A stretch of DNA of 64,000 nucleotides. It comes from Verrucomicrobiota bacterium (GTDB taxonomy: Bacteria > Verrucomicrobiota > Verrucomicrobiia > Opitutales > Opitutaceae). The stretch spans positions 62,001 through 126,000 of the forward strand of contig JAQGOP010000018.1 of assembly GCA_028293545.1 (NCBI GenBank), read 5' to 3'. A program made the translations under genes and the position numbers. The number at the start of each line of letters is the position of its first letter. Position 1 is the stretch's first letter. The notes beneath the pieces were generated by a model that saw only the letters and a program-made list of their open reading frames with translations, was not told where the DNA came from and made no database searches. Positions 1 through 64,000 of this stretch are shown here, piece by piece.

Positions 1-434
1 CCTGGCCGGGAAATGTGCGGGAATTGGAGAACGTGATTTACCGCAGCGCGGTCATTGCCCAGGGCGACGCGATCCTCGTCAAGGACCTGCCGGTCGAGAT
101 CCGCCGCGCCACGAGTGCCGAAGGCGTGATGGGCGAAGCGGTCGATGTGAGCAGTTCGCCGTTCGACGGCATTCGCACGGCGAACGCCGAACACCTCGCG
201 CTGGCCACCGCACGAGTGGTGGCCGAAAGCGTCGCCTCCGGGGAGCCCGCGCTCACGGTGACGCGCGCGTTGGATTTTCTTCACGCCGAGCTTCGCCGCG
301 GGGAAACACCTCTGCTCGAAGCGATCAGCGGGGAAATGATCCAGCGCTCGGTGACCGCCGCGAACGGCGACCTGAAAGCAGCCGCGGCCGAGCTCGGGTT
401 GACGCTTCCCGCGCTCAAGAAGCGAGTGAAGTAG
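1..434 (+). CDS. Sigma-54-dependent response regulator, C-terminal fragment (5' end outside window)
   Basis: The reading frame is open from base 3 and begins with WPGNVRELENV, the signature at the end of the AAA+ domain of sigma-54 (RpoN) activators. What follows is a linker and a C-terminal helical segment (about residues 100-143) ending ...AAAELGLTLPALKKRVK, which fits a Fis-like helix-turn-helix DNA-binding region. The ATPase core and any receiver domain lie upstream of the window. The family activates transcription at sigma-54 promoters, often under a two-component kinase; the signal and target genes cannot be read from this piece. An inverted-repeat element follows the stop codon. Confidence 0.85.
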   Translation, partial: WPGNVRELENVIYRSAVIAQGDAILVKDLPVEIRRATSAEGVMGEAVDVSSSPFDGIRTANAEHLALATARVVAESVASGEPALTVTRALDFLHAELRRGETPLLEAISGEMIQRSVTAANGDLKAAAAELGLTLPALKKRVK

Positions 435-442
435 CGCGCCAG

Positions 443-463
443 ATTTGAACGGAAGGCAACGAG
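443..463 (+). repeat. Solo end of repeat family C
   Basis: The sequence ATTTGAACGGAAGGCAACGA closely matches the terminal arm of the two full family C elements at 11221 and 55139 (ATTTGAACAGAAGGCAACGA). No partner arm is seen nearby, so this looks like a remnant joined to the family B inverted repeat that follows. Confidence 0.5.
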
Positions 464-466
464 CGT

Positions 467-551
467 GAGCGCGTTGTCCCTAACGCGCTTTCGGCTCCGC
501 CGACGTTTAATGGTGGGCCGAGTCGCTCAGCGCGTTAGGGACAACGCGCTC
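467..551. repeat. Family B inverted repeat (23-bp perfect arms)
   Basis: Arms at 467-489 and 529-551 are perfect reverse complements built around GCGTTGTCCCTAACGCG, separated by 39 bases containing GGCTCCGCCGACGTTTAA. A related copy lies at 36852-36943, and degraded relatives follow oleB (about 11160) and precede the PfkB gene (about 41670-41730). It sits between the convergent ends of the sigma-54 regulator and galE. It could act as a bidirectional terminator or be a non-autonomous mobile repeat. The rest of the 435-666 gap holds only repeat-like sequence. Confidence 0.75.
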
Positions 552-643
552 CACCTAAACTCCTTTGGACGTCGTTAGCCTCGTGACATTCGTTGGGCCG
601 AGTCTTTCAACTTTCGGCTTTCAACGGATTGACCTTCGTGTTT

Positions 644-669
644 CCGAAGCAGGTGGACCGCCTGCGCTA
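644..669 (-). repeat. Family A palindrome overlapping galE stop
   Basis: This is a variant of the palindrome TAGCGCAGGCGG-CCGCCTGC on the minus strand. Its TAG supplies the stop codon of galE. Other copies are at 6157, 11404, 24289, 55050 and 63070, nearly always within about 25 bases of a gene's 3' end. Confidence 0.7.
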
Positions 670-1659
670 TTTTTTCGCGTAGCCCTGCGGATGCGACGCG
701 TGCCACTTCCAGGCGGTCGCCACGATCGAGTCGATGTCGGGGAATTTTATTTTCCACCCGAGTTCCCGCTGGGCCTTCGATGAATCCGCATATAGCGCCG
801 GGGGATCGCCCGCCCGCCGCGGACTTTCGACCAGCGTGATTTTCCGGCCCGTGATTTTTTCCACGGCGCGAATCACTTCACGGTTGGAAGTGGGCCGACC
901 GGTGCCGAGATTGTAGAACAGCGCCGCGCCCGGGGTCGCCAGCTTCGGGAAAACGGCAATATGCGCGCGGCTCAAGTCGTCGACGTGCACATAGTCGCGC
1001 AGGCAGGTGCCGTCCGGGGTGGGGTAGTCGGTCCCGAAAACCTGGAGATGCTCCCTGCGGCCGGTCGCGGCGTCGAAGGCCAGCGGGATCAAATGGGTTT
1101 CGGGCGCATGGTCTTCACCGATGACGCCGTCCTCCGCCGCGCCCGCGGCGTTGAAATAGCGAAACGCGGCGAAGCTCAGCCCATGCGCGACCGCGATCGC
1201 CTTGAGTGCGTTCTCCACGTCCAGTTTCGTCTGACCGTAGGGATTGATCGGCGCCTGCGGCATGGCCTCGGTGATCGGGAGCGTCGCCGGGACGCCGTAG
1301 GTGGCGCAGGTGGACGAGAAGACGAATTTTTTCACGCCCGCGGCCAGCATCGCGCGGAGGAGATGCAGCGTGCCGACCGAGTTGTTGAAATAGTACTTGA
1401 GCGGGTCGGTCACCGATTCGCCGACGTAGCAGTACGCCGCGAAATGCATGACGAGCTCGATCTTCTCGGCGCGCAGGACGCGCTCAACCGCGGCTTCATC
1501 GCCGAGGCTCAACTCATGGAGCGCCACGTCGGCGGCGACGGCCGCACGATGGCCGTAGACCAGGTTGTCGAGCACGACCGGCCGGTGACCCGCCGCGATG
1601 AGCTGCCGGACGCAATGACTTCCGATGTAACCGGCCCCACCGACGACAAGCACGTTCAT
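667..1659 (-). CDS. galE: UDP-glucose 4-epimerase
   Basis: At 330 aa this has the length and order of GalE, an extended short-chain dehydrogenase that interconverts UDP-glucose and UDP-galactose in the cytoplasm. The NAD-binding GGAGYIG is at residues 7-13, the active-site region SSTCATYG at 115-122 (Thr117), and the YxxxK pair is Tyr141/Lys145. The DYVHVDDL segment typical of the family follows. The product would feed galactose metabolism and surface polysaccharide precursors. The last codons run into a family A palindrome that supplies the TAG stop. It diverges from the lipid cluster with 58 bp between starts, so both promoters must lie in or near that gap. Confidence 0.93.
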   Translation of the reverse strand: MNVLVVGGAGYIGSHCVRQLIAAGHRPVVLDNLVYGHRAAVAADVALHELSLGDEAAVERVLRAEKIELVMHFAAYCYVGESVTDPLKYYFNNSVGTLHLLRAMLAAGVKKFVFSSTCATYGVPATLPITEAMPQAPINPYGQTKLDVENALKAIAVAHGLSFAAFRYFNAAGAAEDGVIGEDHAPETHLIPLAFDAATGRREHLQVFGTDYPTPDGTCLRDYVHVDDLSRAHIAVFPKLATPGAALFYNLGTGRPTSNREVIRAVEKITGRKITLVESPRRAGDPPALYADSSKAQRELGWKIKFPDIDSIVATAWKWHASHPQGYAKK

Positions 1660-1717
1660 GGAGAGGCTTGTATTGCTTTCAGCGCGGTCTTGGCTAGCGA
1701 TTTCCGTTTACTCACGA

Positions 1718-2956
1718 ATGAAGCCTGCCCGCATCGTCATCACTGGAGTCGGTTTGACCGCGCCGAACGGTAATTCCCTCGGCGAATTCCGCCAAAACCT
1801 CCTCAACGGTGTCGCGGGCGTGGAACGGATGGAAATCCGCTACATGGGCCAGCAGCTGGCGGGCGTCTGCCATTACGACCCATTGCGCCACCAGACCAAG
1901 AAAGAGGTCCGTGTCGGCACGCGCGCCGGGAGCATCAGCATCTATTGCGCGCGCGAAGCGGTGAAGGACAGCGGCCTCGATTGGGCGAAGCAGGCGAAGG
2001 ATCGCGTGGGCATCTACATCGGTTGCACCGAGCACGGGAACGTGGAGACGGAGAACGAGATTTATAACATCTCGAAATTCAACTACGACACGAAGTTCTG
2101 GTCGCACTACCACAATCCCCGCACGGTCGCCAACAACCCCGCGGGCGAAGCGTCGCTGAACCTGGGCGTCACCGGTCCCGCTTATACGATCGGCGCGGCG
2201 TGCGCGGCGGGCAACCTCGGGCTGATCCATGCGACCCAGATGCTGCGCCTCGGCGAAGTCGACCTGGCGATCTGCGGCGGCGTGAGCGAGAGCATCCATA
2301 CGTTTGGAATTTTCGCCGGCTTCAAGAGCCAGAACGCGCTCGCCTCGCATGAGGACCCGAAAAAAGCCAGCCGCCCGTTCGACAAGGCGCGCAACGGCAT
2401 CGTGGTGTCCGAGGGCGGTTGCCTCTACACGCTGGAGCGGCTCGAGGACGCCCAGGCGCGCGGCGCGAAAATTTATGCCGAGATCGCGGGTTACCATGTG
2501 AACTCCGATGCGAGCGACTACGTGCTGCCGAACCCGATCCGCCAGGCCGAGTGCGTGCGTTCCTCGCTGCAACGCGCTGGGCTGAAGGCCAGCGACATCC
2601 ACATCGTCAATACGCACGCGACCGCGACGCCGCTTGGCGACATCCAGGAATGCGAGGCGATCCGCGCGGTATTTGGCGAAGGCTGCCCGGAGACCCACAT
2701 CAACAACACGAAGAGCTATATCGGCCACTGCATGGGCGCGGCGGGCGCGCTGGAGCTGGCGGGAAACCTGCCGTCGTTCGACGACCTCACCGTGCACCCG
2801 ACGATCAACGTCGACGACCTCGACCCCGCCTGCGCTTTGCCCGGTTTGGTCCTGAATCAGCCCCGCAAGGTTGAAAAGGTGGACACCATCCTCAATAATT
2901 CATTCGGGATGCTCGGGATAAATTCCACGTTGATTGTTAAACGCTTTGTCCGCTAA
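1718..2956 (+). CDS. Beta-ketoacyl-ACP synthase II-like condensing enzyme (FabF family)
   Basis: This 412-aa KAS opens the lipid cluster. The start MKPARIVITGVG at 1718 is chosen because it matches the family N-terminus; longer starts upstream run into the galE start. The complete Cys-His-His catalytic set is visible: Cys162 in GAACAAGN, His300 in NTHATATPLGD and His337 in KSYIGHCMGAAGA with Lys332, followed by NSFGMLGINS. The family decarboxylates malonyl-ACP and condenses it with acyl-ACP, elongating by two carbons. With its own ACP 19 bp downstream, this is probably a pathway-specific synthase rather than the housekeeping FabF. Chain-length preference cannot be judged from sequence alone. 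Confidence 0.9.
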   Translation: MKPARIVITGVGLTAPNGNSLGEFRQNLLNGVAGVERMEIRYMGQQLAGVCHYDPLRHQTKKEVRVGTRAGSISIYCAREAVKDSGLDWAKQAKDRVGIYIGCTEHGNVETENEIYNISKFNYDTKFWSHYHNPRTVANNPAGEASLNLGVTGPAYTIGAACAAGNLGLIHATQMLRLGEVDLAICGGVSESIHTFGIFAGFKSQNALASHEDPKKASRPFDKARNGIVVSEGGCLYTLERLEDAQARGAKIYAEIAGYHVNSDASDYVLPNPIRQAECVRSSLQRAGLKASDIHIVNTHATATPLGDIQECEAIRAVFGEGCPETHINNTKSYIGHCMGAAGALELAGNLPSFDDLTVHPTINVDDLDPACALPGLVLNQPRKVEKVDTILNNSFGMLGINSTLIVKRFVR

Positions 2957-2975
2957 GTCCCTCGCTTCTGCCCAT

Positions 2976-3239
2976 ATGACCAAAGATGAATGTAAGAAGG
3001 TGGTGACGGACATAATCGCCGACATCGCACCCGATGAGGATTTGAGCACGCTCAAGCCCGACGTGCGCCTGCGCGACCAGCTTCAATTGGATTCAATGGA
3101 CTTTCTCGACATCGTGATGGAGCTCCGGAAACGCCACGGCATCGAGGTGCCCGAGGCGGATTACGCCCAGCTCGCCTCGCTCGATAGTTGCGCCGAATAC
3201 CTGACGCCGAAGTTCAACGCGCTGAGCGCCAAGAGTTGA
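2976..3239 (+). CDS. Acyl carrier protein
   Basis: This is an 87-aa acidic carrier starting MTKDECKK at 2976. The attachment motif DSMDF carries the phosphopantetheine-accepting Ser40, and the helical layout of ACPs is visible (LDSMDFLDIVMELRKRHGIEVP). It should carry the growing acyl chain for the neighbouring condensing enzyme, dehydratase and reductase. It lies 19 bp after the KAS gene, implying cotranscription. The final residues (FNALSAKS) extend beyond a typical ACP fold and look disordered. Because the cluster lacks fabG and fabD (fabD is elsewhere, at 16120), this ACP probably shares some core fatty-acid enzymes. Confidence 0.9.
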   Translation: MTKDECKKVVTDIIADIAPDEDLSTLKPDVRLRDQLQLDSMDFLDIVMELRKRHGIEVPEADYAQLASLDSCAEYLTPKFNALSAKS

Positions 3240-3258
3240 GCGCGAAGCATTCGCTCGG

Positions 3259-3362
3259 TTGAAAGTTGCAGGTTGAAAGTGAAGGCCCCGGCAAATCGCC
3301 GGTGAACGCCCGGCCCTTGTCGGACGGCTTTTCCTTTCAACTTCCAGCCTTCAACACTCAAC
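3259..3362. repeat. Imperfect inverted repeat between ACP and FAD oxidoreductase
   Basis: The left arm (from 3259, GTTGAAAGTTGCAGGTTGAA) and the right arm (ending about 3362, with TTTCAACTTCCAGCCTTCAAC) are imperfect reverse complements. Between them is a GC-rich core with smaller palindromes (CCGGCAAATCGCCGG). A related motif, TTTCAACTTTCGGCTTTCAAC, occurs at about 605-625. It could fold in mRNA and attenuate or process the operon transcript, or be another mobile repeat. Confidence 0.5.
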
Positions 3363-3378
3363 TGCCGGTCGCCGGCCC

Positions 3379-4812
3379 ATGAATTCCCGCTCGCATTATG
3401 ACGTCGCCATCATCGGCGCGGGGATGTCCGGCCTCGCCGCCGGGATCCGGCTGGCGCATTTCGGCCAGCGCGTCTGCATTTTCGAACGCCATAACACGGT
3501 CGGCGGGCTGAATAGTTTCTACAGCATCGCCGGCCGCAAATTCGACGTCGGCCTCCACGCGATGACGAACTACGTCCGCCCGGGAGTGAAGGGCACCCCG
3601 CTGGGAAAACTGCTGCGCCAGCTCCGGATCGAGCGCGATGAGTTCGCGCTGTGCGAACAGAAGCAGTCGCGCATCGCCTTCGGTCCCCGCGGCGAGACCT
3701 CGCTGCGCTTCACCAACGATTTTGCCGTCTTGGAGAGTGAAGTCGCGACGCATTTCCCCAGCCAGGTCGACGGATTCAGGAACCTGGCGAATGCGGTGCG
3801 CGCCTTCGACGACGTCTCGCTCGACGCGGCACCCGTGTCGGCCCGCGAAACGGTGCGCCGGCACATCTCGGATCCGTTGCTTGAGGACATGCTGTTCTGC
3901 CCGCTGATGTATTACGGCAGCGCGACCGAGCACGACATGGATTTCGGGCAGTTCGTGATCATGTTCAAGGCGCTCTTCCTCGAGGGCTTCGCCCGGCCCT
4001 TCGAAGGCGTGCGTGTGATCCTCCGGGTGTTGCTCGACAAATATCGCGCCGCCGGCGGCGAGCGACGCATGAAATGTGGCGTGCAGAAAATCATCGTGCG
4101 CGACGGGCGGGCGAGCGGAGTGAAGCTCGACGACGGCGAGGAGATCACCGCCGACCACGTCATTTCCTCGGTCGGAGCGCCCGAAACCGAGCGGTTGATC
4201 GCCGACGAACCTTCCTCCGGCACCGCGACGAAAGCCGGGCGCCTTTCGTTCGTCGAAACGATCACGATCCTCGATCGCCAACCCGCCGAACTCGGGTGGG
4301 GGAGCGACACGATCGTTTTCTTCAACGATTCGCCGCGCTTCCATTACGAGTGTCCCAGCGGCCAGGTCGATCCCCGCAGCGGGGTTATCTGTATTCCCAA
4401 TAATTTCGATTTCGGACCTGACCTGAAATTGCCCGAAGGGATTTTCCGCTGCACCTGCCTCGCCAATTACGACCGCTGGGCGGACCTGCCCGAGGAAACC
4501 TACCAGGCCGACAAGCAGCGTTGGTACGAAATTCTCCAGCAGAGCGCCCGCCGGTTCCTGCCGCCGCTGGCCACGCCGGATGCGCTTGGGCGCGCGACGC
4601 TGGCCACGGACATGTTCACGCCGCGCACGATCACAAAATTCACCGGTCATCTCGGCGGCGCGATCTACGGGGCGGGCCGCAAGAATCGGCAGGGCCGAAC
4701 CGCCCTCGCCAACGTTTACCTGTGCGGGACGGACCAGGGTTTTCTCGGGATCGTGGGCGCGATGCTCAGCGGGATTTCGATGGCGAATTACCATATCCTC
4801 CAAAAGGGTTGA
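3379..4812 (+). CDS. FAD-dependent phytoene desaturase-like (CrtI family) oxidoreductase 1
   Basis: At 477 aa it has the length and fold order of CrtI/amine-oxidase-type flavoproteins. The dinucleotide-binding GAGMSG is at residues 13-18 with acidic Glu36, then HNTVGG. The C-terminal FAD motif is present (YLCGTDQGFLGIVGAMLSG). Known relatives desaturate or isomerise carotenoids, or saturate retinol. No phytoene synthase or other carotenoid gene is nearby, and the enzyme sits between an ACP and a FabZ/FabI pair. I therefore infer action on an acyl or polyene chain. The start MNSRSHYDVAIIGAG is close to the FAD motif, as usual. The substrate is unknown. Confidence 0.82.
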   Translation: MNSRSHYDVAIIGAGMSGLAAGIRLAHFGQRVCIFERHNTVGGLNSFYSIAGRKFDVGLHAMTNYVRPGVKGTPLGKLLRQLRIERDEFALCEQKQSRIAFGPRGETSLRFTNDFAVLESEVATHFPSQVDGFRNLANAVRAFDDVSLDAAPVSARETVRRHISDPLLEDMLFCPLMYYGSATEHDMDFGQFVIMFKALFLEGFARPFEGVRVILRVLLDKYRAAGGERRMKCGVQKIIVRDGRASGVKLDDGEEITADHVISSVGAPETERLIADEPSSGTATKAGRLSFVETITILDRQPAELGWGSDTIVFFNDSPRFHYECPSGQVDPRSGVICIPNNFDFGPDLKLPEGIFRCTCLANYDRWADLPEETYQADKQRWYEILQQSARRFLPPLATPDALGRATLATDMFTPRTITKFTGHLGGAIYGAGRKNRQGRTALANVYLCGTDQGFLGIVGAMLSGISMANYHILQKG

Positions 4813-4868
4813 ATTCGACGGCACGAAGGCCCCTGCAACTTGTCAGATGGGGTGCCGTCTTACCCCCC

Positions 4869-6137
4869 ATGAAACCCCTACTTGGACTCCGCGTCGCTGT
4901 ACTCCTGAGTGGCGTTGGAATTTTCCTTCCCGCGGGCTTGGTGCGAGCCCAGGAAAACCTCGCGGCGACAACGCCGGTGCCCCAGCTCACGCGCGCGCAG
5001 CTCGACGAATTGCTTGGGCCGATCGCGCTCTATCCCGACGCCCTCGTGGCCTTGATTCTCCCGGCGGCCACGAATCCGGCGGAGATTGTATTGGCCGCGC
5101 GTTTTTTGAACGCGAACGGCGACCCGGCCCAGATCGATAATCAACCGTGGAGCGACAGCACCAAATCGCTCGCGCGGTATCCGGACGTGATCAAATGGAT
5201 GGACATCAATCTCGAGTGGACGCGCCAGGTGGGGGAGGCATTTCTCGACCAGCCCGACGAGTTGATGACTTCCGTCCAGCGCCTGCGCGCCACGGCGCGC
5301 GCGACCGGCGCGTTGGTGGATACGCCGCAGCAGCAAGTGGTGGTTGATGCCGACACGATTGAAATTGTGCCGACCCAACCCGACGTGATCTACGTCCCGG
5401 TCTACGATCCTGAAATCGTCTACGTCATGCATGGGCCGGGATATTATCCGTCTTATCCCTATCTCACGTTTGGTGCCGGTTTCGCCGCCGGCGTGTGGCT
5501 GTCGAACGATTTCGACTGGCACCATCGGACGATCTGGGTCGGGGATCACCAACACGACTGGCGCCAGCACCGCGACTGGCGCCGCAGCAATCCCCCGGGT
5601 GCGCGCCCGCCGAACAATCCCGGCTGGCATCAATGGCAGCCCCCGACCAATCGCCCGCGCCCCCCGCGCCCCGGTGGCCGCCCGCCCAGCAATATAATCC
5701 GTCCCCGGCCTTTTGTGGGCCCGCAGAATGTGCCCGGCGCGGGCCGCCCGAACACGCCGCAGACGAATGCTCCTCGTCCGAACGATGCCGGTCGTCCGCC
5801 CCGCGCGGAAAACAACGCCCGTCCTACGCGCCCGCCACAGGGCAACGTCCAGCCTTCCGTCCCCGCGCCTACGCCGCGTCCGCCGCAGGAGCGCCGCTTC
5901 AATCCGCCGAACGCTTCGCCCACGCGGCAGCCCAGCCCGCCGCCGCCAGTGCAGCCGCCGGTGACGGTGCAACAATTGAATCGCGCGACCCCAATGGCGC
6001 CCCCGCGGGCCACGCCCGGCCCGCAACAGCAGCAGCCCCGGATCTTGCCGCCAAGCCAGCCAATTCAATCCGCCCCCGTCGCGCAGCCGCCCCCGCCGAA
6101 GCAGCGCGAAAGCATGGATCGCGAGAAGCGGGATTGA
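4869..6137 (+). CDS. Secreted DUF3300 protein with proline-rich C-terminus
   Basis: This 422-aa protein starts MKPLLGLR at 4869. It has a clear signal peptide (about residues 1-27, ending ...LVRAQ), then the DUF3300 region (QLDELLGPIALYPDALVALILPA and IVPTQPDVIYVPVYDPEIVYV). About 200 residues of Pro/Arg/Asn/Gln-rich low-complexity sequence follow. DUF3300 has no assigned biochemical role. The protein is presumably periplasmic or outer-membrane associated. It sits between the two CrtI-like genes and breaks an otherwise metabolic operon; a family A palindrome follows its stop by about 20 bp. Whether it serves the lipid pathway or arrived by insertion is open. Confidence 0.75.
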   Translation: MKPLLGLRVAVLLSGVGIFLPAGLVRAQENLAATTPVPQLTRAQLDELLGPIALYPDALVALILPAATNPAEIVLAARFLNANGDPAQIDNQPWSDSTKSLARYPDVIKWMDINLEWTRQVGEAFLDQPDELMTSVQRLRATARATGALVDTPQQQVVVDADTIEIVPTQPDVIYVPVYDPEIVYVMHGPGYYPSYPYLTFGAGFAAGVWLSNDFDWHHRTIWVGDHQHDWRQHRDWRRSNPPGARPPNNPGWHQWQPPTNRPRPPRPGGRPPSNIIRPRPFVGPQNVPGAGRPNTPQTNAPRPNDAGRPPRAENNARPTRPPQGNVQPSVPAPTPRPPQERRFNPPNASPTRQPSPPPPVQPPVTVQQLNRATPMAPPRATPGPQQQQPRILPPSQPIQSAPVAQPPPPKQRESMDREKRD

Positions 6138-6156
6138 TCAGCGCCGGCGTCCGAAT

Positions 6157-6183
6157 GTAGCGCAGGCGGCCCGCCTGCTCCGG
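6157..6183 (+). repeat. Family A palindrome
   Basis: This copy contains GCAGGCGGCCCGCCTGC preceded by TAGC, about 20 bp after the DUF3300 stop. A different hairpin (GCAGGC-AGGAT-GCCTGC, 6316-6332) lies downstream in the same 262-bp gap, so this gap is largely repeat sequence. Confidence 0.8.
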
Positions 6184-6315
6184 GGCTTCGACTGATTTCC
6201 CGCTCCGGCGGAGTAGAATTTTCCCGCGGAATTCACGGATGCGGGCGGATTAAAACGCCAAACCCAAGCTAAGCGTTTTTTGTAGAAGTGGAGGGTGGAG
6301 CGCGGGCGCGCCTCA

Positions 6316-6332
6316 GCAGGCAGGATGCCTGC
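6316..6332. repeat. Short hairpin repeat
   Basis: GCAGGC-AGGAT-GCCTGC forms a 6-bp stem with a 5-base loop, flanked by GGAGCG/CGCTCC-like sequence. It is of the intergenic REP type and lies 68 bp before the second FAD oxidoreductase. It may be an mRNA structure or a simple repeat. Confidence 0.45.
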
Positions 6333-6399
6333 GCTCCATCGAACAACCGGTGCTACTTCCTTGCCCTCGCTGTGACGGCCCTTTCATTCTGCTCCTTCC

Positions 6400-7866
6400 A
6401 TGGCGTACGACTGGCTTAAAGGAGTGGCCGACGAGTATGATGTCATCGTGATCGGCAGCGGTCTCGGTGGCCTCACGGGCGCCAACGTGCTCGCCAAGGC
6501 CGGTCACAAGGTCCTCCTCCTCGAGCATCACTACCAGTTCGGCGGCCTGGCCACTTGGTTCACCCGCAAGGGCGGGCATATCTTCGATATTTCGCTGCAC
6601 GGGTTTCCCGTCGGCATGATCAAATCCTGCCGGAAATATTGGACGAAGGAGATTTCGGATTCGATCGTGCCGCTGAAGGACATCCGCTTCATCAATCCCC
6701 AGATGGACGTCTGGACCACGTTCACGCGCGAGGATTACACGCGTGTTTTAGTCGAGCAGTTTCATCTCGAACCGGCGCACGTGGAGAAATTCTACGAGCA
6801 CCTCCGGGGGATGAATTTCTACGACAACAACCCCGAGACGACCGGTGAAATGCTCGAGCGGTTTTTCCCGGGACGCGACGACGTGAAGCGCCTTTTGATG
6901 GAACCGATCGCGTATGCCAACGGCTCCACGCTCGACGATCCGGCGATCACCTACGGCATCGTCTTCTCGAATTTCATGGGCTCGGGCGTCTACACGTTTC
7001 GCGGCGGCTCGGATCTGCTGATCGAAAAGATGATCGCCGAACTGAAGAAAAACGGCGTCGAAGTGCGGAAGAAAGTCCTCGTCGATCGGATCCTCGTGGA
7101 GGAACGCGACGGCCGGAAAGTCGCGGCCGGCATCGTCGCCAGCAGCGGGCGCGTGATCCGCGCGAAAGCCATCCTCTCGAACGCCAACATCAAAAACACG
7201 ATCTTCCGTCTCGCCGGCGAGGAGAATTTCCCGGCGGACTACGCTGCGGCTGCGCGCGCGGTGCGGATCAACGCGAGCTCCTGCCAGGTTTATCTGGGGA
7301 TTCGAAAGGGCGAAACGATCCCGCACATCGGCGACCTGGTGTTCACGTCGGAAAACCCGAAATTCAGCAGCGAGGAGCTGACGGACTTCAACACCACCAG
7401 CCGGACATTTTCCGTTTATTACCCCGAAACCCGGCCCGGCTCGGATCGCTACACCGTCGTCGTCTCATTGAACGGCCAATACGGGGACTGGAAGAAACTC
7501 AGCGACGAGGATTACGAAAAAGAGAAAGCGCGCCTCGTCGAGGAATCGATCGCGGCGCTGGAGCGCTACATCCCGGGAGTTCGCGCCAAGATCGACTGGT
7601 CCGAAGCGGCGACGCCCCGGACGATCGAGCGCTACACGACCCACCAGGGCGGCACGTCGTTCGGCACAAAGTTCGAAGGACTGAAGGTCTCGATGGAATT
7701 GTCCGAAAAACTTCCCGGCCTTTTCCACGCCGGTTCCGTCGGGATCATTATGTCGGGCTGGCTCGGGACGATTAACTACGGCGTGATCACGGCGAACAAG
7801 ATCGACCAGCTGCTCTTTAAGCTCAAATCCGCGGAGTCATCCGTGACGGCCACCAGCGGCGCTTAG
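6400..7866 (+). CDS. FAD-dependent phytoene desaturase/retinol saturase-like oxidoreductase 2
   Basis: This 488-aa flavoprotein is the second CrtI-like member of the cluster. The FAD-binding GSGLGG is at residues 19-24 with Glu42, followed by [12 protein letters not shown]. The C-terminal segment [22 protein letters not shown] corresponds to the family FAD motif. It differs strongly from the first copy, so it is a distinct enzyme rather than a recent duplicate. Two CrtI-like enzymes with an ACP and FabZ/FabI suggest repeated (de)saturation or isomerisation of an acyl chain (inference). The start MAYDWLKG at 6400 is chosen as the first ATG in a consistent frame; no clear ribosome-binding site precedes it. 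Confidence 0.8.
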
Positions 7867-7966
7867 CGAATGGGAGCAACGCCGGCCAGCCGGCCGGAAC
7901 CCGGTGCGCCGTGGGCTTTCTTTTCCGCACTTGCGGGCCGTGGGGACCCGCTGCGAAGGTGAGGCC

Positions 7967-8413
7967 ATGTTTCCACCCGTCACGGACCTGATCCCACATC
8001 GGCCCCCGTTCCTGTTTGTCGACGAGATCGTCGCGGAAACCGCCGATGGACTGGTGGCAAAGCGGTTGTTCCGGGCTGACGAGGATTTCTACCAAGGCCA
8101 TTACCCGGGCGCACCGATCACCCCCGGGGTGTTGCTTTGCGAGGCGGTTTTCCAGGCAGGCGCGCTCTACATGGCACGGAGCATGGCGGGGCAGGGGAGC
8201 CGAAACGGAGTGCCGCTGCTGGCCAAAGTGAGCGATGTCCGTTTTCGTAATCCCGTGTATCCCGGCGAAACGATTCTCATCGAGGTCAGGAAGAAGGAAG
8301 CCATCGGCGGATTTACGATGATGAGCGGGAGCGTCAAGAGCGGTGAGAAGCGCGTTTTGAATGTCGACTTCGCGGTGGCGTGGAAAATCCCGGAAGCCAC
8401 TCCTGCGACATGA
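7967..8413 (+). CDS. FabZ-like 3-hydroxyacyl-ACP dehydratase
   Basis: This 148-aa hot-dog-fold protein starts MFPPVTDLIPHRPPFLFVD at 7967, preceded by the purine-rich GAAGGTGAGG, one of the few good ribosome-binding sites here. FabZ residues are present: His45 in HYPGAPITPG (His-x-Pro-Gly form) and Glu59 in LLCEAVFQAG. The family dehydrates 3-hydroxyacyl-ACP to trans-2-enoyl-ACP. Its stop overlaps the start of the enoyl reductase gene (ATGA), so the two are translationally coupled and act in sequence. It could also be a FabA-like isomerase, but the motif spacing fits FabZ better. Confidence 0.87.
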   Translation: MFPPVTDLIPHRPPFLFVDEIVAETADGLVAKRLFRADEDFYQGHYPGAPITPGVLLCEAVFQAGALYMARSMAGQGSRNGVPLLAKVSDVRFRNPVYPGETILIEVRKKEAIGGFTMMSGSVKSGEKRVLNVDFAVAWKIPEATPAT

Positions 8414-9222
8414 CCGATTTCCTCCAGGTTTCGGGGAAGACTTTCCTGGTGTTTGGCGTGGCCAATCGAAAGAGCGTCGCCTGGTTCACCGCGAAGTCCC
8501 TGGAAGAGCAGGGTGCCCGGGTCATCTACAGCGTCCGCTCCGAAGCCCGGAAAAAATCCCTCGAGGCCCAATTGGCCGGGAAGCCGGTATTCGTCTGTGA
8601 TGTCGAGCGGGCTGGTGCCGTCGACGGCTTGGCGCGCGAAATCAAGGCGGGCGGACATCCCGAGTTGCATGGGATCGTGCACTCGATCGCATTCGCGAAT
8701 TACAGCGAGGGCTTCAAGGCGTTCCACGAAACCAAGCGCGACGATTTTCTCCAGGCGATGGGCGTGACGACGTTTTCACTCGTCGAGGTGGCGCGCGCTT
8801 TCAAGCCGGTGCTCGCGAAGCACGCGTCGGTGGTGACGATCGGGATTTCGTCGCTGCAGGTGACGCCGGACAACTACGGCTACATGGGCCCGATCAAGGC
8901 CGCGTTGGATTCGTGCGTGAGGTTCCTTGCGAAGTCGTTCAGCGCGGACACGTCGGTGCGGTTCAACTCCGTCGGCTCGGGCCCGCTCAAAACCAGCGCT
9001 TCCGCCGGCATCCCGGGCTACCTGGAAAGTTACCTCTACGCCGAGAAACTCACGTTTCGAAAGCAGAACCTGGCGACGCAGGAAGTCGCCAACGCCGTGT
9101 TGTTCCTGCTGAGCGAGCGGAGCAGCGGCGTGAATGGCACGACGCTCATTGTGGACGCGGGCCTCGGCTCGAATTATTTCGACCAGGAAATCATCCGCCT
9201 CGCGATGAGGCTCGAGAAATAA
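8410..9222 (+). CDS. fabI: Enoyl-ACP reductase, FabI type
   Basis: At 270 aa starting MTDFLQVSGK at 8410, overlapping the dehydratase stop (ATGA), this matches FabI. The cofactor loop GVANRKSVAW sits near the N-terminus. The Tyr-x6-Lys pair lies in NYGYMGPIKAAL, and GTTLIVDAGLG near the C-terminus is typical. FabI reduces trans-2-enoyl-ACP with NAD(P)H, completing an elongation cycle. In E. coli FabI a second tyrosine lies ten residues before the catalytic one; here that position appears to be Ile (ISSLQVTPDNY), which may affect activity or inhibitor binding. It may be the housekeeping FabI or specific to the cluster; no other fabI is in the window. Confidence 0.88.
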   Translation: MTDFLQVSGKTFLVFGVANRKSVAWFTAKSLEEQGARVIYSVRSEARKKSLEAQLAGKPVFVCDVERAGAVDGLAREIKAGGHPELHGIVHSIAFANYSEGFKAFHETKRDDFLQAMGVTTFSLVEVARAFKPVLAKHASVVTIGISSLQVTPDNYGYMGPIKAALDSCVRFLAKSFSADTSVRFNSVGSGPLKTSASAGIPGYLESYLYAEKLTFRKQNLATQEVANAVLFLLSERSSGVNGTTLIVDAGLGSNYFDQEIIRLAMRLEK

Positions 9223-9229
9223 CCCGCGC

Positions 9230-10264
9230 ATGAGGTTCGAAAACGTCTGCATCGAGTCACTCGCCGTCGCGCTTCCGGGCGAGAGTTGGAGCTCGGCGGC
9301 CATCGAGGAAAAGCTTCGCCCGCTTTACGAGCGGCTCAAACTTCCGGCGGGACGCCTGGAATTGATGACGGGGATTCGGGAGCGGAAAATGTGGCCGCCC
9401 GGCACTCGCCCCTCCGACGCCAGCGCAGCCGCGGGCAAGGCGGTGCTCGAGAAATCGAACCTGCACGCCGGACAGGTGGAGCTCTTCATCCACGCCGCCG
9501 TCAGTCGCGACATGCTCGAACCCGCGACGGCGTCGTTCGCGCATCGCAAGATCGGACTGCCGCCGTCCGCGCAGATTTTCGACGTGTCGAATGCCTGCCT
9601 GGGATTCCTCAATGCGCTCACCATCGCGGGCGGCCTGATCGAGTCGGGCCAAATTAAGTGCGCCTTGATCGCCTCCGGCGAAAACGGGCGTCCGTTGGTC
9701 GAACAAACAATCTCAACCCTGCTGGGCCACTCTTTCACGCGAAACGAAATCAAGCCGTACTTCGCCAACCTCACGATCGGATCCGGCGCGGTCGCAGCCG
9801 TGGTTTGCCACCGATCGATGGTCAAAGGCCGGCCGCATCGCCTGCTGGGTGGAGTCGCCCGCGCCGCCACTCGGTTCAGCGATCTCTGCCAGGGCGATAC
9901 CCACGGCGCGGAATCGCTCGCGATGCAGACCGACTCCGAGCAGCTCCTGGTCGCGGGGGTCGGGCTCGCGCAGGAAACTTGGAATGAGTTCAGCGCCGCC
10001 GGGGGCTGGGCGAAGGAATCGTTCGATCGTTTTATTTGTCATCAGGTCGGGAGTACGCATCGGCGAAAACTGTACGAGATGCTCGGCCTCGACCTGGCGA
10101 AGGATTTTTCGACGTTTGAAACGCTGGGAAACACCGGATCCGTCGCGTTGCCGGCCACGCTGGCGGCGGCCATCGACGCGGGCGCCGTGCGCGAAGGCAG
10201 CCGGGTGGGATTGCTCGGCATCGGCAGCGGACTCAACTGCCTGATGCTCGCGCTCGAATGGTAG
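9230..10264 (+). CDS. OleA-like head-to-head condensing thiolase (KAS III superfamily)
   Basis: This 344-aa thiolase-fold enzyme has Cys123 (NACLGF), His271 (CHQVGSTH) and Asn301 (LGNTGSVALP). The SRDMLEPATA segment carries Glu97. In Xanthomonas OleA the key residues are Glu117, Cys143, His285 and Asn315; the Glu-to-Cys distance (26) and His-to-Asn distance (30) are the same here. OleA joins two fatty acyl chains head to head into a beta-keto acid, the first step of long-chain olefin or ketone formation. That, and the overlap with an OleB-like gene, argues for OleA rather than FabH, whose Glu position is not conserved. It starts 7 bp after fabI. Confidence 0.82.
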   Translation: MRFENVCIESLAVALPGESWSSAAIEEKLRPLYERLKLPAGRLELMTGIRERKMWPPGTRPSDASAAAGKAVLEKSNLHAGQVELFIHAAVSRDMLEPATASFAHRKIGLPPSAQIFDVSNACLGFLNALTIAGGLIESGQIKCALIASGENGRPLVEQTISTLLGHSFTRNEIKPYFANLTIGSGAVAAVVCHRSMVKGRPHRLLGGVARAATRFSDLCQGDTHGAESLAMQTDSEQLLVAGVGLAQETWNEFSAAGGWAKESFDRFICHQVGSTHRRKLYEMLGLDLAKDFSTFETLGNTGSVALPATLAAAIDAGAVREGSRVGLLGIGSGLNCLMLALEW

Positions 10265-11151
10265 ACGCACCGCAGCTCCCGGAATGGCTGGCGCGCCAGT
10301 ATCCGTTCATGCCGAAGTCGTTCCTGACGGCGAACGGCGCGCGGATGAGTTTCGTCGACGAAGGCCCGCGCACCGCCGAGGCGGTGCTGATGCTGCACGG
10401 CAATCCGACGTGGTCGTTTTATTTCCGCAACCTCATCCGCGAACTCGCACCCACGCAGCGCTGCATCGCGCCAGACCATGTGGGCATGGGCTTGTCGGAG
10501 AAACCTGCGGACTACGATTACACGCTCGCCACGCGGATCGCGGATCTAGCCGGGCTGGTCGAGACGCTTGGTTTGAAACGCATCCACCTCGTCGTGCACG
10601 ATTGGGGCGGGGCGATCGGTTTTGGATTTGCCGCGCGGCATCCGGAGATGATCGGACGATTGGTGGTGCTGAACACGGCGGCTTTCGCCTCGACGCAAAT
10701 TCCGGCGCGCATCGCGCTCTGCAAGGCGCCGGGCTTCGGCCCGTTTTTGGTGAGGGGATTCAATGGTTTTGCCTGGCCGGCGACCTGGATGGCAATGCAT
10801 CGGCGGCCGCTCACGCCGCCGCAGAAGCGCGCTTATCTTTTCCCGTATCGCTCGTGGGCGAAACGGATCGCGGTCAGTGCCTTCGTACGCGATATCCCGC
10901 TCGATGCGTCGCACGTCAGCTGGAACACGCTCGCGGCGACCGAGGCCGGGCTCGTGGAATTCAAGGACCGCCCGGCCTTGATTGTTTGGGGCGGGAAGGA
11001 TTTTTGTTTCAACGATTCATTCCTCGCGCGCTGGCGGGAGATTTTGCCCGGCGCACGCTGCGTCCGCATCGCCGATGCCGGTCACTACGTGCTCGAGGAC
11101 GCGGACGCGGAGGTGATCCCGCTGATCCGGGATCATTTGGTTCCGCGGTAA
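10258..11151 (+). CDS. OleB-like alpha/beta hydrolase (haloalkane dehalogenase family fold)
   Basis: This 297-aa hydrolase overlaps the oleA-like gene by 7 bp. It has HGNPTWSF (47-54), the nucleophile Asp115 followed by Trp116 in VVHDWGG, and the catalytic His276 in DAGHYVLED. These are haloalkane dehalogenase features, but OleB enzymes share them. OleB decarboxylates beta-lactones to cis-olefins in the Ole pathway, usually with OleC and OleD. Because it directly follows an OleA homologue I call it OleB-like; a dehalogenase is the alternative. No oleC-type AMP ligase or oleD-type reductase follows: the next gene is malQ on the other strand. Confidence 0.78.
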   Translation: MVDAPQLPEWLARQYPFMPKSFLTANGARMSFVDEGPRTAEAVLMLHGNPTWSFYFRNLIRELAPTQRCIAPDHVGMGLSEKPADYDYTLATRIADLAGLVETLGLKRIHLVVHDWGGAIGFGFAARHPEMIGRLVVLNTAAFASTQIPARIALCKAPGFGPFLVRGFNGFAWPATWMAMHRRPLTPPQKRAYLFPYRSWAKRIAVSAFVRDIPLDASHVSWNTLAATEAGLVEFKDRPALIVWGGKDFCFNDSFLARWREILPGARCVRIADAGHYVLEDADAEVIPLIRDHLVPR

Positions 11152-11220
11152 CAGGCGAAGCGTGTTGTCGCCACCGCGCTGAGCGGCTCGGCCATAGCGG
11201 CGGCTGATCCGATCGGACTG

Positions 11221-11387
11221 ATTTGAACAGAAGGCAACGAAGGTAACGAAGAGTTTCAGATTCGCGCCGCCGATCGTGCCCTTGACGGTGTGGGATTGGG
11301 AACCCCTCAAGTCATGGGATCGTTTAGGGCACGAGCGATTCCGCCGATCTGAACCTCTTCGTTACCTTCGTTGCCTTCTGTTCAAAT
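11221..11387. repeat. Family C MITE-like element, copy 1
   Basis: Perfect 31-bp inverted arms lie at 11221-11251 and 11357-11387 (outer sequence ATTTGAACAGAAGGCAACG). The interior is homologous to the copy at 55139-55301 but in reverse orientation; for example TCGTTTAGGGCACGAGCG here matches its reverse complement there. There is no coding capacity. No target duplication is evident, and weak homology seems to extend beyond the arms. Length and structure fit a miniature inverted-repeat element, or a bidirectional terminator between oleB and malQ. A family B remnant fills much of the gap just before it. Confidence 0.8.
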
Positions 11388-11403
11388 CGGCTGGGATTCG
11401 ATC

Positions 11404-11430
11404 CCGGAGCAGGCGGGCCGCCTGCGCTAC
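11404..11430 (-). repeat. Family A palindrome after malQ
   Basis: On the minus strand this copy begins within two bases after the malQ TGA stop (TGA-A-GTAGCGCAGGCGG). It contains the full GCAGGCGGCCCGCCTGC core. Its position suggests a role at 3' ends, such as termination or RNA stabilisation. Confidence 0.8.
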
Positions 11431-11431
11431 T

Positions 11432-12955
11432 TCAGCGGTCGTAGAGGGCCGCCAGTTCTCGCAGGTATTTCACCGTGCCGTCACTGAGCGAGCGCAGCTG
11501 TTCGGGACGGAAGCGCCAGGACCAGTTGCCCTCGGCGACACCGGGGCTGTTGAAACGCGCGACCGATCCGAGGCCGAGCAGATCCGGCAGGGGAACGATC
11601 GTGAGCGCACAGACGGAGGCGTACGCGACGCGAAGGAAGTCCCAGTTGATTTCCTGGCCGTCGACGCGGAGATAGCGGCGGACATGGTCGCGAGTCTTCT
11701 CGTCTGCCTCGGCGTACCAGCCAATCGTCGTGTCGTTGTCGTGCGTGCCAGGATACACCACGCAGTTGGCGCGGTGATGGTGAGGCAGGTAAAAATTATC
11801 CGCGGCCCCGCCAAAAGCGAACTGCAGGACCGCCATCCCGGGAAGCCCGGTGGCTTCGCGCAGCGCAATCACTTCCGGCGTGAGGGTGCCGAGGTCCTCG
11901 GCGATCAATTTCGCGCCGGGTAAAGCGGCGCGGATCGCGCGAAAGAAATCCAATCCGGGCCCGAGGACCCAGTGCCCGGGCCGGGCGGTGGCGGATCCCG
12001 CGGGAATGGACCAATAGGCTTCGAAGCCGCGGAAATGGTCGATGCGCACGACGTCGAAAAGCGCAAAATTCGCGCGGAGCCGGGCGATCCACCAGGCGTA
12101 ACCATCGGCGGCGTGGACGGGCCAGTTATAGAGCGGATTTCCCCAGAGCTGGCCGTCGGCGGAGAAATAATCCGGCGGGCAGCCGGCGACCGCGGTGGGT
12201 CGGGCGGTGCGGGGATTAAGTTGGAAAAGCTGTGGATTCGCCCAGGCATCGGCGCTGTCGAGCGCAGCGAAGATCGGCGCATCGCCGATGATCGCAATAT
12301 CGAGGGCGGCAGCCTTGGCCCGCAGCTGCGTCCATTGCCCGAGGAAAAGGTATTGGATGAATTCGTACGCCTCGATCCGCACGGCCAGTTCGCGCGGGAG
12401 GGCGGATTTGCGGGCGAGCGCCGGGTTGCGCGCGGCCGCCGGCCATTCCCACCAGGGACGATCCTTGAAATTCTCCTTGAGCGCGCAGAAGAGCGCGTAG
12501 TCTGGCAGCCACGCGGCTTGCTGGCGGCGAAACTCCTCGAAGTCGCCATAGGGCAGGATGCGGCGCCCGCCACGGACAAACTCCGCATGCGCGCCGAACA
12601 ACACCGGCCACTTCGCATGGTAAATCCCGCCGAAATCGACGCGGTCCTTGGGCAGGGCCTGTAGCGCTTCGGCGTCAGCGGCGGTGACCAAGCCCTCGTG
12701 AATTAGGGCGGCGACATCGATCAGGTAGGGATTTCCCGCGAACGCGGAAAAGCATTGGTAGGGCGAATCGCCGTAGCCGGTCGGACCGAGCGGGCAGATT
12801 TGCCACGCTTTGAATCCCGCGGCCGCGAGAAACTCAAGAAAGCCCACCGCATTTTCATCGAGGCTCCCGATGCCATAATCGCCCGGCAGGGAGGTCGGGT
12901 GCAGCAGCACACCGGCATGACGCCCGGTCAGCCAACTGGACTGCGGCTCACTCAT
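11432..12955 (-). CDS. malQ: 4-alpha-glucanotransferase (amylomaltase)
   Basis: At 507 aa from the ATG at 12955 (a TTG six bases upstream is possible), it matches GH77 MalQ. The N-terminus has GVLLHPTSLPGDYGIGSLDENA. The catalytic region has VVRIDHFRGFEAYW (nucleophile Asp), LIAEDLGTLTPEV (acid/base Glu) and VYPGTHDNDTTIGWY. The enzyme transfers alpha-1,4-glucan segments in maltodextrin and glycogen metabolism in the cytoplasm. It is the last gene of a minus-strand run after lepB (52 bp gap). That gap is unusually AT-rich (ACATAATATCTATTGTG), so malQ may also have its own promoter. Confidence 0.95.
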   Translation of the reverse strand: MSEPQSSWLTGRHAGVLLHPTSLPGDYGIGSLDENAVGFLEFLAAAGFKAWQICPLGPTGYGDSPYQCFSAFAGNPYLIDVAALIHEGLVTAADAEALQALPKDRVDFGGIYHAKWPVLFGAHAEFVRGGRRILPYGDFEEFRRQQAAWLPDYALFCALKENFKDRPWWEWPAAARNPALARKSALPRELAVRIEAYEFIQYLFLGQWTQLRAKAAALDIAIIGDAPIFAALDSADAWANPQLFQLNPRTARPTAVAGCPPDYFSADGQLWGNPLYNWPVHAADGYAWWIARLRANFALFDVVRIDHFRGFEAYWSIPAGSATARPGHWVLGPGLDFFRAIRAALPGAKLIAEDLGTLTPEVIALREATGLPGMAVLQFAFGGAADNFYLPHHHRANCVVYPGTHDNDTTIGWYAEADEKTRDHVRRYLRVDGQEINWDFLRVAYASVCALTIVPLPDLLGLGSVARFNSPGVAEGNWSWRFRPEQLRSLSDGTVKYLRELAALYDR

Positions 12956-13006
12956 GCACAACGTTACTTAACATAATATCTATTGTGCGTAGAGCCCATG
13001 GAAGCG

Positions 13007-14311
13007 CTACCGGGTCGGGCCCCAGTGCTTGGTCAACGGGAAATAGATGAACAACGGGCGTCCAATCACTTCCTTGGCCGGCACGAATCCCCAATACCGG
13101 CTGTCGGAGCTGAACCCCGAATTGTCGCCCATGGCGAAATACTTGTTGGGGCCGATCACGACCTGGTCGGAATCCCGCAGCAGATATCGAGCTTCGCTGT
13201 TCATAGGAGCGTTGAAGTAGCCGCGATACGGCGGTTCGCGGCGGGCGTTGAGTTCGAAAGCCGTCGAACCGGTGATCGGCTGGCCGTTGCGGTAGATTGC
13301 GGGTTCGTGGACCTGGATGGTGTCGCCGGGAGTGCCGACGAGCCGTTTGACGTAATACTGGTCAATGCCGATCCCCGGGATCTTGCCGGTGCCGAACACA
13401 AAACCCTGCCCCACCTTCGGCCGCATGAAATTGTACGTCACACGGTCCACGAACAGCTGGTCACCGGTCAATTCGTCGAACGAGAGCACGCGCTCGCCCG
13501 CCTTCACGATCTTCCCCGTGCGAAACCAATTCGTCGGCTGGCCGTTGACCGTGCGGGTCACGTAGTCGCGGGCGCGGTATTTTCGTTCGAGGTTGTTCGC
13601 AAACCCATGCGGGTTGGTCGCGCTGGAATTGCCGAAGAACGCCTTGTCGAGCACCCAGTCGAAATCGAAGTCCAGCGGAACGCGGATGAAAACGGGTTTA
13701 TCACCGACCAGCAGCGCGTACTCGCGCAGCTCCGTCGGGAAAATGAGCCAGGTCTTTCCCGGGACGACGCGGTAGTCCACCAGCCCTCGCCCACCGGTGA
13801 TGCCGTTTACCGGGATCAACACCTCGCCATCGTCCGGCGCGTCGACCCGATGCGGCCACGCGCCAAATGTCACGGCCCGCGCCGCCACCGCCACCGCATT
13901 CGGTTCCTCCGCCGGCGCATGATAAACTTCCGACGTCATGCCGTTATACGTCGGCCACATCGAGTTCGTCGGGATCTTGAACGGCTGGACCAAGAACGTG
14001 CGGACGCCGATGATCACGATCGCCGCGACCAGGAGAAATTCGATATTTTCGACGAGCGCGCTTTTCGGGTACATCGCGCCGCCGGTGCGCCGCAGCACTT
14101 CCTCGAGGGATTCGATGCCCAGTTTCAGCTTCGCGCCTTCCGCCTTGGCCTTCAGCTGCTGGCGCAGGCTATCGGTCCGCTGGCGAAGCTCGATCGCCTC
14201 CTTCGTGCTGAGCACGTCGCGCCGGAAGTGCCAGACCTTATCCGCGACCTCCAGCCAGTTGCCCGCGCTCTCGCGCATTTTCGTTTCCTGTGAAGAAAAG
14301 AAGCCGAACAT
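13007..14311 (-). CDS. lepB: Signal peptidase I
   Basis: This 434-aa protein is an inner-membrane serine/lysine peptidase that removes Sec/Tat signal peptides. One membrane span (about 89-103) precedes the catalytic SMWPT with Ser117. The general base is Lys322 in YYVKRLVGTPGD, and the MGDNSGFSSDSRYWGFV box follows. It is longer than E. coli LepB (about 324 aa): an approximately 80-residue charged N-terminal segment comes first, and the region between Ser117 and Lys322 is expanded by inserted sequence. It follows lepA by 9 bp, the same pairing as in E. coli. The start at Met1 is used; Met12 is an alternative. Confidence 0.93.
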   Translation of the reverse strand: MFGFFSSQETKMRESAGNWLEVADKVWHFRRDVLSTKEAIELRQRTDSLRQQLKAKAEGAKLKLGIESLEEVLRRTGGAMYPKSALVENIEFLLVAAIVIIGVRTFLVQPFKIPTNSMWPTYNGMTSEVYHAPAEEPNAVAVAARAVTFGAWPHRVDAPDDGEVLIPVNGITGGRGLVDYRVVPGKTWLIFPTELREYALLVGDKPVFIRVPLDFDFDWVLDKAFFGNSSATNPHGFANNLERKYRARDYVTRTVNGQPTNWFRTGKIVKAGERVLSFDELTGDQLFVDRVTYNFMRPKVGQGFVFGTGKIPGIGIDQYYVKRLVGTPGDTIQVHEPAIYRNGQPITGSTAFELNARREPPYRGYFNAPMNSEARYLLRDSDQVVIGPNKYFAMGDNSGFSSDSRYWGFVPAKEVIGRPLFIYFPLTKHWGPTR

Positions 14312-14320
14312 GGAGGAAGT

Positions 14321-16117
14321 TTAGTTGTTCTGCAGGACCTTGATGAAGGCATCAGGTGGGATGGAAACCTTGCCGATCTGTTTCATCTTCTTTTTGCCCT
14401 CCTTCTGCTTGTCGAGCAGCTTGCGCTTACGGCTGATGTCACCGCCATAACATTTTGCGGTCACGTCCTTGCGCATTTCCCGGACGTTGTCGCGCGCGAT
14501 GATCTTGCCGCCGATGGCAGCCTGGATCGCGACCTTGAACATCTGGGGCGGGATAATCTTCGCGAGCTTCTCACACAGCTGCCGGCCTTTGCTCTCGGCC
14601 TTCTCGCGGTGCACAATGCACGCGAATGCATCGACCGGGTCGCCGTTGATCATGATGTCCATCTTCACGAGGTCCGACGCCAGGTAATCGCCGAGCTCGT
14701 AATCCATCGAGCCATAGCCGTGCGTGATGCTCTTCAACCGGTCGTTGAAATCGACCAGGATTTCATTGAGCGGGAGCACGCAGCGCAGCATCACGCGGTT
14801 CATGTCGAGCGTGTCGGTGTGCTCGCAGACCCCGCGCTTCTCCATGATCAGCGAGAGGATGTCGCCCATCGAATCGTTCGGCAAAATAATCGAGGCGCGG
14901 ATCGTCGGCTCCTGGATCTCGAGGATCGTGCCGGGATCCGGCATGTTCACGGGATTGTCGACGTCGATCTGTTCGCCGCCCTGGGTCACGACGTGATAGA
15001 TCACGCTCGGGTACGTGGAAATGATCTCGACGTCGTGCTCCCGGCGAATGCGCTCCTGGATAATTTCCATGTGCAGCAGGCCGAGGAATCCGCAGCGAAA
15101 GCCGAAGCCGAGCGCCAGTGAACTTTCCGAGGCGTAGACAAATGCCGCGTCGTTGAGCCGCAGGCGGCCGAGGGCCGCCTTCAATTTTTCGTAGTCGTCG
15201 CTCTCCAGCGGATAGAGCCCGCAGAACACGAGCGGACGCACTTCCTTGTACCCGGGCAGCATTTCCGTCGCCGGCCGCGCTGCGATCGTGATGGTGTCGC
15301 CCGTTTTGACGTCCGACGTGTTCTTGATGCTGGAAACAATGTAGCCGACGTCACCGGGCCCGAGCGAAGCGATCTTGGTCATCTTCGGCATAAACACGCC
15401 GACTTCCTTCACCTCGGCCTTCTGCCCATTGCTCATGAGCATCATCGTGTCATTGGCCTTGATCGAGCCCGAGAACACGCGGACGTACGCGATGCAGCCG
15501 CGGTACGAATCGTACAGCGAATCGAACACCAGCGCGCGCAGCTGCGGGTAAGTCGCCCAGCGCGGCGGCGGCACGCGCGCCACGACGGCCTCGAGGATTT
15601 CCTCGATGCCGATGCCCGACTTGCCGCTGGCGAGGATGGCTTCCTCGGCGGGAATCGAAAGGATGTCCTCCAGCTGGCGCGTGCAGAGCTCGAGGTTGGC
15701 GCTCGGGAGGTCGATCTTGTTGATGACCGGGATGACCTTGAGCTTCTGGCCGAATGCGAGGTGCGCGTTCGCGACGGTCTGCGCCTCCACGCCCTGCGCG
15801 GCATCGATCAACAGCACGGCGCCTTCGCAGGCGGCGAGGCTGCGCGAAACTTCATAGGAGAAGTCCACGTGCCCCGGCGTGTCCATCAGGTTGAGCTTGT
15901 AGTCGTGCCCATCCTTCGCGCGGTACGTCATCGTCACCGGGTGCGACTTGATCGTGATGCCGCGCTCCTTCTCCAAATCCATGGAGTCGAGATGCTGGTC
16001 CGTCATCACGCGCTGCGAGATGGTGTTGGTGTGCTCGAGCAACCGGTCCGACAGCGTGGTTTTACCGTGGTCGACGTGCGCGATGATACAGAAATTGCGG
16101 GTATATTTGGCGGGCAT
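14321..16117 (-). CDS. lepA: Elongation factor 4 (LepA)
   Basis: At 598 aa it is the full length of EF4, the ribosome-associated GTPase thought to act on stalled or mistranslocated ribosomes. G1 is HVDHGKTT (14-21), the G2 region is KERGITIK, G3 is DTPGHVDF and G4 is NKIDLP. The LepA-specific C-terminal segment rich in Lys (ISRKRKLLDKQKEGKKKMKQIG) ends the protein. It lies 2 bp after fabD and 9 bp before lepB, so fabD-lepA-lepB is very likely one transcript. Confidence 0.97.
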   Translation of the reverse strand: MPAKYTRNFCIIAHVDHGKTTLSDRLLEHTNTISQRVMTDQHLDSMDLEKERGITIKSHPVTMTYRAKDGHDYKLNLMDTPGHVDFSYEVSRSLAACEGAVLLIDAAQGVEAQTVANAHLAFGQKLKVIPVINKIDLPSANLELCTRQLEDILSIPAEEAILASGKSGIGIEEILEAVVARVPPPRWATYPQLRALVFDSLYDSYRGCIAYVRVFSGSIKANDTMMLMSNGQKAEVKEVGVFMPKMTKIASLGPGDVGYIVSSIKNTSDVKTGDTITIAARPATEMLPGYKEVRPLVFCGLYPLESDDYEKLKAALGRLRLNDAAFVYASESSLALGFGFRCGFLGLLHMEIIQERIRREHDVEIISTYPSVIYHVVTQGGEQIDVDNPVNMPDPGTILEIQEPTIRASIILPNDSMGDILSLIMEKRGVCEHTDTLDMNRVMLRCVLPLNEILVDFNDRLKSITHGYGSMDYELGDYLASDLVKMDIMINGDPVDAFACIVHREKAESKGRQLCEKLAKIIPPQMFKVAIQAAIGGKIIARDNVREMRKDVTAKCYGGDISRKRKLLDKQKEGKKKMKQIGKVSIPPDAFIKVLQNN

Positions 16118-16119
16118 CG

Positions 16120-17031
16120 TCAGGCAGTCACATCCGAGAATTCAGCAAAGCTCTTCACCACCCAGCTCTTTTCCGTCCGTCGCGCCAATCCGGCGAGTAC
16201 GCCTCCCGGCCCCAGTTCCCAGAACTCCGTCGCACCCGCCGCCGCCGCGCTGCGCATGCAGTCTTCCCAGAGTACCGATGACACGACCTGTTTCACCAGT
16301 GCGGCCTTGAGGTCAGCCGGGACCGAAACCTCCTGGCCCGTCGTATTCGTGAACACCGTGAACTTGGGCGGAGCAAACGGGATCGCCTCGAGATAACTGG
16401 CGAACGCGGCGCGCGCCGGTTCCATCAGCCGCGAGTGATACGCACCGGCGACGTTGAGCGGGATGATTTTCTTGATCCCGCGCTCTTTCGCCGCCGCGAC
16501 CGCGGTATCGATTTTGGATTTCTCGCCGGAAACGATGACCTGGCCGGGCGCGTTGAAATTCGCGGCCTCGATGTCGAATTCGCGGCAAAGCTCGTGAACC
16601 TTGGCACGCTCTTCGCCCATCACCGCGGCCATGCCGCCGGTGGTCTGTTCACAGGCCTGCTGCATCAGTCGACCGCGCTCGGCGACGATCTTGAGCCCGG
16701 TCGCAAAATCGAAAACGCCTGCCGCGCAGTCCGCCGTGAGTTCCCCCAGGCTGAGTCCCAGCGCCATCCTGGGTTCGCCCGCCGGGAGTTTCCCTTGTTC
16801 GCGCAGAGCCGCGAGCAACGCGAGCCCATGCACGAACAGCGCCGGCTGGCAGACCTTGGTTTGCGTCAGTTCGGTTTCAGGTCCTTCGAAGCAGATTTTC
16901 GTGAGTTCCCAGCCCAAAACCGTGTTCGCTTCGTCGTACAATGCACGCGCCGCCGCCGATTGCTCGTAAAGCGACCGTCCCATGCCGACTTTTTGGGCTC
17001 CCTGACCGGAAAAAATTAGTGCCAATGCCAT
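16120..17031 (-). CDS. fabD: Malonyl-CoA:ACP transacylase
   Basis: This 303-aa protein starts MALALIFSGQGAQKVGMG at 17031. The nucleophile Ser94 is in GLSLGE and the catalytic His199 in AGAYHSRLM; FSGQGAQ is the family's N-terminal signature. It loads malonyl groups from CoA onto ACP for fatty-acid synthesis in the cytoplasm. It is separated from the ketoacyl synthase/ACP cluster at 1718-11151 and sits in a housekeeping run with lepA and lepB. It could supply malonyl-ACP to both primary fatty-acid synthesis and that cluster. Confidence 0.95.
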   Translation of the reverse strand: MALALIFSGQGAQKVGMGRSLYEQSAAARALYDEANTVLGWELTKICFEGPETELTQTKVCQPALFVHGLALLAALREQGKLPAGEPRMALGLSLGELTADCAAGVFDFATGLKIVAERGRLMQQACEQTTGGMAAVMGEERAKVHELCREFDIEAANFNAPGQVIVSGEKSKIDTAVAAAKERGIKKIIPLNVAGAYHSRLMEPARAAFASYLEAIPFAPPKFTVFTNTTGQEVSVPADLKAALVKQVVSSVLWEDCMRSAAAAGATEFWELGPGGVLAGLARRTEKSWVVKSFAEFSDVTA

Positions 17032-17076
17032 CGTTGAACCGGTTAGAACATCGCCCGGCCCTCTAAAAACCAAGCC

Positions 17077-17970
17077 CTAAAAACGCTTCAGCTGCGGGAA
17101 ATACTTCGCGTCCTTCGATGCTTTCAGCGGGTCGCCCACCGGCGCATCGGTCCTGGCCGGCAAAAAATCATTTTTCACCGGGGAAAATGCCGGGCCGGCG
17201 TCAAAGGGCGGGCCGCCGGGCAGCGTCGGGCTGACTTGCTCCTTCGGCTTGTATGAGGGCACCGGGTCAAGATCCGCCAAGTAAGGGTTCGAAGTTTTCC
17301 CATCGGCGACGGCGGGCGCCCCGAACCGGCCCAGGCCGAGCGGACCAGCGTTGAGCACGTCAGTCCCGCGCGCGCTCAGGTTGCCCGACACCGTTCGATC
17401 CGCGGAATTCGCCACGGCCGTATCGGCCCCTTTCACTTTGAGCAGGTCGAAATCCTTGGTCGTCATCCACGATGACATGAAGCCCGTCAGCGGATTGTCG
17501 GAAGGAGCGTTGGCCGACGATGCGTTCGCGACCCGATCCGGGGCGGCGGAGCTCGACGGCGCCATCGAGTCGACCAACGAAATGGACTCGCCGGATTCTC
17601 GCGACGGCAGGGCGTTCGGCTTCGTGTCCTTCGAGGAATCGGAGTTCTCGCGCGTCATCGCGTCGACCAGCCAATTCTTATCCTTCGCGCCCTTCCCCTT
17701 TTTTTCCTTCTCGGCTTTTTTCCGCGCGGCTTGGGACTGCTGGAAGAAAGCGCTCTCCTCGCTGGAAACATTCAAGGTGGGCGCGTCCACGCTGGGCAGC
17801 TCGATCTTCTGCATTTCGCCGGGGTTGCGCGAGCCTTTGAACGTATCGAACTCGCGGCGTGCGCCCGCGATGGCATCGTCCGCCGGCTTGGCCGGCTCGT
17901 CCGCGGCGCTGGCGCCCACGGCGAGCATCGCCAGCGCCAGCCCCACGAAGCTCCGCGCGCCCGCCCTCAC
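17077..17970 (-). CDS. Secreted hypothetical protein
   Basis: This 297-aa protein is not recognised as a family. It has a signal peptide (MRAGARSFVGLALAMLAVGASAADEP, cleavage around residue 22), then a mostly disordered, Ser/Ala/Lys/Pro-rich body with a Lys/Glu stretch near residues 85-100. The C-terminus ends KYFPQLKRF. It starts 3 bp after the pilT-like gene, so it is cotranscribed with it. A role in the type IV pilus or cell envelope is only a guess from this context. Confidence 0.65.
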   Translation of the reverse strand: MRAGARSFVGLALAMLAVGASAADEPAKPADDAIAGARREFDTFKGSRNPGEMQKIELPSVDAPTLNVSSEESAFFQQSQAARKKAEKEKKGKGAKDKNWLVDAMTRENSDSSKDTKPNALPSRESGESISLVDSMAPSSSAAPDRVANASSANAPSDNPLTGFMSSWMTTKDFDLLKVKGADTAVANSADRTVSGNLSARGTDVLNAGPLGLGRFGAPAVADGKTSNPYLADLDPVPSYKPKEQVSPTLPGGPPFDAGPAFSPVKNDFLPARTDAPVGDPLKASKDAKYFPQLKRF

Positions 17971-17973
17971 GGC

Positions 17974-19065
17974 TCAGGTCTTGATGAAGATCCCCTTGAG
18001 ATTCATCTCGAGGGCTTGCGGATTCGGCGAGAACCGGAGGCCCTCGGCCTTGCTGATCTTGCCGGCTTTGATCAGGCGGAAAATATCCTTGTTGAACGAA
18101 AAGCTGTTCGAGTCGGTGTTGCCGTCGAGGATGCCCTGGATCTTTTCGAACTGACCCTCGAGGATCAGGTTCTTCACGACGGTGTCGGCGTTGAGGATTT
18201 CGTTCGTCGGCACGCGGCCGCCGCCTTCGAGGGCGGGCACGAGCTTCTGGCAGATAAAACCACGCAGCGAACCGGACACGGCGCGGCGCGCCTGGATCTG
18301 CTCCTCCGGCGGGAAGAATTCGAAAAGCCGCGTGAGCGATTGTGCGACCGTCGCCGCGTGCATCGTGGAAAAAACCAAGTGGCCGGTTTCAGCGGCCGAG
18401 ATCGCGGTTTCGAATGTTTCGCGGTCGCGCATTTCGCCGATGAGGATGATGTCGGGATTTTGGCGGAGCACCGCCTTGATCGCCAACTCGAAGCTCGGCA
18501 CATCGAGTCCGATCTCGCGCTGCTGGAACAGCGACTTCTCATCCTGGAAAGTATATTCGATCGGGTCCTCGATCGTGACAATATGCTTGTCCATATTGTG
18601 GTTAATCCAGTTCAGCATCGCCGCCAGCGTTGAGCTCTTGCCGGAACCGGTCGCGCCGCAGACCAGCAGGATGCCGTCCTTCGCCTGGGCGAGCTTGAGC
18701 ATCGGTTCCGCCTGCACGCCGAGGTCCTCGAATGCAGGCACGCGACTCTTGATGTGACGCATGACGATGCTGACGAGCCCGCGCTGGTGGAATGCGTTCA
18801 CCCGAAAACGGCCGACACCGTCGGCCGCGTAGGCGAAGTCCACCTGGCCATCACGCTCCCATTTGTCCTTGAAAACCTTCGGCACGTGCTCGTCGACGAA
18901 CGCCTGGGCCTCGGGGCAGGAAATGGGATCCATCTCGACCGGCTTGAGGCGGCCCGAGAGCCGCACGTAGCCGGGTTTGTTGGATTTCACGACAATGTCG
19001 CTCGCGCCGCTCTCCACGGCGAGTTTGAGCAAGTCGTTCATCATTTCCGTGTGAGGAGTGGACAT
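17974..19065 (-). CDS. pilT: Type IV pilus retraction ATPase, PilT/PilU family
   Basis: This 363-aa secretion ATPase has Walker A GATGSGKSS (137-145), an Asp box (TIEDPIEYTF), Walker B (IILIGEMRDRE) and a His box (HLVFSTMHAAT). This order is that of PilT/PilU. Such hexamers at the cytoplasmic base of the pilus drive depolymerisation and twitching. No other pil genes are in the window. The absence of the AIRNLIRE signature in this form (SGSLRGFICQKLVP instead) makes a PilU-type paralogue possible. It diverges from dapA with 68 bp between starts. Confidence 0.88.
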   Translation of the reverse strand: MSTPHTEMMNDLLKLAVESGASDIVVKSNKPGYVRLSGRLKPVEMDPISCPEAQAFVDEHVPKVFKDKWERDGQVDFAYAADGVGRFRVNAFHQRGLVSIVMRHIKSRVPAFEDLGVQAEPMLKLAQAKDGILLVCGATGSGKSSTLAAMLNWINHNMDKHIVTIEDPIEYTFQDEKSLFQQREIGLDVPSFELAIKAVLRQNPDIILIGEMRDRETFETAISAAETGHLVFSTMHAATVAQSLTRLFEFFPPEEQIQARRAVSGSLRGFICQKLVPALEGGGRVPTNEILNADTVVKNLILEGQFEKIQGILDGNTDSNSFSFNKDIFRLIKAGKISKAEGLRFSPNPQALEMNLKGIFIKT

Positions 19066-19133
19066 GGGTAAAAAAGCGTTGCGGATTCCCTATTTCACCA
19101 TGCGCTCTACGGCAAGGCATCATTGCCTCTTCC

Positions 19134-20021
19134 ATGAAACTCCGTCCGCTCACTGGCACGATCACGGCGCTCGTCACGCCCTTCAAGAATCACGAAGTCG
19201 CTTATCGCGACCTCGCGAAATTGGTCGAGCACCAGGTCAAAGGCGGCATCGATGGCCTGGTTCCCGTCGGCACCACCGGCGAATCCCCGACGCTCAGCCA
19301 CGAGGAACACATGGATGTCATCCGCGCGGTGATCGCCGCCGCGCGCGGCCGTGTGCCCGTGATCGCGGGCACCGGTTCGAATTCGACGCATGAAGCCGTC
19401 GAGCTCACGGAGCACGCGCACGCCGCCGGCGCCGATGGGATGCTCGTGGTCGCGCCCTATTACAATAAGCCGAACCAGGAAGGTTTGTATCGGCATTTCG
19501 CGGCCGTCGCGGAAGCGACCGATCGCCCGATCATCCTTTACTCGATCCCTGGCCGCTGCGGCATCGAGATCGGCGTCCCGGTCGTCGAGCGTCTGCGCGC
19601 GAAATACGCGCACGTGCGCTGGATCAAGGAAGCGGGTGGCAATGTCGATCGCGTCGACCAGTTGAAGACGGCCATGGGCGCGGACATCACCGTGCTCAGC
19701 GGCGACGATGCCCTCACCCTCCCCTTCATGGCGGTCGGCGCCGAGGGCGTGATCAGCGTGGCTTCAAATTTCGCGGTGCGCGAAGTGAGCCAGATGGTCC
19801 GCCACGCCCTCGCCAACGATTTCGCCAAGGCCGCGAAACTCCATCGCCAGCTCCATCCGTTTTTCAAGGCGCTGTTCCTCGATCCGAACCCGGTGGCGAT
19901 CAAGGTCGCACTCGTGCGCGCGGGAATCATCAGCTCCGCGGCAGTGCGCGCGCCGCTCTCGGAATTGACCCCGGCCTTCTTGCCGCCGCTGGTGAAGTCG
20001 CTCGCCGCCCTCCGCAAATAA
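19134..20021 (+). CDS. dapA: 4-hydroxy-tetrahydrodipicolinate synthase
   Basis: This 295-aa (beta/alpha)8 aldolase condenses pyruvate with aspartate semialdehyde in lysine and diaminopimelate synthesis. GTTGESPTL carries the hydroxyl-binding threonines. The catalytic tyrosine is in LYSIPGR, and the Schiff-base Lys is in WIKEAGGNVD. The usual Asn after the Tyr is Ser here, a mild deviation within the family. The gene is followed by dapB after 3 bp and by ruvA, giving a compact dapA-dapB-ruvA operon. Its start has a pyrimidine-rich leader (CTCTTCC) rather than a purine-rich ribosome-binding site. Confidence 0.95.
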   Translation: MKLRPLTGTITALVTPFKNHEVAYRDLAKLVEHQVKGGIDGLVPVGTTGESPTLSHEEHMDVIRAVIAAARGRVPVIAGTGSNSTHEAVELTEHAHAAGADGMLVVAPYYNKPNQEGLYRHFAAVAEATDRPIILYSIPGRCGIEIGVPVVERLRAKYAHVRWIKEAGGNVDRVDQLKTAMGADITVLSGDDALTLPFMAVGAEGVISVASNFAVREVSQMVRHALANDFAKAAKLHRQLHPFFKALFLDPNPVAIKVALVRAGIISSAAVRAPLSELTPAFLPPLVKSLAALRK

Positions 20022-20024
20022 GCC

Positions 20025-20756
20025 ATGGCGATCCGAATCCTGATCAACGGCGCGAAGGGCCGCATGGGCCACGCGCTGATTACGACTTCCGGCGAACTCG
20101 GGATCGAGGTCGCTGCCGCGATCGATGCCGGCGACGACTTGTCATCCGTGATCACGAAGGCCGACGTGATCGTGGACTTCAGTTCACCCGCGGCGACAAA
20201 GTCCGTGCTCGATCAGGCGATCGCGAATAAGAAAGCCGTGGTCATCGGCACGACCGGACATTCCGCGGCCGACAAGAAAGAACTGCTCGTGCTCGCCGGA
20301 AAAATCCCGTGCGTGTGGGCGGGAAATTTTTCCGTGGGCGTGAATCTGCTCTTCGCCCTCACGCGACGCGCAGCCGGGATCCTCGGCTCGGACTACGACG
20401 CCGAAGTCGTGGAGATGCATCACCGGTTCAAAAAAGACGCACCGAGCGGCACGGCGGCCCGGCTGCTGGAAATTATCCTGGAAGAACGAAAGCTCACCGC
20501 CGATGCACTGCGGCACGGGCGCAAGGGAATCACCGGCGAGCGCCAGCCGACGGAGGTGGGCATCCACGCGCTGCGCGGCGGCGATGTCGTCGGCGACCAC
20601 ACCGTGATGTTTGCCGCGCTCGGCGAACGCCTCGAGCTCACGCACCGGGCCAGCGATCGCGGCATTTTCGCCCGAGGCGCGTTGCGCGCGGCGCAGTGGG
20701 TCGGGAACCAGCCTGCGGGCGTCTACGACATGCAGGACGTCCTCGGCCTGAAGTGA
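20025..20756 (+). CDS. dapB: 4-hydroxy-tetrahydrodipicolinate reductase
   Basis: This 243-aa NAD(P)H-dependent reductase carries out the step after DapA in diaminopimelate/lysine synthesis. The nucleotide-binding GAKGRMG is at residues 9-15. The catalytic HHRFKKDAPSGTA is at 132-144 and a conserved GERQPTEVGIHALRGGDVVGDHTV block follows. The length is slightly short of E. coli DapB (273). The gene lies 3 bp after dapA and 3 bp before ruvA. Confidence 0.96.
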   Translation: MAIRILINGAKGRMGHALITTSGELGIEVAAAIDAGDDLSSVITKADVIVDFSSPAATKSVLDQAIANKKAVVIGTTGHSAADKKELLVLAGKIPCVWAGNFSVGVNLLFALTRRAAGILGSDYDAEVVEMHHRFKKDAPSGTAARLLEIILEERKLTADALRHGRKGITGERQPTEVGIHALRGGDVVGDHTVMFAALGERLELTHRASDRGIFARGALRAAQWVGNQPAGVYDMQDVLGLK

Positions 20757-20759
20757 CCC

Positions 20760-21362
20760 ATGATCACTTCGATCCAAGGCATCCTCGCCTCAGCGACTCC
20801 GCTCCAAGCCATCGTCGAGCTGAACGGATTCAGCTACGAGGTTAACATTCCCGTCACGACCGCCGAAAAACTCCCGGCGCCCGGCACGCTCGTGAAACTC
20901 CACACCCTCGTGATTTATCGCGAGGATTCGCAGACGCTCTACGGTTTTGCGTCGACCGCGGACCGGGATTTTTTCCGCCTGATGATCGAGCACGTCACGG
21001 GCGTGGGTCCGAAGGTCGCGTTGAGCATCATGAGCCGCCTGTCGCTCGCGCTGCTCGAGGATGCGATCCGGATCGGCGACATCGCCACGCTCGCGAAATG
21101 CCCGGGCATCGGCAAAAAAACCGCCGAGCGGCTCGTGGTCGAATTGAAGTCCAAGGTCGGCGCGAGTTCCTCCCCCGCCCCGCTGCTCGACAATGGCGCC
21201 CAGCCCGAGGGCGGTGCCGGCGGCCCGCATCGCGACGCCGTGGCCGCGCTCAGTGCGCTCGGCTATAAAACCGCCGACGCCGACCAGGCGGTACGGCGGG
21301 CGTCGCTGGCATTGGGGCCGAAGGCGACGACCGAGTCCTTGATTCGAAAAGCGCTGAACTGA
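20760..21362 (+). CDS. ruvA: Holliday junction branch migration protein RuvA
   Basis: This 200-aa DNA-binding subunit of the RuvAB branch-migration complex has an N-terminal OB fold (MITSIQGILAS...GFSYEVNIP) and tandem helix-hairpin-helix motifs (HVTGVGPKVALSIMS and KCPGIGKKTAERLVVELK). A flexible acidic/Pro linker leads to the C-terminal domain III (AVAALSALGYKTADADQAVRRA), which contacts RuvB. ruvB and ruvC are not in the window. It is the last gene of the dapA-dapB-ruvA run and converges on the anti-sigma gene, 1 bp from its stop. Confidence 0.95.
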   Translation: MITSIQGILASATPLQAIVELNGFSYEVNIPVTTAEKLPAPGTLVKLHTLVIYREDSQTLYGFASTADRDFFRLMIEHVTGVGPKVALSIMSRLSLALLEDAIRIGDIATLAKCPGIGKKTAERLVVELKSKVGASSSPAPLLDNGAQPEGGAGGPHRDAVAALSALGYKTADADQAVRRASLALGPKATTESLIRKALN

Positions 21363-21363
21363 C

Positions 21364-22029
21364 TCAGCGCTGGAAGCGGACGGCGACGCTTTCCACCTTG
21401 CCTTGGAAAGGACGCGCCAAACGGATCGAGCGGCTTTCGCGCGTCGACGGCCCGTGGCCATCGAAACGAAGGTCGTCGATCGAGACTTCATCCATCGAGG
21501 AAAGGCGGACTTCGTTCATCCAGTCGCCGAATGCGGCGGGATAGGACGCCGGCGTGGCGTCGGCCAATTCCGTGTTCTGCTCGCGCAGGTTCAGCGAGCG
21601 CGGGCCGAGGACCGGCTGCAGCGCCGGGCGCGGCGCCGTGACGACGGTCACAATCGGAGCCACGGGGGCTGCGGCGACCGCCAGTGAACCAGAATCAATC
21701 GCCGGCTTTGGCGCGCCGGACCGAATCACGACGGCGAGAATGATGCAGGCCGCCATCGCGCCGAAGGTGCCGGCGTAAACCGCCACGCCGTAACTGCGAT
21801 GGCGCGGTTTGAATTCGGTGATGTTCGAAGTAGCGGCCGGCGCCGGGGCTTCGGTGCGGAACACTTCGCCAAGTTGGGTGCAGGCTTTCTGCATCTGGCA
21901 ATACTGGCGGTAGACCCGGCGGCGATCGGGATTCGTGCGAACCTCGGATTCCAGCAGCGCGGCATCATCCGCGGTGATCTGGTGATCGACGTACAGGTTC
22001 AGTAATTCGATGAATTTTGAATCTTTCAT
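21364..22029 (-). CDS. Probable anti-sigma factor (single-span membrane protein)
   Basis: This 221-aa protein has an N-terminal helical region resembling anti-sigma domains (LLNLYVDHQITADDAALLESEVRTNPDRRRVYRQY, with a CQMQKAC pair). One membrane span (about 79-103) and an extracytoplasmic Ala/Val/Pro-rich tail follow. It lies 41 bp downstream of an ECF sigma factor on the same strand, the classic sigma/anti-sigma arrangement. I infer that it sequesters that sigma factor at the inner membrane. It does not show a clear HxxxCxxC zinc motif, so binding would be of a non-ZAS type. Confidence 0.7.
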   Translation of the reverse strand: MKDSKFIELLNLYVDHQITADDAALLESEVRTNPDRRRVYRQYCQMQKACTQLGEVFRTEAPAPAATSNITEFKPRHRSYGVAVYAGTFGAMAACIILAVVIRSGAPKPAIDSGSLAVAAAPVAPIVTVVTAPRPALQPVLGPRSLNLREQNTELADATPASYPAAFGDWMNEVRLSSMDEVSIDDLRFDGHGPSTRESRSIRLARPFQGKVESVAVRFQR

Positions 22030-22070
22030 GGTGTGGGTTGGTCAGGGTGTTGCAGGGTCAAGCTGCGTGG

Positions 22071-22676
22071 TCAGGTTTTGAAATCTTCGCCCAGTTTGGC
22101 GCGCAGGCTTTCGCGGGCGCGGGCAATCCGGCTCTTCACGGTGCCGACGGAAATGTTCAGGATGGCGGCGATTTCCTCGTAGGAGAGATTCTTGATATTG
22201 CGGAGCGTCAGGATCTCGCGGTGTTTCGCGCTGAGGCGCTCCATGCCGGTGGCGATGCGGGCGACGAACTCCTGCGTCACCGTGATATCGTCGGGCGTTT
22301 CGACTTCGGCCGGAATCAGGTCAGCCAGCGTGGTGGAATTTTCGGAGCTCACGGGGGCGTCAAAAGAAACCGACTTGTCCCGCTTCCGGCGCCACCAGTA
22401 CCAATACCGGTTGCGGGCGAGATTCGTCGCGATCTGGTAAAGCCAGGTGGAAAAGGCGGAATCGCCCCGGAAATTAACCAGGCCGCGGTGGGCGCGGATG
22501 AAGGCATCCTGGGTCACTTCCTCGGCGTCCTGCGAGTTTCGCAGGAGCTGGTTAACCATCGCGTAGATGCGGTCCCAGTAGCGGCTGACCATCTCGTCGA
22601 ATGCCGATTGGTCGCCGCCTTTGAAACGCTCCACCAGCAATTGATCAAGCGCTACTTCCTGAGCTTTAGTTGACAT
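22071..22676 (-). CDS. RNA polymerase sigma factor, ECF (RpoE-like) family
   Basis: This is a 201-aa ECF sigma factor starting MSTKAQEVALD at 22676; an upstream TTG at 22721 would add 15 residues. Region 2 (FDEMVSRYWDRIYAMVNQLLRNSQDAEEVTQDAFIRAHRGL, with AFSTWLYQIATNLARN) binds core polymerase and the -10 element. Region 4 (LSAKHREILTLRNIKNLSYEEIAAILNISVGTVKSRIARARE) binds the -35. It is probably controlled by the membrane protein encoded next. The stress it senses is not apparent; adjacency to a Pal-like lipoprotein gene hints at envelope stress (weak inference). Confidence 0.93.
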   Translation of the reverse strand: MSTKAQEVALDQLLVERFKGGDQSAFDEMVSRYWDRIYAMVNQLLRNSQDAEEVTQDAFIRAHRGLVNFRGDSAFSTWLYQIATNLARNRYWYWWRRKRDKSVSFDAPVSSENSTTLADLIPAEVETPDDITVTQEFVARIATGMERLSAKHREILTLRNIKNLSYEEIAAILNISVGTVKSRIARARESLRAKLGEDFKT

Positions 22677-22852
22677 ACGTTCAACTTCGCTCTGATGGGC
22701 ATATTTTTGGATTGTTCCCAAATTCGTCGTGTGTGGACGCTTGGATTAGGCAGCGGTTCCCAATCGGTCAATGCCCGCGCCGCTTCCTTGGTTTCGAAAT
22801 GACTTGCCAAAGCTCGACGCCAGAACCTATTTCGCGCTTTTGTTTTGCTCGG

Positions 22853-22927
22853 GGGCTGGTAGCTCAATGGTAGAGCAGTTGCCTTTTAAGCAATTGGTTC
22901 CGGGTTCGAATCCCGGCCGGCCCACCA
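22853..22927 (+). tRNA. tRNA-Lys (anticodon TTT), CCA encoded
   Basis: The cloverleaf folds with acceptor stem GGGCTGG/CCGGCCC (one G-T pair), D arm AGCTCAATGGTAGAGC, anticodon stem GTTGC/GCAAT with loop CTTTTAA, and T arm CCGGG-TTCGAAT-CCCGG. The discriminator base is A and CCA (22925-22927) is encoded. Anticodon TTT reads AAA/AAG lysine. It is plus strand, between the divergent sigma gene and the response regulator. Confidence 0.96.
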
Positions 22928-22967
22928 CTTTTCCCGACTTCCTCCAGTTCACTCCCACGGTATTTTC

Positions 22968-23615
22968 ATGAAGCGTCTGATCATTATCGAAGACCAAACC
23001 GCGGTGCGTGAGATGCTTGCGGAGATCCTCCGGCTCGATCCGAACTACGAATTGATCGGCGAGGCTGGCGATGGCCAAAGCGCCGTCGCACTGTGCCTCG
23101 ACGTCAAACCGGACCTCGTGATCCTCGACGCCAAGCTTCCGGGCCTGAACGGCGTCGATATCCTTCGCCGCACCGTGAAAAAGGTTCCCGGCATGCGGGT
23201 CCTGATTTTCTCCGGCCACGAAAACCCGGTGCTCGTGCGCGAAATGCTCGAAGCCGGCGCGCACGGTTTCGTCGAAAAGACCGCAGGGCTCGTTGAATTC
23301 AAGAAGGGCTTGGAAACCGTCGCGAATGGCGGGACTTATTTCGGCCCCGCAGTGGCCGCGCTTCTCCGCGACGTCGTGGCGAATCCCGATGCGAGCAGCG
23401 CCTCGGATTTCCTGACGGATCGCGAACGGGAAATTCTCCAGCTTGTCGCCGAAAGCCACAGCACGCGCGAGATCGCGGCGAAGCTCGGGATCAGCGTGAA
23501 GACCGTCGATAACCATCGCACGAACCTGATGCGGAAGCTCAATCTGCACGATGTCGCGAGCCTCACGCGTTACGCGTTGGAGGTCGGGCTGATCGAACAG
23601 AAGAAAGCTCAGTAA
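22968..23615 (+). CDS. NarL/FixJ-family response regulator
   Basis: This 215-aa protein has an N-terminal receiver domain (acidic pocket Glu8/Asp9, phosphoacceptor Asp54 in VILDAKLPG, Lys near 104 in GFVEKTAG). The C-terminal LuxR-type helix-turn-helix reads [43 protein letters not shown]. It should bind DNA when phosphorylated. No histidine kinase is adjacent, so it is an orphan regulator within this window. It starts 40 bp after the tRNA and may share its promoter. Confidence 0.92.
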
Positions 23616-23678
23616 AAGCCTTGCCGCCTCAAAAAGGTTGCCCAATAGCTTTTCCGCACGACCTATCTCGATCACCTC

Positions 23679-24233
23679 ATGAATAACGCCTCGAAGAAAA
23701 TTTTCCTTGTCCTCGCCAGCGCACTAATGGTTCTCGCCGGCTGCAAAAAGAAGCCGATTCGCCCCGATCCGAGTTCCACCCTCCTGGGGCAAACTCCCGG
23801 CGGGTCGCTGAATGCGACCGAACTCAACCCGGCCGTTGATCCAAACGCGGGTGGCCTCGCGCAGCGCACCGATGGCATGGACGAAAACGGGATGATCAAG
23901 GAACTGCTCGGCTCCGTCTATTTCGATTTCGACAGCTCCAACATCAAGGCGGCGGAGCGCGCCAAAATCCAAGCGGCGAAGGACTACCTGGCCAAGAACC
24001 CGACGCACCGGATCCTCTTTGAAGGTCACTGCGATTGGCGTGGCACGGATGAATACAATCTCAGCCTCGGCGATCGTCGTGCGACGGCGGCCAAGAAGTA
24101 CCTAATCTCGCTCGGCGTTCCGACCGACAAGGTCGAATCGAATTCGAAGGGCAGCCTCGAAGCGCCGAAGAATGCCGATGATGCCACGATGGCCAAAGAT
24201 CGCCGCGCGCAGATCATCGTCGTGACGAAGTAA
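23679..24233 (+). CDS. pal: OmpA/Pal-family peptidoglycan-associated lipoprotein
   Basis: At 184 aa, the signal peptide ends in lipobox LAGC with Cys22 as lipid anchor. After a Pro/Asn-rich linker comes the OmpA-like domain (VYFDFDSSNIKAAERAKIQ, ILFEGHCDWRGTDEYNLSLGDRRATAAKKYL), including the Asp and Arg residues that bind diaminopimelate. Pal links outer membrane and peptidoglycan and works with the Tol system. The tol genes are not in the window. A strong intrinsic terminator follows 19 bp after the stop. Confidence 0.9.
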   Translation: MNNASKKIFLVLASALMVLAGCKKKPIRPDPSSTLLGQTPGGSLNATELNPAVDPNAGGLAQRTDGMDENGMIKELLGSVYFDFDSSNIKAAERAKIQAAKDYLAKNPTHRILFEGHCDWRGTDEYNLSLGDRRATAAKKYLISLGVPTDKVESNSKGSLEAPKNADDATMAKDRRAQIIVVTK

Positions 24234-24252
24234 GGTCTTTTTCTTTTCCATT

Positions 24253-24284
24253 AAAAGCCCCGGTGAAAACCGGGGCTTTTTTTT
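24253..24284 (+). terminator. Intrinsic terminator after pal
   Basis: An 11-bp stem, AAAAGCCCCGG (24253-24263) with CCGGGGCTTTT (24270-24280), closes a 6-base loop and runs into a total of eight T residues (24277-24284). It ends the pal transcript. Confidence 0.92.
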
Positions 24285-24288
24285 GTGA

Positions 24289-24315
24289 GTACCGCAGGCG
24301 GCCCGCCTGCTCTGG
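24289..24315 (+). repeat. Family A palindrome
   Basis: This copy has the core GCAGGCGGCCCGCCTGC directly after the pal terminator. Together with the family E repeat that follows, it fills the gap between the convergent pal and M20 peptidase genes. Confidence 0.8.
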
Positions 24316-24317
24316 CT

Positions 24318-24408
24318 GAAGTAGCGAGTAGCGGGTAGCGAGCATGTCGGACCGGTTTGCCCGAGGGGGTCCGGATCCGTCTACTCGCTACTCGCTACTC
24401 GCTACTTC
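24318..24408. repeat. Family E inverted repeat of AGTAGCG units
   Basis: The left arm, 24318-24342 (GAAGTAGCGAGTAGCGGGTA...), pairs with the right arm, 24381-24408, made of three or four tandem CTACTCG units; about 24 of 25 positions match. One half of the same motif recurs at 55078-55109, next to a family A copy, just as here. Confidence 0.7.
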
Positions 24409-24418
24409 GAAAAGGGCG

Positions 24419-25792
24419 CTACTTCTTCGCCATCGCCGCGAGAATTTTTCGCGACGTCGCGATGCCCTTCTTCATGACTTCCAAGTCGAAGCTCTCGTTC
24501 GGCGCGTGGAGATTATCCTGTGGCAGGAAAAGTCCCATCATCACGGAATCGAGGCCGAGCACGCGCTTGATTTCGCCGATGATCGGCACGCTGCCGCCTT
24601 CTCGCAGGTAAAGTGGCGCCTTGCCCCACACCTCGGTCACGGCCGCATCCGTCGCGCGAAACATCCGTGCCAGCACCGGCGACTGATCTTTCGGCGTGTT
24701 CGTGCGACCCGGCGGCACAACCACGTACGGCAAACCAGTGTGTCCATCGATGATCTTGAATTTCACGCCCTTCGGCGCCCGCGATTCGACGGTCCGATAA
24801 AGCAGTGCCTTGATCTTCTCGGGGTTCTGGTTCGCGACGAGTCGACAGCTGATCTTAACGAATGCCTTCGATGGAATCACCGTCTTGCCGCCCTCCCCTT
24901 GGTAACCTCCACCGAAACCATTGAACTCAAGCGTCGGGAAAAACCTCAGCGCTTCGAACGGCGTGATCCCGGGCGGAGTGTGAAATGCGTCGATGCCCAG
25001 GAATTTTCGGTACTCGGCCTCGTTGCCGCCGAGTTTTTTCAATTCGTCCCGCTCCCACGGTTCGACATCGAGCACATCGTCGTAATAACCCGGGACGTTC
25101 ACCCGTCCGTCCGGCGAGTGCAGCGAAGCGCACAAATCAGCGAGTGCTTGGATCGGATTCAACAGCACGCCGCCGTGCAGTCCGGAGTGCAGGTCGCTGT
25201 TCGGCCCGGTCGCCTCGACTTCAAAGGTCACCAAACCGCGCAAACCCGCGGTGATCACCATCTGCGTTTCATTGGGAATGCCGGTGTCCGACAGGAACAC
25301 CAGGTCCGCTCCCTTGAGGGTATTTTTATACTTCTCGAGAAACGGCAGGAAACTCGGGCTGCCCATCTCCTCTTCGCCTTCGACGAGAAAAGTGATTCGC
25401 AGCGGCAGGTTGGGATTTTCCTCCAAAAGCTGAGCGACCGCCGTGACGTGCGTCATCAGCGGGCCTTTGTTGTCGGCGGCGCCCCGGCCGTAAATGCGGT
25501 GCCCGCGGATCGTCGGCTCGAACGCCGGCGACTGCCACAAGTTGAGCGGATCCGCCGGCTGCACGTCGTAGTGGCCGTAAATGATAATATGGGGCCACGT
25601 CGCATCTCCGCCCCGGTGCGCGAGAATGATCGGGTGCAAATCGGTCTTCACGACGTCGACGGCGAAGCCCATCGAGCCAAGCAATCCGGATACAAACTCC
25701 TGGGCGCCCCGCATGCCGTCCTTGTATTTCGAATCGGCGGAGACGCTTTGGAAACGAATGAATTCCTTCAGTTTTTCAACGGGGTCAAACAT
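24419..25792 (-). CDS. M20-family metallopeptidase (dipeptidase/carnosinase-like)
   Basis: This 457-aa protein starts MFDPVEKLKEFIRFQSVSAD at 25792. Metal ligands and catalytic residues are visible: His74 and Asp76 (YGHYDVQP), Asp107 (GRGAADNKG), Glu140/Glu141 (EGEEEMGS), Asp169 (SDTGI) and the C-terminal LHAPNES His. The lid/dimerisation domain lies between (DLHSGLHGG onwards). The family hydrolyses di- and short peptides in the cytoplasm; the CNDP-like sequence suggests a non-specific dipeptidase. The exact substrate is unknown. Confidence 0.9.
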   Translation of the reverse strand: MFDPVEKLKEFIRFQSVSADSKYKDGMRGAQEFVSGLLGSMGFAVDVVKTDLHPIILAHRGGDATWPHIIIYGHYDVQPADPLNLWQSPAFEPTIRGHRIYGRGAADNKGPLMTHVTAVAQLLEENPNLPLRITFLVEGEEEMGSPSFLPFLEKYKNTLKGADLVFLSDTGIPNETQMVITAGLRGLVTFEVEATGPNSDLHSGLHGGVLLNPIQALADLCASLHSPDGRVNVPGYYDDVLDVEPWERDELKKLGGNEAEYRKFLGIDAFHTPPGITPFEALRFFPTLEFNGFGGGYQGEGGKTVIPSKAFVKISCRLVANQNPEKIKALLYRTVESRAPKGVKFKIIDGHTGLPYVVVPPGRTNTPKDQSPVLARMFRATDAAVTEVWGKAPLYLREGGSVPIIGEIKRVLGLDSVMMGLFLPQDNLHAPNESFDLEVMKKGIATSRKILAAMAKK

Positions 25793-25984
25793 GCCAACGA
25801 CCGTGGCGGAAAACGGATGGCCACGCCAACCGCAAAACACTCCGGCTGGGAACAAAACCGCTGGTCACTTCAACAACTACAAAATCGGACAAGCGCCTAA
25901 AATCCCTCCCGCTCGCTCCCGTCTTTTTTAACCACGCCTGGATACGAATCTACCCGAATCGGCATTTCGAATCGAAGCGTCAAC

Positions 25985-26611
25985 TCACGCCGCCCGGCGC
26001 GAGCGGCGCGCCCACAGCCACACGCCCGCGATCGCGATCACCGCGAGCAGCATTGCGCACCACAGCGAGTACTCGTGGGTGCGAGCCAGTGCCTCGTGCA
26101 TTTCCTCGAGATTCTCGCTGAACTCGGCCCATAGCCACCGGCCGACCCACACAAAGATCGGCACGCTGGCCAGCGCCGCCAGCCCGTCGAAAAACAAAAA
26201 CTTCACGAACGAAACCTTCATCGAACCCGCCGTGAAAAAAATCGGCGCGCGCAATCCCGGCAGGAAACGCCCGATGAAAAGAGCCATCGAACCATACCGC
26301 TCCATCAGGCCTTCCACCTTGATCTGCTTCCGCGACGGCAGGATCCGCTGCAGCCAGCTCGACGCCAGCAGCCGGGTGCCCAGGTAGCGTCCGGCGAAAA
26401 AAATCATCGAATCCCCGCCGAGCACCCCGATGTACATCACCATGCTGACTCTTATCCAGTTGCGCCCATCCATCTCGCCCAGCGCACCTGCGACGATCAG
26501 CACGATGTCCTCGGGAATCGGCAAACCGAGCCCGCAGAGCAGGAGCAAGCCAAACGGTCCCCACAGCGAGAGGGGCGTTCCTTGGAAATACTCCAGGAGG
26601 GTTTCAAACAT
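25985..26611 (-). CDS. DedA-family integral membrane protein
   Basis: This 208-aa protein has four to five hydrophobic segments. The DedA/SNARE-associated core has GLPIPEDIVLIVAGAL near the N-terminus and FIGRFLPGLRAPIFFTAGS in the middle (the conserved Gly-Arg-Phe-x-Pro motif). DedA proteins sit in the inner membrane and are linked to phospholipid or polyprenyl-phosphate translocation and to membrane potential. It lies downstream of purH on the same strand, with a 178-bp gap containing a CGCAGTTCGG/CGAACTGCG imperfect hairpin. Confidence 0.88.
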   Translation of the reverse strand: MFETLLEYFQGTPLSLWGPFGLLLLCGLGLPIPEDIVLIVAGALGEMDGRNWIRVSMVMYIGVLGGDSMIFFAGRYLGTRLLASSWLQRILPSRKQIKVEGLMERYGSMALFIGRFLPGLRAPIFFTAGSMKVSFVKFLFFDGLAALASVPIFVWVGRWLWAEFSENLEEMHEALARTHEYSLWCAMLLAVIAIAGVWLWARRSRRAA

Positions 26612-26703
26612 GTACGGCCGCAGTTAGGGAAAAAAATACCGACTCTTCAAGTGCGGCATTCGCGTAGCATGCCCGCCGCGGCCCGGTGGCGCGAAAATCG
26701 CAA

Positions 26704-26763
26704 ACGCAGTTCGGAACGGGCTGGGAAAGCGAAGCGAATTGTCCCCATGCCCGAACTGCGATC
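26704..26763. repeat. Imperfect hairpin between purH and dedA
   Basis: CGCAGTTCGG near 26704 pairs with CCGAACTGCG near 26753-26762, with an AAGCGAAGCGAATT centre. There is no T-run, so it is not a standard intrinsic terminator. It may end the purH transcript or be a processing structure. Confidence 0.35.
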
Positions 26764-26789
26764 GCCGATGGTTGGGCCGGCGGGCACCC

Positions 26790-28337
26790 TCAATGTTTGA
26801 AGTGCCGGATTCCCGTGAAGACCATCGCCATGCCTCGCTCGTCCGCGGCTTTGATCACTTCCTCGTCCCGCACCGAGCCACCGGGCTGGATCGCCGCGGT
26901 GGCACCCGCATCGGCGGCCGCGATCAGGCCGTCGGCAAAGGGGAACAACGCTTCGCTCGCCACGACCGAGCCTTTCAGGTCGAGGCCCGCCTCCCCTGCC
27001 TTCCACACCGCGATCCGTGAGCTGTCCACCCGCGCCATCTGGCCCGCGCCGACGCCCAGCGTCTGTTCGCCGCGGCAATAGACGATCGAGTTAGACTTCA
27101 CGTGCTTGCCGACAATCCAGCCGAACATCATGCCCGCCCACTCCTCCGCCGTCGGCGCGCGCTTCGTGACGACCTTGAATTCCGCGATCTTGCCAAGCGT
27201 CTTATCGCGATCCTGGACCAGCACGCCGCCGATCACGCTGCGAATTTCGCGCAGCGAGTCCGCGCCCATCCCAGCCTTCGCGATCATCAGCCGCAGGTTT
27301 TTCTTCTTTGAAAAAATCGCCAGCGCCTCGTCGCTGAAACGCGGCGCGATGATCACCTCGGTGAAAATCTCCGCGATCGTCTTGGCCAGCCCGGCTTCGA
27401 GCGTCCGATTCACCACGATGATCCCGCCAAAAGGCGCCTGGCGGTCCGTCGCGAACGCCTTCTCCCACGCCCCCTCGAGATTGTCCGCACACGCGACCCC
27501 GCACGGGTTCGTGTGCTTCAGGATCGCCACCGTCGGCTTCTCGAATTCGCCGATCAGGTAGGTCGCCGACGTGATATCGAGGATGTTGTTATAACTGAGT
27601 TCCTTCCCCTGCAGCTGCTGGAAATGCTCGTGAAACGTCCCGTACAGCGCCGCCTGCTGGTGCGGGTTTTCACCGTAGCGCAGGCTCTGGGCTTTGCGGT
27701 AGGTCAGCGTGAGCGTTTCCGGAAAACCGGAAAGCGCCGCGAGATCCGGCTCGGCCGCCTGCAATTCGAGATATTTCGCGATCGCGGTGTCGTAACTCCC
27801 CGTGCGCTGGAAAACTTTCAGGGCGAGCTTCCGCCGCAGCGTGCGCAGGGCCTCGGGCTGCCCCATCGCCGCCAGCACGGCGGGATAATCCGCGGGATCG
27901 CAGACGACGGTGACGCTCTCGTGATTCTTCGCCGCGCTCCGGAGCATCGAGGGCCCGCCGATATCGATGTTCTCGATCGCCTCTTCAAACGTCACGTGGG
28001 CCTTCGCCACGGTTTCCTCGAACGGATACAGATTCACCACCACCAGGTCGATCAGCTCGATCCCGGCCTTCGCCGCCTGCTCCAGGTGCTCGGCCTTGTC
28101 GCGACGCGCGAGCAATCCGCCGTGGATCTTCGGGTGCAGGGTTTTGACGCGACCCTCCATCATTTCGGGAAACCCGGTGTGCTGGCTCACCTCGGTGACG
28201 GGCAGGCCTTTTTCCGCGAGCAACTTGGCCGTGCCGCCGGTGGAAAGCAGCTTGTAGCCGTGCAATTGGACGAGGGCCGCCGCGAATTCGGGGAGGCCGC
28301 GTTTGTCGCTGACAGAGAGGAGCGCGAGTTTTGCCAT
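26790..28337 (-). CDS. purH: Bifunctional AICAR formyltransferase/IMP cyclohydrolase
   Basis: At 515 aa from [18 protein letters not shown] at 28337, it is the usual PurH length. The N-terminal MGS-like IMP cyclohydrolase domain (about 1-140, with [11 protein letters not shown] and [13 protein letters not shown]) is followed by the formyltransferase domain with [22 protein letters not shown] and [12 protein letters not shown]. It catalyses the last two steps of purine nucleotide synthesis in the cytoplasm. It diverges from apaG, with the two start regions close together. Confidence 0.97.
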
Positions 28338-28428
28338 GCTGGAAACGCGCAGTGTGTGCGGCCGCCCAAATCCGCAGCAAGTCCGAAAGCCTCTTGCTCG
28401 CGCGGGTTTACCGGCTCTCCTATGCCCT

Positions 28429-28812
28429 GTGTCCTGCTCCAGTGAATTGCCCGGCCTCGTCGCCTGCCTCGACAAACTCCACTATCACCATGGTGGAGCC
28501 ACGCTCCCGCCGGACCAGCCCCACGCGTTTGTTTATTTTATCACGATCAAGAACGGATCCGAACACACCGTCACCCTGCTTGGACGCAAATGGGTGGTCG
28601 AACACGACGACGGCAGCCGCCTCGTTATCGAAGGCGATAAGATCGTCGGCGAAACTCCGCGCCTCGCTCCCGGCGAGCAATTTTCTTACAACAGTTACCA
28701 CGTCACCGGTTGCGATGCCTCGGCCCGCGGGTCGTTTCACGGAGTCGATGACCAAGGTCGGCGCGTCCACGTGCTGTTGCCTGCTTTTGCGATGACGATT
28801 CCGCGCGCCTGA
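28429..28812 (+). CDS. apaG: ApaG-domain protein
   Basis: Taking the GTG at 28429 gives 127 aa, the normal ApaG size; ATG starts at 28303 or 28336 would overlap the purH start. The ApaG/FBXO3 fold is seen in [26 protein letters not shown], the [18 protein letters not shown] segment and the [25 protein letters not shown] end. ApaG proteins are small beta-sandwich proteins of uncertain function, associated with magnesium/cobalt sensitivity in enterobacteria. The start codon is the weak point. Confidence 0.75.
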
Positions 28813-28862
28813 GAAAAAGAGCCTCGTTCTCGCGGGTTTTCTCGTTCTCTGTCAGCTGACTA

Positions 28863-30221
28863 ATGAAGCTTATTGACTTGAACCGCGATGGCGGGATCGG
28901 TGCTAACTCAAATTTTGTGCAGTTCGGGGACCTCCGGGTACTTATCGACTGTGGATTGCATCCCAAGAAGGTTGGTCGCGCCGCGACGCCTGATTTGGGG
29001 CTATTACGGGGGCAAACACTGGACCTGATCATCATCACGCACTGCCATCTGGACCATATTGGCAGCCTGCCGGTCGCGATGCGTGAGCATCCGAATACAC
29101 CGGTCATCATGCCGATTTCCAGCCGCATGCTGATTGAGCGCATGCTGCACAACTCGGCGAACGTCATGATGCGCCAGCGCGAGGAAAACAACATCCCCGA
29201 CTATCCGCTGTTCACCCACGACGATATCGACCGCTGCGCGAAACGCATGGTCGGCCTGCCGTTTGGCCACGCCAAGAAATTCCGCGGGGGAAAAGACGAG
29301 ATCGAGGTAATCTTCCATCCGGCCGGCCACGTGGCGGGTGCGGGCGCCGTCGAAATTCACCACAAGCATCGCCAGGTCTTGTTCACCGGCGACGTCCTGT
29401 TCGAAAACCAGCGCACCCTGCCGGGCGCCAAATTTCCCGCGGGCCATTTCGACACCGTCGTCATGGAAACGACGCGCGGCGCCACGGAACGTCCAGCCGG
29501 CAAGGAACGCGTCAACGAAATCGCCCGTCTCATCCAGAGCATCAACGACACCATCCAACGCGGCGGATCCTTCCTGATTCCGGTATTCGCCCTGGGACGC
29601 ATGCAGGAAATCCTCTCCGTGATGCACGATGCCCGAAAGTTTGGGCGCCTCGTCGAATGTCCCATCTTCGCGTCGGGCCTCGGCATGGATATCGCTGACT
29701 ACTTCGATGAAATCAGCCGCAAGACGCGGCATGTGAATTTTTCGCGGACGATCATCAAGGAGCTCAAGATCAAGCCCACGCCGCGGAAATTGACTGCCGG
29801 CGAGGATCCCCAGCAGAACGCGCTCTACATCATCAGCTCGGGCATGCTCGTCGAGCGTACGCCGAGTTACACCCTGGCCTCGGGCCTCGTTGGCCATGCC
29901 CGCAACACGATCGGGTTTGTCGGCTACTGCGATCCCGAGACCCCGGGCGGCAAGCTGCTGCTGGCCAAACCCGGCGACACTTTCATTTTCGAAACCGCGC
30001 ACGTTAAGGCGAAGGTCAAGGCCCGCGTCGAACGCTTTGAACTGAGCGGCCACGCCGATCGCGAGGAACTCCTGGAATTCGCGATTCAGACGGAAGCCCG
30101 CAGCATCGTGCTTACCCACGGCGACCCTCCGGCGCGCGCGTGGTTTGCCCAGCAGCTGGCGCTCAAGGCGCCCAACATCAAGGTCCTCGACCCGGTGCCG
30201 CTTCAGACCTACCAGGTCTGA
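28863..30221 (+). CDS. Beta-CASP metallo-beta-lactamase-fold ribonuclease/RNA-processing protein
   Basis: This 452-aa protein has the MBL motif HCHLDH at residues 60-65. Further metal ligands are in FHPAGHVAGAGA and LFTGDVLFENQ. The beta-CASP motifs follow (IPVFALGRMQEIL, IISSGMLVERTP) with the final His in VLTHGDPPA. The order matches CPSF73-like/RNase J-related KH-less nucleases found in bacteria. It would cut or trim RNA in the cytoplasm (family knowledge); its target is not known. A second, different MBL nuclease-like gene is at 37007. Confidence 0.87.
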   Translation: MKLIDLNRDGGIGANSNFVQFGDLRVLIDCGLHPKKVGRAATPDLGLLRGQTLDLIIITHCHLDHIGSLPVAMREHPNTPVIMPISSRMLIERMLHNSANVMMRQREENNIPDYPLFTHDDIDRCAKRMVGLPFGHAKKFRGGKDEIEVIFHPAGHVAGAGAVEIHHKHRQVLFTGDVLFENQRTLPGAKFPAGHFDTVVMETTRGATERPAGKERVNEIARLIQSINDTIQRGGSFLIPVFALGRMQEILSVMHDARKFGRLVECPIFASGLGMDIADYFDEISRKTRHVNFSRTIIKELKIKPTPRKLTAGEDPQQNALYIISSGMLVERTPSYTLASGLVGHARNTIGFVGYCDPETPGGKLLLAKPGDTFIFETAHVKAKVKARVERFELSGHADREELLEFAIQTEARSIVLTHGDPPARAWFAQQLALKAPNIKVLDPVPLQTYQV

Positions 30222-30225
30222 GCCG

Positions 30226-31056
30226 TCAGTAGGCGCCCTGCACCGGCGCCGCCTTGCGCTCGATGCGCAGGACGGCGCGCAGCCGATCGCAGATCGCGGC
30301 ATTGCCCGCGATGTACCGGATGCGCTTCATATTGAGGTCGAATTCCTTCAGCGGGAAAAGTTCGCCGTTCAAGAATTCCACGCGTCCCCCACCCGCCTGG
30401 CAAAGCGGCACGCCCGCTGCGATGTCCCAGACCTTCACATTGTGATCGACCGTGCCGTCGAGGATTCCCACCGCGACATACGCGAGATGCAGCGTGCTGC
30501 TGCCGAGGCCGCGGATCTTGAAATTCTCCACGATCATCTGCGCATGCGCAGCAAAGCGCTTGTCGTGCGGGCTGTGAAAACCGATCACGGTCTGCGGATT
30601 GGGCGGATCCGAACGAACCCGCGCCGGCCGATCGCCATCGAACAGGCCATAACCCGGCCCGCCATGGATCAGGCAGCGACGCGAAAGGTCGTACACCACG
30701 CCATAAACGGGAACGCCGTGGTCAAGCAGCGCCAGGGAAATGGCGCAGGTCGGAATGCCGAGCGCGTAGTTGTTCGTGCCGTCGATCGGATCGAGGATCC
30801 ACGTGAACGGTTTCGTCAGCGGCACCGGCCGATCCCCGCGCGCGTGTTCTTCGCTGAACACTTCGTCGTCGGGAAATTCCTTCTGCAGATCCCGCACGAT
30901 TCCCGCGGAAATCATCAGGTCGGCGGCCGTCACTCGCGAACCGTCCGGCTTCCATTCGCTCTTCACGCGACCAAACTCCTTTTGCATCAGAGTGGTCTGC
31001 GCCATCACGATTCGTTGGGCGGCAACGATTCGGGCGGAGTGGTTCGCTTGGGGCAT
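30226..31056 (-). CDS. Inositol monophosphatase-family phosphatase
   Basis: This 276-aa protein starts MPQANHSARIV at 31056, chosen because AGAGGTG lies just upstream. Metal-binding motifs are FSEEH (Glu), LDPIDGTNNY and the C-terminal VWDIAAGVPLCQAGGG. These define Mg-dependent, Li-sensitive phosphatases that act on inositol-1-phosphate, histidinol phosphate, PAP or fructose bisphosphate. Sequence alone does not decide between them. It is convergent with the beta-CASP gene (4 bp apart). Confidence 0.88.
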   Translation of the reverse strand: MPQANHSARIVAAQRIVMAQTTLMQKEFGRVKSEWKPDGSRVTAADLMISAGIVRDLQKEFPDDEVFSEEHARGDRPVPLTKPFTWILDPIDGTNNYALGIPTCAISLALLDHGVPVYGVVYDLSRRCLIHGGPGYGLFDGDRPARVRSDPPNPQTVIGFHSPHDKRFAAHAQMIVENFKIRGLGSSTLHLAYVAVGILDGTVDHNVKVWDIAAGVPLCQAGGGRVEFLNGELFPLKEFDLNMKRIRYIAGNAAICDRLRAVLRIERKAAPVQGAY

Positions 31057-31172
31057 CGCACCTCTACTTCGCAATAAATGTTGGCCGCCTCAAGTGTAAA
31101 TCTCACCGAGCCATCCACTAGAGCACTTCCACGCAGTCGGATGGCGCCGAAAAACCCCATCGATCCTCAAAA

Positions 31173-31267
31173 CTCTCCGCGGAATCCACGGAATTGCACT
31201 GATCAAGGCCGTCAGAATAATTTTCGACCGAAGTCTTAATCCGGTATGATCCGCGGATTCCGCGGGA
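31173..31267. repeat. Inverted repeat of the CCGCGGAATCC type
   Basis: TCCGCGGAATCCACGGA (31176-31192) pairs with TCCGCGGATTCCGCGGGA (31250-31267). It lies in the 402-bp gap between the phosphatase start and dinB. Similar CCGCGGAATTCACGGATGC sequence occurs at about 6224. No gene is seen in this gap, only repeats. Confidence 0.5.
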
Positions 31268-31325
31268 AGGTTCGAAGGATTGTCGTTCGGCTGAGTTAGT
31301 AACCAGGCGTCGCCTCCCGGAATTT

Positions 31326-31440
31326 TTGGCCGCAAAAAAGCGCAAAATTTGGAGCGGCTGCGAACGAGATCCGGGAGCGCTTATAAGCGCGCGGAGGTTT
31401 CGATCCGAAGCCCCGGAAATTTGCGCTTCTTTGCGGCCAA
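31326..31440. repeat. Family G inverted repeat (TTGGCCGCAAA arms)
   Basis: Arms TTGGCCGCAAAAAAGCGCAA... (31326-31350) and its near-reverse-complement (31418-31440) frame about 67 bases. It ends 18 bp before the dinB stop. It is non-coding and could act as terminator or mobile repeat. Confidence 0.65.
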
Positions 31441-31458
31441 CTCTCCGAATCCTGCATC

Positions 31459-32631
31459 CTAATCCGACGGCTTTCCCAGCTGATGCCCGTGCTGCACGAC
31501 CGAGGCCCGCCCGCGGTTGTTTAATTTGTCCAACACCCCCGCCAGTCGACGACGCTTCTCGTCCGTCTGCGCGAACATCTCCAGTTGCGTCGCACCGTCC
31601 TCCACGCTCGAAAACCGCACGCTGACCAAGCGCAGCGGACGCCGCTTCTTCCACGCGGCCCTCAACAGCGGCGCCACCAGCGGGTAAAACGGCGCCTCCA
31701 GGTCCGTCGCCGACTCGAGGCTTCGACCATGCGACTCCTGTGTGAAATCCGGGTAACGAATTTTAACCGTCATCGTTCGCACGCGTTTTTTGTCGTCCCG
31801 GACCTTCGGGAGCAATTCGTCCACCATCCGTTTCGCCACGCGTTCGATTTCAGCGAAGTCCGCGATGTCGCGGTTGAACGTCTCCTGCTGCGAATAGCTT
31901 TTTGCGTCCTCGTGCTCGGTTTCAACCGGCCGATCGTCCTCCCCGCGTGCCGTCGCCTGCATCTCGCGCCAGCCGGCGCCGAAAATCGCTTCGAGCTCGC
32001 TCTCGTTCTTGTCCGTGATGTCCCGGATCAACCTGATGCCATGCCGGCTCGACAGCTCCGCTTCGGTCTTCGCTCCGACGCCGGGCAATTTTCCGACCGG
32101 CAGCGGCGCGAGGAACGCGCGCTCCGTCCCCGGCGGCACCACCACGAAACCGCGCGGCTTGCGCAGCTTCGACGCGATCTGCGCCACGAGTTTGTTGGTC
32201 GCGATGCCAAACGACACCGGCACCTGCAGCTCCGCCGAGATTCGCGCTTGGAGCGCCTTCATCCTCACTTCGACCTCCGCCGAAGTCTTGAAACCGCAGG
32301 GACTGAGGTCGAGGTAACCTTCATCGATCGAATTGCGCTGCACGAGCGGGGTCACGGTTTCACAGCAGTCGAACATCTGGTGCGACACCTTGCCGTAGAG
32401 TCCCGAAGTGTGCGGGAGCAGGATCAGGTCCGGGCAGACTCTTCGCGCCCGCGCCGTCGGCATCGGGGTATAAACGCCGCACGCCCTCGCCTCATAGCTC
32501 GCCGACGAAATGATCCCGCGCTCGCGGCCACCCACCGCGCATTTCGTGCCGCGCAGGTCCGGGCGCAGCGCGAGCTCGCATGAGACGAAAAACGCGTCGG
32601 CGTCGAGGTGGACGATGACGGGGACGGTCAT
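31459..32631 (-). CDS. dinB: DNA polymerase IV (Y family)
   Basis: At 390 aa it has Y-family polymerase order. The catalytic acids are Asp10 (HLDADAFFVSCE), Asp103 and Glu104 in NSIDEGYLDLS (usually SIDEAYLD; Gly replaces Ala). The steric-gate region (YEARACGVYTPM), the thumb HhH (LPVGKLPGVGAKTEAEL) and the little-finger domain follow. It performs error-prone translesion synthesis. It lies 7 bp after uvrA on the same strand, suggesting a uvrA-dinB DNA-repair operon. I see no canonical beta-clamp-binding peptide at the C-terminus, which ends QHGHQLGKPSD, though VQLEMF-like TQLEMFAQ at about 348 could serve. Confidence 0.93.
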   Translation of the reverse strand: MTVPVIVHLDADAFFVSCELALRPDLRGTKCAVGGRERGIISSASYEARACGVYTPMPTARARRVCPDLILLPHTSGLYGKVSHQMFDCCETVTPLVQRNSIDEGYLDLSPCGFKTSAEVEVRMKALQARISAELQVPVSFGIATNKLVAQIASKLRKPRGFVVVPPGTERAFLAPLPVGKLPGVGAKTEAELSSRHGIRLIRDITDKNESELEAIFGAGWREMQATARGEDDRPVETEHEDAKSYSQQETFNRDIADFAEIERVAKRMVDELLPKVRDDKKRVRTMTVKIRYPDFTQESHGRSLESATDLEAPFYPLVAPLLRAAWKKRRPLRLVSVRFSSVEDGATQLEMFAQTDEKRRRLAGVLDKLNNRGRASVVQHGHQLGKPSD

Positions 32632-32638
32632 TGGTTCG

Positions 32639-35509
32639 TCAGCGTTTGGTCGGACCCGCGCGTTCCCACTTCAGCAGCGCCGCGCCCGTCAGCGAGCGTT
32701 CGCAGGCTTCGATCGATTTCACCGTGCCGGCCGCGAGCAATTCGCCGCCGTTGCGGCCGCCACCCGGCCCGAGGTCAATGATCCAGTCGGCCAGCGAGAT
32801 CACGTCCAGGTTATGCTCGATCACGATGATCGTGTGCCCTTGGTCCCGCAGCTTGAAGAGGAGGTCCATCAACTTCTGGATGTCGACCCAGTGCAGGCCG
32901 GTCGTGGGTTCGTCGAGGATATAGAGCGTGCTGCCTTGGGCGCGTTTGCTCAGTTCCAGCGAAAGTTTCAGGCGCTGAGCCTCGCCGCCGGAGAGGGTCG
33001 TCGCCGACTGCCCGAGCGTGAGATAACCGAGGCCCACCGCGTCGAGCGTGGCCAGCTTGTCGAGCACGCGCGGGATGTTGCGGAAAAGGACGATCGCTTC
33101 CCGCACCGTCATCGCCAGCACATCGGCAATCGACTTCCCGTGGAACAGGATCTCGAGCGTCTCGCGGTTGTAGCGTTTCCCTTCGCAACTCGGGCACGGC
33201 GCGTAGGCATCGGCCATGAACTGCATGTCCAACTTGATCGCACCGTCGCCCTGGCAGCGTTCGCAGCGTCCGCCGCGGACGTTGAAGGAAAAGCGGCTGG
33301 CTTTGTAGCCGCGCACCTTGGCTAGCGGGACCTGGGCGTAAAGATCGCGGAGCAACGTGAGCAGGTCGACGTAGGTCGCCGGGTTCGAGCGCGGGCTGCG
33401 ACCGATGGGCTCCTGGTCGACCTGCACGAGCTTCTCGAAAAAATCCAGGTTCTCGATGTGGCGATGCTGGCCCGGGAGGGTTTTTGCGCCGTTCAGTTTT
33501 CTCGCCGCGGCGGCGGCGAGGATGTCGTTGACCAAGGTGCTTTTCCCGGAACCGCTGACGCCCGTCACGCAGGTCAGCAGTCCCACGGGGAATTGCGCAT
33601 CGATGCCGCGGAGATTGTTGGCCCGGGCCTCGCGCACCGTGAGCCACGCGCCGTCGGGCTGCTTGGTTTTCGCATCCTTCACGATCCCGATTTTTCGGGC
33701 GAGGTACGGCCCCGTGCGCGAGACTTTCGCGGAGAGCTGCATGCATTGCTCCGGCGTGCCTTGGAAAAGGAGCTGCCCGCCTTCGACGCCCGCTTCGGGG
33801 CCCATTTCAATCAGTTCGTCCGCGAGGCGCATCGTGTCCTCGTCGTGCTCGACCACCAGCACCGTGTTGCCGCGGTCGCGCAGCGCCACGAGCGTATCGA
33901 GCAGCTTTTGGTTGTCGTGCGGATGCAGCCCGATGCTCGGCTCATCGAGCACGTAGATGACCCCCATCAATCCCATGCCCAGCTGCGTGCCGAGCCGCAC
34001 GCGCTGCGCCTCGCCCCCGGAGAGCGTCGCGTATTCGCGGTCGAGCGTGAGGTAACTCAGCCCGGTCTCGAGGAGGAAGAAAAGCCGCTGCTCGATCCCC
34101 GTGACGACGTCGCGCACCGCCTCGTTCGAGGAGTGTTCCGTCACGAGCTGGCGCGCGAACGCCTGCGCTTCGCCGATGTCGAGTTCCATGAACTGGGGAA
34201 AGGTCTTCCCGCCGAGCAGGACCGCGCCGCTCCGAGCGTTGAGCCGGGTGCCGTGGCATTCCGGGCATTCGCCTGCGACCATGAAGGTCGTCAGCCGCGC
34301 CTGGAAACCCTCGCTGTCGGTGTGGCGAAAACTTTCCTCGAGGTCGGCGATCACCCCGGTGAACGGCATCGCCTTGGCCTCGCGCATGCGGCGCATCTTG
34401 AACGCGAACAACCTTTCCCCGGCGCCATGCAGGATGACGTCGCGGGTTTCCTTCGGCAGCTCGCCCCACGGCACGTCCGCGTCGAACGGCAGCTGCTCCG
34501 CCAGCTGTTTCAGCAGGGCATTGTGCTTGATGATCAGGTTCTTTCCGCCGATGCGCCACGGTTTGAGCGCGCCTTCGCGCACGGACTTTTCCGGGTCGGC
34601 GACGATCAGTTCGGGCACAAACCGGAGTTTGCGGCCGATGCCATCGCAAGTCGGGCACGCACCCTCGCGCGAGTTGAACGAAAAATGCCGCGGCGTGAGC
34701 TTCTCGAAAACGTCCCCGCAAATCTCGCAGGAAAGCGACTGGCTCAGCGCCAGTTCGCGCCACGGCGCGGCCGGGCTCTTCTGCGCGAGCACGATCACGC
34801 GGTCCTTGCCCTCGCGAAAGGCCAGCTCCAGCGAGTCCGCCAGGCGCGAACGCTGGTCCGCGTCGGCCACCAGCCGGTCGATCACGATGTCGACGGCCAG
34901 CTCGCGCGTGCCGGCGCCGGCCGGCAGGAGCTTGGGATCGTCGAGGCTCACAATTTCGCCGTCGATGCGGACGCGTTGGAATCCCCGTTGACGCAGGCGT
35001 GGCAGCTCGTCGCGCAGCACGCTCGAGCGCGCCTTCATGAACGACGCGAGCAGCATGATGCGTTCGCCCGCACATTCGGCGAGGACGCGCTGGACGTTGT
35101 CGTCGAGCGAGCGCTGCAGCACGCGGCCGCCGTCCTTGGGACAACGCTGCTCGCCGCTGATCGCCCAGAGCAGCTGGGCGTAGTCCGCGATTTCGGTCGA
35201 GGTCGCGATTGTCGTGCGCGGGCCGCCCCCGCCGGTGCGCTGCTCGATGGCCAGCACCGGGGACAGGCCGTGGATGAAATCGACGTCGGGACGATGAAGC
35301 TGCTCGAGGACCTGGCGGGCCTGGGTCGAAAGCGACTCCATGTATTTCCGGTAGCCCTCCGCGTAGATCGTGTCGAAGGCCAGCGACGACTTGCCCGACC
35401 CGCTCGGGCCCGTGATCACCACGAGCTTTCCGCGCGGGATGCGCAGCTCGAGATTTTTGAGGTTATGTTCCCTCGCGCCTTTGACGTGGATGTGGGTCGC
35501 GGCCTGCAT
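32639..35509 (-). CDS. uvrA: Excinuclease ABC subunit A
   Basis: This 956-aa protein starts [19 protein letters not shown] at 35509 (an ATG at 35533 adds 8 residues). It has two ABC ATPase modules: Walker [10 protein letters not shown] (N-terminal) and GVSGSGKST (C-terminal), ABC signatures LSGGEAQR twice, and [12 protein letters not shown] and [12 protein letters not shown] Walker B/D-loops. Zinc modules CEICG...CPTCDG and CERCQG...CPSCEG are present. It recognises damaged DNA with UvrB in nucleotide excision repair. It shares a probable transcript with dinB. Nothing points to a UvrA2-type paralogue lacking the UvrB-binding domain. Confidence 0.96.
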
Positions 35510-35667
35510 GGTTCGAACGCGCACCTTACGCATAATCGGGCGGCGTCAAAGAGATAACGTCGAAACCTGCCGGGAGTTTTGTGCCGATTCGATCGCTCGG
35601 GCGGGCGGGCCGCCAGCGCGACATAAAACCCTTGGCCCGGGGGCGCGCATCCGCGAAGGTCGAACGC

Positions 35668-36813
35668 ATGCCCGACACCCCTCCGCCCCTCTTCGGCCCG
35701 ACGCAGCGGCGGATGATCAGTGGCTCGTTGGTGGTCCTGGCCGTCGGCGCCGCCGCCGCCGCGGTCGTTTACGGCCTGATCCTCGTCGGCGATGTCGTCG
35801 GTTTTCTCTCGAACGTGCTCTGGCCGCTCGCGATCGCGGGCGTGCTGGCGCTGATCCTTCGCCCGATCGTGGGGTTTTTCGTGCGGCGCTTTCGCCTGCG
35901 GCGTCCCGCGGCGGTGATCCTTCTCTTCGGAATTTTCGTGCTCCTGGCTGCGCTCGGCCTGGTCCTCGTCCTCCCTCCCCTGGTGGACCAGATCCTCAAC
36001 TTCATCGCCTACGCGCCGACCCTTTGGGCCAACGCGATCGCCTACGTCGACCTGCACTACCCGCAATGGGTCGCGCTGATTCAGCGCCAGATGGCTAATC
36101 CCACCATTCGTCACGCGGCGGATGGCCTGACCACGGAACTCCAGGCTATGATCTCACACGCGATTCCCTCCCTGCGCGCCGCGGGCGGCGGATTGCTGGG
36201 CCTCGCCGCCTTCATCACGCATGTCGCAGTCATCCCGGTTTACCTTTTCTTCTTTCTCCTGGCGAGAGGAGAGCCGGTGCAGAAAATCAAACCGAACCTC
36301 CCCTTTCTCGGGACCAGCGTCCGGGATGATATCGTTTTCCTCCTCCGCGAATTTGTCGGCATCGTGGAATCGTTTTTCCGCGGACAACTGCTGATCGGCC
36401 TGATCATGGGCGTCCTGCTCGCGCTGGGTTTCACGACGATCGGCCTCAAGTTCGGCCTGATCATCGGGCTGATCGTCGGCGTGCTGAATATCATCCCCTA
36501 CCTCGGGACGATTGTCGGCCTCGCCGTGACGCTGCCGCTCGCCTTCTTCCAGCCCGACGGTGGCTGGGAATTGGTCGCGCTGGTTTTGCTCGTGAAAGCG
36601 ATCGTGCAGGCAATCGAGAGCTGGGTGTTGACGCCGAAGATCATGGGCGAACGCACCGGGCTTCATCCCGTGGCCATCATTGTCGCGATATTCTTTTGGG
36701 GCACCGTCTTCGACGGCGTCCTTGGCATGCTCCTCGCGATTCCGCTGACGGCGTTTTTCGTGACGGCGTGGCGCTTGGTGAAACGAAAGTATTTCAAGGC
36801 TGCGGCTGCGTAG
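35668..36813 (+). CDS. AI-2E-family (PerM-like) membrane transporter
   Basis: This 381-aa protein starts MPDTPPPLFGPTQRRMISG at 35668 with GAAGGT 9 bp upstream. It has about eight hydrophobic helices and the family's hallmarks: an N-terminal pair of spans, a large cytoplasmic/periplasmic segment (LPPLVDQILNFIAYAP), FFRGQLLIGLIMGVLLALGF, NIIPYLGTIVGLAVTLPLAF and the final PKIMGERTGLHPVAIIVAIFFWG. The family includes autoinducer-2 exporter TqsA and PerM, but its substrates are mostly unknown. Confidence 0.85.
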   Translation: MPDTPPPLFGPTQRRMISGSLVVLAVGAAAAAVVYGLILVGDVVGFLSNVLWPLAIAGVLALILRPIVGFFVRRFRLRRPAAVILLFGIFVLLAALGLVLVLPPLVDQILNFIAYAPTLWANAIAYVDLHYPQWVALIQRQMANPTIRHAADGLTTELQAMISHAIPSLRAAGGGLLGLAAFITHVAVIPVYLFFFLLARGEPVQKIKPNLPFLGTSVRDDIVFLLREFVGIVESFFRGQLLIGLIMGVLLALGFTTIGLKFGLIIGLIVGVLNIIPYLGTIVGLAVTLPLAFFQPDGGWELVALVLLVKAIVQAIESWVLTPKIMGERTGLHPVAIIVAIFFWGTVFDGVLGMLLAIPLTAFFVTAWRLVKRKYFKAAAA

Positions 36814-36851
36814 CGCGTCGCTTGATCGGAAAAGCGCGGCGCCAGCCGCGG

Positions 36852-36943
36852 GTGGAACGCGTTGTCCCTAACGCGTTGAGCCGCTCCGTCCGTATCTAAA
36901 CGCAGACGGAGCCAAACAGCGCGTTGGGGACAACACGCTCCAC
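36852..36943. repeat. Family B inverted repeat, second copy
   Basis: The left arm, 36852-36878 (GTGGAACGCGTTGTCCC...), and the right arm, 36917-36943, are reverse complements with about four mismatches over 27 bases. The inner GGAGC/GCTCC hairpin resembles that of the copy at 467-551. It separates the permease gene from the MBL gene. Confidence 0.75.
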
Positions 36944-37006
36944 CTTAATTGGCCCGATGTTTCATTGGAGCTTGGATGTTGGAGCTCGGTGCTCTGTTTT
37001 CGCCCC

Positions 37007-37990
37007 ATGCCTTGGGAAATTCATCACCGCAAAGGCGTCTGGCTGCCGCAGGTCGGTTGGTGGCTCGATGCGCAGGCTCGCGCCGAGCGCGCGTTCGTGT
37101 CGCACGCTCACAGTGATCACATCGCGCGGCACAAGGAGGTGCTGTGCACCGCCGTCACCGCCCGCCTCCTCCATGCCCGGCTGCCTGGGCGCCGCGCGGA
37201 AACGGTGCTGCCTTTCGGTCGCCGCCACGCTCTGGAGTTCGGGCTGCACGCCACACTTTACCCCGCCGGGCATATTTTTGGCTCCAGCCAGATCCTGCTC
37301 GAGCATGAAGATCACGGGTCGCTGCTCTACACCGGCGATTTCAAACTGCGCACCGGTTACTCCACGGAAACCTGTGCCACGCCGAACGCCGATGTCCTCA
37401 TCATGGAAACGACCTTTGGCCTGCCGCGCTATGTGTTCCCCCCGCAGGAGGAAATTGTCGACGGAATGATCCAGTTTTGCCATCGCGCCCTCGCCGATTG
37501 CTGCACGCCGGTTTTTTTCTGCTACAGCCTCGGCAAAAGCCAGGAAGTGCTGCGCGCCCTCGCCTCGGCGAAACTTCCGGTGATGCTCCACTCGGAAACC
37601 CTGCGCCTTACGCGCATTTGCGAGCAGCATGGGTTGGAGTTTCCCACGTATCGTGAATTCGACGCGGACGAAGTCGCCGGGCACATCGTCATCTGCCCGC
37701 CGTTCGCCAACGGGCTGATCGACCGCATCCCCTCGCCGCGGACCGCCTCCGTCACCGGTTGGGCCCTCGATTCCGGCGCGACCTATCGGCTTCGCACCGA
37801 CGCCGCCTTCCCGCTGTCGGACCATGCGGGCTTCGACGACCTTCTCACTTTCGTGGAGCGCGTGCGCCCGAAACGCATTTTCACACTGCATGGATTCGCG
37901 CGCGAATTCGCGCAGACGCTCCGCGAACGCGGTTGGGACGCGCTTGCCATTGGGCAGGGCAACCAACTTGAGTTCAGGATGTCAGGTTAG
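37007..37990 (+). CDS. MBL-fold exonuclease-like protein (RNA/DNA processing family)
   Basis: This 327-aa protein starts MPWEIHHRKGVWLPQVGW at 37007. The MBL metal motif is HAHSDH (in FVSHAHSDHIARHKEV), with LYPAGHIFGSSQ and LYTGDFKL as further ligands, and PLSDHAGFDDLL and TLHGFAREFAQ near the C-terminus. This resembles the ligase-associated or mRNA 3'-end-processing-like exonuclease group. It is distinct from the beta-CASP protein at 28863 in sequence and in the spacing of its motifs. No ATP-dependent ligase gene is adjacent, so its partner is unknown. Confidence 0.82.
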   Translation: MPWEIHHRKGVWLPQVGWWLDAQARAERAFVSHAHSDHIARHKEVLCTAVTARLLHARLPGRRAETVLPFGRRHALEFGLHATLYPAGHIFGSSQILLEHEDHGSLLYTGDFKLRTGYSTETCATPNADVLIMETTFGLPRYVFPPQEEIVDGMIQFCHRALADCCTPVFFCYSLGKSQEVLRALASAKLPVMLHSETLRLTRICEQHGLEFPTYREFDADEVAGHIVICPPFANGLIDRIPSPRTASVTGWALDSGATYRLRTDAAFPLSDHAGFDDLLTFVERVRPKRIFTLHGFAREFAQTLRERGWDALAIGQGNQLEFRMSG

Positions 37991-38000
37991 GATCCCACTC

Positions 38001-38780
38001 ATGCGTCGCCTTTTCCTCGTTCTCCTTCTCAGCGCGTCGCCCCTCGCGGCCAACATGCAGCTCGCGCTCCGGCCCGGCGAGGAACTCACCTACAGGGTCG
38101 GCTGGGGCATATTCGCCAACGCCGGCGAAATTAAAATCAGCGCTCGCGCCGAGACCAACGAGCAGCAGCCCTGCACCTTGGTGGTCACCACCACCTCGAC
38201 CCGCGGGTTCCTGCGGGGCCTGTTCCCTTTCGACGCCCGCGCTGAGTCCGTGTTTAGCAATCACACCGGGCGGATGCTCGTCCACACCGAGCGCAGCGCG
38301 TCGGGAAAAAAGAATCCCGGGGACACCATGCTGACCTTCAACTACGGCAGCGGCACCGCGGACTTCCGCGACCTGATCGAGCCCGGGAAGAGCCAGGTCG
38401 TTACGCTTCCTCCGGGCGATCCGATGGACTTGATCACCTGCCTCGTGCAAACCCGCGCGTGGAATTTGAAGCCCGGCGACCAGCGCGACGTCCTCGTGAT
38501 GTTTGAGGAGGAACCCTACGAGCTCACCATTCACGCCCTGCGCTACGAGAGCGTCACCACGCCCCTCGGCACTTTTAATACGCTGGTGTTGGAACCGCGC
38601 ATGGAAAAAACCGCGCCGAAAGGGATGTTCAAGCGCGGCTCGAATGTGCGCGTTTGGATTGGGCAGGACGCCGAGCACCTGCCCGTGAAATTCGAGGTCG
38701 AATTCAAGTTTGGCGTGGGCGTATCCACCCTCACGAACTACGTCGCCCCGCCGCCGGCGGCCTCCGCGCGCGCGAACTGA
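38001..38780 (+). CDS. DUF3108 secreted protein
   Basis: This 259-aa protein starts MRRLFLVLLLSASPLAANM at 38001 with a signal peptide (about 1-17). The mature part begins LRPGEELTYRVGWGIFANAGEIKIS, a DUF3108 signature, and continues with beta-rich segments ending VEFKFGVGVSTLTNYVAP. DUF3108 proteins are periplasmic or outer-membrane and of unknown biochemical role. It is 10 bp after the MBL gene and 9 bp before the GT9 gene, so all three are probably cotranscribed. Confidence 0.8.
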   Translation: MRRLFLVLLLSASPLAANMQLALRPGEELTYRVGWGIFANAGEIKISARAETNEQQPCTLVVTTTSTRGFLRGLFPFDARAESVFSNHTGRMLVHTERSASGKKNPGDTMLTFNYGSGTADFRDLIEPGKSQVVTLPPGDPMDLITCLVQTRAWNLKPGDQRDVLVMFEEEPYELTIHALRYESVTTPLGTFNTLVLEPRMEKTAPKGMFKRGSNVRVWIGQDAEHLPVKFEVEFKFGVGVSTLTNYVAPPPAASARAN

Positions 38781-38789
38781 CCGCGCCGC

Positions 38790-39659
38790 ATGCGCATCCT
38801 GGTCCTGAGGGGTGGAGCGCTCGGGGATTTCATTGTCACGCTGCCCGCCCTCGCGCGGCTCCGCTCGCGCTGGCCGCGGGCGCACATCGAACTGGTGGGA
38901 AATCCCAGCGCCGCGACGCTCGCGCTGAACCGCGCACTCGTGGACCGGGTGCACTCACAGCACGAGGCGCGATGGTCGGCGCTCTACGGCCGCGCTGATT
39001 TACCCGAGGCGTTGGATACGTGGCTCGGGGAGTTCGATCTCGTCATCAATTTCTGGCCCGATCGTTCCGGCGAACTCGCCCGGCGGTTTCCACGGCGGCC
39101 TGCGCAAACTTTCCTTTCCGCCGATGCCATGCCCGCCACCGCGCCGGCGGCCGCGCATTTTTGCGCGGCGTTGCGACCGCTCGGGTTGGAACCGGGCGAA
39201 ATGATTTACCCGCTGCGCGTCGCGAAGCCGGAAGCGGGCGAGGTGGCGATCCATCCGGGCAGCGGCTCACCGCGGAAAAATTGGCCGGTGGATCGCTGGC
39301 GCGAATTGTCCGATTGGTTGGCCACCGACCAGGGATTGTCGGTCACGACCATCTCGGGCGAAGCCGAGGACGCGGAAAAATTATCGGTGCGAGGCCATCC
39401 GCTCCACCACGCCCCGCTCGACCAAGTGGCCGATCATCTGGCGCGCTGCAGCCTCTTCATCGGCCACGATTCCGGGATCAGCCATCTCGCGGCCGCGGCT
39501 GGGACGAAATGCCTCCTGCTCTTCGGCCCGACCGACCCTGCGGTGTGGGCTCCGCCAGCTCCCACAGTGCGCGTCCTGCGGCGCGGAGCGGACCTCTCGC
39601 TTATTTCCCTGGCGGAAGTCCAGCAGGCCGTCGTTTCAGCGCGGCGGGATCGAACCTGA
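38790..39659 (+). CDS. Glycosyltransferase family 9 (heptosyltransferase-like)
   Basis: At 289 aa it is shorter than typical ADP-heptose:LPS heptosyltransferases (about 325-350). It opens MRILVLRGGALGDFIVTLPAL, the GT9 N-terminal signature, and has the donor-site AIHPGSGSPRKNWPVDRWREL and FIGHDSGISHLAAAAGTKCLLLFGPTDP. The family adds heptose or related sugars to LPS or O-glycans at the cytoplasmic face. The specific acceptor is unknown. Its 3' end overlaps the convergent Mpg glycosylase gene by 59 bp. Confidence 0.85.
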   Translation: MRILVLRGGALGDFIVTLPALARLRSRWPRAHIELVGNPSAATLALNRALVDRVHSQHEARWSALYGRADLPEALDTWLGEFDLVINFWPDRSGELARRFPRRPAQTFLSADAMPATAPAAAHFCAALRPLGLEPGEMIYPLRVAKPEAGEVAIHPGSGSPRKNWPVDRWRELSDWLATDQGLSVTTISGEAEDAEKLSVRGHPLHHAPLDQVADHLARCSLFIGHDSGISHLAAAAGTKCLLLFGPTDPAVWAPPAPTVRVLRRGADLSLISLAEVQQAVVSARRDRT

Positions 39660-40158
39660 ATCGCCACGGTTTCTCCGCCCAGATGGGACCGGCAAAATCG
39701 ACGCCAATGCGCGGTCCCGCCGTGATCAATCGCCGTGGGACGCGGACGCCGTGGTCCTCGATCCACAATTCTCCCAGCGGTGCGGCGGGATTTCCATTGA
39801 GACGCCGGTCGATACCCAGCGCCTTGGTCACGCGGCCCGGCCCGACGCAGCCTTCCAAGCCCCGGATCAGGATCGCGGCGGGCCAGTCCGGCGGCCCGAC
39901 GACGAGGTTCAGCATTTCATGGATGCCGTAGCAGAGGTAAACGTACCATTTCCCACCCGGCCCGTAGAGAATCTCGGTCCGACGCGTGCGGCCCGCGCGC
40001 GCGTGGCAGGCGAGGTCGCGTTCGCCATCGTAGGCTTCGACTTCCGTGATCATGCGCGGGACCTGGCCGGCGCGGACCAGGAATTTTCCCAACAAATCCT
40101 TCGCGTACCGCACGGTGGCGCGCTCGTGCCATGACTCAGGCGTTAGGATTTCGGGCAT
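39601..40158 (-). CDS. 3-methyladenine DNA glycosylase (MPG/AAG family)
   Basis: This 185-aa protein matches the alkyladenine glycosylase family: RYAKDLLGKFLVR, the catalytic glutamate region ITEVEAYDGERDLACHARAG RTRRTEILYGPGG, YVYLCYGIHEMLNLVVG, and GPGRVTKALGIDRRLNG. It excises alkylated and deaminated purines to start base-excision repair. Its 3' end runs into the convergent GT9 coding sequence (39601-39659), so the two genes share sequence on opposite strands. Confidence 0.92.
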   Translation of the reverse strand: MPEILTPESWHERATVRYAKDLLGKFLVRAGQVPRMITEVEAYDGERDLACHARAGRTRRTEILYGPGGKWYVYLCYGIHEMLNLVVGPPDWPAAILIRGLEGCVGPGRVTKALGIDRRLNGNPAAPLGELWIEDHGVRVPRRLITAGPRIGVDFAGPIWAEKPWRFRFDPAALKRRPAGLPPGK

Positions 40159-40195
40159 GACTTTGCGGACAGGCGCTGATTAAGCCTGTTTCCCG

Positions 40196-41623
40196 GTGCA
40201 CGCAACTTCCGCCCACGGCGAAAAAATCACGCCGCTGCGTCGCAATCTCCGCCTGGGGTTGTGGGACGGCGTCACGGCGATGCCGCTGGTGGTGCTGAGC
40301 CAGCCGGGAAATTTCGTGGTGGCGGCGCTGCTCACGACTTCGTTCGGCTTTTCCACAGGCACCTACGGGCTGATCACGTCGCTGCCCTTTTGGTTCAATT
40401 TTCTCCAGGTGCTGCTGACGCCCCTTCTCGCGCAACGCCTGCACGCGCGCTCGATGACGATCCTCAGCGCGTTTCTCCACGTCGCCGGCTGGATCGCCCT
40501 CCTCGTGGCGCTCCCGTTCATTCCCGTCGGTGAAAACGCCCGCGCCGTCGGCGTGTTTCTCACGGTTTTCTCCATCGTCGCGCTCGCCTCCGCGATCAAT
40601 GGCGTGTCCTGGAACGCGTGGATGCAGGAGTGCATCCCGGTCCGGCTGCGCGGAAAATATTTCGGGTTCCGCAATCGCCTGCTCTATCTCTCCCAAGTCG
40701 CGTTCATGCTCGGCGTCTCGGGTTTGCTCGCGTGGCTCGACGGCACGCTGCTCGCCTACCAGATCCTGTTTGGTGCGGCGATCGTGCTCCGGATCGGCTC
40801 GGTCGTGGCGCAGTCGCGAATGAAGACGTCGACGAACGCATCGACGGCGCCGCCGCAGGTGCCCTGGCGCGACCAGATCCATGTCGTGCGGCAGGATAAA
40901 ACCCTGGTCCGGTTCATTGTGTTCGCAGCGGTCATGGGCTTCGCGACCAATCTTTTTGGCCCATTCTATCCCGTGTTCATGTACGAGGAGCTTCACCTCA
41001 GCGCCGCGGGCACGAACCTGCTGCTGCTCCTCGGCGTGCTCGGCGCGGCCATCGCGTTTCCGACGTGGGGAAAGCTGCTCGACCGTTTCGGCAACGTCCC
41101 GGTTATGGTGGTTTCCGTCCTGCTCTGGCAGGGCGCCAACCTGTCGATGTGCGTCTCGGATACGACCAACCTCTGGATGCTTTACCTCGTGATGCCGGCC
41201 GGGGGATTTTTCAGCGCGGGCTATGGCATCGGCCTGTTCGGCCTGCTGCTCAAGCTGACGCCGCCGGGTGCGCGCACGATGGGCATGGCGCTGTTTGTTT
41301 CGCTGTCGTCGCTCGCCGCCGCCCTCGGGCCGATCACGGGCGGTTACCTGCTCACCGCGGCGCAGGCACGGGGTTTCACGTTGATGGAAGCGTACCACCT
41401 GGCGTTCGTGATCAGCCCGGTGATCATTGGACTCAGCTGTTATTTCCTGCATCGCGTGCGCGAAGCGAACTCCGCCCCGGTCGCAGAAGTCGTGGGTGCA
41501 ATGCGTAGCGTGCGCACGGTGGCTTCGCTGTTCGGGCTCAGCTTCCTCGTGAACCAGGTTTTCTTCCGCACGGCGGAGGGACGAGGAGAAAAACTCCGAG
41601 CTCGAGCCTCCAAGCTGCGGTGA
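40196..41623 (+). CDS. Major facilitator superfamily transporter
   Basis: This 475-aa protein starts at the GTG at 40196. I count about 12 hydrophobic segments. An internal repeat is visible: LLTTSFGFSTGTYGLITSLPFWFNFLQV in the first half, and FGPFYPVFMYEELHLSAAGTNLLLL with GKLLDRFGN in the second. The conserved loop between spans 2 and 3 is TPLLAQRLHARSM. It sits in the inner membrane. The substrate cannot be told from sequence, and no neighbouring catabolic genes help. The C-terminal 50 residues are cytoplasmic and Arg-rich. Confidence 0.82.
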   Translation: MHATSAHGEKITPLRRNLRLGLWDGVTAMPLVVLSQPGNFVVAALLTTSFGFSTGTYGLITSLPFWFNFLQVLLTPLLAQRLHARSMTILSAFLHVAGWIALLVALPFIPVGENARAVGVFLTVFSIVALASAINGVSWNAWMQECIPVRLRGKYFGFRNRLLYLSQVAFMLGVSGLLAWLDGTLLAYQILFGAAIVLRIGSVVAQSRMKTSTNASTAPPQVPWRDQIHVVRQDKTLVRFIVFAAVMGFATNLFGPFYPVFMYEELHLSAAGTNLLLLLGVLGAAIAFPTWGKLLDRFGNVPVMVVSVLLWQGANLSMCVSDTTNLWMLYLVMPAGGFFSAGYGIGLFGLLLKLTPPGARTMGMALFVSLSSLAAALGPITGGYLLTAAQARGFTLMEAYHLAFVISPVIIGLSCYFLHRVREANSAPVAEVVGAMRSVRTVASLFGLSFLVNQVFFRTAEGRGEKLRARASKLR

Positions 41624-41786
41624 GATCTCAATTTCGCGATTCGATCGATCCGCAACGCGGAGCGTGTCCTTGAAAAACCTGGCCGCTCGAAGGGTCCGCG
41701 CGCGGTTTGGCTCCGCCGGCGTCTAAACACAACCTGAGTCGGAGCTTGGAGCTTCGCTCGCCGACTGGTTTCGTCGCCCCATCGCC

Positions 41787-42689
41787 ATGAGCGCTCCTCA
41801 TCTCTACACCCTGACCGGCAATCTGCTCTGCGAGCGCACGCTGGAATTTTCCGATTGGTCCATCGGGCGCACCCAGCGCGCTGTGCGCGAGTCATTCCAG
41901 GTCGGGGGCAAAGGCATCAACGTCGCGAAGATGCTCCAGCGCCTCGGGGCTCCGACGACCGCCCTCTGTTTCGTCGGGGGGCCCACGGGTATGGAGTGTT
42001 CCCGCTGGCTTGGGCTGCAGCCGTTCGCCCACCGGTCGTTCCCCACGACGAACGATACCCGCGTGGGAATTGTCATTCGCGACGACACTCATCCGGAAAC
42101 GACGTTCATGGGGGTGGACGCCATTCCTGACGTGGCCGCCATCGCCGAATGCGTGGCGTTCCTCGACGCGCAGCCGCCCGGCCAACTCCTGGCCATCTGC
42201 GGGAGCGTGCCGGGCTGGATCTCGCCGGAATTTGAAACCCTGCGGGCGGCGCTGTTGCGATGGCAGCAGCGCGGCCTGCTCGTCGTCGATACCTATGGCC
42301 CGCCGCTCGGATGGCTGGTCGCGCAACCGCTGGACTTGGTGAAGATCAACGCGGTCGAACTCCGCACACTCTTTCCCAAAGACACGCCGGATTCCAGCAC
42401 TCCGGACTTGATTCAGCTCGCCCGAGGGCGCTGGCCAACGCGCCGCTGGATCGTGACCGATGGCAGCGGGCCGGTCTGGTTTTGTGAAGAAGGAAAACAG
42501 CCGGAAAAGATCTCGCCGCCGAAAGTGGTGGAAGTTTCACCGACCGGATCGGGCGACGTTTTCCTGGCGTGCGTCCTCGAATTTTATTTCCGGCAGAAAC
42601 TCGGATGGCCGGAGGCAATCCGACGCGCCCTGCCCTACTCTGCCGCCAACGCCGCGCACCCGGGGATCGCAGATTTTCCCCTGCCCTGA
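41787..42689 (+). CDS. PfkB-family sugar kinase (1-phosphofructokinase/tagatose-6-phosphate kinase-like)
   Basis: At 300 aa it has the PfkB N-terminal motif VGGKGINVAKMLQRLG and the C-terminal ATP/catalytic motif PTGSGDVFLACVLEF, in which GSGD replaces the usual GAGD with the catalytic Asp retained. KINAVEL is the family's mid-protein signature. These enzymes phosphorylate fructose-1-phosphate or related sugars. There is no PTS or fru operon nearby, so the substrate is uncertain. Its upstream gap carries family B and family F-like remnants. Confidence 0.83.
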   Translation: MSAPHLYTLTGNLLCERTLEFSDWSIGRTQRAVRESFQVGGKGINVAKMLQRLGAPTTALCFVGGPTGMECSRWLGLQPFAHRSFPTTNDTRVGIVIRDDTHPETTFMGVDAIPDVAAIAECVAFLDAQPPGQLLAICGSVPGWISPEFETLRAALLRWQQRGLLVVDTYGPPLGWLVAQPLDLVKINAVELRTLFPKDTPDSSTPDLIQLARGRWPTRRWIVTDGSGPVWFCEEGKQPEKISPPKVVEVSPTGSGDVFLACVLEFYFRQKLGWPEAIRRALPYSAANAAHPGIADFPLP

Positions 42690-42721
42690 TCGCCCGAGCG
42701 CGATTGACCGCACCAACCGCA

Positions 42722-42752
42722 CTTCGTTACCTTCGTTTTCTTCTGTTCAAAA
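42722..42752 (+). repeat. Solo end of family C element
   Basis: CTTCGTTACCTTCGTTTTCT... matches the right arm of the elements at 11221 and 55139 with only two or three changes. No second arm is nearby, so it is a degenerate or truncated copy, between the PfkB gene and the coiled-coil gene. Confidence 0.65.
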
Positions 42753-42816
42753 TCCGAAGATTCCCCGGTGAACCAATCAATTTTTTTGGGGTCGGTGCTA
42801 GCCTCCACCTACACTC

Positions 42817-43506
42817 ATGAATCGAAAGATCCTTGTCGTTATCGTCGCTGTGATCGTGGCCGCCGGGCTTTTTTTTGGCTACCGTGCTTACAAGGCCTCC
42901 GCTGATCGCCAGCTTGCGCAGCAGCGTGCCGAGGCCCAGCTCGCGTTGATCAAAGAACACGAGGCCGAGCTCGCCCGACGCACCGCAGCGATCCTCGAAG
43001 CCCGGCGCATGGCCGAGGCCCGCGCCAAGGACGAACTGGCTCGCCAGGAAAAGTTGCGCCAGGAGCAGGCCGAGGCCCAAGCCGCACTCGACGCCGCTCA
43101 AGCTGAAATCACCCGGCTCAATGACGAAGCCGCGCGCCTCGCTGCGGAGCGCAACGCCACGACGGCCGAATCCGCGCGCCTGGCCGTCGAGCGCCAGCGC
43201 GCCGCCGACGCCGCGAATGCCGCGCGCCTCGCCGCGCTCCAGAAATTGCGCGACCTCGACCAGAAGCGCGCCGAGACCGATCGCGAAACCGCCCGGCTCG
43301 CCGCCTTGCTCCGCCAGCAGGAACTCGAGGCCGAAGCCCAGCGCCTCGCCTTGGAACACGAGCGCCAGTCGTTCGAAGTCGGCGGTTACCTTGTGCGGGA
43401 TTTTCGCTCGGTTTATATCCTGAAGGAAAAAAAGCCCGTCGGTGCCGACGCGAAGACCGCCACTCCTCCCGCTTCGGAACCGGCGAACGCCGAGCCGTCG
43501 AAATAA
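42817..43506 (+). CDS. Membrane-anchored coiled-coil protein
   Basis: This 229-aa protein is of unknown function. An N-terminal hydrophobic anchor (about residues 5-24, [18 protein letters not shown]) is followed by roughly 150 residues of Ala/Glu/Arg/Gln-rich heptad-like helix (long stretches such as [19 protein letters not shown]), then a short beta-like tail ([18 protein letters not shown]) and a disordered end. It is likely a rod-shaped periplasmic or cytoplasmic-facing scaffold. It precedes rplU by 76 bp, but a separate promoter for rplU is likely. Confidence 0.7.
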
Positions 43507-43510
43507 CGGT

Positions 43511-43538
43511 TTGAGCAGCGATTTCCGGGAAATAATCC
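43511..43538 (+). promoter_or_regulatory. Candidate sigma-70 promoter for rplU-rpmA
   Basis: TTGAGC and TAATCC lie 16 bp apart, 45 bp before the rplU start. The match to consensus is moderate and the call is tentative. Confidence 0.3.
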
Positions 43539-43554
43539 TTGCGTTAGCGGGGGC

Positions 43555-43577
43555 AAAACCGCTTTATCCGCGGTTTT
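43555..43577 (+). promoter_or_regulatory. Hairpin in rplU 5' leader
   Basis: AAAACCGC pairs with GCGGTTTT around a 7-base loop, ending 5 bases before the rplU ATG. No ribosome-binding site is seen there, so the stem may control L21 translation or be an autoregulatory site. It could be chance. Confidence 0.4.
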
Positions 43578-43582
43578 ATTTT

Positions 43583-43897
43583 ATGAAAGCCACTATCAAA
43601 ACCCAAGGACAGCAGTTCACTGTCACCGAGGGCGACATCCTGATTGTAAACCGTTATCCGAATACGGAAGCCGGTGCCACTGTGGAGATTAAAGACGTTC
43701 TGGCCACGGGTGAAGGTGCGACGTTCAAGGTCGGCACTCCGACTTTGGTCGGCGCGACGGTTTCGGCCAAGATCCTCGAGAACAAGCGTGGCGACAAAGT
43801 CATCGTTTTTAAGAAGAAAAAGCGCAAGGGCATGGAGCGTAAGCGCGGCCATCGCCAGGAGCTTTCAGTGATCAAGATCGAATCGATTAACGCTTAA
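43583..43897 (+). CDS. rplU: 50S ribosomal protein L21
   Basis: This 104-aa protein starts [18 protein letters not shown] at 43583. The L21 core ([24 protein letters not shown], then [33 protein letters not shown]) is clear, with the basic C-terminal end that contacts 23S rRNA. It pairs with rpmA 11 bp downstream, the standard rplU-rpmA operon. obg, often next, is not here. A hairpin lies immediately before the start, with no purine-rich ribosome-binding site. Confidence 0.97.
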
Positions 43898-43908
43898 TAC
43901 TACCCGTC

Positions 43909-44154
43909 ATGGCGCACAAAAAAGGTCAGGGAACATCCAGCAACGGTCGCGATAGCCGCTCACAGCGTCTTGGCGTCAAAGTTTTCGGCGGCGAAACCGT
44001 CCTCGCCGGCACGATCATCATCCGCCAGCGCGGCAGCAAGCTGCACGCCGGTCGGAACGTCGGCATCGGCCGCGATTGGACGCTCTACGCGCTCAAGGAT
44101 GGCACGGTCAAGTATGACAAGGCCCACCGCAAGGTCGCCGTCGTCACCGCCTGA
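43909..44154 (+). CDS. rpmA: 50S ribosomal protein L27
   Basis: This 81-aa protein starts [28 protein letters not shown], the L27 signature. Its N-terminal tail reaches toward the peptidyl-transferase centre. It continues [29 protein letters not shown]. It follows rplU in a two-gene operon, ended by the terminator at 44192. Confidence 0.97.
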
Positions 44155-44191
44155 TTCGCTAACGCGCTTCCAGCGCACCGCCAGTTTTTCC

Positions 44192-44220
44192 AACGCAGCC
44201 CAATTCGGGCTGCGTTTTTT
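44192..44220 (+). terminator. Intrinsic terminator after rpmA
   Basis: AACGCAGCCC (44192-44201) pairs with GGGCTGCGTT (44207-44216), with a 5-base loop and a run of six T residues to 44220. It ends the rplU-rpmA transcript. Confidence 0.92.
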
Positions 44221-44368
44221 ATTGTGCAGCGCCGCCCGGGCATGGGCGAATTCTCCGGCAGCCACGGTATGGCTCCGTCCACGTTTAAATTCGGTTGGGC
44301 CGTTCCCGTTCGACGGAACGTGTCCTTCAACCTTGAACTCCCGGCCTGAGTCGGGATTCATCCCTCCG

Positions 44369-44812
44369 ATGTCCGACCGCCTCGCTAGCTTGCGTCACCA
44401 GCGTGCGCTCGTGGAGCAGCAACTTGATTGGCTCGACCAGGAAATCGCCGCGCTCGAAGCGCCGGGCCCGGCCGCAACTCCCGCCAGGGCAATTCCCTCC
44501 TCCGCTTCGCTGCCCACCCCGGCGCCAACTCCGGCCCCGCAGCCCCTGCAATCGCCGCTGTACGCCAAACCCCTCCTCCGGACACCTAAGCCCGCCCCGC
44601 CGGCGATCGATGTCCTCGAGGATTTTCCCGAATACCAAGCCGACCCTGCCAACATGCAGAGCGAGGCGCGCCGCGGCTGCCTGATTTACACCGTGATCGC
44701 TTTCGTCGTGCTCATCCTTGCCATGACCGCGATTTATTTTTTCGCGTACCGCGATCATCCACTGCTCCTCGTTCCCGAACGCGCCGCGCCGACGAGCTCC
44801 CCGGCGAAATAA
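44369..44812 (+). CDS. Hypothetical single-span membrane protein
   Basis: This 147-aa protein starts MSDRLASLRHQRALVEQQ at 44369. An N-terminal coiled-coil-like segment (about 1-30) leads into a Pro/Ala/Thr-rich linker, then DVLEDFPEYQADPANMQSEARRG, one membrane span (about 103-124, GCLIYTVIAFVVLILAMTAIYFF) and a short tail. It is not recognised as a family. It is the first of three genes running into an actin-like protein at 45397. It could help position or anchor that filament (inference from position only). Confidence 0.6.
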   Translation: MSDRLASLRHQRALVEQQLDWLDQEIAALEAPGPAATPARAIPSSASLPTPAPTPAPQPLQSPLYAKPLLRTPKPAPPAIDVLEDFPEYQADPANMQSEARRGCLIYTVIAFVVLILAMTAIYFFAYRDHPLLLVPERAAPTSSPAK

Positions 44813-44846
44813 GGCCCGAAAAAATTCGGAAGGTTTTGCGAACCAG

Positions 44847-45293
44847 TTGGGATGGCTCGGGTCTGGATTGTCAGCTTTGAGTCCCGAGATTCTCTCTTCC
44901 CCCACGGTCGAGTATTCGCCGGTCGGCGAAGTGCGACGCATCATTCGTCGCATCTGCCTGTTGCGTGCCGTGGGTCGCGCCCCGGAAGCCGCTCGCTTGG
45001 AATTGAATGAGCTGGCGTCCGCCTCCGTCCACCTGCCCGGGCTCGGCGGCGAGAGCGTGGAAGCGATTTTCTCCGAAGAAATGTCGCGCGTCACCGACGC
45101 CAGCCTCGTCGCCGAACTGATGGCGCCGCTGCTCGCGCAAAGCCTCGGGCCGCTCCTTCGAACATCGAATGTCGGCTCGACCGCCCCGCCGATCGCGACG
45201 CGGACGCCGAGCGCCGCCCCACCTGCGAACGGCAGCCCTCCGAGCATCGCCGATTTCATCGATGGCATGCTCGCCCAGGAGCGACCCGCCTAG
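44847..45293 (+). CDS. Small hypothetical protein upstream of actin-like gene
   Basis: This 148-aa protein uses a TTG at 44847; later TTG codons near 44868-44877 are alternatives. The start is uncertain. The middle is helical (RRIIRRICLLRAVGRAPEAARLELNELA), followed by a Pro/Ser/Thr-rich linker and PPSIADFIDGMLAQERPA at the end. It is 34 bp after the preceding small membrane protein gene and about 100 bp before the actin-like gene. I recognise no family. The short C-terminal helix could be a binding peptide (speculative). Confidence 0.55.
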   Translation: MGWLGSGLSALSPEILSSPTVEYSPVGEVRRIIRRICLLRAVGRAPEAARLELNELASASVHLPGLGGESVEAIFSEEMSRVTDASLVAELMAPLLAQSLGPLLRTSNVGSTAPPIATRTPSAAPPANGSPPSIADFIDGMLAQERPA

Positions 45294-45396
45294 TTTGCCC
45301 TTTTTCTTTTCCCGTTCTTTTCACTTTTCCCGCTTCAACGACAAGGCCTCCAGCTTCAGCGAACTCTCGTCATCACCTGTAACTCCACTGTTCGTC

Positions 45397-46566
45397 ATGA
45401 GCACTGCCACTGTCGATAAACCCATCATCACCGCCGCGCATATCCCCACCAATGCCGCGGCCACGTCTGCACCCGTCCGTTCACCCAACTCCACCACCCC
45501 GAAAACGAAGACCATCCTGCTTGGCTTCGATTTGGGCACCAACAAGTCATGTGTGCTCGCCGGAGCGGCGGGCACGGCTGACATCACCGTCAGCAAAGTC
45601 GTCCCATCCGTCGTCGGTTACGTCAAAGACGGAATCGTCGACGGCATTGTTGCCGGCAACCGCACCATCCTGTTCGGCGATGACGCGCTCACCAACATGT
45701 TGCACGTCAAGCTGGTCGCGCCTCTCCAGCAGGGCGTCATCCAACATCCCGATGCCGCGCGGGATTTCCTCAAGCACATCCGCAGCCTCGCCGATCCCAG
45801 CGGCCAGGCGGAGATTCGCGCGGTCGTGGGCATGCCCGCCAATGCCGATGAGAAAGCGCGCGACGACATCCGGCGCTGCGCCTACGGGATTTTTGACCGC
45901 ATCCTCCTGATTCCGGAGCCGTTCCTCGCGGCCCTTGGCTATCGTGACGATTCACGGGTCGGCCAGTCCGGGTACATCGACCCGGTCGTCAACGCGCTCT
46001 TCATCGACATCGGTGGAGGCACGAGCGACCTCTGTCTTGTGCAGGGATATTTCCCGACCCGCGAGGACCAGATCAGCATCCCCTTCGCCGGGGACGCGAT
46101 CGACGGCCTGCTCAGCGACGAGCTGGACCGGATTTATCCGAACAACGGCCTGTCGCGCATCAAGGTGCGCGAAATCAAGGAGGCGCATGGCTACGTCGGC
46201 CCGAGTCGAAAACCACTCGAGGTCAAAGTGATCATGGGCGGCAAGGCCCGCAGCCTGGAACTGGGCGACGTCCTCGCACAGTCCGGGAACGCGCTGATCG
46301 ATAAGATTTACCCGGCGCTGACGACGTTGATCCAACGCGCGTCGTCGGACTCGGTGGTCACGCTGCTCCAGAACATCATCGTCACCGGTGGCGGTTCGCA
46401 AATCCGCGGGATCGACACGTTGCTCCAGAAAAAGCTGACGGACGACGGCTATGAAACGCCGAAAGTTCGCCTGGCCGGCCAGGATTACAAACGCTACGTC
46501 GCCCTCGGCGCCCTCAAAGCCGCCCGCGCGGCCCGCGAGAACCAGTGGCAGGTGCTGCTGGGCTGA
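45397..46566 (+). CDS. MreB/MamK-like bacterial actin
   Basis: This 389-aa protein starts MSTATVDKP at 45397. After a Thr/Ala/Ser-rich extension (about 1-38) comes an actin-fold ATPase: phosphate-1 motif LLGFDLGTNKSCVLAG, phosphate-2 LFIDIGGGTSDLCLVQG and adenosine motif NIIVTGGGSQIRGIDTLL. The SVVGYVKDGIVDGIVAGNRTILFGDDAL region is more like MamK-type filaments than like MreB, which lacks this form. It should polymerise with ATP into cytoplasmic filaments. No magnetosome (mam) genes, mreC/D or plasmid par genes are nearby. Two small unknown genes directly upstream may be partners. Confidence 0.8.
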   Translation: MSTATVDKPIITAAHIPTNAAATSAPVRSPNSTTPKTKTILLGFDLGTNKSCVLAGAAGTADITVSKVVPSVVGYVKDGIVDGIVAGNRTILFGDDALTNMLHVKLVAPLQQGVIQHPDAARDFLKHIRSLADPSGQAEIRAVVGMPANADEKARDDIRRCAYGIFDRILLIPEPFLAALGYRDDSRVGQSGYIDPVVNALFIDIGGGTSDLCLVQGYFPTREDQISIPFAGDAIDGLLSDELDRIYPNNGLSRIKVREIKEAHGYVGPSRKPLEVKVIMGGKARSLELGDVLAQSGNALIDKIYPALTTLIQRASSDSVVTLLQNIIVTGGGSQIRGIDTLLQKKLTDDGYETPKVRLAGQDYKRYVALGALKAARAARENQWQVLLG

Positions 46567-46581
46567 CCGGCCGAGGATCGC

Positions 46582-46987
46582 GGATTTCGGAGAGCGGAAA
46601 CCGGATAGTTAATTCCAGCGGGGTGCTCGGGGAAGCCCGGCACTCCGCTTTTTTGTGTGACCGCTGGCGGCTTCGACGCGGGTTGGATCGGCCCTTCAGG
46701 CCTTGGAGATTCTTCGGCCATTACCCAAGGCGTTGCCTTGGGCTACGGCTACCATGCCCCGTCGGGGCGTCGGACAAATCCAATATCCGCATTCCAAATT
46801 CCATCAGACGACCTCCGGCATCAGAAATCCGCAATCCCGACTCTGAAGGCCCCAGATCGTTCCAACCAATCCGGTTTCCACTCCGCAATTCGAAGTCCGC
46901 AATCCCTCAGGCCCATCCGGTTTCCGGTATCCACACTCCGAAATCGGCAATTCCCCCGGCCTATCCGGTTTCCGCAATCCGAAATCC
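46582..46987. repeat. Long inverted-repeat element with internal direct repeats
   Basis: Arms 46582-46608 and 46961-46987 are 27-bp reverse complements with two mismatches (GGATTTCGG...CCGGATAG). Inside are three direct repeats of ATCCGGTTTCC at 46869, 46915 and 46963 (46-48 bp apart). There are also perfect small hairpins: CCCAAGG-CGTTG-CCTTGGG (46724-46742), GGCC-CTTCA-GGCC (46690-46702) and a GCCCCG/CGGGGC palindrome (46756-46768). It covers the 429-bp gap between the actin-like gene and pheA. No gene is evident. Confidence 0.8.
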
Positions 46988-46995
46988 GAAATCGT

Positions 46996-48075
46996 TTAGC
47001 TTGCCGCCGGATAGCTCCCCAGCCACTTCACGAAGGGGCAAAACTTCTGCAGCTCGGCCAAGGCTTCCTTCATCGACGGATCATCGTAGTGGCCGGAGAC
47101 ATCGATGAAGAAATAATAATCCCATGGGCGCTTCTTGCTCGGGCGCGATTCGATCTTCGAAAGATTGATCCCGCGCTCAGCCAGGGGCATCAGCATTTTC
47201 AAGAGCGAACCCGAGTGTGACGCCGCGGCATCGCCCAGCGAAATTGCGAAACTCGTGATATCCTTGCCGCCGCCCACCGCTCCGGACGGCTTTTTCCCCA
47301 GCACGAAAAAACGCGTGGTGTTGTCCGCCTTGTCCTGGATGTTCTTCACGACCACCGGCACGCCATACGTCACCGCCGCCAGTTCGCTCGCCACCGCCGC
47401 GGATCCCGTTTCCTCCTTCGCAATCTGCACCGCCCGCGCCGTGCTCGGGGCATCGATCAGCTGGGCGTGCGGCAGATGCCGCTGCAGCCAATGCCGGCAC
47501 TGCGCGAGCGCCTGGTCCTTCGAGTAGACGCGCTCAATTTTTTCCAGCGGCGATGCCGAGATCAGCGAATGCGTGATCTCCAGGTAAATCTGGGCGACGA
47601 CCTTCAGGTCCGACTCGACGAAGAGGTCGAGCGCGTCGCGCACCGAGCCCTCGGTGGAATTCTCAATCGGGATCACTGCGTAGTCGGCCTCACCCTTCTC
47701 CACCGCCGTGAAAATATCGCCGATGTTCGCCATCGCGTGGTAGTCCACGCTCGCGCCGAATTTCTTCATCGCCGCCATGTGCGTGTTTGTGGCCTCGGGC
47801 CCGAGGTACGCGATCAGGAGAGGCTTTTCCAACGCGATCGCCGCCGACATGATCTCGCGGTAAATCGCGCGCAGCGCCTCGTTCTTGATCGGCCCCTCGT
47901 TCTGCGAGGAAACCTTGCGCAGCACCGCTTCCTCGCGCTCGGCGACGTAGATCTGGCCGCCCTGGCTCCGCTTCACCTTGCCGATTTCGGCGGCGAGCTT
48001 CAGGCGCTGGTTGAGGACGTCGACCAGCTGACGATCCAGCTGGTCGATCTTTTCGCGAATCGGGCCGAGGTCCAT
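46996..48075 (-). CDS. pheA: Bifunctional chorismate mutase/prephenate dehydratase
   Basis: This 359-aa protein has an AroQ chorismate mutase domain (about 1-85: IREKIDQLDRQLVDVLNQRLKLAAEIGKVK) and a prephenate dehydratase domain (IAYLGPEATNTHMAA, IPIENSTEGSVRDALDLF, KADNTTRFFVLGKK). The C-terminal ACT domain has ESRPSKKRPWDYYFFID, where the ESRP motif binds phenylalanine. It makes phenylpyruvate for phenylalanine and should be feedback inhibited. It lies 1 bp after scpB on the same strand. Confidence 0.95.
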   Translation of the reverse strand: MDLGPIREKIDQLDRQLVDVLNQRLKLAAEIGKVKRSQGGQIYVAEREEAVLRKVSSQNEGPIKNEALRAIYREIMSAAIALEKPLLIAYLGPEATNTHMAAMKKFGASVDYHAMANIGDIFTAVEKGEADYAVIPIENSTEGSVRDALDLFVESDLKVVAQIYLEITHSLISASPLEKIERVYSKDQALAQCRHWLQRHLPHAQLIDAPSTARAVQIAKEETGSAAVASELAAVTYGVPVVVKNIQDKADNTTRFFVLGKKPSGAVGGGKDITSFAISLGDAAASHSGSLLKMLMPLAERGINLSKIESRPSKKRPWDYYFFIDVSGHYDDPSMKEALAELQKFCPFVKWLGSYPAAS

Positions 48076-48076
48076 A

Positions 48077-48904
48077 TCAGGCTTGGGCGGGGGTTTCCGC
48101 CACCGTCTCGGCTGCGTTCTCGAGCGGAAGTTGCTCGTCGGAGAGCCCCATGTCGGTGTCGCTCAACTTCGCGGGATTCATCGCGCTTTGGAGCCATTCG
48201 TCGATCTGGCGCGCGGAGAGCACGTCCGAGGCCGGAAGCTCGTCGAGGGATTTCACGCCCACGAATTCCAGGAACCGGTCGGTCGTGCCGTACTGGATCG
48301 GGCGACCGGGCAAATCGGCGCGGCCCACGACGTAAATCAATTCGCGTTCGAGGAGCTTGTTGACGCCGGCCTCGGCGGAAACACCGCGAATGGTTTCGAT
48401 TTCGCCGCGCGTGACCGGTTGCCGATAGGCCACGATCGCGAGGGTTTCGACGGAGGATTGGCTAAGCTTCACCGGTGGCGGCTCCGCCCGAAGGATTCGC
48501 ACCCAGCGCGCGAAGCGAGGATGCGTCACGATGCGGTAGCCGCTCGAGCCCTCGATCAGCAGCAGGCTGTCGTCCGTCGCGCGCATCTCCGCGGCGATCT
48601 CGTCCACTGTCTCGCGGATCTGCGTCGCCGTGATGAGCGAAGGCACATCCTGGTAAAGTTCGGCATCCTGCGGCGCCTCGGCGATGACTTCGGGCACTTC
48701 CTCGGTCGCTGGCGTTGCTTCAGGCGCCGGCGCCGCGTCGGCCGGAGCCGGCGTCGACGGGGCCTCGTTTTCCGCCGCGTCGACCAGCGGGAGGGAATCC
48801 TGCTCATGGAAGCGCGTGAAGGCGGCTTGGATGTCCTTGATCGCGAGCGGCTGGCTCGAGGAGAGCAGCAGTGCCTTGAGCACTTTTTTCAGGTTGAAGG
48901 CCAT
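48077..48904 (-). CDS. scpB: Segregation and condensation protein B
   Basis: At 275 aa this is longer than most ScpB (about 180-220). The N-terminal winged helix (MAFNLKKVLKALLLSSSQPLAIKDIQAAF) is interrupted by an Ala/Pro/Glu-rich insertion (about residues 43-80). The second winged helix (LSQSSVETLAIVAYRQPVTRGEIETIRGVSAEAGVNKLLERELIYVVGRADLPGRPIQYGTTDRFLEFVGVKSLDELP) is well conserved. With ScpA and SMC it forms the condensin-like complex; scpA is not in the window. It is followed directly by pheA. Confidence 0.92.
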   Translation of the reverse strand: MAFNLKKVLKALLLSSSQPLAIKDIQAAFTRFHEQDSLPLVDAAENEAPSTPAPADAAPAPEATPATEEVPEVIAEAPQDAELYQDVPSLITATQIRETVDEIAAEMRATDDSLLLIEGSSGYRIVTHPRFARWVRILRAEPPPVKLSQSSVETLAIVAYRQPVTRGEIETIRGVSAEAGVNKLLERELIYVVGRADLPGRPIQYGTTDRFLEFVGVKSLDELPASDVLSARQIDEWLQSAMNPAKLSDTDMGLSDEQLPLENAAETVAETPAQA

Positions 48905-49052
48905 GGGGAGTCGAGGTCAGTGAATGCGCCGCCGCGGAAGTGAAGCAATCTCGTTCTTTGTGAAGCACAGAATGCCCACGCTCCCCCAACTGCATTGACC
49001 TGAGGCCACCCACAGAAACAAATCTCGGAGTCGCGACAAAATCGCTCTCGCC

Positions 49053-49304
49053 ATGCCCCTTCCGAAAGAAACCGCCTGGTTCCCCGCGAAAAAATACGGC
49101 TTCGGCTGGGGCGTTCCCCGTCGGTGGCAGGGCGTGTTCGTCCTGCTGGGCTACGTGGGGACGTTGATTGCTGGCACGCGTTTGATCGGGAAAGGCCCAG
49201 CTTATTACCTTGGTTTCGTCATCGTGGCGTCAGTTCTCCTGTTTCTCACCTGTTGGTGGAAAGGTGAACGCCCTCGGTGGCGCTGGGGCGAAGACGAACG
49301 ATAG
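49053..49304 (+). CDS. Small two-span membrane protein
   Basis: This 83-aa protein starts MPLPKETAWFPAKKYGFGWGVPRRW. Two hydrophobic segments (about 28-45 and 49-67) follow, and a Trp/Arg-rich tail ends the protein. It is not a named family. The start is preceded by pyrimidine-rich sequence (CTCGCC). It stands alone between scpB (divergent) and ilvD. Confidence 0.65.
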   Translation: MPLPKETAWFPAKKYGFGWGVPRRWQGVFVLLGYVGTLIAGTRLIGKGPAYYLGFVIVASVLLFLTCWWKGERPRWRWGEDER

Positions 49305-49511
49305 TCCTGGAGCACGAGACGAGTCCGGCCGCTAGATAGATTAGATGACGGGATCGGCGATGCCCGTTTGCCTGAGTCGAACTCCGGATTCTTGTCACAG
49401 GGACCCACGGAGAGAGGGATTGAGATTACAGGGCAAGGCAGCGGTTCGTGGCTACCGGCGGCCTTCGAACACGAAGCTTGCCCGGCCATGCGCCGTTTGG
49501 CATCGGTTCAG

Positions 49512-51218
49512 ATGCCTATGAGTTCCACCCCTGATTCGACCCGCAAATTTTCTTCCATCGTGCTCGACGGTCCCAGCCGAGCCGGTGCCCGTTCCATGCT
49601 CCGCCCGGTCGGATTCACCGAGGAGGATTTCAAGAAACCCGTCATCGGCATCGCTTCGACCTGGAGCATGGTCACGCCCTGTAACATGCACATCGACCAG
49701 CTCGCGCGGGAAGCCGAAGCCGGCGCAAATGCCGCGGGCGGCAAGGCCGTGATCTTCGGCACCATCACCGTTTCGGACGGCATCAGCATGGGCACGCCCG
49801 GCATGCGTTACTCGCTTGTTTCGCGCGAGGTCATCGCCGACTCGATTGAAACCGTCGTCGGCGCCGAGGGTTTCGATGCCCTCGTCACCATCGGCGGCTG
49901 CGACAAGAACATGCCCGCCTGCGCGATGGCGATGGCCCGCCTCAATCGTCCGAGCGTGTTCGTCTACGGCGGCACCATCCTCCCCGGCATCCATCCTGAA
50001 TCCAAAAAAGAGTGCGACGTCGTGTCCGTTTACGAAGCGATTGGCCAGCACGCCGCGGGCAAAGTCGATGACGCCGGGCTGCAGAAAATCGAAAACTGTG
50101 CCGTCCCTGGTCCCGGATCCTGCGGCGGCATGTACACGGCCAATACCATGGCTTCCGCCATCGAAGCTCTCGGGCTTAGCCTGCCCAACAGCTCCGCGCA
50201 GATCGCCATCGGTTCGGAGAAACGCGAGGACTGTCGCCGGGCCGGCGAAGCCACGCTCGCGATCCTGAAGGCCAATATTCGGCCGCGCGACATCATGACG
50301 AAGAAGGCCTTCGAGAACGCCATCACCGTCGCCATCGCGCTCGGCGGCTCCACCAACGCCGTCCTTCACCTCCTCGCCATCGCCCACTCCGCGGAGGTGA
50401 AACTTTCGATCGATGACTTCACCCGGATCGGGAAAAAAGTCCCAGTACTCGCCGACCTCAAGCCCTCCGGCAAATACGGCATGGCGCATCTCTCGCGCAT
50501 TGGCGGACTGCCTCCGCTCATGAAAATGTTACTCGATGCCGGCTTGCTCCACGGCGATTGCCTCACCGTCACGGGAAAAACCATCGCGGAAAACCTGAAG
50601 GACGTCGGCCCATACCCGGCCAACCAGGACGTCGTGCGTCCGTTCTCCAACCCGATCAAACCGGACAGCCACCTTCGCATTCTCTACGGCAACCTCGCAC
50701 CGGAAGGCGCCGTGGCCAAGATCACGGGCAAGGAAGGCCTCCTGTTCACCGGCCGGGCCATCACCTTCGAGTCCGAGGAAACCGCGCTCGAAGCCGTGCT
50801 CAATGGCCGCGTGAAGGCCGGCCACGTCATGGTCATCCGCAACGAAGGCCCGCGCGGCGGCCCGGGCATGCGTGAAATGCTTTCCCCGACCAGCGCGATC
50901 ATGGGCAAAGGACTCGGCAAGGACGTCGCGCTCATCACCGACGGGCGTTTCTCCGGCGGCAGCCACGGATTCGTCGTGGGGCACATCACCCCCGAGGCGT
51001 TCAACGGCGGACCCATCGCCCTCGTGAAAAACGGGGACACCATCACGATCGACGCCGTCAAAAACGAACTCACGCTCGGCCTGCCCGCCAAGGAAATCGC
51101 CGCGCGCAAGAAAGCGTGGAAGCCCAGGAAATCCAAAACCACGCGCGGCGTCCTCGCCAAGTACGCCAAGCTCGTCACCAGCGCCTCCGAGGGCGCCGTC
51201 ACCGACAAGGGCCTGTGA
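49512..51218 (+). CDS. ilvD: Dihydroxy-acid dehydratase
   Basis: This protein is 568 aa from [15 protein letters not shown] at 49512 (Met at 49518 also possible). The Fe-S cluster cysteines lie in [18 protein letters not shown] and [14 protein letters not shown]. The C-terminal [25 protein letters not shown] and [22 protein letters not shown] are family signatures. It dehydrates dihydroxy acids in the branched-chain amino acid pathway (valine, isoleucine, leucine precursors). A long upstream in-frame extension with no family similarity is rejected as leader. Confidence 0.95.
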
Positions 51219-51283
51219 GTTTCACCCCGATGAACCCGAATTCGAAATCAAGCAGTACCCTGGATTCCAAATCCTGAAGTTTT

Positions 51284-51306
51284 GATTCGTGTCCATTCGC
51301 GGTTAA
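51284..51306 (+). repeat. Family F half-element
   Basis: GATTCGTGTCCATTCGCGG... is the reverse complement type of the AACCACGAATGGACAC motif that frames 59213-59329. Only one arm is present, 64 bp before pgi. Confidence 0.5.
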
Positions 51307-51370
51307 GCACCGCGGCCCGGCAGTCCGCCCCTTCGCCCTCGCCCGTCGTCCCTCGTAAATCCCCTCCCCC

Positions 51371-52954
51371 ATGAACTGGTCCCGCTTCAAATCGCACTTC
51401 TACCAAAACGCGGACCTCGGGGTCGCGCTTGATATCAGCCGCATTCCCTTTCCCGATTCGTTCCTCGCGGAAAAGGAACCGGCGATGCAGCAGGCGTTCA
51501 CCGACATGGCGGCCTTGGAAAAAGGCGCGATCGCGAATCCGGACGAAAAACGCATGGTGGGACATTACTGGCTTCGCGCTCCCGAACTCGCGCCCACTCC
51601 GGAACTGGCCCGGGAGATCTCTTCGACCCTCGAATCCATCAAGGGCTTCGCCGCCCAGGTCCACGCGGGCGAAGTTGCCGGGCCCAAGGGAAAATTCAAG
51701 CAGCTCCTCGTGATCGGCATCGGCGGGTCAGCCCTCGGGCCGCAGTTCGTGGCGCACGCGCTGGGCAATCCGAGGAAAGATAAGCTCGCCGTCGCGTTCT
51801 TCGACAACACCGATCCCGACGGCATCGACTACGTGCTCGCGGAACTCCGCGGACAGCTCGCGAAGACCATCGTCGTCGTGATCTCCAAGTCCGGGGGCAC
51901 CGCGGAAACGCGCAACGGCATGCTCGAGGCAATCGCGGCGTTCAAGGCCGCCGGCCTCGACCACGCCAAGCACTTCGTCGCCATCACGGGCGCCAGCTCG
52001 AAGCTCGACGCCACCGCAATTAGCGAAGGCTGGCTCGCGCGTTTCCCGATGTGGGATTGGGTCGGCGGCCGGACCTCCGAACTCTGCGCGGTGGGCCTGC
52101 TCCCGGCCGCGCTCCAAGGACTCGACATCCAAGGAATGCTCGACGGCGCCGCGGCCATGGACGTCGTCACACGCTCCACGGCGACCGCGCAAAATCCCGC
52201 CGCCCTGCTCGCCCTGATGTGGTTTTACGCGACCAGTGGACGCGGTGCGAAGGACATGGTCGTGCTGCCTTACAAGGACCGCCTGCTCCTGTTTTCGCGT
52301 TACCTCCAGCAACTCGTCATGGAGTCGCTCGGCAAGGAGCACGATCTCAAGGGCAACGTCGTCAACCAAGGCATCGCGGTCTATGGCAACAAGGGCTCGA
52401 CCGACCAGCACGCCTACGTCCAGCAACTGCGCGACGGCGTGAATAATTTCTTCATCACCTTCATCGAGGTGTTGAAAGACCGGGACGCGAGGACTTCACT
52501 GGAAGTAGAGCCCGGCATCACCGCCGGCGATTACCTGCAGGGTTTTTATCTCGGGACCCGCGATGCGCTCAGCGAAAAGGACCGGCATTCCGTCACGATC
52601 ACGCTTCCCGATGTTTCCCCGCGCACGATCGGGATGCTCATCGCCCTCTACGAGCGCGTCGTGGGCCTCTATGCGTCGCTCATCGGGATCAACGCCTACC
52701 ATCAACCCGGCGTCGAAGCGGGCAAGAAGGCGGCCGGTGGGGTCATTGCCCTCAAGCTGAAGATCGCCGCCGCGCTGAAAGCCTCGCCGGGTAAAGCGGT
52801 TACCGCCGAGGAACTCGCCGCTGGCATCGGCGCCGCCGAGCAATCCGAACTGGTGTTCAAGATTCTCGAGCACCTCGCCGCGAACAAGCACACCGGGGTC
52901 AAGAAACGCGCCCGCACGCCTTGGTTTCAATCGCGGTACTCCTCCAAGGGCTGA
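51371..52954 (+). CDS. pgi: Glucose-6-phosphate isomerase
   Basis: This 527-aa protein interconverts glucose-6-phosphate and fructose-6-phosphate in glycolysis. The sugar-phosphate isomerase domains show [69 protein letters not shown] and [16 protein letters not shown] (the last includes the lysine and His region). The order matches the bacterial SIS-type Pgi. The start ATG is preceded by a run of C residues (CTCCCCC), not a purine-rich ribosome-binding site. Confidence 0.96.
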
Positions 52955-53027
52955 CCGGTTCCGCCGCCGCGCTGATTCTGCCGGAACCTCGGCCAAGCCT
53001 GCGGTTCTCACGAATCCGCTTGGCGTC

Positions 53028-53055
53028 TTGCACCTGAACCATTCACCCGTATTAA
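53028..53055 (+). promoter_or_regulatory. Candidate promoter for small lipoprotein
   Basis: TTGCAC and TATTAA are 16 bp apart. The -10 box lies only about 10 bp before the lipoprotein ATG at 53066, so the transcript would be nearly leaderless. This is tentative. Confidence 0.3.
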
Positions 53056-53065
53056 AACCTCCAGC

Positions 53066-53224
53066 ATGACCTCGTTCAAAAGATCCCTTTTCGCCCTGCT
53101 GCTCCTGGCCTTTGGCGCACTGCTCGGCGGCTGCACCAACAAGACCGAGAAGGACAGCTCGATCCCGTGGAGCCGCCCCGCCGATTGGGAAGGCCAGATT
53201 CCCGGCATGGGCGGCGGCCGCTAA
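53066..53224 (+). CDS. Small predicted lipoprotein (52 aa)
   Basis: Reading from ATG 53066 gives MTSFKRSLFALLLLAFGAL, then the lipobox LGGC with Cys23, and a short mature part TNKTEKDSSIPWSRPADWEGQIPGMGGGR ending at TAA. It has a good signal peptide of the lipoprotein type. A strong terminator follows within 20 bp, and a candidate promoter precedes it, so it looks like its own transcript. Function unknown; a 29-residue mature lipoprotein could be an envelope-associated or regulatory peptide. Confidence 0.72.
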   Translation: MTSFKRSLFALLLLAFGALLGGCTNKTEKDSSIPWSRPADWEGQIPGMGGGR

Positions 53225-53241
53225 TCCCGCGCATCCCTTCC

Positions 53242-53270
53242 AAAAATCCGGCTTCGGCCGGATTTTTTTT
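53242..53270 (+). terminator. Intrinsic terminator, directly abutting rsmI start
   Basis: AAAAATCCGGC (53242-53252) pairs with GCCGGATTTTT (53257-53267) around TTCG, running into a T tract to 53270. The rsmI ATG begins at 53271, the very next base. It should end the lipoprotein transcript. It leaves no space for a ribosome-binding site for rsmI. Confidence 0.9.
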
Positions 53271-53996
53271 ATGGCCGATACTCCCGCCCCGAATGCCTCG
53301 CTGACTCCCCTTCCCGGGCATCTCTATGTCGTCGCAACGCCCATTGGGAACCTCGCCGACATCACGGAGCGGGCTCGCGCGATCTTGGGGGCCGTCGACG
53401 TCATCGCGTGCGAGGATACGCGCACGACCGGCGCGATGTTGACGCGTTTCGGGCTGCGCAAGGATCTCGTCGCTTACCACGAGCACAACGAAACCGAGAT
53501 GGCCGAAACGCTGGCCGCGCAGATTGCCGCCGGGAAATCGATCGCGGTCGTCAGCGATGCGGGCACTCCCGCGTTGAGCGATCCCGGCTTCCGCCTGGTT
53601 CGCGCGTGCCGACGCCGGGGCTTGCCCGTGGTTCCAGTCCCGGGACCGAGCGCGCTCACCGCGGTGCTCAGTGCCTCGGGCCTCCCGACGAACGGATTTC
53701 TCTACGTTGGTTTCCTGCCCGCGAAAAGCGCCGCGCGCATCGGCTTTTTCGAAAAGTACCGTGACTTCGACTACACCCTCGCCCTCTACGAAAGCTGCCA
53801 CCGCATCGACAAGGCCGTCGACGAAATCGTTGCGACGCTCGGCGTCACCCGGGTGATCTGCGTCGCCAAGGAAGTCACGAAACTTCACGAGACCTTTCTG
53901 GTGGGCCCGGCCGCGGAGGTCCAAGCCCGCCTCGCGAAGACCAGCCTGAAGGGCGAATTCGTCCTGCTGATCGCGCCTGTGGATTTCGAACTATAG
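53271..53996 (+). CDS. rsmI: 16S rRNA 2'-O-methyltransferase (RsmI)
   Basis: At 241 aa from MADTPAPNASLTPLPGHLYVVATPIGN at 53271, it shows tetrapyrrole-methylase-like motifs: VVATPIGNLADITERA, IACEDTRTTGAMLTRFG, VVSDAGTPALSDPGF, VPVPGPSALTAVLSASGL and FYESCHRI-like LYESCHRIDKAVDEI. RsmI methylates C1402 of 16S rRNA on the 2'-O. It is shorter than E. coli RsmI (286), lacking much of the C-terminal extension. The start is fixed by the family N-terminus, yet sits at the foot of a terminator hairpin. Confidence 0.92.
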   Translation: MADTPAPNASLTPLPGHLYVVATPIGNLADITERARAILGAVDVIACEDTRTTGAMLTRFGLRKDLVAYHEHNETEMAETLAAQIAAGKSIAVVSDAGTPALSDPGFRLVRACRRRGLPVVPVPGPSALTAVLSASGLPTNGFLYVGFLPAKSAARIGFFEKYRDFDYTLALYESCHRIDKAVDEIVATLGVTRVICVAKEVTKLHETFLVGPAAEVQARLAKTSLKGEFVLLIAPVDFEL

Positions 53997-54115
53997 CCGC
54001 TGCTCGCGCGGTCCACCCAGTTACCTGATGCGCCGGCCTCAGGCGCGGTGCGGGGCTTCTTCCCTGTCCTTTATCCGTGTGCATCCCTGAATTCCGTGCT
54101 TAAAAACCCCGGAGC

Positions 54116-55090
54116 ATGAATTCGAAACCGGTCGCCGTCATCGATATCGGCAGCAACTCGATCAAGGTCCTCGTGGCTGCGCGCGGGGACGACGGCGCGC
54201 TCATCGTCCTTACGACGCGCACAATCGACGCCCGCATCAGCGCGGGCATCAGCCAGGCGATTCCGCGGCTGAGCGAGCCCGGGATTTTGGCGGGCATCGC
54301 GGCGATCCAATCCCTCCTCGCTGATGCAGCGGAATTTTCCCCGGTGAAAACGGTCCTCGTTGCGACCAGCGCGGTGCGCGACGCGCAAAACGGATCGGAC
54401 TTCCGCGCCCGCGTCCTGGCCGCCACCGGCCACGCCGTGCGCATCCTCAGCGGCGACGAAGAGGCTAACCTCATCGGGCGGGGACTGACCTGCGATCCGA
54501 CGCTGTCCGACCTGCGCGACTTCTACGTCTTCGACCTGGGCGGAGGCAGCCTGGAATGCCTCGCCTTCCGCGATCGCCAAATCGAACGCGCCGCGAGCCT
54601 TCAACTGGGCTGCGTGCGCCTGACGGAGAAGTTCGTGAAGGATCCGAGCCAGCCTTTCTCCGCGCGCGCCAATGAAGAAATCCGGCAACACACGCGTAAG
54701 CTTGTCGACTCCGCTTTCGATTTCTCGCTGCCAAAATCCGCCGCGGCGATCGGAACCGGTGGGACTGTGACCGTGGCGCGTGCGATTCTCGGCGCCAAAA
54801 TCGGTGTTTCCCTGGAAAAGAGCCGCCCCTACGTGACCCTCGCGGAACTCTCCGAACTGTTCGACTGGCTTGGTGGTCTCTCGCTGGCCGAGCGAAAAAC
54901 GATTCCCGGTCTTCCGCCCTCGCGCGCGGATGTCATGCCCGCCGCGCTCGCGACGTTGATCACGGTGGCGGAGGACGGCGGCATAGAGCGTTATCGTCAC
55001 TCGCTCTACAATCTCCGCTACGGCCTCGCCGCCGAAGCGCTGCCCGAAAGTAGCGCAGGCGGCCCGCCTGCTTTTCGAAGTAGCGAGTAG
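54116..55090 (+). CDS. Exopolyphosphatase/guanosine pentaphosphatase (Ppx/GppA) family
   Basis: At 324 aa it is the short, single-module Ppx/GppA type. Actin-fold motifs: VAVIDIGSNSIKVLVA, VATSAVRDAQNG, VRILSGDEEANLIGRGL, FDLGGGSLECLA and IGTGGTVTVARAIL. These enzymes cleave terminal phosphate from polyphosphate or pppGpp. The last ~14 residues (ESSAGGPPAFRSSE) are encoded by intergenic repeats A and E, and the stop codon is also from the repeat, so the original C-terminus has been replaced or extended. Confidence 0.88.
   Translation: MNSKPVAVIDIGSNSIKVLVAARGDDGALIVLTTRTIDARISAGISQAIPRLSEPGILAGIAAIQSLLADAAEFSPVKTVLVATSAVRDAQNGSDFRARVLAATGHAVRILSGDEEANLIGRGLTCDPTLSDLRDFYVFDLGGGSLECLAFRDRQIERAASLQLGCVRLTEKFVKDPSQPFSARANEEIRQHTRKLVDSAFDFSLPKSAAAIGTGGTVTVARAILGAKIGVSLEKSRPYVTLAELSELFDWLGGLSLAERKTIPGLPPSRADVMPAALATLITVAEDGGIERYRHSLYNLRYGLAAEALPESSAGGPPAFRSSE
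55050..55075 (+). repeat. Family A palindrome inside the ppx 3' end
   Basis: GCAGGCGGCCCGCCTGC lies in frame within ppx and is translated as SSAGGPPA. A family E half-repeat (55078-55109) follows and provides the ppx TAG stop, then a full family C element: three repeat families are stacked here. Confidence 0.8.
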
Positions 55091-55138
55091 CCTGTAGCGA
55101 GTAGCGCGCATGCCCAGCAAACGATCCGACCGGAATCG

Positions 55139-55301
55139 ATTTGAACAGAAGGCAACGAAGGTAACGAAGCGGTTTCAGTGAGCGGAATCGCTCGTGCCCT
55201 AAACGATCCATGTTCCGAGACCTTCCAATCGCATCGTCAAAGGCACGCTCGATCGCGCGGACCTGAACCGTTTCGTTACCTTCGTTGCCTTCTGTTCAAA
55301 C
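55139..55301. repeat. Family C MITE-like element, copy 2
   Basis: Arms 55140-55168 and 55272-55300 are 29-bp reverse complements (TTTGAACAGAAGGCAACG outward). The body is homologous to 11221-11387 in opposite orientation. Its right arm provides the TGA stop of the minus-strand gene at 55296, so the element abuts or has altered the 3' end of that gene. Confidence 0.8.
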
Positions 55302-56975
55302 GAATTGGGAAATCGTCACGACACTTTCCTCCGTCGAAAGCGGGAAATTCAGTCGCCCGACATATTCCGCAGGCTCGGGCAGGCCGGTCTGCGTGTAGGA
55401 ATTGTGCGGGACAACGGGATAATCCACGACCGCACCAACCGGAAGATTCCAAGTCAGTCCGCGCCAGATCATCTTCCGGACGGGACGCACCCCGCCGTTC
55501 AAATGAATCAGCGAAGCAGGATCGATTTTGATCGATTCCCCGTCGAGCACGACGATGTCGTCGGGGCGAAACGCGAGCAGCAGCGCCGCCTCGAATTGGG
55601 CTGCGGTCGCCTTGGTGAGATACGCCGTGATGCGGCAGGGGCCCATCCTCGCTTTCAATTCGATGAAAATTTCATCGTCACCGAGCCCGAAGGTCGCGGT
55701 CGCCGTGCCATCAACGTAACACCTTCCCCGCGCTCGATCCGGGATGTACGCGCGCCCCTGGTCCGTCCGCCGGATCGTCGAGAACCTCGGCATGTAACGA
55801 CTGCCACCCGTGCCAACGAGATAGCCGGCGGTGGCATGCCACACCTCGACGAAGTTCTGGGCGTCGAGGACAAACCGGTTCGGAATCTCCGGGGTCAATT
55901 GCCACCCCAGGTAGGCCTGCCAGCCTGCGCCATCGACGCGCGCCGCCGGCAACGCGGTGGGACGCCGCAGTTCGAGCTCCCGCGGATGCCGATCCTTCGG
56001 AAAAACGAATTCAGCGAACGAACCAAAGAAGGCGAAACCCTGGGCGCCGTTGTCGTGCACCCCCGCTTCCCGGAAATATTTTCGCGCCGCCGCGATCCGC
56101 GCCGTGAGCAGGATCGTCGCTTCCTCGTTGCCGAGAAATCCGGGCGGCAACCACAGGAAGGGCATGCGATGGTAGCGCATCCGGACATCGTTCACGACCG
56201 CCGTCGTGCCATCCGGAAAACTATAGAAGTCCAGAAAACCGAAAAACCGCCCAACGGCCGCATGCGCCGCGTCGTCGCCGGAGAGTTCCGCATAGATCGA
56301 AACTGCCTGCGCCGTAACCAAGGCATAACCGACCACGATCCCCTGCCCCTCCGGCCAGTAGCCATCGGGCGCCTGGAACGGCAGCACGCAGCGCCGAAAG
56401 AAATCCTGCGCATAATCCCGCCACTCCGGTCGTTTGAAAAAACGGCCGGCGCGATAAAACAAGAGGCCATGCCACGTGTCGTGGTTGCCGACGAACTCCG
56501 TCGGGGCCTGCGCATACTTCGCCACGAAGCGGCGGTGAAGCTCCGCCACCGCGCCGCTGACGTTTCGCGAGAGCTGTTCACGGAGGCCCGGTGTGCCCAC
56601 GTGATGCCGTTCCATCAATTCGAGCGAACAGAGCAGGTAGTAATTAGACCATTCACCGATGTGCCGGCCCCAGTCGCGTCCGCGCGAATAATGCGGGGTG
56701 TGAAAATCCGCCGCCGTGATCGAAAGCACGTAACCGATATTCCTCAGGGCCACGTCGAGGTAGCTCGCGCGCTCGGCCACCGTGGCGCCGGGAATCTCGC
56801 CCGTCGCCAGCTGGAGAAAAGTGAAATGGCTGAACTGGTTGTAATACGAAGGACCCTCCGCGTGCGGCCAGTCGCGCCGGTCCAGGTCCATGCTGCCCGA
56901 CAACCCAAAATGCGGGGCCAGCAATCTCGCCCACTCGACCGTCAAGTCACTCGTCGCCTGGCGCAACTCGTCCAT
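55296..56975 (-). CDS. Uncharacterised protein with (alpha/alpha)-toroid-like architecture (possible polysaccharide lyase/heparinase-related)
   Basis: This 559-aa protein has no signal peptide. The N-terminal half is helical and rich in aromatic and Tyr/Trp/His motifs (YYNQFSHFTFLQLATGE, FHTPHYSRGRDWGRHIGEWSNYYLL, EFVGNHDTWHGLLFYR, GYWPEGQGIVVGYALVT). The C-terminal half is beta-rich (WHATAGYLVGTGGSRYMPRFSTI onward). The layout recalls lyases with an alpha-toroid plus beta-sandwich, but I cannot match a family securely. The stop codon lies in a family C repeat arm, so its natural C-terminus may have been a few residues different. Confidence 0.6.
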   Translation of the reverse strand: MDELRQATSDLTVEWARLLAPHFGLSGSMDLDRRDWPHAEGPSYYNQFSHFTFLQLATGEIPGATVAERASYLDVALRNIGYVLSITAADFHTPHYSRGRDWGRHIGEWSNYYLLCSLELMERHHVGTPGLREQLSRNVSGAVAELHRRFVAKYAQAPTEFVGNHDTWHGLLFYRAGRFFKRPEWRDYAQDFFRRCVLPFQAPDGYWPEGQGIVVGYALVTAQAVSIYAELSGDDAAHAAVGRFFGFLDFYSFPDGTTAVVNDVRMRYHRMPFLWLPPGFLGNEEATILLTARIAAARKYFREAGVHDNGAQGFAFFGSFAEFVFPKDRHPRELELRRPTALPAARVDGAGWQAYLGWQLTPEIPNRFVLDAQNFVEVWHATAGYLVGTGGSRYMPRFSTIRRTDQGRAYIPDRARGRCYVDGTATATFGLGDDEIFIELKARMGPCRITAYLTKATAAQFEAALLLAFRPDDIVVLDGESIKIDPASLIHLNGGVRPVRKMIWRGLTWNLPVGAVVDYPVVPHNSYTQTGLPEPAEYVGRLNFPLSTEESVVTISQFV

Positions 56976-56990
56976 TGGCGGCGGGCCTCG

Positions 56991-58010
56991 TCACTTCCTC
57001 GACTCGTGCGGATGAAACGCGGGCGGGCCGGTCTTTTTCTTCGGCTTGGGCGCGACGATTTTTTTCGCCGCGACCTTCGCGAGTTTGCGGAGCTGCTTCA
57101 GCATTTCCGCCATGTCCGCCGGCAAGGGCGCCTTCAGGTCGATCGTCTTGCCGTTGATGGGATGCGTGAAAATCAAGTGCTCGGCGTGGAGCATCACGCG
57201 CTCCGGCTGCTGCCCGAAGCGCGAATCGGGTTTCCAACCGTACACCGCGTCGCCGAGCACGATGTGCCCCAGCGATTTCAGGTGGACGCGAATCTGGTGC
57301 GTGCGTCCGGTGTGAATCGTGCAGCGGATGAGCGTCGCGAGGTTGCCGAAGCGTTCCACGATTTCCCAATCCGTATGCGCGTCCTTCCCGCCCTGCTCCG
57401 CCTCGACCACGGCCATCTTGTGCCGGTGGCTCGTGTTGCGGCCGATGGCCTTGCGAATCGAACCGCTCATCAGCGCGGGCGCCCCGGCCACGAGCGCGAG
57501 GTATTCCTTCTGGAGCGCGCGTTCCGAAAACTGCTCGGACAACCCGCGGTGCGCGGCATCGGTCTTGGCGACGAGGATGATGCCCGACGTTTCGCGATCG
57601 AGCCGATGCACGATCCCGGGCCGCTCGACCCCGCCGATGCCGCTCAGCGTGCCCGCGCAGTGCGACAGCAACGCGTGCACCAAGGTGTCCTCCCCCGTTC
57701 CTGCGCCCGGATGGACGATCATCCCCGAGCTCTTATTGACCGCGAGCAGGTGCTTGTCCTCGAAGATCACATCGAGCGGGATGTCCACCGCCCTCAATTC
57801 GGCGGGCTTGGTGTCCGGGAAAGTAAACTCGAGCACATCGCCCGCCTTGACCGAACTGTCACGGCCGATCGTTTTGCCGTTCAATGTGACAAGACCGGCG
57901 TCGAACGCGCGGTGAAATGCGACCCGGCTATGCTCGGCGTGGGAGAGCGACAGCGCCTTGTCGGCGCGCAGCAGGCGAATTCCTTCGGGGACTGTGTAAG
58001 ACGTGGTCAA
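56991..58010 (-). CDS. Ribosomal large subunit pseudouridine synthase (RluD family)
   Basis: At 339 aa it has an N-terminal S4-like RNA-binding domain (about 12-65: SHAEHSRVAFHRAFDAGLVTLNGK) and the RluA/RluD catalytic domain. The catalytic Asp138 is in GIVHRLDRETSGIILVAKT; TIHTGRTHQIRVHLKSLGHIVLGD and RVMLHAEHLIFTHPINGK follow. It isomerises uridines in 23S rRNA. The C-terminal ~35 residues are Lys/Pro-rich (KKIVAPKPKKKTGPP) and look disordered. RluD versus RluA/C specificity is not settled. Confidence 0.9.
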   Translation of the reverse strand: MTTSYTVPEGIRLLRADKALSLSHAEHSRVAFHRAFDAGLVTLNGKTIGRDSSVKAGDVLEFTFPDTKPAELRAVDIPLDVIFEDKHLLAVNKSSGMIVHPGAGTGEDTLVHALLSHCAGTLSGIGGVERPGIVHRLDRETSGIILVAKTDAAHRGLSEQFSERALQKEYLALVAGAPALMSGSIRKAIGRNTSHRHKMAVVEAEQGGKDAHTDWEIVERFGNLATLIRCTIHTGRTHQIRVHLKSLGHIVLGDAVYGWKPDSRFGQQPERVMLHAEHLIFTHPINGKTIDLKAPLPADMAEMLKQLRKLAKVAAKKIVAPKPKKKTGPPAFHPHESRK

Positions 58011-58105
58011 AGGGAAAACCCGATTACGACTGCGAGTTCACGAATATCCAACCGCATTATTTGCGGCGGTCGTTAGAAACCAGGAATTCAGCGCCCCGAA
58101 GGGCG

Positions 58106-58154
58106 GCCCAGAGCAAGAACGAGAATAACCACGCACGATTGTGTGGCCCTGGGC
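58106..58154. repeat. Stem-loop upstream of rluD
   Basis: GCCCAGAG (58106-58113) and CCCTGGGC (58147-58154) form an imperfect stem enclosing CCACGCAC/GTGTGG. It is in the rluD promoter region and after the deaminase stop. Its role is unknown; the T-run of a terminator is missing. Confidence 0.35.
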
Positions 58155-58200
58155 TCGGGCTGGAATGTCCCGTGGGACCTCGATCCCAAACCGGTTTGGC

Positions 58201-59208
58201 CTACCGCTGCTCGGAATGGTCAGCTGAAATGGTCACTTGCCGGATCTCCTCCAGCACCGACTTTCGCAGGTCGCTCGAAACCGACGCGACTTCCCAGCCG
58301 TTGACCGCGACTCGGGCCAATTCTGCGTGGGTGAAGCTCAATTCCCCGGCCAATGCCAGATACTCATCCGTCACCGAATTCGCGAAGCAGAGCGGATCGT
58401 CGGTGCTCACTGTGCAGCGTACCCCCGCCTCCATCAGCCGCCGGATGGGATGGTCCGCCAGCGAATGCACCACCTTGAGCCTGACATTGCTGATCGGGCA
58501 GACATCGAAGGTCACGCCGCGGTCAATCGCCAGCCGCACCACCGCCGGATCCTCGATCGCGCGCACGCCGTGCTGGACCCGCGTCACGCCCAGTTCCTCG
58601 ATCGCCTCGCGCACGCGCCCCGGTCCGTCGAATTCGCCGGCGTGGCATTTGGTCACCTTGCCTGCCGCGCGCAATTTCGCCCAGACCCCCGCCGTGTCAG
58701 GCTCGGTCGGCATTTGCTCAAATCCATGCAGGTCGACGCCCGCGAGGTTCGTCCACGTGTGCAGCTGGTCGATCGTCGGCCGCAGGTCGCCCGAAATATC
58801 GCTGCGCAGCATGCCCGCGAAAACGCGGACTTCGAGGCCCGGGGGCGCCGCGGCAAGAATGGCCGCGACGATTTCCGGACCCGGCACGTTGATGAATTGG
58901 GTGACTGGCAGGTGAAAGCTCGTCTCCACATACCGGACATTTTGCGCGACGTGTTTCGCAAACATCACCTTCGTCGCCTCGTAATACCGTTCCGCGCTCG
59001 TGAACCAAGGCAGCGCGTTATCGAGCAGGGTCCGTTCGAAATCGGGAAAAGTCGGATAACGAAAATTCGCCCGGCGGAATGGCGGATCCTCGGGATAGCG
59101 CGACGGGTCCCACGCGGTCAGCAGTTCATAAGGCAGCGCACCCTCGACGTGCAGGTGCGTTTCCGTCTTCGGCAGCGCCTGGATGAAAGCCTGGAGTGTA
59201 GTCGGCAT
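58201..59208 (-). CDS. Adenosine deaminase-like metal-dependent hydrolase
   Basis: This 335-aa protein starts [25 protein letters not shown] at 59208. Zinc ligands His18 and His20 (THLHVEGAL), the His/Glu of [12 protein letters not shown], the His of TRVQHGVRA and the Asp pair of VSTDDPLCF follow ADA-family order. It deaminates adenosine or adenine, or a related nucleoside; adenine-deaminase-like and ADA-like members are not separable by eye. Its start codon is five bases from a family F repeat that fills its 5' region. Confidence 0.83.
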
Positions 59209-59212
59209 TTTT

Positions 59213-59329
59213 AACCACGAATAGACACGGAAGAACACGAATCGATCCGCCACCGCCCCAACTCAAGACCTGCCTGGATCCGAATTCCCGTGCCCTCGGA
59301 TTGGTGTCTATTCGCGTCCATTCGTGGTT
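59213..59329. repeat. Family F inverted-repeat element between two genes
   Basis: Left arm AACCACGAATAGACAC (59213-59228) and right arm (59304-59329, reverse complement AACCACGAATGGACGCG...) frame the entire gap between the M29 peptidase gene and the deaminase gene. The peptidase TGA stop (59329-59331) overlaps the right arm edge. A half copy is at 51284. Confidence 0.75.
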
Positions 59330-60450
59330 CACTCCGCCTTCAGCAGGTAGTCGGGGTTCAGCTTGTGCAGCGACTTCGGCACGAACAGGCCGTCCTTGCG
59401 GATGAGCTTGTCGTCGAACCAGATTTCGCCGCCGCCGTACTCGGGCCGCTGGATGCAGACCATGTCCCAATGCACCTGCGACTTGTTGCCGTTGCCCACT
59501 CCGTCGTACGCCTGGCCCGGCGTGAAATGGAATGAGCCCGCGATTTTTTCATCGAAGAGGATGTCGCGCATCGGCTCGAGGATGTACGGGTTGAACCCGA
59601 TCGCAAATTCACCGATGTAACGCGCGCCCGCATCGCTGTCCAAGATCTCGTTCAGCCGCTTGGTATTGGTCGAGGTCGCCTCGACCACGCGGCCCTGCTT
59701 GAAGACCAGGCGGATGTTGTCGAACGACGAGCCGAGGTAAACCGTCGGCGCATTGTACTGCACGACGCCCTCGACGCTGTCCTTCACCGGGCAGGAGAAT
59801 ACCTCGCCGTCGGGGATATTGCGGAGGCCGCCGCAGGGCTGCGAGCCGATGCCCTTGATCGAAAACTTCAGGTCGGTGCCGGGTCCCTTGATGTGCACCC
59901 GGTCGGTCGCATCCATCAGCTTCTTCAGCGCCGCCATCCCGGGGGTGAGCCGGCTGTAGTCGAGCGTGCACACCTTGAGATAAAACTCCTCAAACGCCTC
60001 GGTGCTCATGCCGGCCTGCTGGGCCATCGCGGAGGTGGGCCAGCGCAGCACGACCCACTTGGTCTTGCCCACGCGATGATCGAGGACGGGCTTCATCAAC
60101 CGGCTGACCAGTTGGACTTTTTCCGCCGGGATATCCGAGCCTTCGAAAATATTATCCGAGCCGCGCAGGGCGATGTAGGCGTCCATTTTCTGCATGCGCG
60201 CGAGTTCCACCTCGGCGTGCGGCGCGAACTGGCCTTCCTCGGCCCCGAGGGAAAGCTCGCGCGTCACACGGGCGCGATGGATCTGGACATAGGGATGGGC
60301 GCCCAGGCGGCGGGCGGCGCGGATCAGCTCGATGACAATGCTGTCGGGCACGTCGAACGCGTCGATCAGCACGCGCTCGCCTTTCTTGAGCGCCGTCGAA
60401 AAGCCGGTGAGCCCTTCCGCGAGCGTCGTGATGCGGGAATCGATAATCAT
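59329..60450 (-). CDS. M29-family aminopeptidase (AmpS/PepS-like)
   Basis: This 373-aa protein starts [18 protein letters not shown] at 60450. The upstream in-frame part up to 60621 is Arg-rich and unlike the family, so it is excluded. Metal-binding acid and His residues of the thermophilic-type M29 fold are seen in [13 protein letters not shown] and [27 protein letters not shown] (with HWD). Members cleave N-terminal residues from peptides and use Zn/Co. Its stop overlaps the family F repeat. Confidence 0.85.
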
Positions 60451-60649
60451 GCGGCGAGCTAACCCTTCCGAGACAGCCGTGAGCAAGCCATTCCGCCGCC
60501 TTCGTCGGCCCGCGCCAAAACGTAACCGTCGGTTCGCCCGCAAAAAAACAGGCTTGGTTTCACTCCTCGTCCTTTTAATCAAAAACAGTGCTCTCGCGGT
60601 TGCCGCTGGAGCATCCCGCAATTCTGGTCAGCGAGCCTCGAGCCAAGCA

Positions 60650-61852
60650 CTACCTGAGGCCGCTCTGCGGAAAACAAATTCGTCCCACGGCTTCGTCAAA
60701 GTCCGCGGCGCCGTGGATGATGTCGATCTCGAGACGCAGGTAAAAAACCGGCAGCGGAAAAACCCGGTTCTCCGGCAGGCGCACCGCGTCCTTTTCCGTC
60801 GTCACGAGGCACTCGGCGCCCTCGCGGCGGGCGATGTCGATCAGCGCGTCGAAATCCTCCTCCGTATAACGGTAGTGGTCGAGGTAACGCTCGCGCGCCA
60901 CGAGCTTCGCGCCGAGGTCGCGGAGGAATTTTTCGAAGCTCTCCGGCGTCGCAATCCCGCTGAACGCCGCCACGCGCCGGTTCTTCAGGTAGGAAAGCGG
61001 CTCGCGCGCGCCGGGCGCGTCCGGCGAGAAGCCGAAACGCTGGAGGTACTGCGGGCGATGCGCGCACTCGATGATGTCGGCCGTGGGATTGTAGCGCGCG
61101 ATGAGCGCCTCGAGTTCCGGGTCGCGCTGGCCGTTCGATTTCGTGAGGAAAATATAACTGGCGCGGCGCAGGTGCTTGATCGGCTCGCGCAGGATGCCGC
61201 GCGGCAGGAGATGCCCGTTGCCGAAAGGATTGGTTTTATCGACGAGCAGCAAATTCAGGCGGCCCTTCAACGGCAGGTATTGGAACCCGTCGTCGAGCAC
61301 CAGCGTGTCGCAGCCGAAGCGCTTGATCGCGTAGGCCCCGGACTTCACGCGATTCTTGTCCACCAGCACGATCACCCCCGGAAGATTGCGCGCGAGCATG
61401 TAGGGTTCGTCGCCCGCCTCCTCGCTGTCGAGCAGCACGCGCTCGCCGTCGCTCACGATGCGCGGCGGCGGCTCCACGGTGTGGGTCAGCGCATACCACC
61501 ATTTCTTCCAGAACGGCGCCGACTTGCTCTTGTAGCCGCGGCTGAGGATCGCGACCTTGCGCCCGCGATCCCGGAGGGCGCGCGCGAATTTCTCCACGAC
61601 CGGGGTCTTCCCGGTGCCGCCGACGGTGAGGTTGCCCACGACGACGACCAGGCAGCCCAGGGGCTGGTCGTGGAGGATCCGGTTTTGGTAAAGCCACAGG
61701 CGCGTCTGCGCGACGATGCTGAAGATCCACGACAACGCCTGCAGGAACGCCGCGTAGATGGCCGCGCCCCCGCCCGCGCGCCGGCCGAGGATCACGTCGA
61801 TGGTGTAGAGTTCGAGGCCGTTGAATTTTTTCTGCAGCCAGGATTGCGACAT
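60650..61852 (-). CDS. lpxK: Tetraacyldisaccharide 4'-kinase
   Basis: This 400-aa protein starts [20 protein letters not shown] at 61852. Walker A is [18 protein letters not shown], and the LpxK pattern continues with [50 protein letters not shown] and [12 protein letters not shown]. It phosphorylates the lipid A precursor at the inner membrane, showing that this cell makes LPS-type lipid. It is longer than many LpxK (about 330), with an N-terminal segment containing a membrane-binding helix (about 26-48). Confidence 0.93.
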
Positions 61853-61967
61853 GCGGGTTGACGGGAATGAAGGTTGACGCCGCCCGCTGCGCAAACTGTT
61901 TTCGGCCAACGACCGGTAACATCGACTCCCCATTCTTGTCTGAACACCTCCCTCCTTTTCCCCTGCC

Positions 61968-63062
61968 ATGAGCTATAAACTTTTCATTCCCGGCCCGATC
62001 GCTGTATCGGAAAAAACGCTGCAGGCCATGGCCCAGCCCATGATCGGTCATCGGAGCACCGACTTCGTCGCGCTGTACCAGTCGATCCAGCCGCAGCTCC
62101 AGGCGCTCTTTTATACCAAGGACCCGGTGTACATTTCCACCAGCAGCGCGTGGGGCGTGATGGAAGGTTCCCTGCGCAATGTCGTGCAGAAAAAAGTGCT
62201 GTGCTGCATGAACGGCGCGTTTTCCGACAAGTGGCTCGACGTCGCCCAGCGCTGCGGCAAACCCGCGGGTGCGCTCAAGGTCGAATGGGGCCAGCCGATC
62301 GATCCCGGCGCCCTCCGCCGCGAGCTCGCGACCGGGCAGTACGACGCACTGACGCTGATCCACAACGAGACGTCCTGCGGCTGCATGAGCGACCTGCCCG
62401 CACTCATGGCGGTGATCCGGGAGTTCCCGGACGTCATCAGCATCATCGACACGATCAGCTCCTTCAGCGCGCTCCCGATCAAGAAGGACGAGCTCGGCAT
62501 CGACGTGATGATCACCGGCTCGCAGAAAGCGCTGGCTTTGCCGCCCGGGCTCTCCCTGTTCTCTCCGTCGAAGCGGGCGCTCGATCGCGCGGCGTCGACG
62601 AAGGATCGCGGATATTATTTTGATTTCCTCGAGTTCCAGAAGAACCACGAGAACGGGATGACGCCGAGCACGCCGGTGATCCCGTTGATCTACGCGCTGA
62701 AATCGAAGCTGGAGGACATCAACGCCGAGGGCGTCGAAACCCGCTACGCGCGCCACGCCCGGTTGAACCAGGCGGTGCGCGATTGGGCGAAGGCGAAGGG
62801 ATTCACGCTCTTCCCGAAGGAAGGCTTCGGCTCGGTCACGTTGAACTGCTTCAACAACAATCTCGGGTATGATTTGTCCGCCCTGAACAAGATCCTGAAG
62901 TCAAAGCATCACCTCGTGATCGACGGCGGCTACGGCAAGCTGAAGGGGAAGGCGTTCCGCATCTCGAACATGGGCGACGAAACCGATGCGACGATCGCCG
63001 GTTTGATCAAAGCCCTGGACTCCGCGCTCGCCGAAACGCCGAAGCTCGCCGCCGGGGCGTAA
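61968..63062 (+). CDS. Class V PLP aminotransferase (serine/alanine-glyoxylate aminotransferase type)
   Basis: This 364-aa protein has class V fold features: [48 protein letters not shown], the PLP-binding Lys187 in [17 protein letters not shown] and the C-terminal [25 protein letters not shown]. Such enzymes move amino groups between serine/alanine and glyoxylate/hydroxypyruvate; phosphoserine aminotransferase is less likely. The gene is transcribed divergently from lpxK (115 bp between starts). A family A palindrome follows within 10 bp of its stop. Confidence 0.88.
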
Positions 63063-63069
63063 TTTCGAA

Positions 63070-63096
63070 GTAGCGCAGGCGGCCCGCCTGCTCCGG
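63070..63096 (+). repeat. Family A palindrome after aminotransferase
   Basis: This is a clean copy of the TAGCGCAGGCGG/CCGCCTGC palindrome, starting 8 bp past the aminotransferase stop codon (63060-63062). Confidence 0.85.
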
Positions 63097-63118
63097 AGAT
63101 CGAAATTGGAAATTCGAA

Positions 63119-64000
63119 ATGCGATTCAAACCCCGAAGCGGGCGTACCGCATCGCCGACCGCATTCCCGCGCGCTGCATTGCTTTGGGCCGGTAGCGTTT
63201 TCCTCGTCGTCGTCGCAATCAGGCTTCTCCTCATCGCCGCATGGGCGGGTGAAACCCCGTACCTCGACGATTGGAACGCCACGGGCTGGTTGCACATTCA
63301 CGCGCCCGAAACCTCCTTCGGCATCCCGTGGGCGTGGCTGGTCTATCCGCACGCGGACCACCTGCTGGTGACCCAGCGATTCTTTTCCCTCGGAGTCGCG
63401 GCGCTGAACGGCGAGCAATGGGACGTCCGGGCAGAGATGATGGCATCCGCGTGCCTCTGGGGCCTGTTTGCCGGCGGCTTCGTGCTCGCGGCTGCACGCC
63501 ATCTCAAAGGCGCGGCACTTTTTGCTTGGATCGCTCTGGCCGTGACCGCCGAATCGCTGCCCCACGCTTGGGAAAACCTGCTTTGGGCCTTTCAAGTGTC
63601 ATTCATCCTGCTGATTGGATTCAGCCTGCTGGCGGTCCGCGGGCTGACCGCTTCCGCGCCTTTCTCCCTTCGTTGGTGCGCGGGCCTCCTCTGCGCGGTG
63701 GCTGCGTGTTTGTCGCAGGCTTCGGGACTCATTGCGCTGCTCGCGGTCGCGGTCGTGACGGTGGGGCGCATGCTGCGCGATCCCGCCGCCCGATCCGCCC
63801 GTGATTTCGCCGGGCTGGTCGTTCTTCTCGCGGCGGCCGCGCTGGCAAAATATTTCCTGCCGGCCGCCGTGGCGATGGACAGTCTTCGCGCGAGCGACGG
63901 AGCGGTTTGGCTTCACGCCTTGCTTTCGCTGGTGGCCTGGCCGTGGAGCGGGCACACGTGGCTCGCCGCGGCGATGTGGTTGCCCGCGATTGCCTTCGTT
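63119..64000 (+). CDS. Multi-span membrane protein, 3' end outside window
   Basis: From ATG 63119 the frame is open to the end of the window (294 codons, no stop). It begins MRFKPRSGRTASPTAFPRAAL, then a hydrophobic segment (SVFLVVVAIRLLLIAAWAG) and a hydrophilic loop with YLDDWNA, followed by at least five more hydrophobic segments (for example ACLWGLFAGGFVLAAA and LLIGFSLLAVRGL). The early TPYLDDW (Asp pair) followed by many spans recalls membrane glycosyltransferases of the GT-C type, but that is only a suggestion. It follows the aminotransferase by 56 bp, including a family A repeat. Confidence 0.6.
   Translation, partial: MRFKPRSGRTASPTAFPRAALLWAGSVFLVVVAIRLLLIAAWAGETPYLDDWNATGWLHIHAPETSFGIPWAWLVYPHADHLLVTQRFFSLGVAALNGEQWDVRAEMMASACLWGLFAGGFVLAAARHLKGAALFAWIALAVTAESLPHAWENLLWAFQVSFILLIGFSLLAVRGLTASAPFSLRWCAGLLCAVAACLSQASGLIALLAVAVVTVGRMLRDPAARSARDFAGLVVLLAAAALAKYFLPAAVAMDSLRASDGAVWLHALLSLVAWPWSGHTWLAAAMWLPAIAFV

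Follow-up and report, generated by a model that had tools for sequence, protein, structure and literature searches.

Among the closest described systems to the locus analysed here are the OleABCD systems of Xanthomonas and Shewanella. The Shewanella hydrocarbon is Pfa-dependent (PMC6463001), and in Geobacter bemidjiensis the pfa and ole genes are arranged in tandem (PMC4882568, PMC3098273). Type II fatty-acid synthase (FASII) clusters in Desulfotalea psychrophila and Kuenenia bring FabF, FabZ, ACP and phytoene-dehydrogenase-like genes together with SAM-radical genes, and the passages of PMC2649909 on these clusters draw no tie to ole genes. D. psychrophila makes C31:8 and C31:9 hydrocarbons but has no known PUFA pathway, and Rattray 2009 (PMC2649909) put forward a route to its C31:9 hydrocarbons that resembles the one proposed below. 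The Kuenenia homologues kuste3336 and kuste3607 made no lycopene in the work reported in PMC4790861. Other literature passages on ole genes treat them as an operon in Opitutae or count oleC alone, and do not mention the fatty-acid module described here.

The window (the whole stretch analysed, 64,000 nucleotides from a Verrucomicrobiota bacterium of the Opitutaceae) has features in common with each of these. As in Xanthomonas and Shewanella, there is an OleA with the catalytic residues and their spacings, an OleB-type hydrolase, and OleC and OleD in the genome, but oleAB and oleCD are apart, and an apparently dedicated FASII and two CrtI-like flavoproteins lie beside oleA. As in the pfa-ole arrangement of G. 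bemidjiensis, what appears to be a specialised acyl-chain synthase is linked to ole genes, although it consists of separate type II proteins and flavoenzymes rather than a large multidomain Pfa. A PfaA-type synthase was rejected as acyl supplier here, the best match in the genome (84% complete) scoring 123.5 bits against a TIGR02813 cut-off of 1010. FabF, FabZ, ACP and phytoene-dehydrogenase-like genes are together as in Desulfotalea and Kuenenia, although the window cluster has no SAM-radical genes; DP1860, DP2405, DP2406, kuste3336 and kuste3607 are candidate counterparts of its flavoproteins. Our reading, to which we give a probability of about 0.7, is that we have here the front half of a whole Ole (head-to-head olefin) pathway, joined to a fatty-acid synthase of its own that supplies special and plausibly polyunsaturated chains.

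OleA and OleB, and their partners on another contig

The product of oleA (P0001; 9230..10264, + strand, 344 aa) passes NCBIfam NF006720 (PRK09258; 439 bits, cut-off 285), and is far under the FabH models (85 bits against 292 for TIGR00747). Its nearest solved structures are the 3row/3s21/5vxh group (E ~7e-66, full length), which are titled only '3-oxoacyl-[ACP] synthase III' in the table of matches and which we take to be Xanthomonas OleA entries. Glu97, Cys123, His271 and Asn301, presumably the OleA catalytic set, are conserved in all 40 aligned OleAs of the order and in all 25 from other groups. The spacings of 26 (Glu97 to Cys123) and 30 (His271 to Asn301) that the sequence-only reading had given are both present. 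By model score and residue spacings the protein is OleA, the head-to-head condensing thiolase, and is predicted to join long acyl chains.

The oleB gene (10258..11151, + strand, 297 aa) overlaps oleA by seven bases, as had also been reported, and follows it in 36 of 40 loci of the order. Its product (P0002) is an alpha/beta hydrolase for which haloalkane-dehalogenase models are nearest (best 159 bits, cut-off 241), with no OleB-specific model among its profile matches. Asn49, Asp115, Trp116, Asp248 and His276 are kept in all 36 aligned sequences from the order and all 14 from other groups; among them are the Asp nucleophile, the Asp and the His expected of OleB. With these residues and its position next to OleA we presume it to be an OleB-type hydrolase with beta-lactone decarboxylase activity. 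The alternative that the pair is FabH and a haloalkane dehalogenase was rejected on the scores above: the FabH models are missed while the OleA-type model is passed, the dehalogenase cut-offs are missed, and a FabH-type C-terminal domain match is found elsewhere in the genome (contig C22, 124 bits). Downstream of oleB on the opposite strand is malQ (11432-12961, - strand; PF02446, 549 bits), in agreement with the earlier assignment.

Neither oleC nor oleD is beside oleA and oleB, an absence first remarked in the sequence-only reading, and neither is present in the stretch around oleA in any of 40 relatives from the order; the separation of oleAB from oleCD is thus the usual state in the order. 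The genome-wide search which that reading had proposed locates both, adjacent to each other on contig C5. OleC is the one match over the family cut-off in a profile search of the genome (NF006754, PRK09274; 629 bits, cut-off 478) and is under the stricter equivalog models for Xanthomonas (498 bits, cut-off 900) and Shewanella (444 bits, cut-off 850). The adjoining reductase has NF042422 (2-alkyl-3-oxoalkanoate reductase) as its best family and, because its 398 bits are under the equivalog cut-off of 580, we class it as OleD-like and divergent. True loss of OleC and OleD is ruled out, and we are confident that this genome encodes a complete but split Ole pathway. Of the three explanations offered earlier, location elsewhere in the genome stands; ketone release and replacement by enzymes of the cluster have no support, and are superfluous here since OleC and OleD are present. 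The whereabouts of oleC and oleD therefore has an ordinary answer, and the unexpected part is the association of a FASII/CrtI module with ole genes across phyla, a linkage that we did not find in the literature searched.

The module upstream of oleA

The gene order is FabF-ACP-CrtI_1-CrtI_2-FabZ-FabI-OleA-OleB, all on the + strand. The FabF-like beta-ketoacyl-ACP synthase (1658..2956; PF00109/PF02801), possibly translated only from the ATG at codon 21, is a divergent FabF, since its 314 bits are under the TIGR03150 (fabF) cut-off of 494. Its catalytic residues (Cys182/His320/Lys352/His357) are present in 40 of 40 aligned sequences, and median identity is 68% in loci of other groups. The acyl carrier protein gene (2976..3239; PF00550), which begins at an ATG at 2976 within an ORF of 2934-3239, adjoins FabF both in the order and in other groups; a direct repeat suspected around it was looked for and not found. 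CrtI_1 (3379..4812) and CrtI_2 (6400..7866), the latter used as the marker gene for the module, are FAD-dependent CrtI-family oxidoreductases by profile matches. Between them is a DUF3300 gene (PF11737; ORF 4521..6137, + strand), which must start later than its ORF because the first part overlaps CrtI_1; matches to it are confined to part of the 40 order loci, with none at 80 CrtI_2 loci, and the protein is probably outside the pathway. The FabZ-like dehydratase (7904..8413, likely start ATG near 7967; PF07977) scores 96 bits to NF000582 (cut-off 113), with His66 and Glu80 present in all 29 aligned sequences. The FabI-like enoyl reductase (8410..9222; PF13561) scores 169 bits to NF006369 (cut-off 370) and is under the FabI equivalog cut-offs shown. 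It has the catalytic Tyr166 and Lys173, found in 67 of 67 aligned sequences, and the residue ten before the Tyr is Ile in all 21 sequences caught by the pattern.

CrtI_1 and CrtI_2 resemble CrtI-type carotenoid desaturases and carotenoid isomerase in fold and FAD-binding region, but they are far under the family cut-offs (80 and 59 bits against 238 for TIGR02734) and their neighbours are fatty-acid rather than isoprenoid genes. The nearest structure to both predicted folds is 4rep (Z 30.1 and rmsd 3.7 over 436 for CrtI_1; Z 31.6 and rmsd 2.9 over 435 for CrtI_2). The models thus predict a common CrtI fold with an FAD-binding domain, and no function follows from the shared fold. Mean column identity of CrtI_2 is 62% among 32 sequences from many groups, and pairs of CrtI_1 or CrtI_2 from different phyla share about 43-64% identity.

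Distribution of the module and the ole genes

Among 273 genomes of the order, CrtI_1 is present in 211, CrtI_2 in 212 and OleC in 217. All three of OleA, OleC and CrtI_2 occur in 192, none of them in 44 and part of the set in 37, and the ole genes and the module have been lost together in several lineages. The complete eight-gene block is found at 12 of 40 order loci, and CrtI_2, FabZ, FabI and OleA together at 26. A sample of the phylum (n=337) has 84 with both CrtI_2 and OleA, six with each alone and 241 with neither. At 20 phylum loci outside the order there is no OleA, FabF, ACP, FabZ or FabI beside CrtI_2 and no neighbour family conserved at most of them, the neighbour lists being poor for the low-GC loci L129, L131, L133 and L137. 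Lentisphaera marina (L283) has FabF-ACP-CrtI_1 divergent from OleA, with CrtI_2 elsewhere. Part of the co-occurrence of OleA and the module reflects shared ancestry.

The module recurs in Planctomycetota, Nitrospinota, Nitrospirota, Chloroflexota and Deltaproteobacteria. It is beside oleA at four Chloroflexota loci, beside oleC-oleD in Nitrospirota, Phycisphaerae and Planctomycetota, and beside oleABCD at locus L234; at another (L191) FabG and a phosphopantetheinyl transferase are within it. At 11 of 80 loci CrtI_2 has an ole gene no more than 10 kb away, with controls near CrtI_2 at 0 of 80 each for malQ, RNaseD and HDAC and 2 of 80 for galE. No ole gene is within that distance at 20 Nitrospinota loci or at 21 loci of Lentisphaerae, Kiritimatiellota and Verrucomicrobia, and at the latter 21 there is also no match to other module genes near CrtI_2. 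Fifty CrtI_2-bearing genomes of other groups include 43 with OleA, mostly unlinked, and 42 with OleC over the cut-off; many of the seven genomes lacking OleA, and of the six with no OleC match at E 1e-60, are incomplete MAGs. A locus titled 'Candidatus Kuenenia stuttgartiensis' (L229) was rejected as proof of CrtI_2 in Kuenenia; we doubt the label, as the genome is 7.4 Mb, the stretch is 60.5% G+C and the neighbours are unlike the published Kuenenia cluster.

These patterns bear on the strongest competing explanation, that OleABCD is complete but is fed ordinary acyl-CoA by the housekeeping synthase, as in Xanthomonas, and that the product of the FabF/CrtI module is a different lipid, such as a polyene pigment or special membrane fatty acid, the module being a neighbour by chance or co-regulation. 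The 69 other-group loci at which no ole gene lies within 10 kb are consistent with it, as are genomes with only the module or only ole genes. However, adjacency to different ole genes recurs in Opitutaceae, Chloroflexota, Planctomycetota and Nitrospirota, and module and ole genes co-occur when unlinked as well as being lost together in the order, so we regard this explanation as unlikely. The link between module and ole genes is well supported, and the module very likely serves the Ole pathway.

Candidate pathway and product

From their conservation and linkage we infer that the six genes upstream of oleA constitute a dedicated type II fatty-acid synthase branch, with a condensing enzyme, a carrier, a dehydratase and a reductase of its own, which FabG and the phosphopantetheinyl transferase would join in some other phyla. 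The branch would build one particular acyl chain for OleA, in the role that Pfa has in Shewanella. Less certainly, the two flavoproteins may desaturate or isomerise acyl-ACP without oxygen to give a polyunsaturated chain. OleA would join two chains, OleD would reduce the keto acid, OleC would close the beta-lactone and OleB would release CO2 to leave a long polyunsaturated hydrocarbon. The sequence-only reading rightly gave weight to the FabI-like and flavoprotein genes, but we place them upstream of OleA in chain building rather than as substitutes for OleC and OleD.

The product and the flavoprotein chemistry are the inferred parts of this scheme. We somewhat favour a polyunsaturated chain as the one supplied to OleA, although the chains could be unusual in some other way. 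A C31:8 or C31:9 hydrocarbon is a tentative suggestion, at slightly under even odds. A review states that every C31:9 producer also makes EPA or DHA, which counts against our reading, though the same review has C31:9 in Geobacter (PMC4882568). More broadly, and again as a proposal with a little less than an even chance, FabF-ACP-CrtI_1-CrtI_2-(FabG)-FabZ-FabI may be a second route to polyunsaturated chains in several phyla, independent of Pfa and oxygen. It would combine discrete type II enzymes with two CrtI-family acyl-ACP desaturases or isomerases and be dedicated to making head-to-head polyunsaturated hydrocarbons; an offshoot of this route may supply the anammox ladderane precursor.

The proposal bears on how polyunsaturated chains arise in bacteria that lack Pfa and perhaps do so without oxygen, and on the source of the ladderane precursor. 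The compact module found with ole genes in several phyla offers a defined gene set, a partner enzyme in OleA and an easily measured product, and thus makes the Rattray 2009 proposal testable in cultivable bacteria. Nitrospinota and planctomycetes would also join the known sources of long-chain biogenic hydrocarbons, with a specific chemistry to look for.

An improbable variant puts the flavoproteins and FabI after OleA, where they would, for instance, saturate or modify the hydrocarbon instead of building its precursor. CrtI-family enzymes do act on long hydrocarbons, and carotenoid isomerase is the best model for CrtI_2 (TIGR02730, 118 bits, under its cut-off of 587). The flavoprotein genes are, however, interleaved with FabF, ACP, FabZ and FabI, and at L191 also with FabG and the phosphopantetheinyl transferase, which indicates carrier-bound substrates. 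Decarboxylation of the OleA beta-keto acid to a ketone without OleC or OleD, which would fit the lack of oleC and oleD next to oleA and may apply in genomes with OleA and no OleC at E 1e-60 (G565 and G568, listed as Dehalococcoidia; G561, Deltaproteobacterium; G580, Nitrospirae), is very improbable here, where OleC is over the cut-off with OleD beside it and OleC is present in 217 of 273 relatives.

Two separated pairs of ole genes

The two open reading frames lie where the sequence-only reading placed them, at 9230-10264 (+) and 10258-11151 (+) with an overlap of 7 bases, and their identification as OleA and an OleB-type hydrolase holds. With the OleA-type model NF006720 (cut-off 285) OleA (P0001) gives 439 bits, and with the fabH model TIGR00747 (cut-off 292) only 85; its full length aligns with structures of the 3row group, which we take to be Xanthomonas OleA entries. 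All 40 OleAs compared from the order Opitutales (51-86% identity) and all 25 from other groups (43-52%) have Glu97, Cys123, His271 and Asn301. The hydrolase (P0002) likewise shares Asn49, Asp115, Trp116, Asp248 and His276 with every alignable relative, 36 in the order and 14 in other groups, and the protein reaches no haloalkane-dehalogenase cut-off among the models matched. OleA is single-copy in this genome (3.96 Mb in 63 contigs, 83.8% complete, 3.7% contaminated; the window is C35:62001-126000).

One earlier suggestion for the OleC and OleD lacking beside this pair was that they are elsewhere in the genome, and a genome search located both on contig C5. The sole OleC over its family cut-off (478) scores 628 bits and lies at C5:23283-24959; directly behind it is an OleD-like gene whose best family, NF042422, is matched at 398 bits, short of the 580 required. 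Upstream are histone-deacetylase-like and RNase-D-like genes, and because the genomes of three family members (L155, L156 and L157), all complete or nearly so, have this four-gene order too, it is unlikely that C5 is a contaminant.

The separation of oleAB from oleCD is a trait of the group. We compared 40 stretches of the order, taking at most 10 kb to either side of oleA; 20 belong to the genus and family and 20 to other families, and three are shortened by a contig end. OleA is followed by oleB in 36 of the 40, and neither oleC nor oleD is present in any. Reciprocally, oleD is present in 16 of 20 stretches around oleC, and oleA or oleB in none of the 20. Among 20 oleA stretches from outside the order (Nitrospinota and planctomycete genomes), ten have the oleA-oleB pair without oleC and oleD, two have all four genes together and one more has oleA, oleB and oleC up to the contig end; oleA is without a detected oleB in four, a contig breaks just behind oleA in one, and FabF and ACP accompany oleA in two. 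A 2020 mBio paper distinguishes three gene contexts among the enzymes purified in that study (oleABCD, oleBC fusions and oleACD; PMC7064751), and the context in the window is not among them.

The module upstream of oleA

Upstream of oleA in the window are genes for a FabF-like protein, an acyl carrier protein (ACP), two CrtI-family flavoproteins (CrtI_1 and CrtI_2), and FabZ-like and FabI-like proteins. The scores of FabF, FabI, CrtI_1 and CrtI_2 fall well short of the equivalog cut-offs for the nearest families, and the catalytic residues are retained. The DUF3300 protein gene between the two flavoprotein genes (4521-6137) is matched in some close relatives only. The full eight-gene block is present at 12 of the 40 loci of the order, including one in another family (L075), and CrtI_2, FabZ, FabI and OleA are together at 26. 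At four loci of one family of the order, chosen for known closeness (L144-L147), CrtI_2 is about 3.5 kb before oleC-oleD, and CrtI_2 can thus adjoin the oleAB or the oleCD half. A gene with an acyl-transferase domain (PF00698, FabD-like) at 16120-17073, on the opposite strand 5 kb past the cluster and adjoining lepA, is probably the housekeeping FabD.

Named genomes scanned with an alignment of CrtI_2 gave at least 587 relatives, of which the best 80 were analyzed, with groups taken from record titles. These are from Lentisphaerae and relatives, Planctomycetota, Nitrospinota, Nitrospirota, Chloroflexota and Deltaproteobacteria, with a Muiribacteriota, a Bacteriovoracaceae MAG and one from Opitutaceae (L221), in which the entire block of the window, galE included, is present at 55-90% identity. 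By this match the window too would probably belong to that family or order. Near CrtI_2 at these best 80 loci, many on short contigs, are CrtI_1 (44), FabZ (43), FabI (37), ACP (34) and FabF (30); as controls, malQ, RNase D, HDAC and DUF3300 are near none, galE two and NtrC one. With identity floors of 30-40%, which drop weak matches in L164 and L203, ole genes are within 10 kb at 11 of the 80, all with CrtI_1: Chloroflexota (4/7), Planctomycetota (5/25), Nitrospirota (1/2) and Opitutaceae (1/1), with none in Nitrospinota (0/20), Lentisphaerae/Kiritimatiellota/Verrucomicrobia (0/21) or others (0/4).

The gene order is oleA-FabF-ACP-CrtI_1-CrtI_2-FabZ-FabI in Chloroflexota, and oleC-oleD-FabF-ACP-CrtI_1-CrtI_2-FabZ-FabI in Phycisphaerae and one other planctomycete; a Nitrospirae MAG has oleC-oleD-FabF-ACP-CrtI_1-CrtI_2 and then the contig end, and in L234 oleABCD is divergent from the module. 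L220 and L191 carry FabG between CrtI_2 and FabZ, and in L191 and L216 a gene for a phosphopantetheinyl transferase comes next, which makes the module a nearly self-sufficient type II synthase. Median identities to the window over the best 80 loci (FabF 68%, ACP 59%, CrtI_2 57%, FabI 55%, CrtI_1 50%, OleA 45%) indicate stronger conservation of the chain-building enzymes than of the Ole enzymes. We note that the oleA-FabF pair is duplicated in L197 (Dehalococcoidales), where OleA and FabF each have two tandem matches before CrtI_1-CrtI_2, and that a 233-residue protein with no Pfam match separates CrtI_2 from FabG in a genome of Nitrospina (L220, 11503-12204). The OleA-bearing record L229, titled Candidatus Kuenenia stuttgartiensis, is 7.4 Mb with a stretch of 60.5% G+C, and its label looks doubtful.

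A putative chain supply for OleA

The linkage suggests that the module builds the acyl chain for OleA. By analogy with Shewanella, Geobacter and D. psychrophila, and because no PfaA (polyunsaturated fatty acid synthase) over cut-off was found in the window's 83.8%-complete genome, this chain may be polyunsaturated. In 2010 Sukovich reportedly described C31:9 production by Opitutaceae TAV2. In Shewanella the hydrocarbon requires a special PUFA synthase, with OleA taking a predicted 16:4 chain (PMC6463001), and in Geobacter the pfa and ole genes are arranged in tandem (PMC4882568, PMC3098273). The hydrocarbons C31:8 and C31:9 are made by D. psychrophila, which has FASII/phytoene-dehydrogenase-like clusters and no known PUFA pathway, and such a route to polyunsaturated hydrocarbons was proposed for it in 2009 (PMC2649909). 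Ole genes are already published for Opitutae, planctomycetes and Nitrospina (PMC5673642, PMC10176705, PMC7158056), and according to PMC7158056 olefin production has been demonstrated for a verrucomicrobial species; in the open-licence PubMed Central literature we found no report tying a FASII/phytoene-dehydrogenase-type module to ole genes. The Kuenenia homologues named by Javidpour made no lycopene (PMC4790861).

Confidently predicted structures of the two flavoproteins (CrtI_2 and CrtI_1, pLDDT 88 and 90) have CrtI-like folds, nearest to 4rep (CrtI_2, Z 31.6, rmsd 2.9 over 435; CrtI_1, Z 30.1, rmsd 3.7 over 436). Further fold matches include the fatty-acid isomerase 2b9w (CrtI_2, Z 22.6, rmsd 3.8 over 391; CrtI_1, Z 21.8, rmsd 4.2 over 384), which shows that a CrtI-like fold can act on fatty-acid double bonds, with the shared fold being no proof for CrtI_1 and CrtI_2 themselves.

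Co-occurrence across genomes

Among 273 genomes of the order, OleA is present in 212 (E 1e-30), CrtI_2 in 212 (E 1e-60), CrtI_1 in 211 (E 1e-50) and OleC in 217 (E 1e-40; the count may include other ligases, matched weakly in some very small genomes). OleA, OleC and CrtI_2 are all present in 192 and all absent from 44, leaving 37. Lineages that lack all three include families f16, f7 and f28 as well as genera g22 (of f5) and g25 (of f8), and the sister genera g47 and g48 retain them. A phylum-wide sample of 337 genomes has 84 with both CrtI_2 and OleA, six with CrtI_2 alone, six with OleA alone and 241 with neither (Fisher P 4e-64, kinship ignored); three of the OleA-only genomes are of family f52, with OleA at 37-39% identity. 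Outside the order, 35 of 40 CrtI_2-bearing genomes of the phylum have OleA, and none of 20 stretches examined has CrtI_2 beside it; at these loci (L124-L143) CrtI_2 is alone, with neither module nor ole genes adjoining.

We also searched 50 CrtI_2-bearing genomes from the best 80 of at least 587 relatives, mostly chosen because OleA does not adjoin. OleA is present in 43 (E 1e-25), and OleC in 42 over its curated cut-off and in 44 at E 1e-60; neither was found in G570 or G600. Four Dehalococcoidia, Deltaproteobacteria and Nitrospirae MAGs (G561, G565, G568 and G580, of loci L184, L188, L192 and L207) have OleA and module genes with no OleC match at E 1e-60, and may either form a ketone or other end product or be incomplete. 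In Lentisphaera marina (L283), CrtI_2 is solitary and FabF-ACP-CrtI_1 is divergent from OleA.
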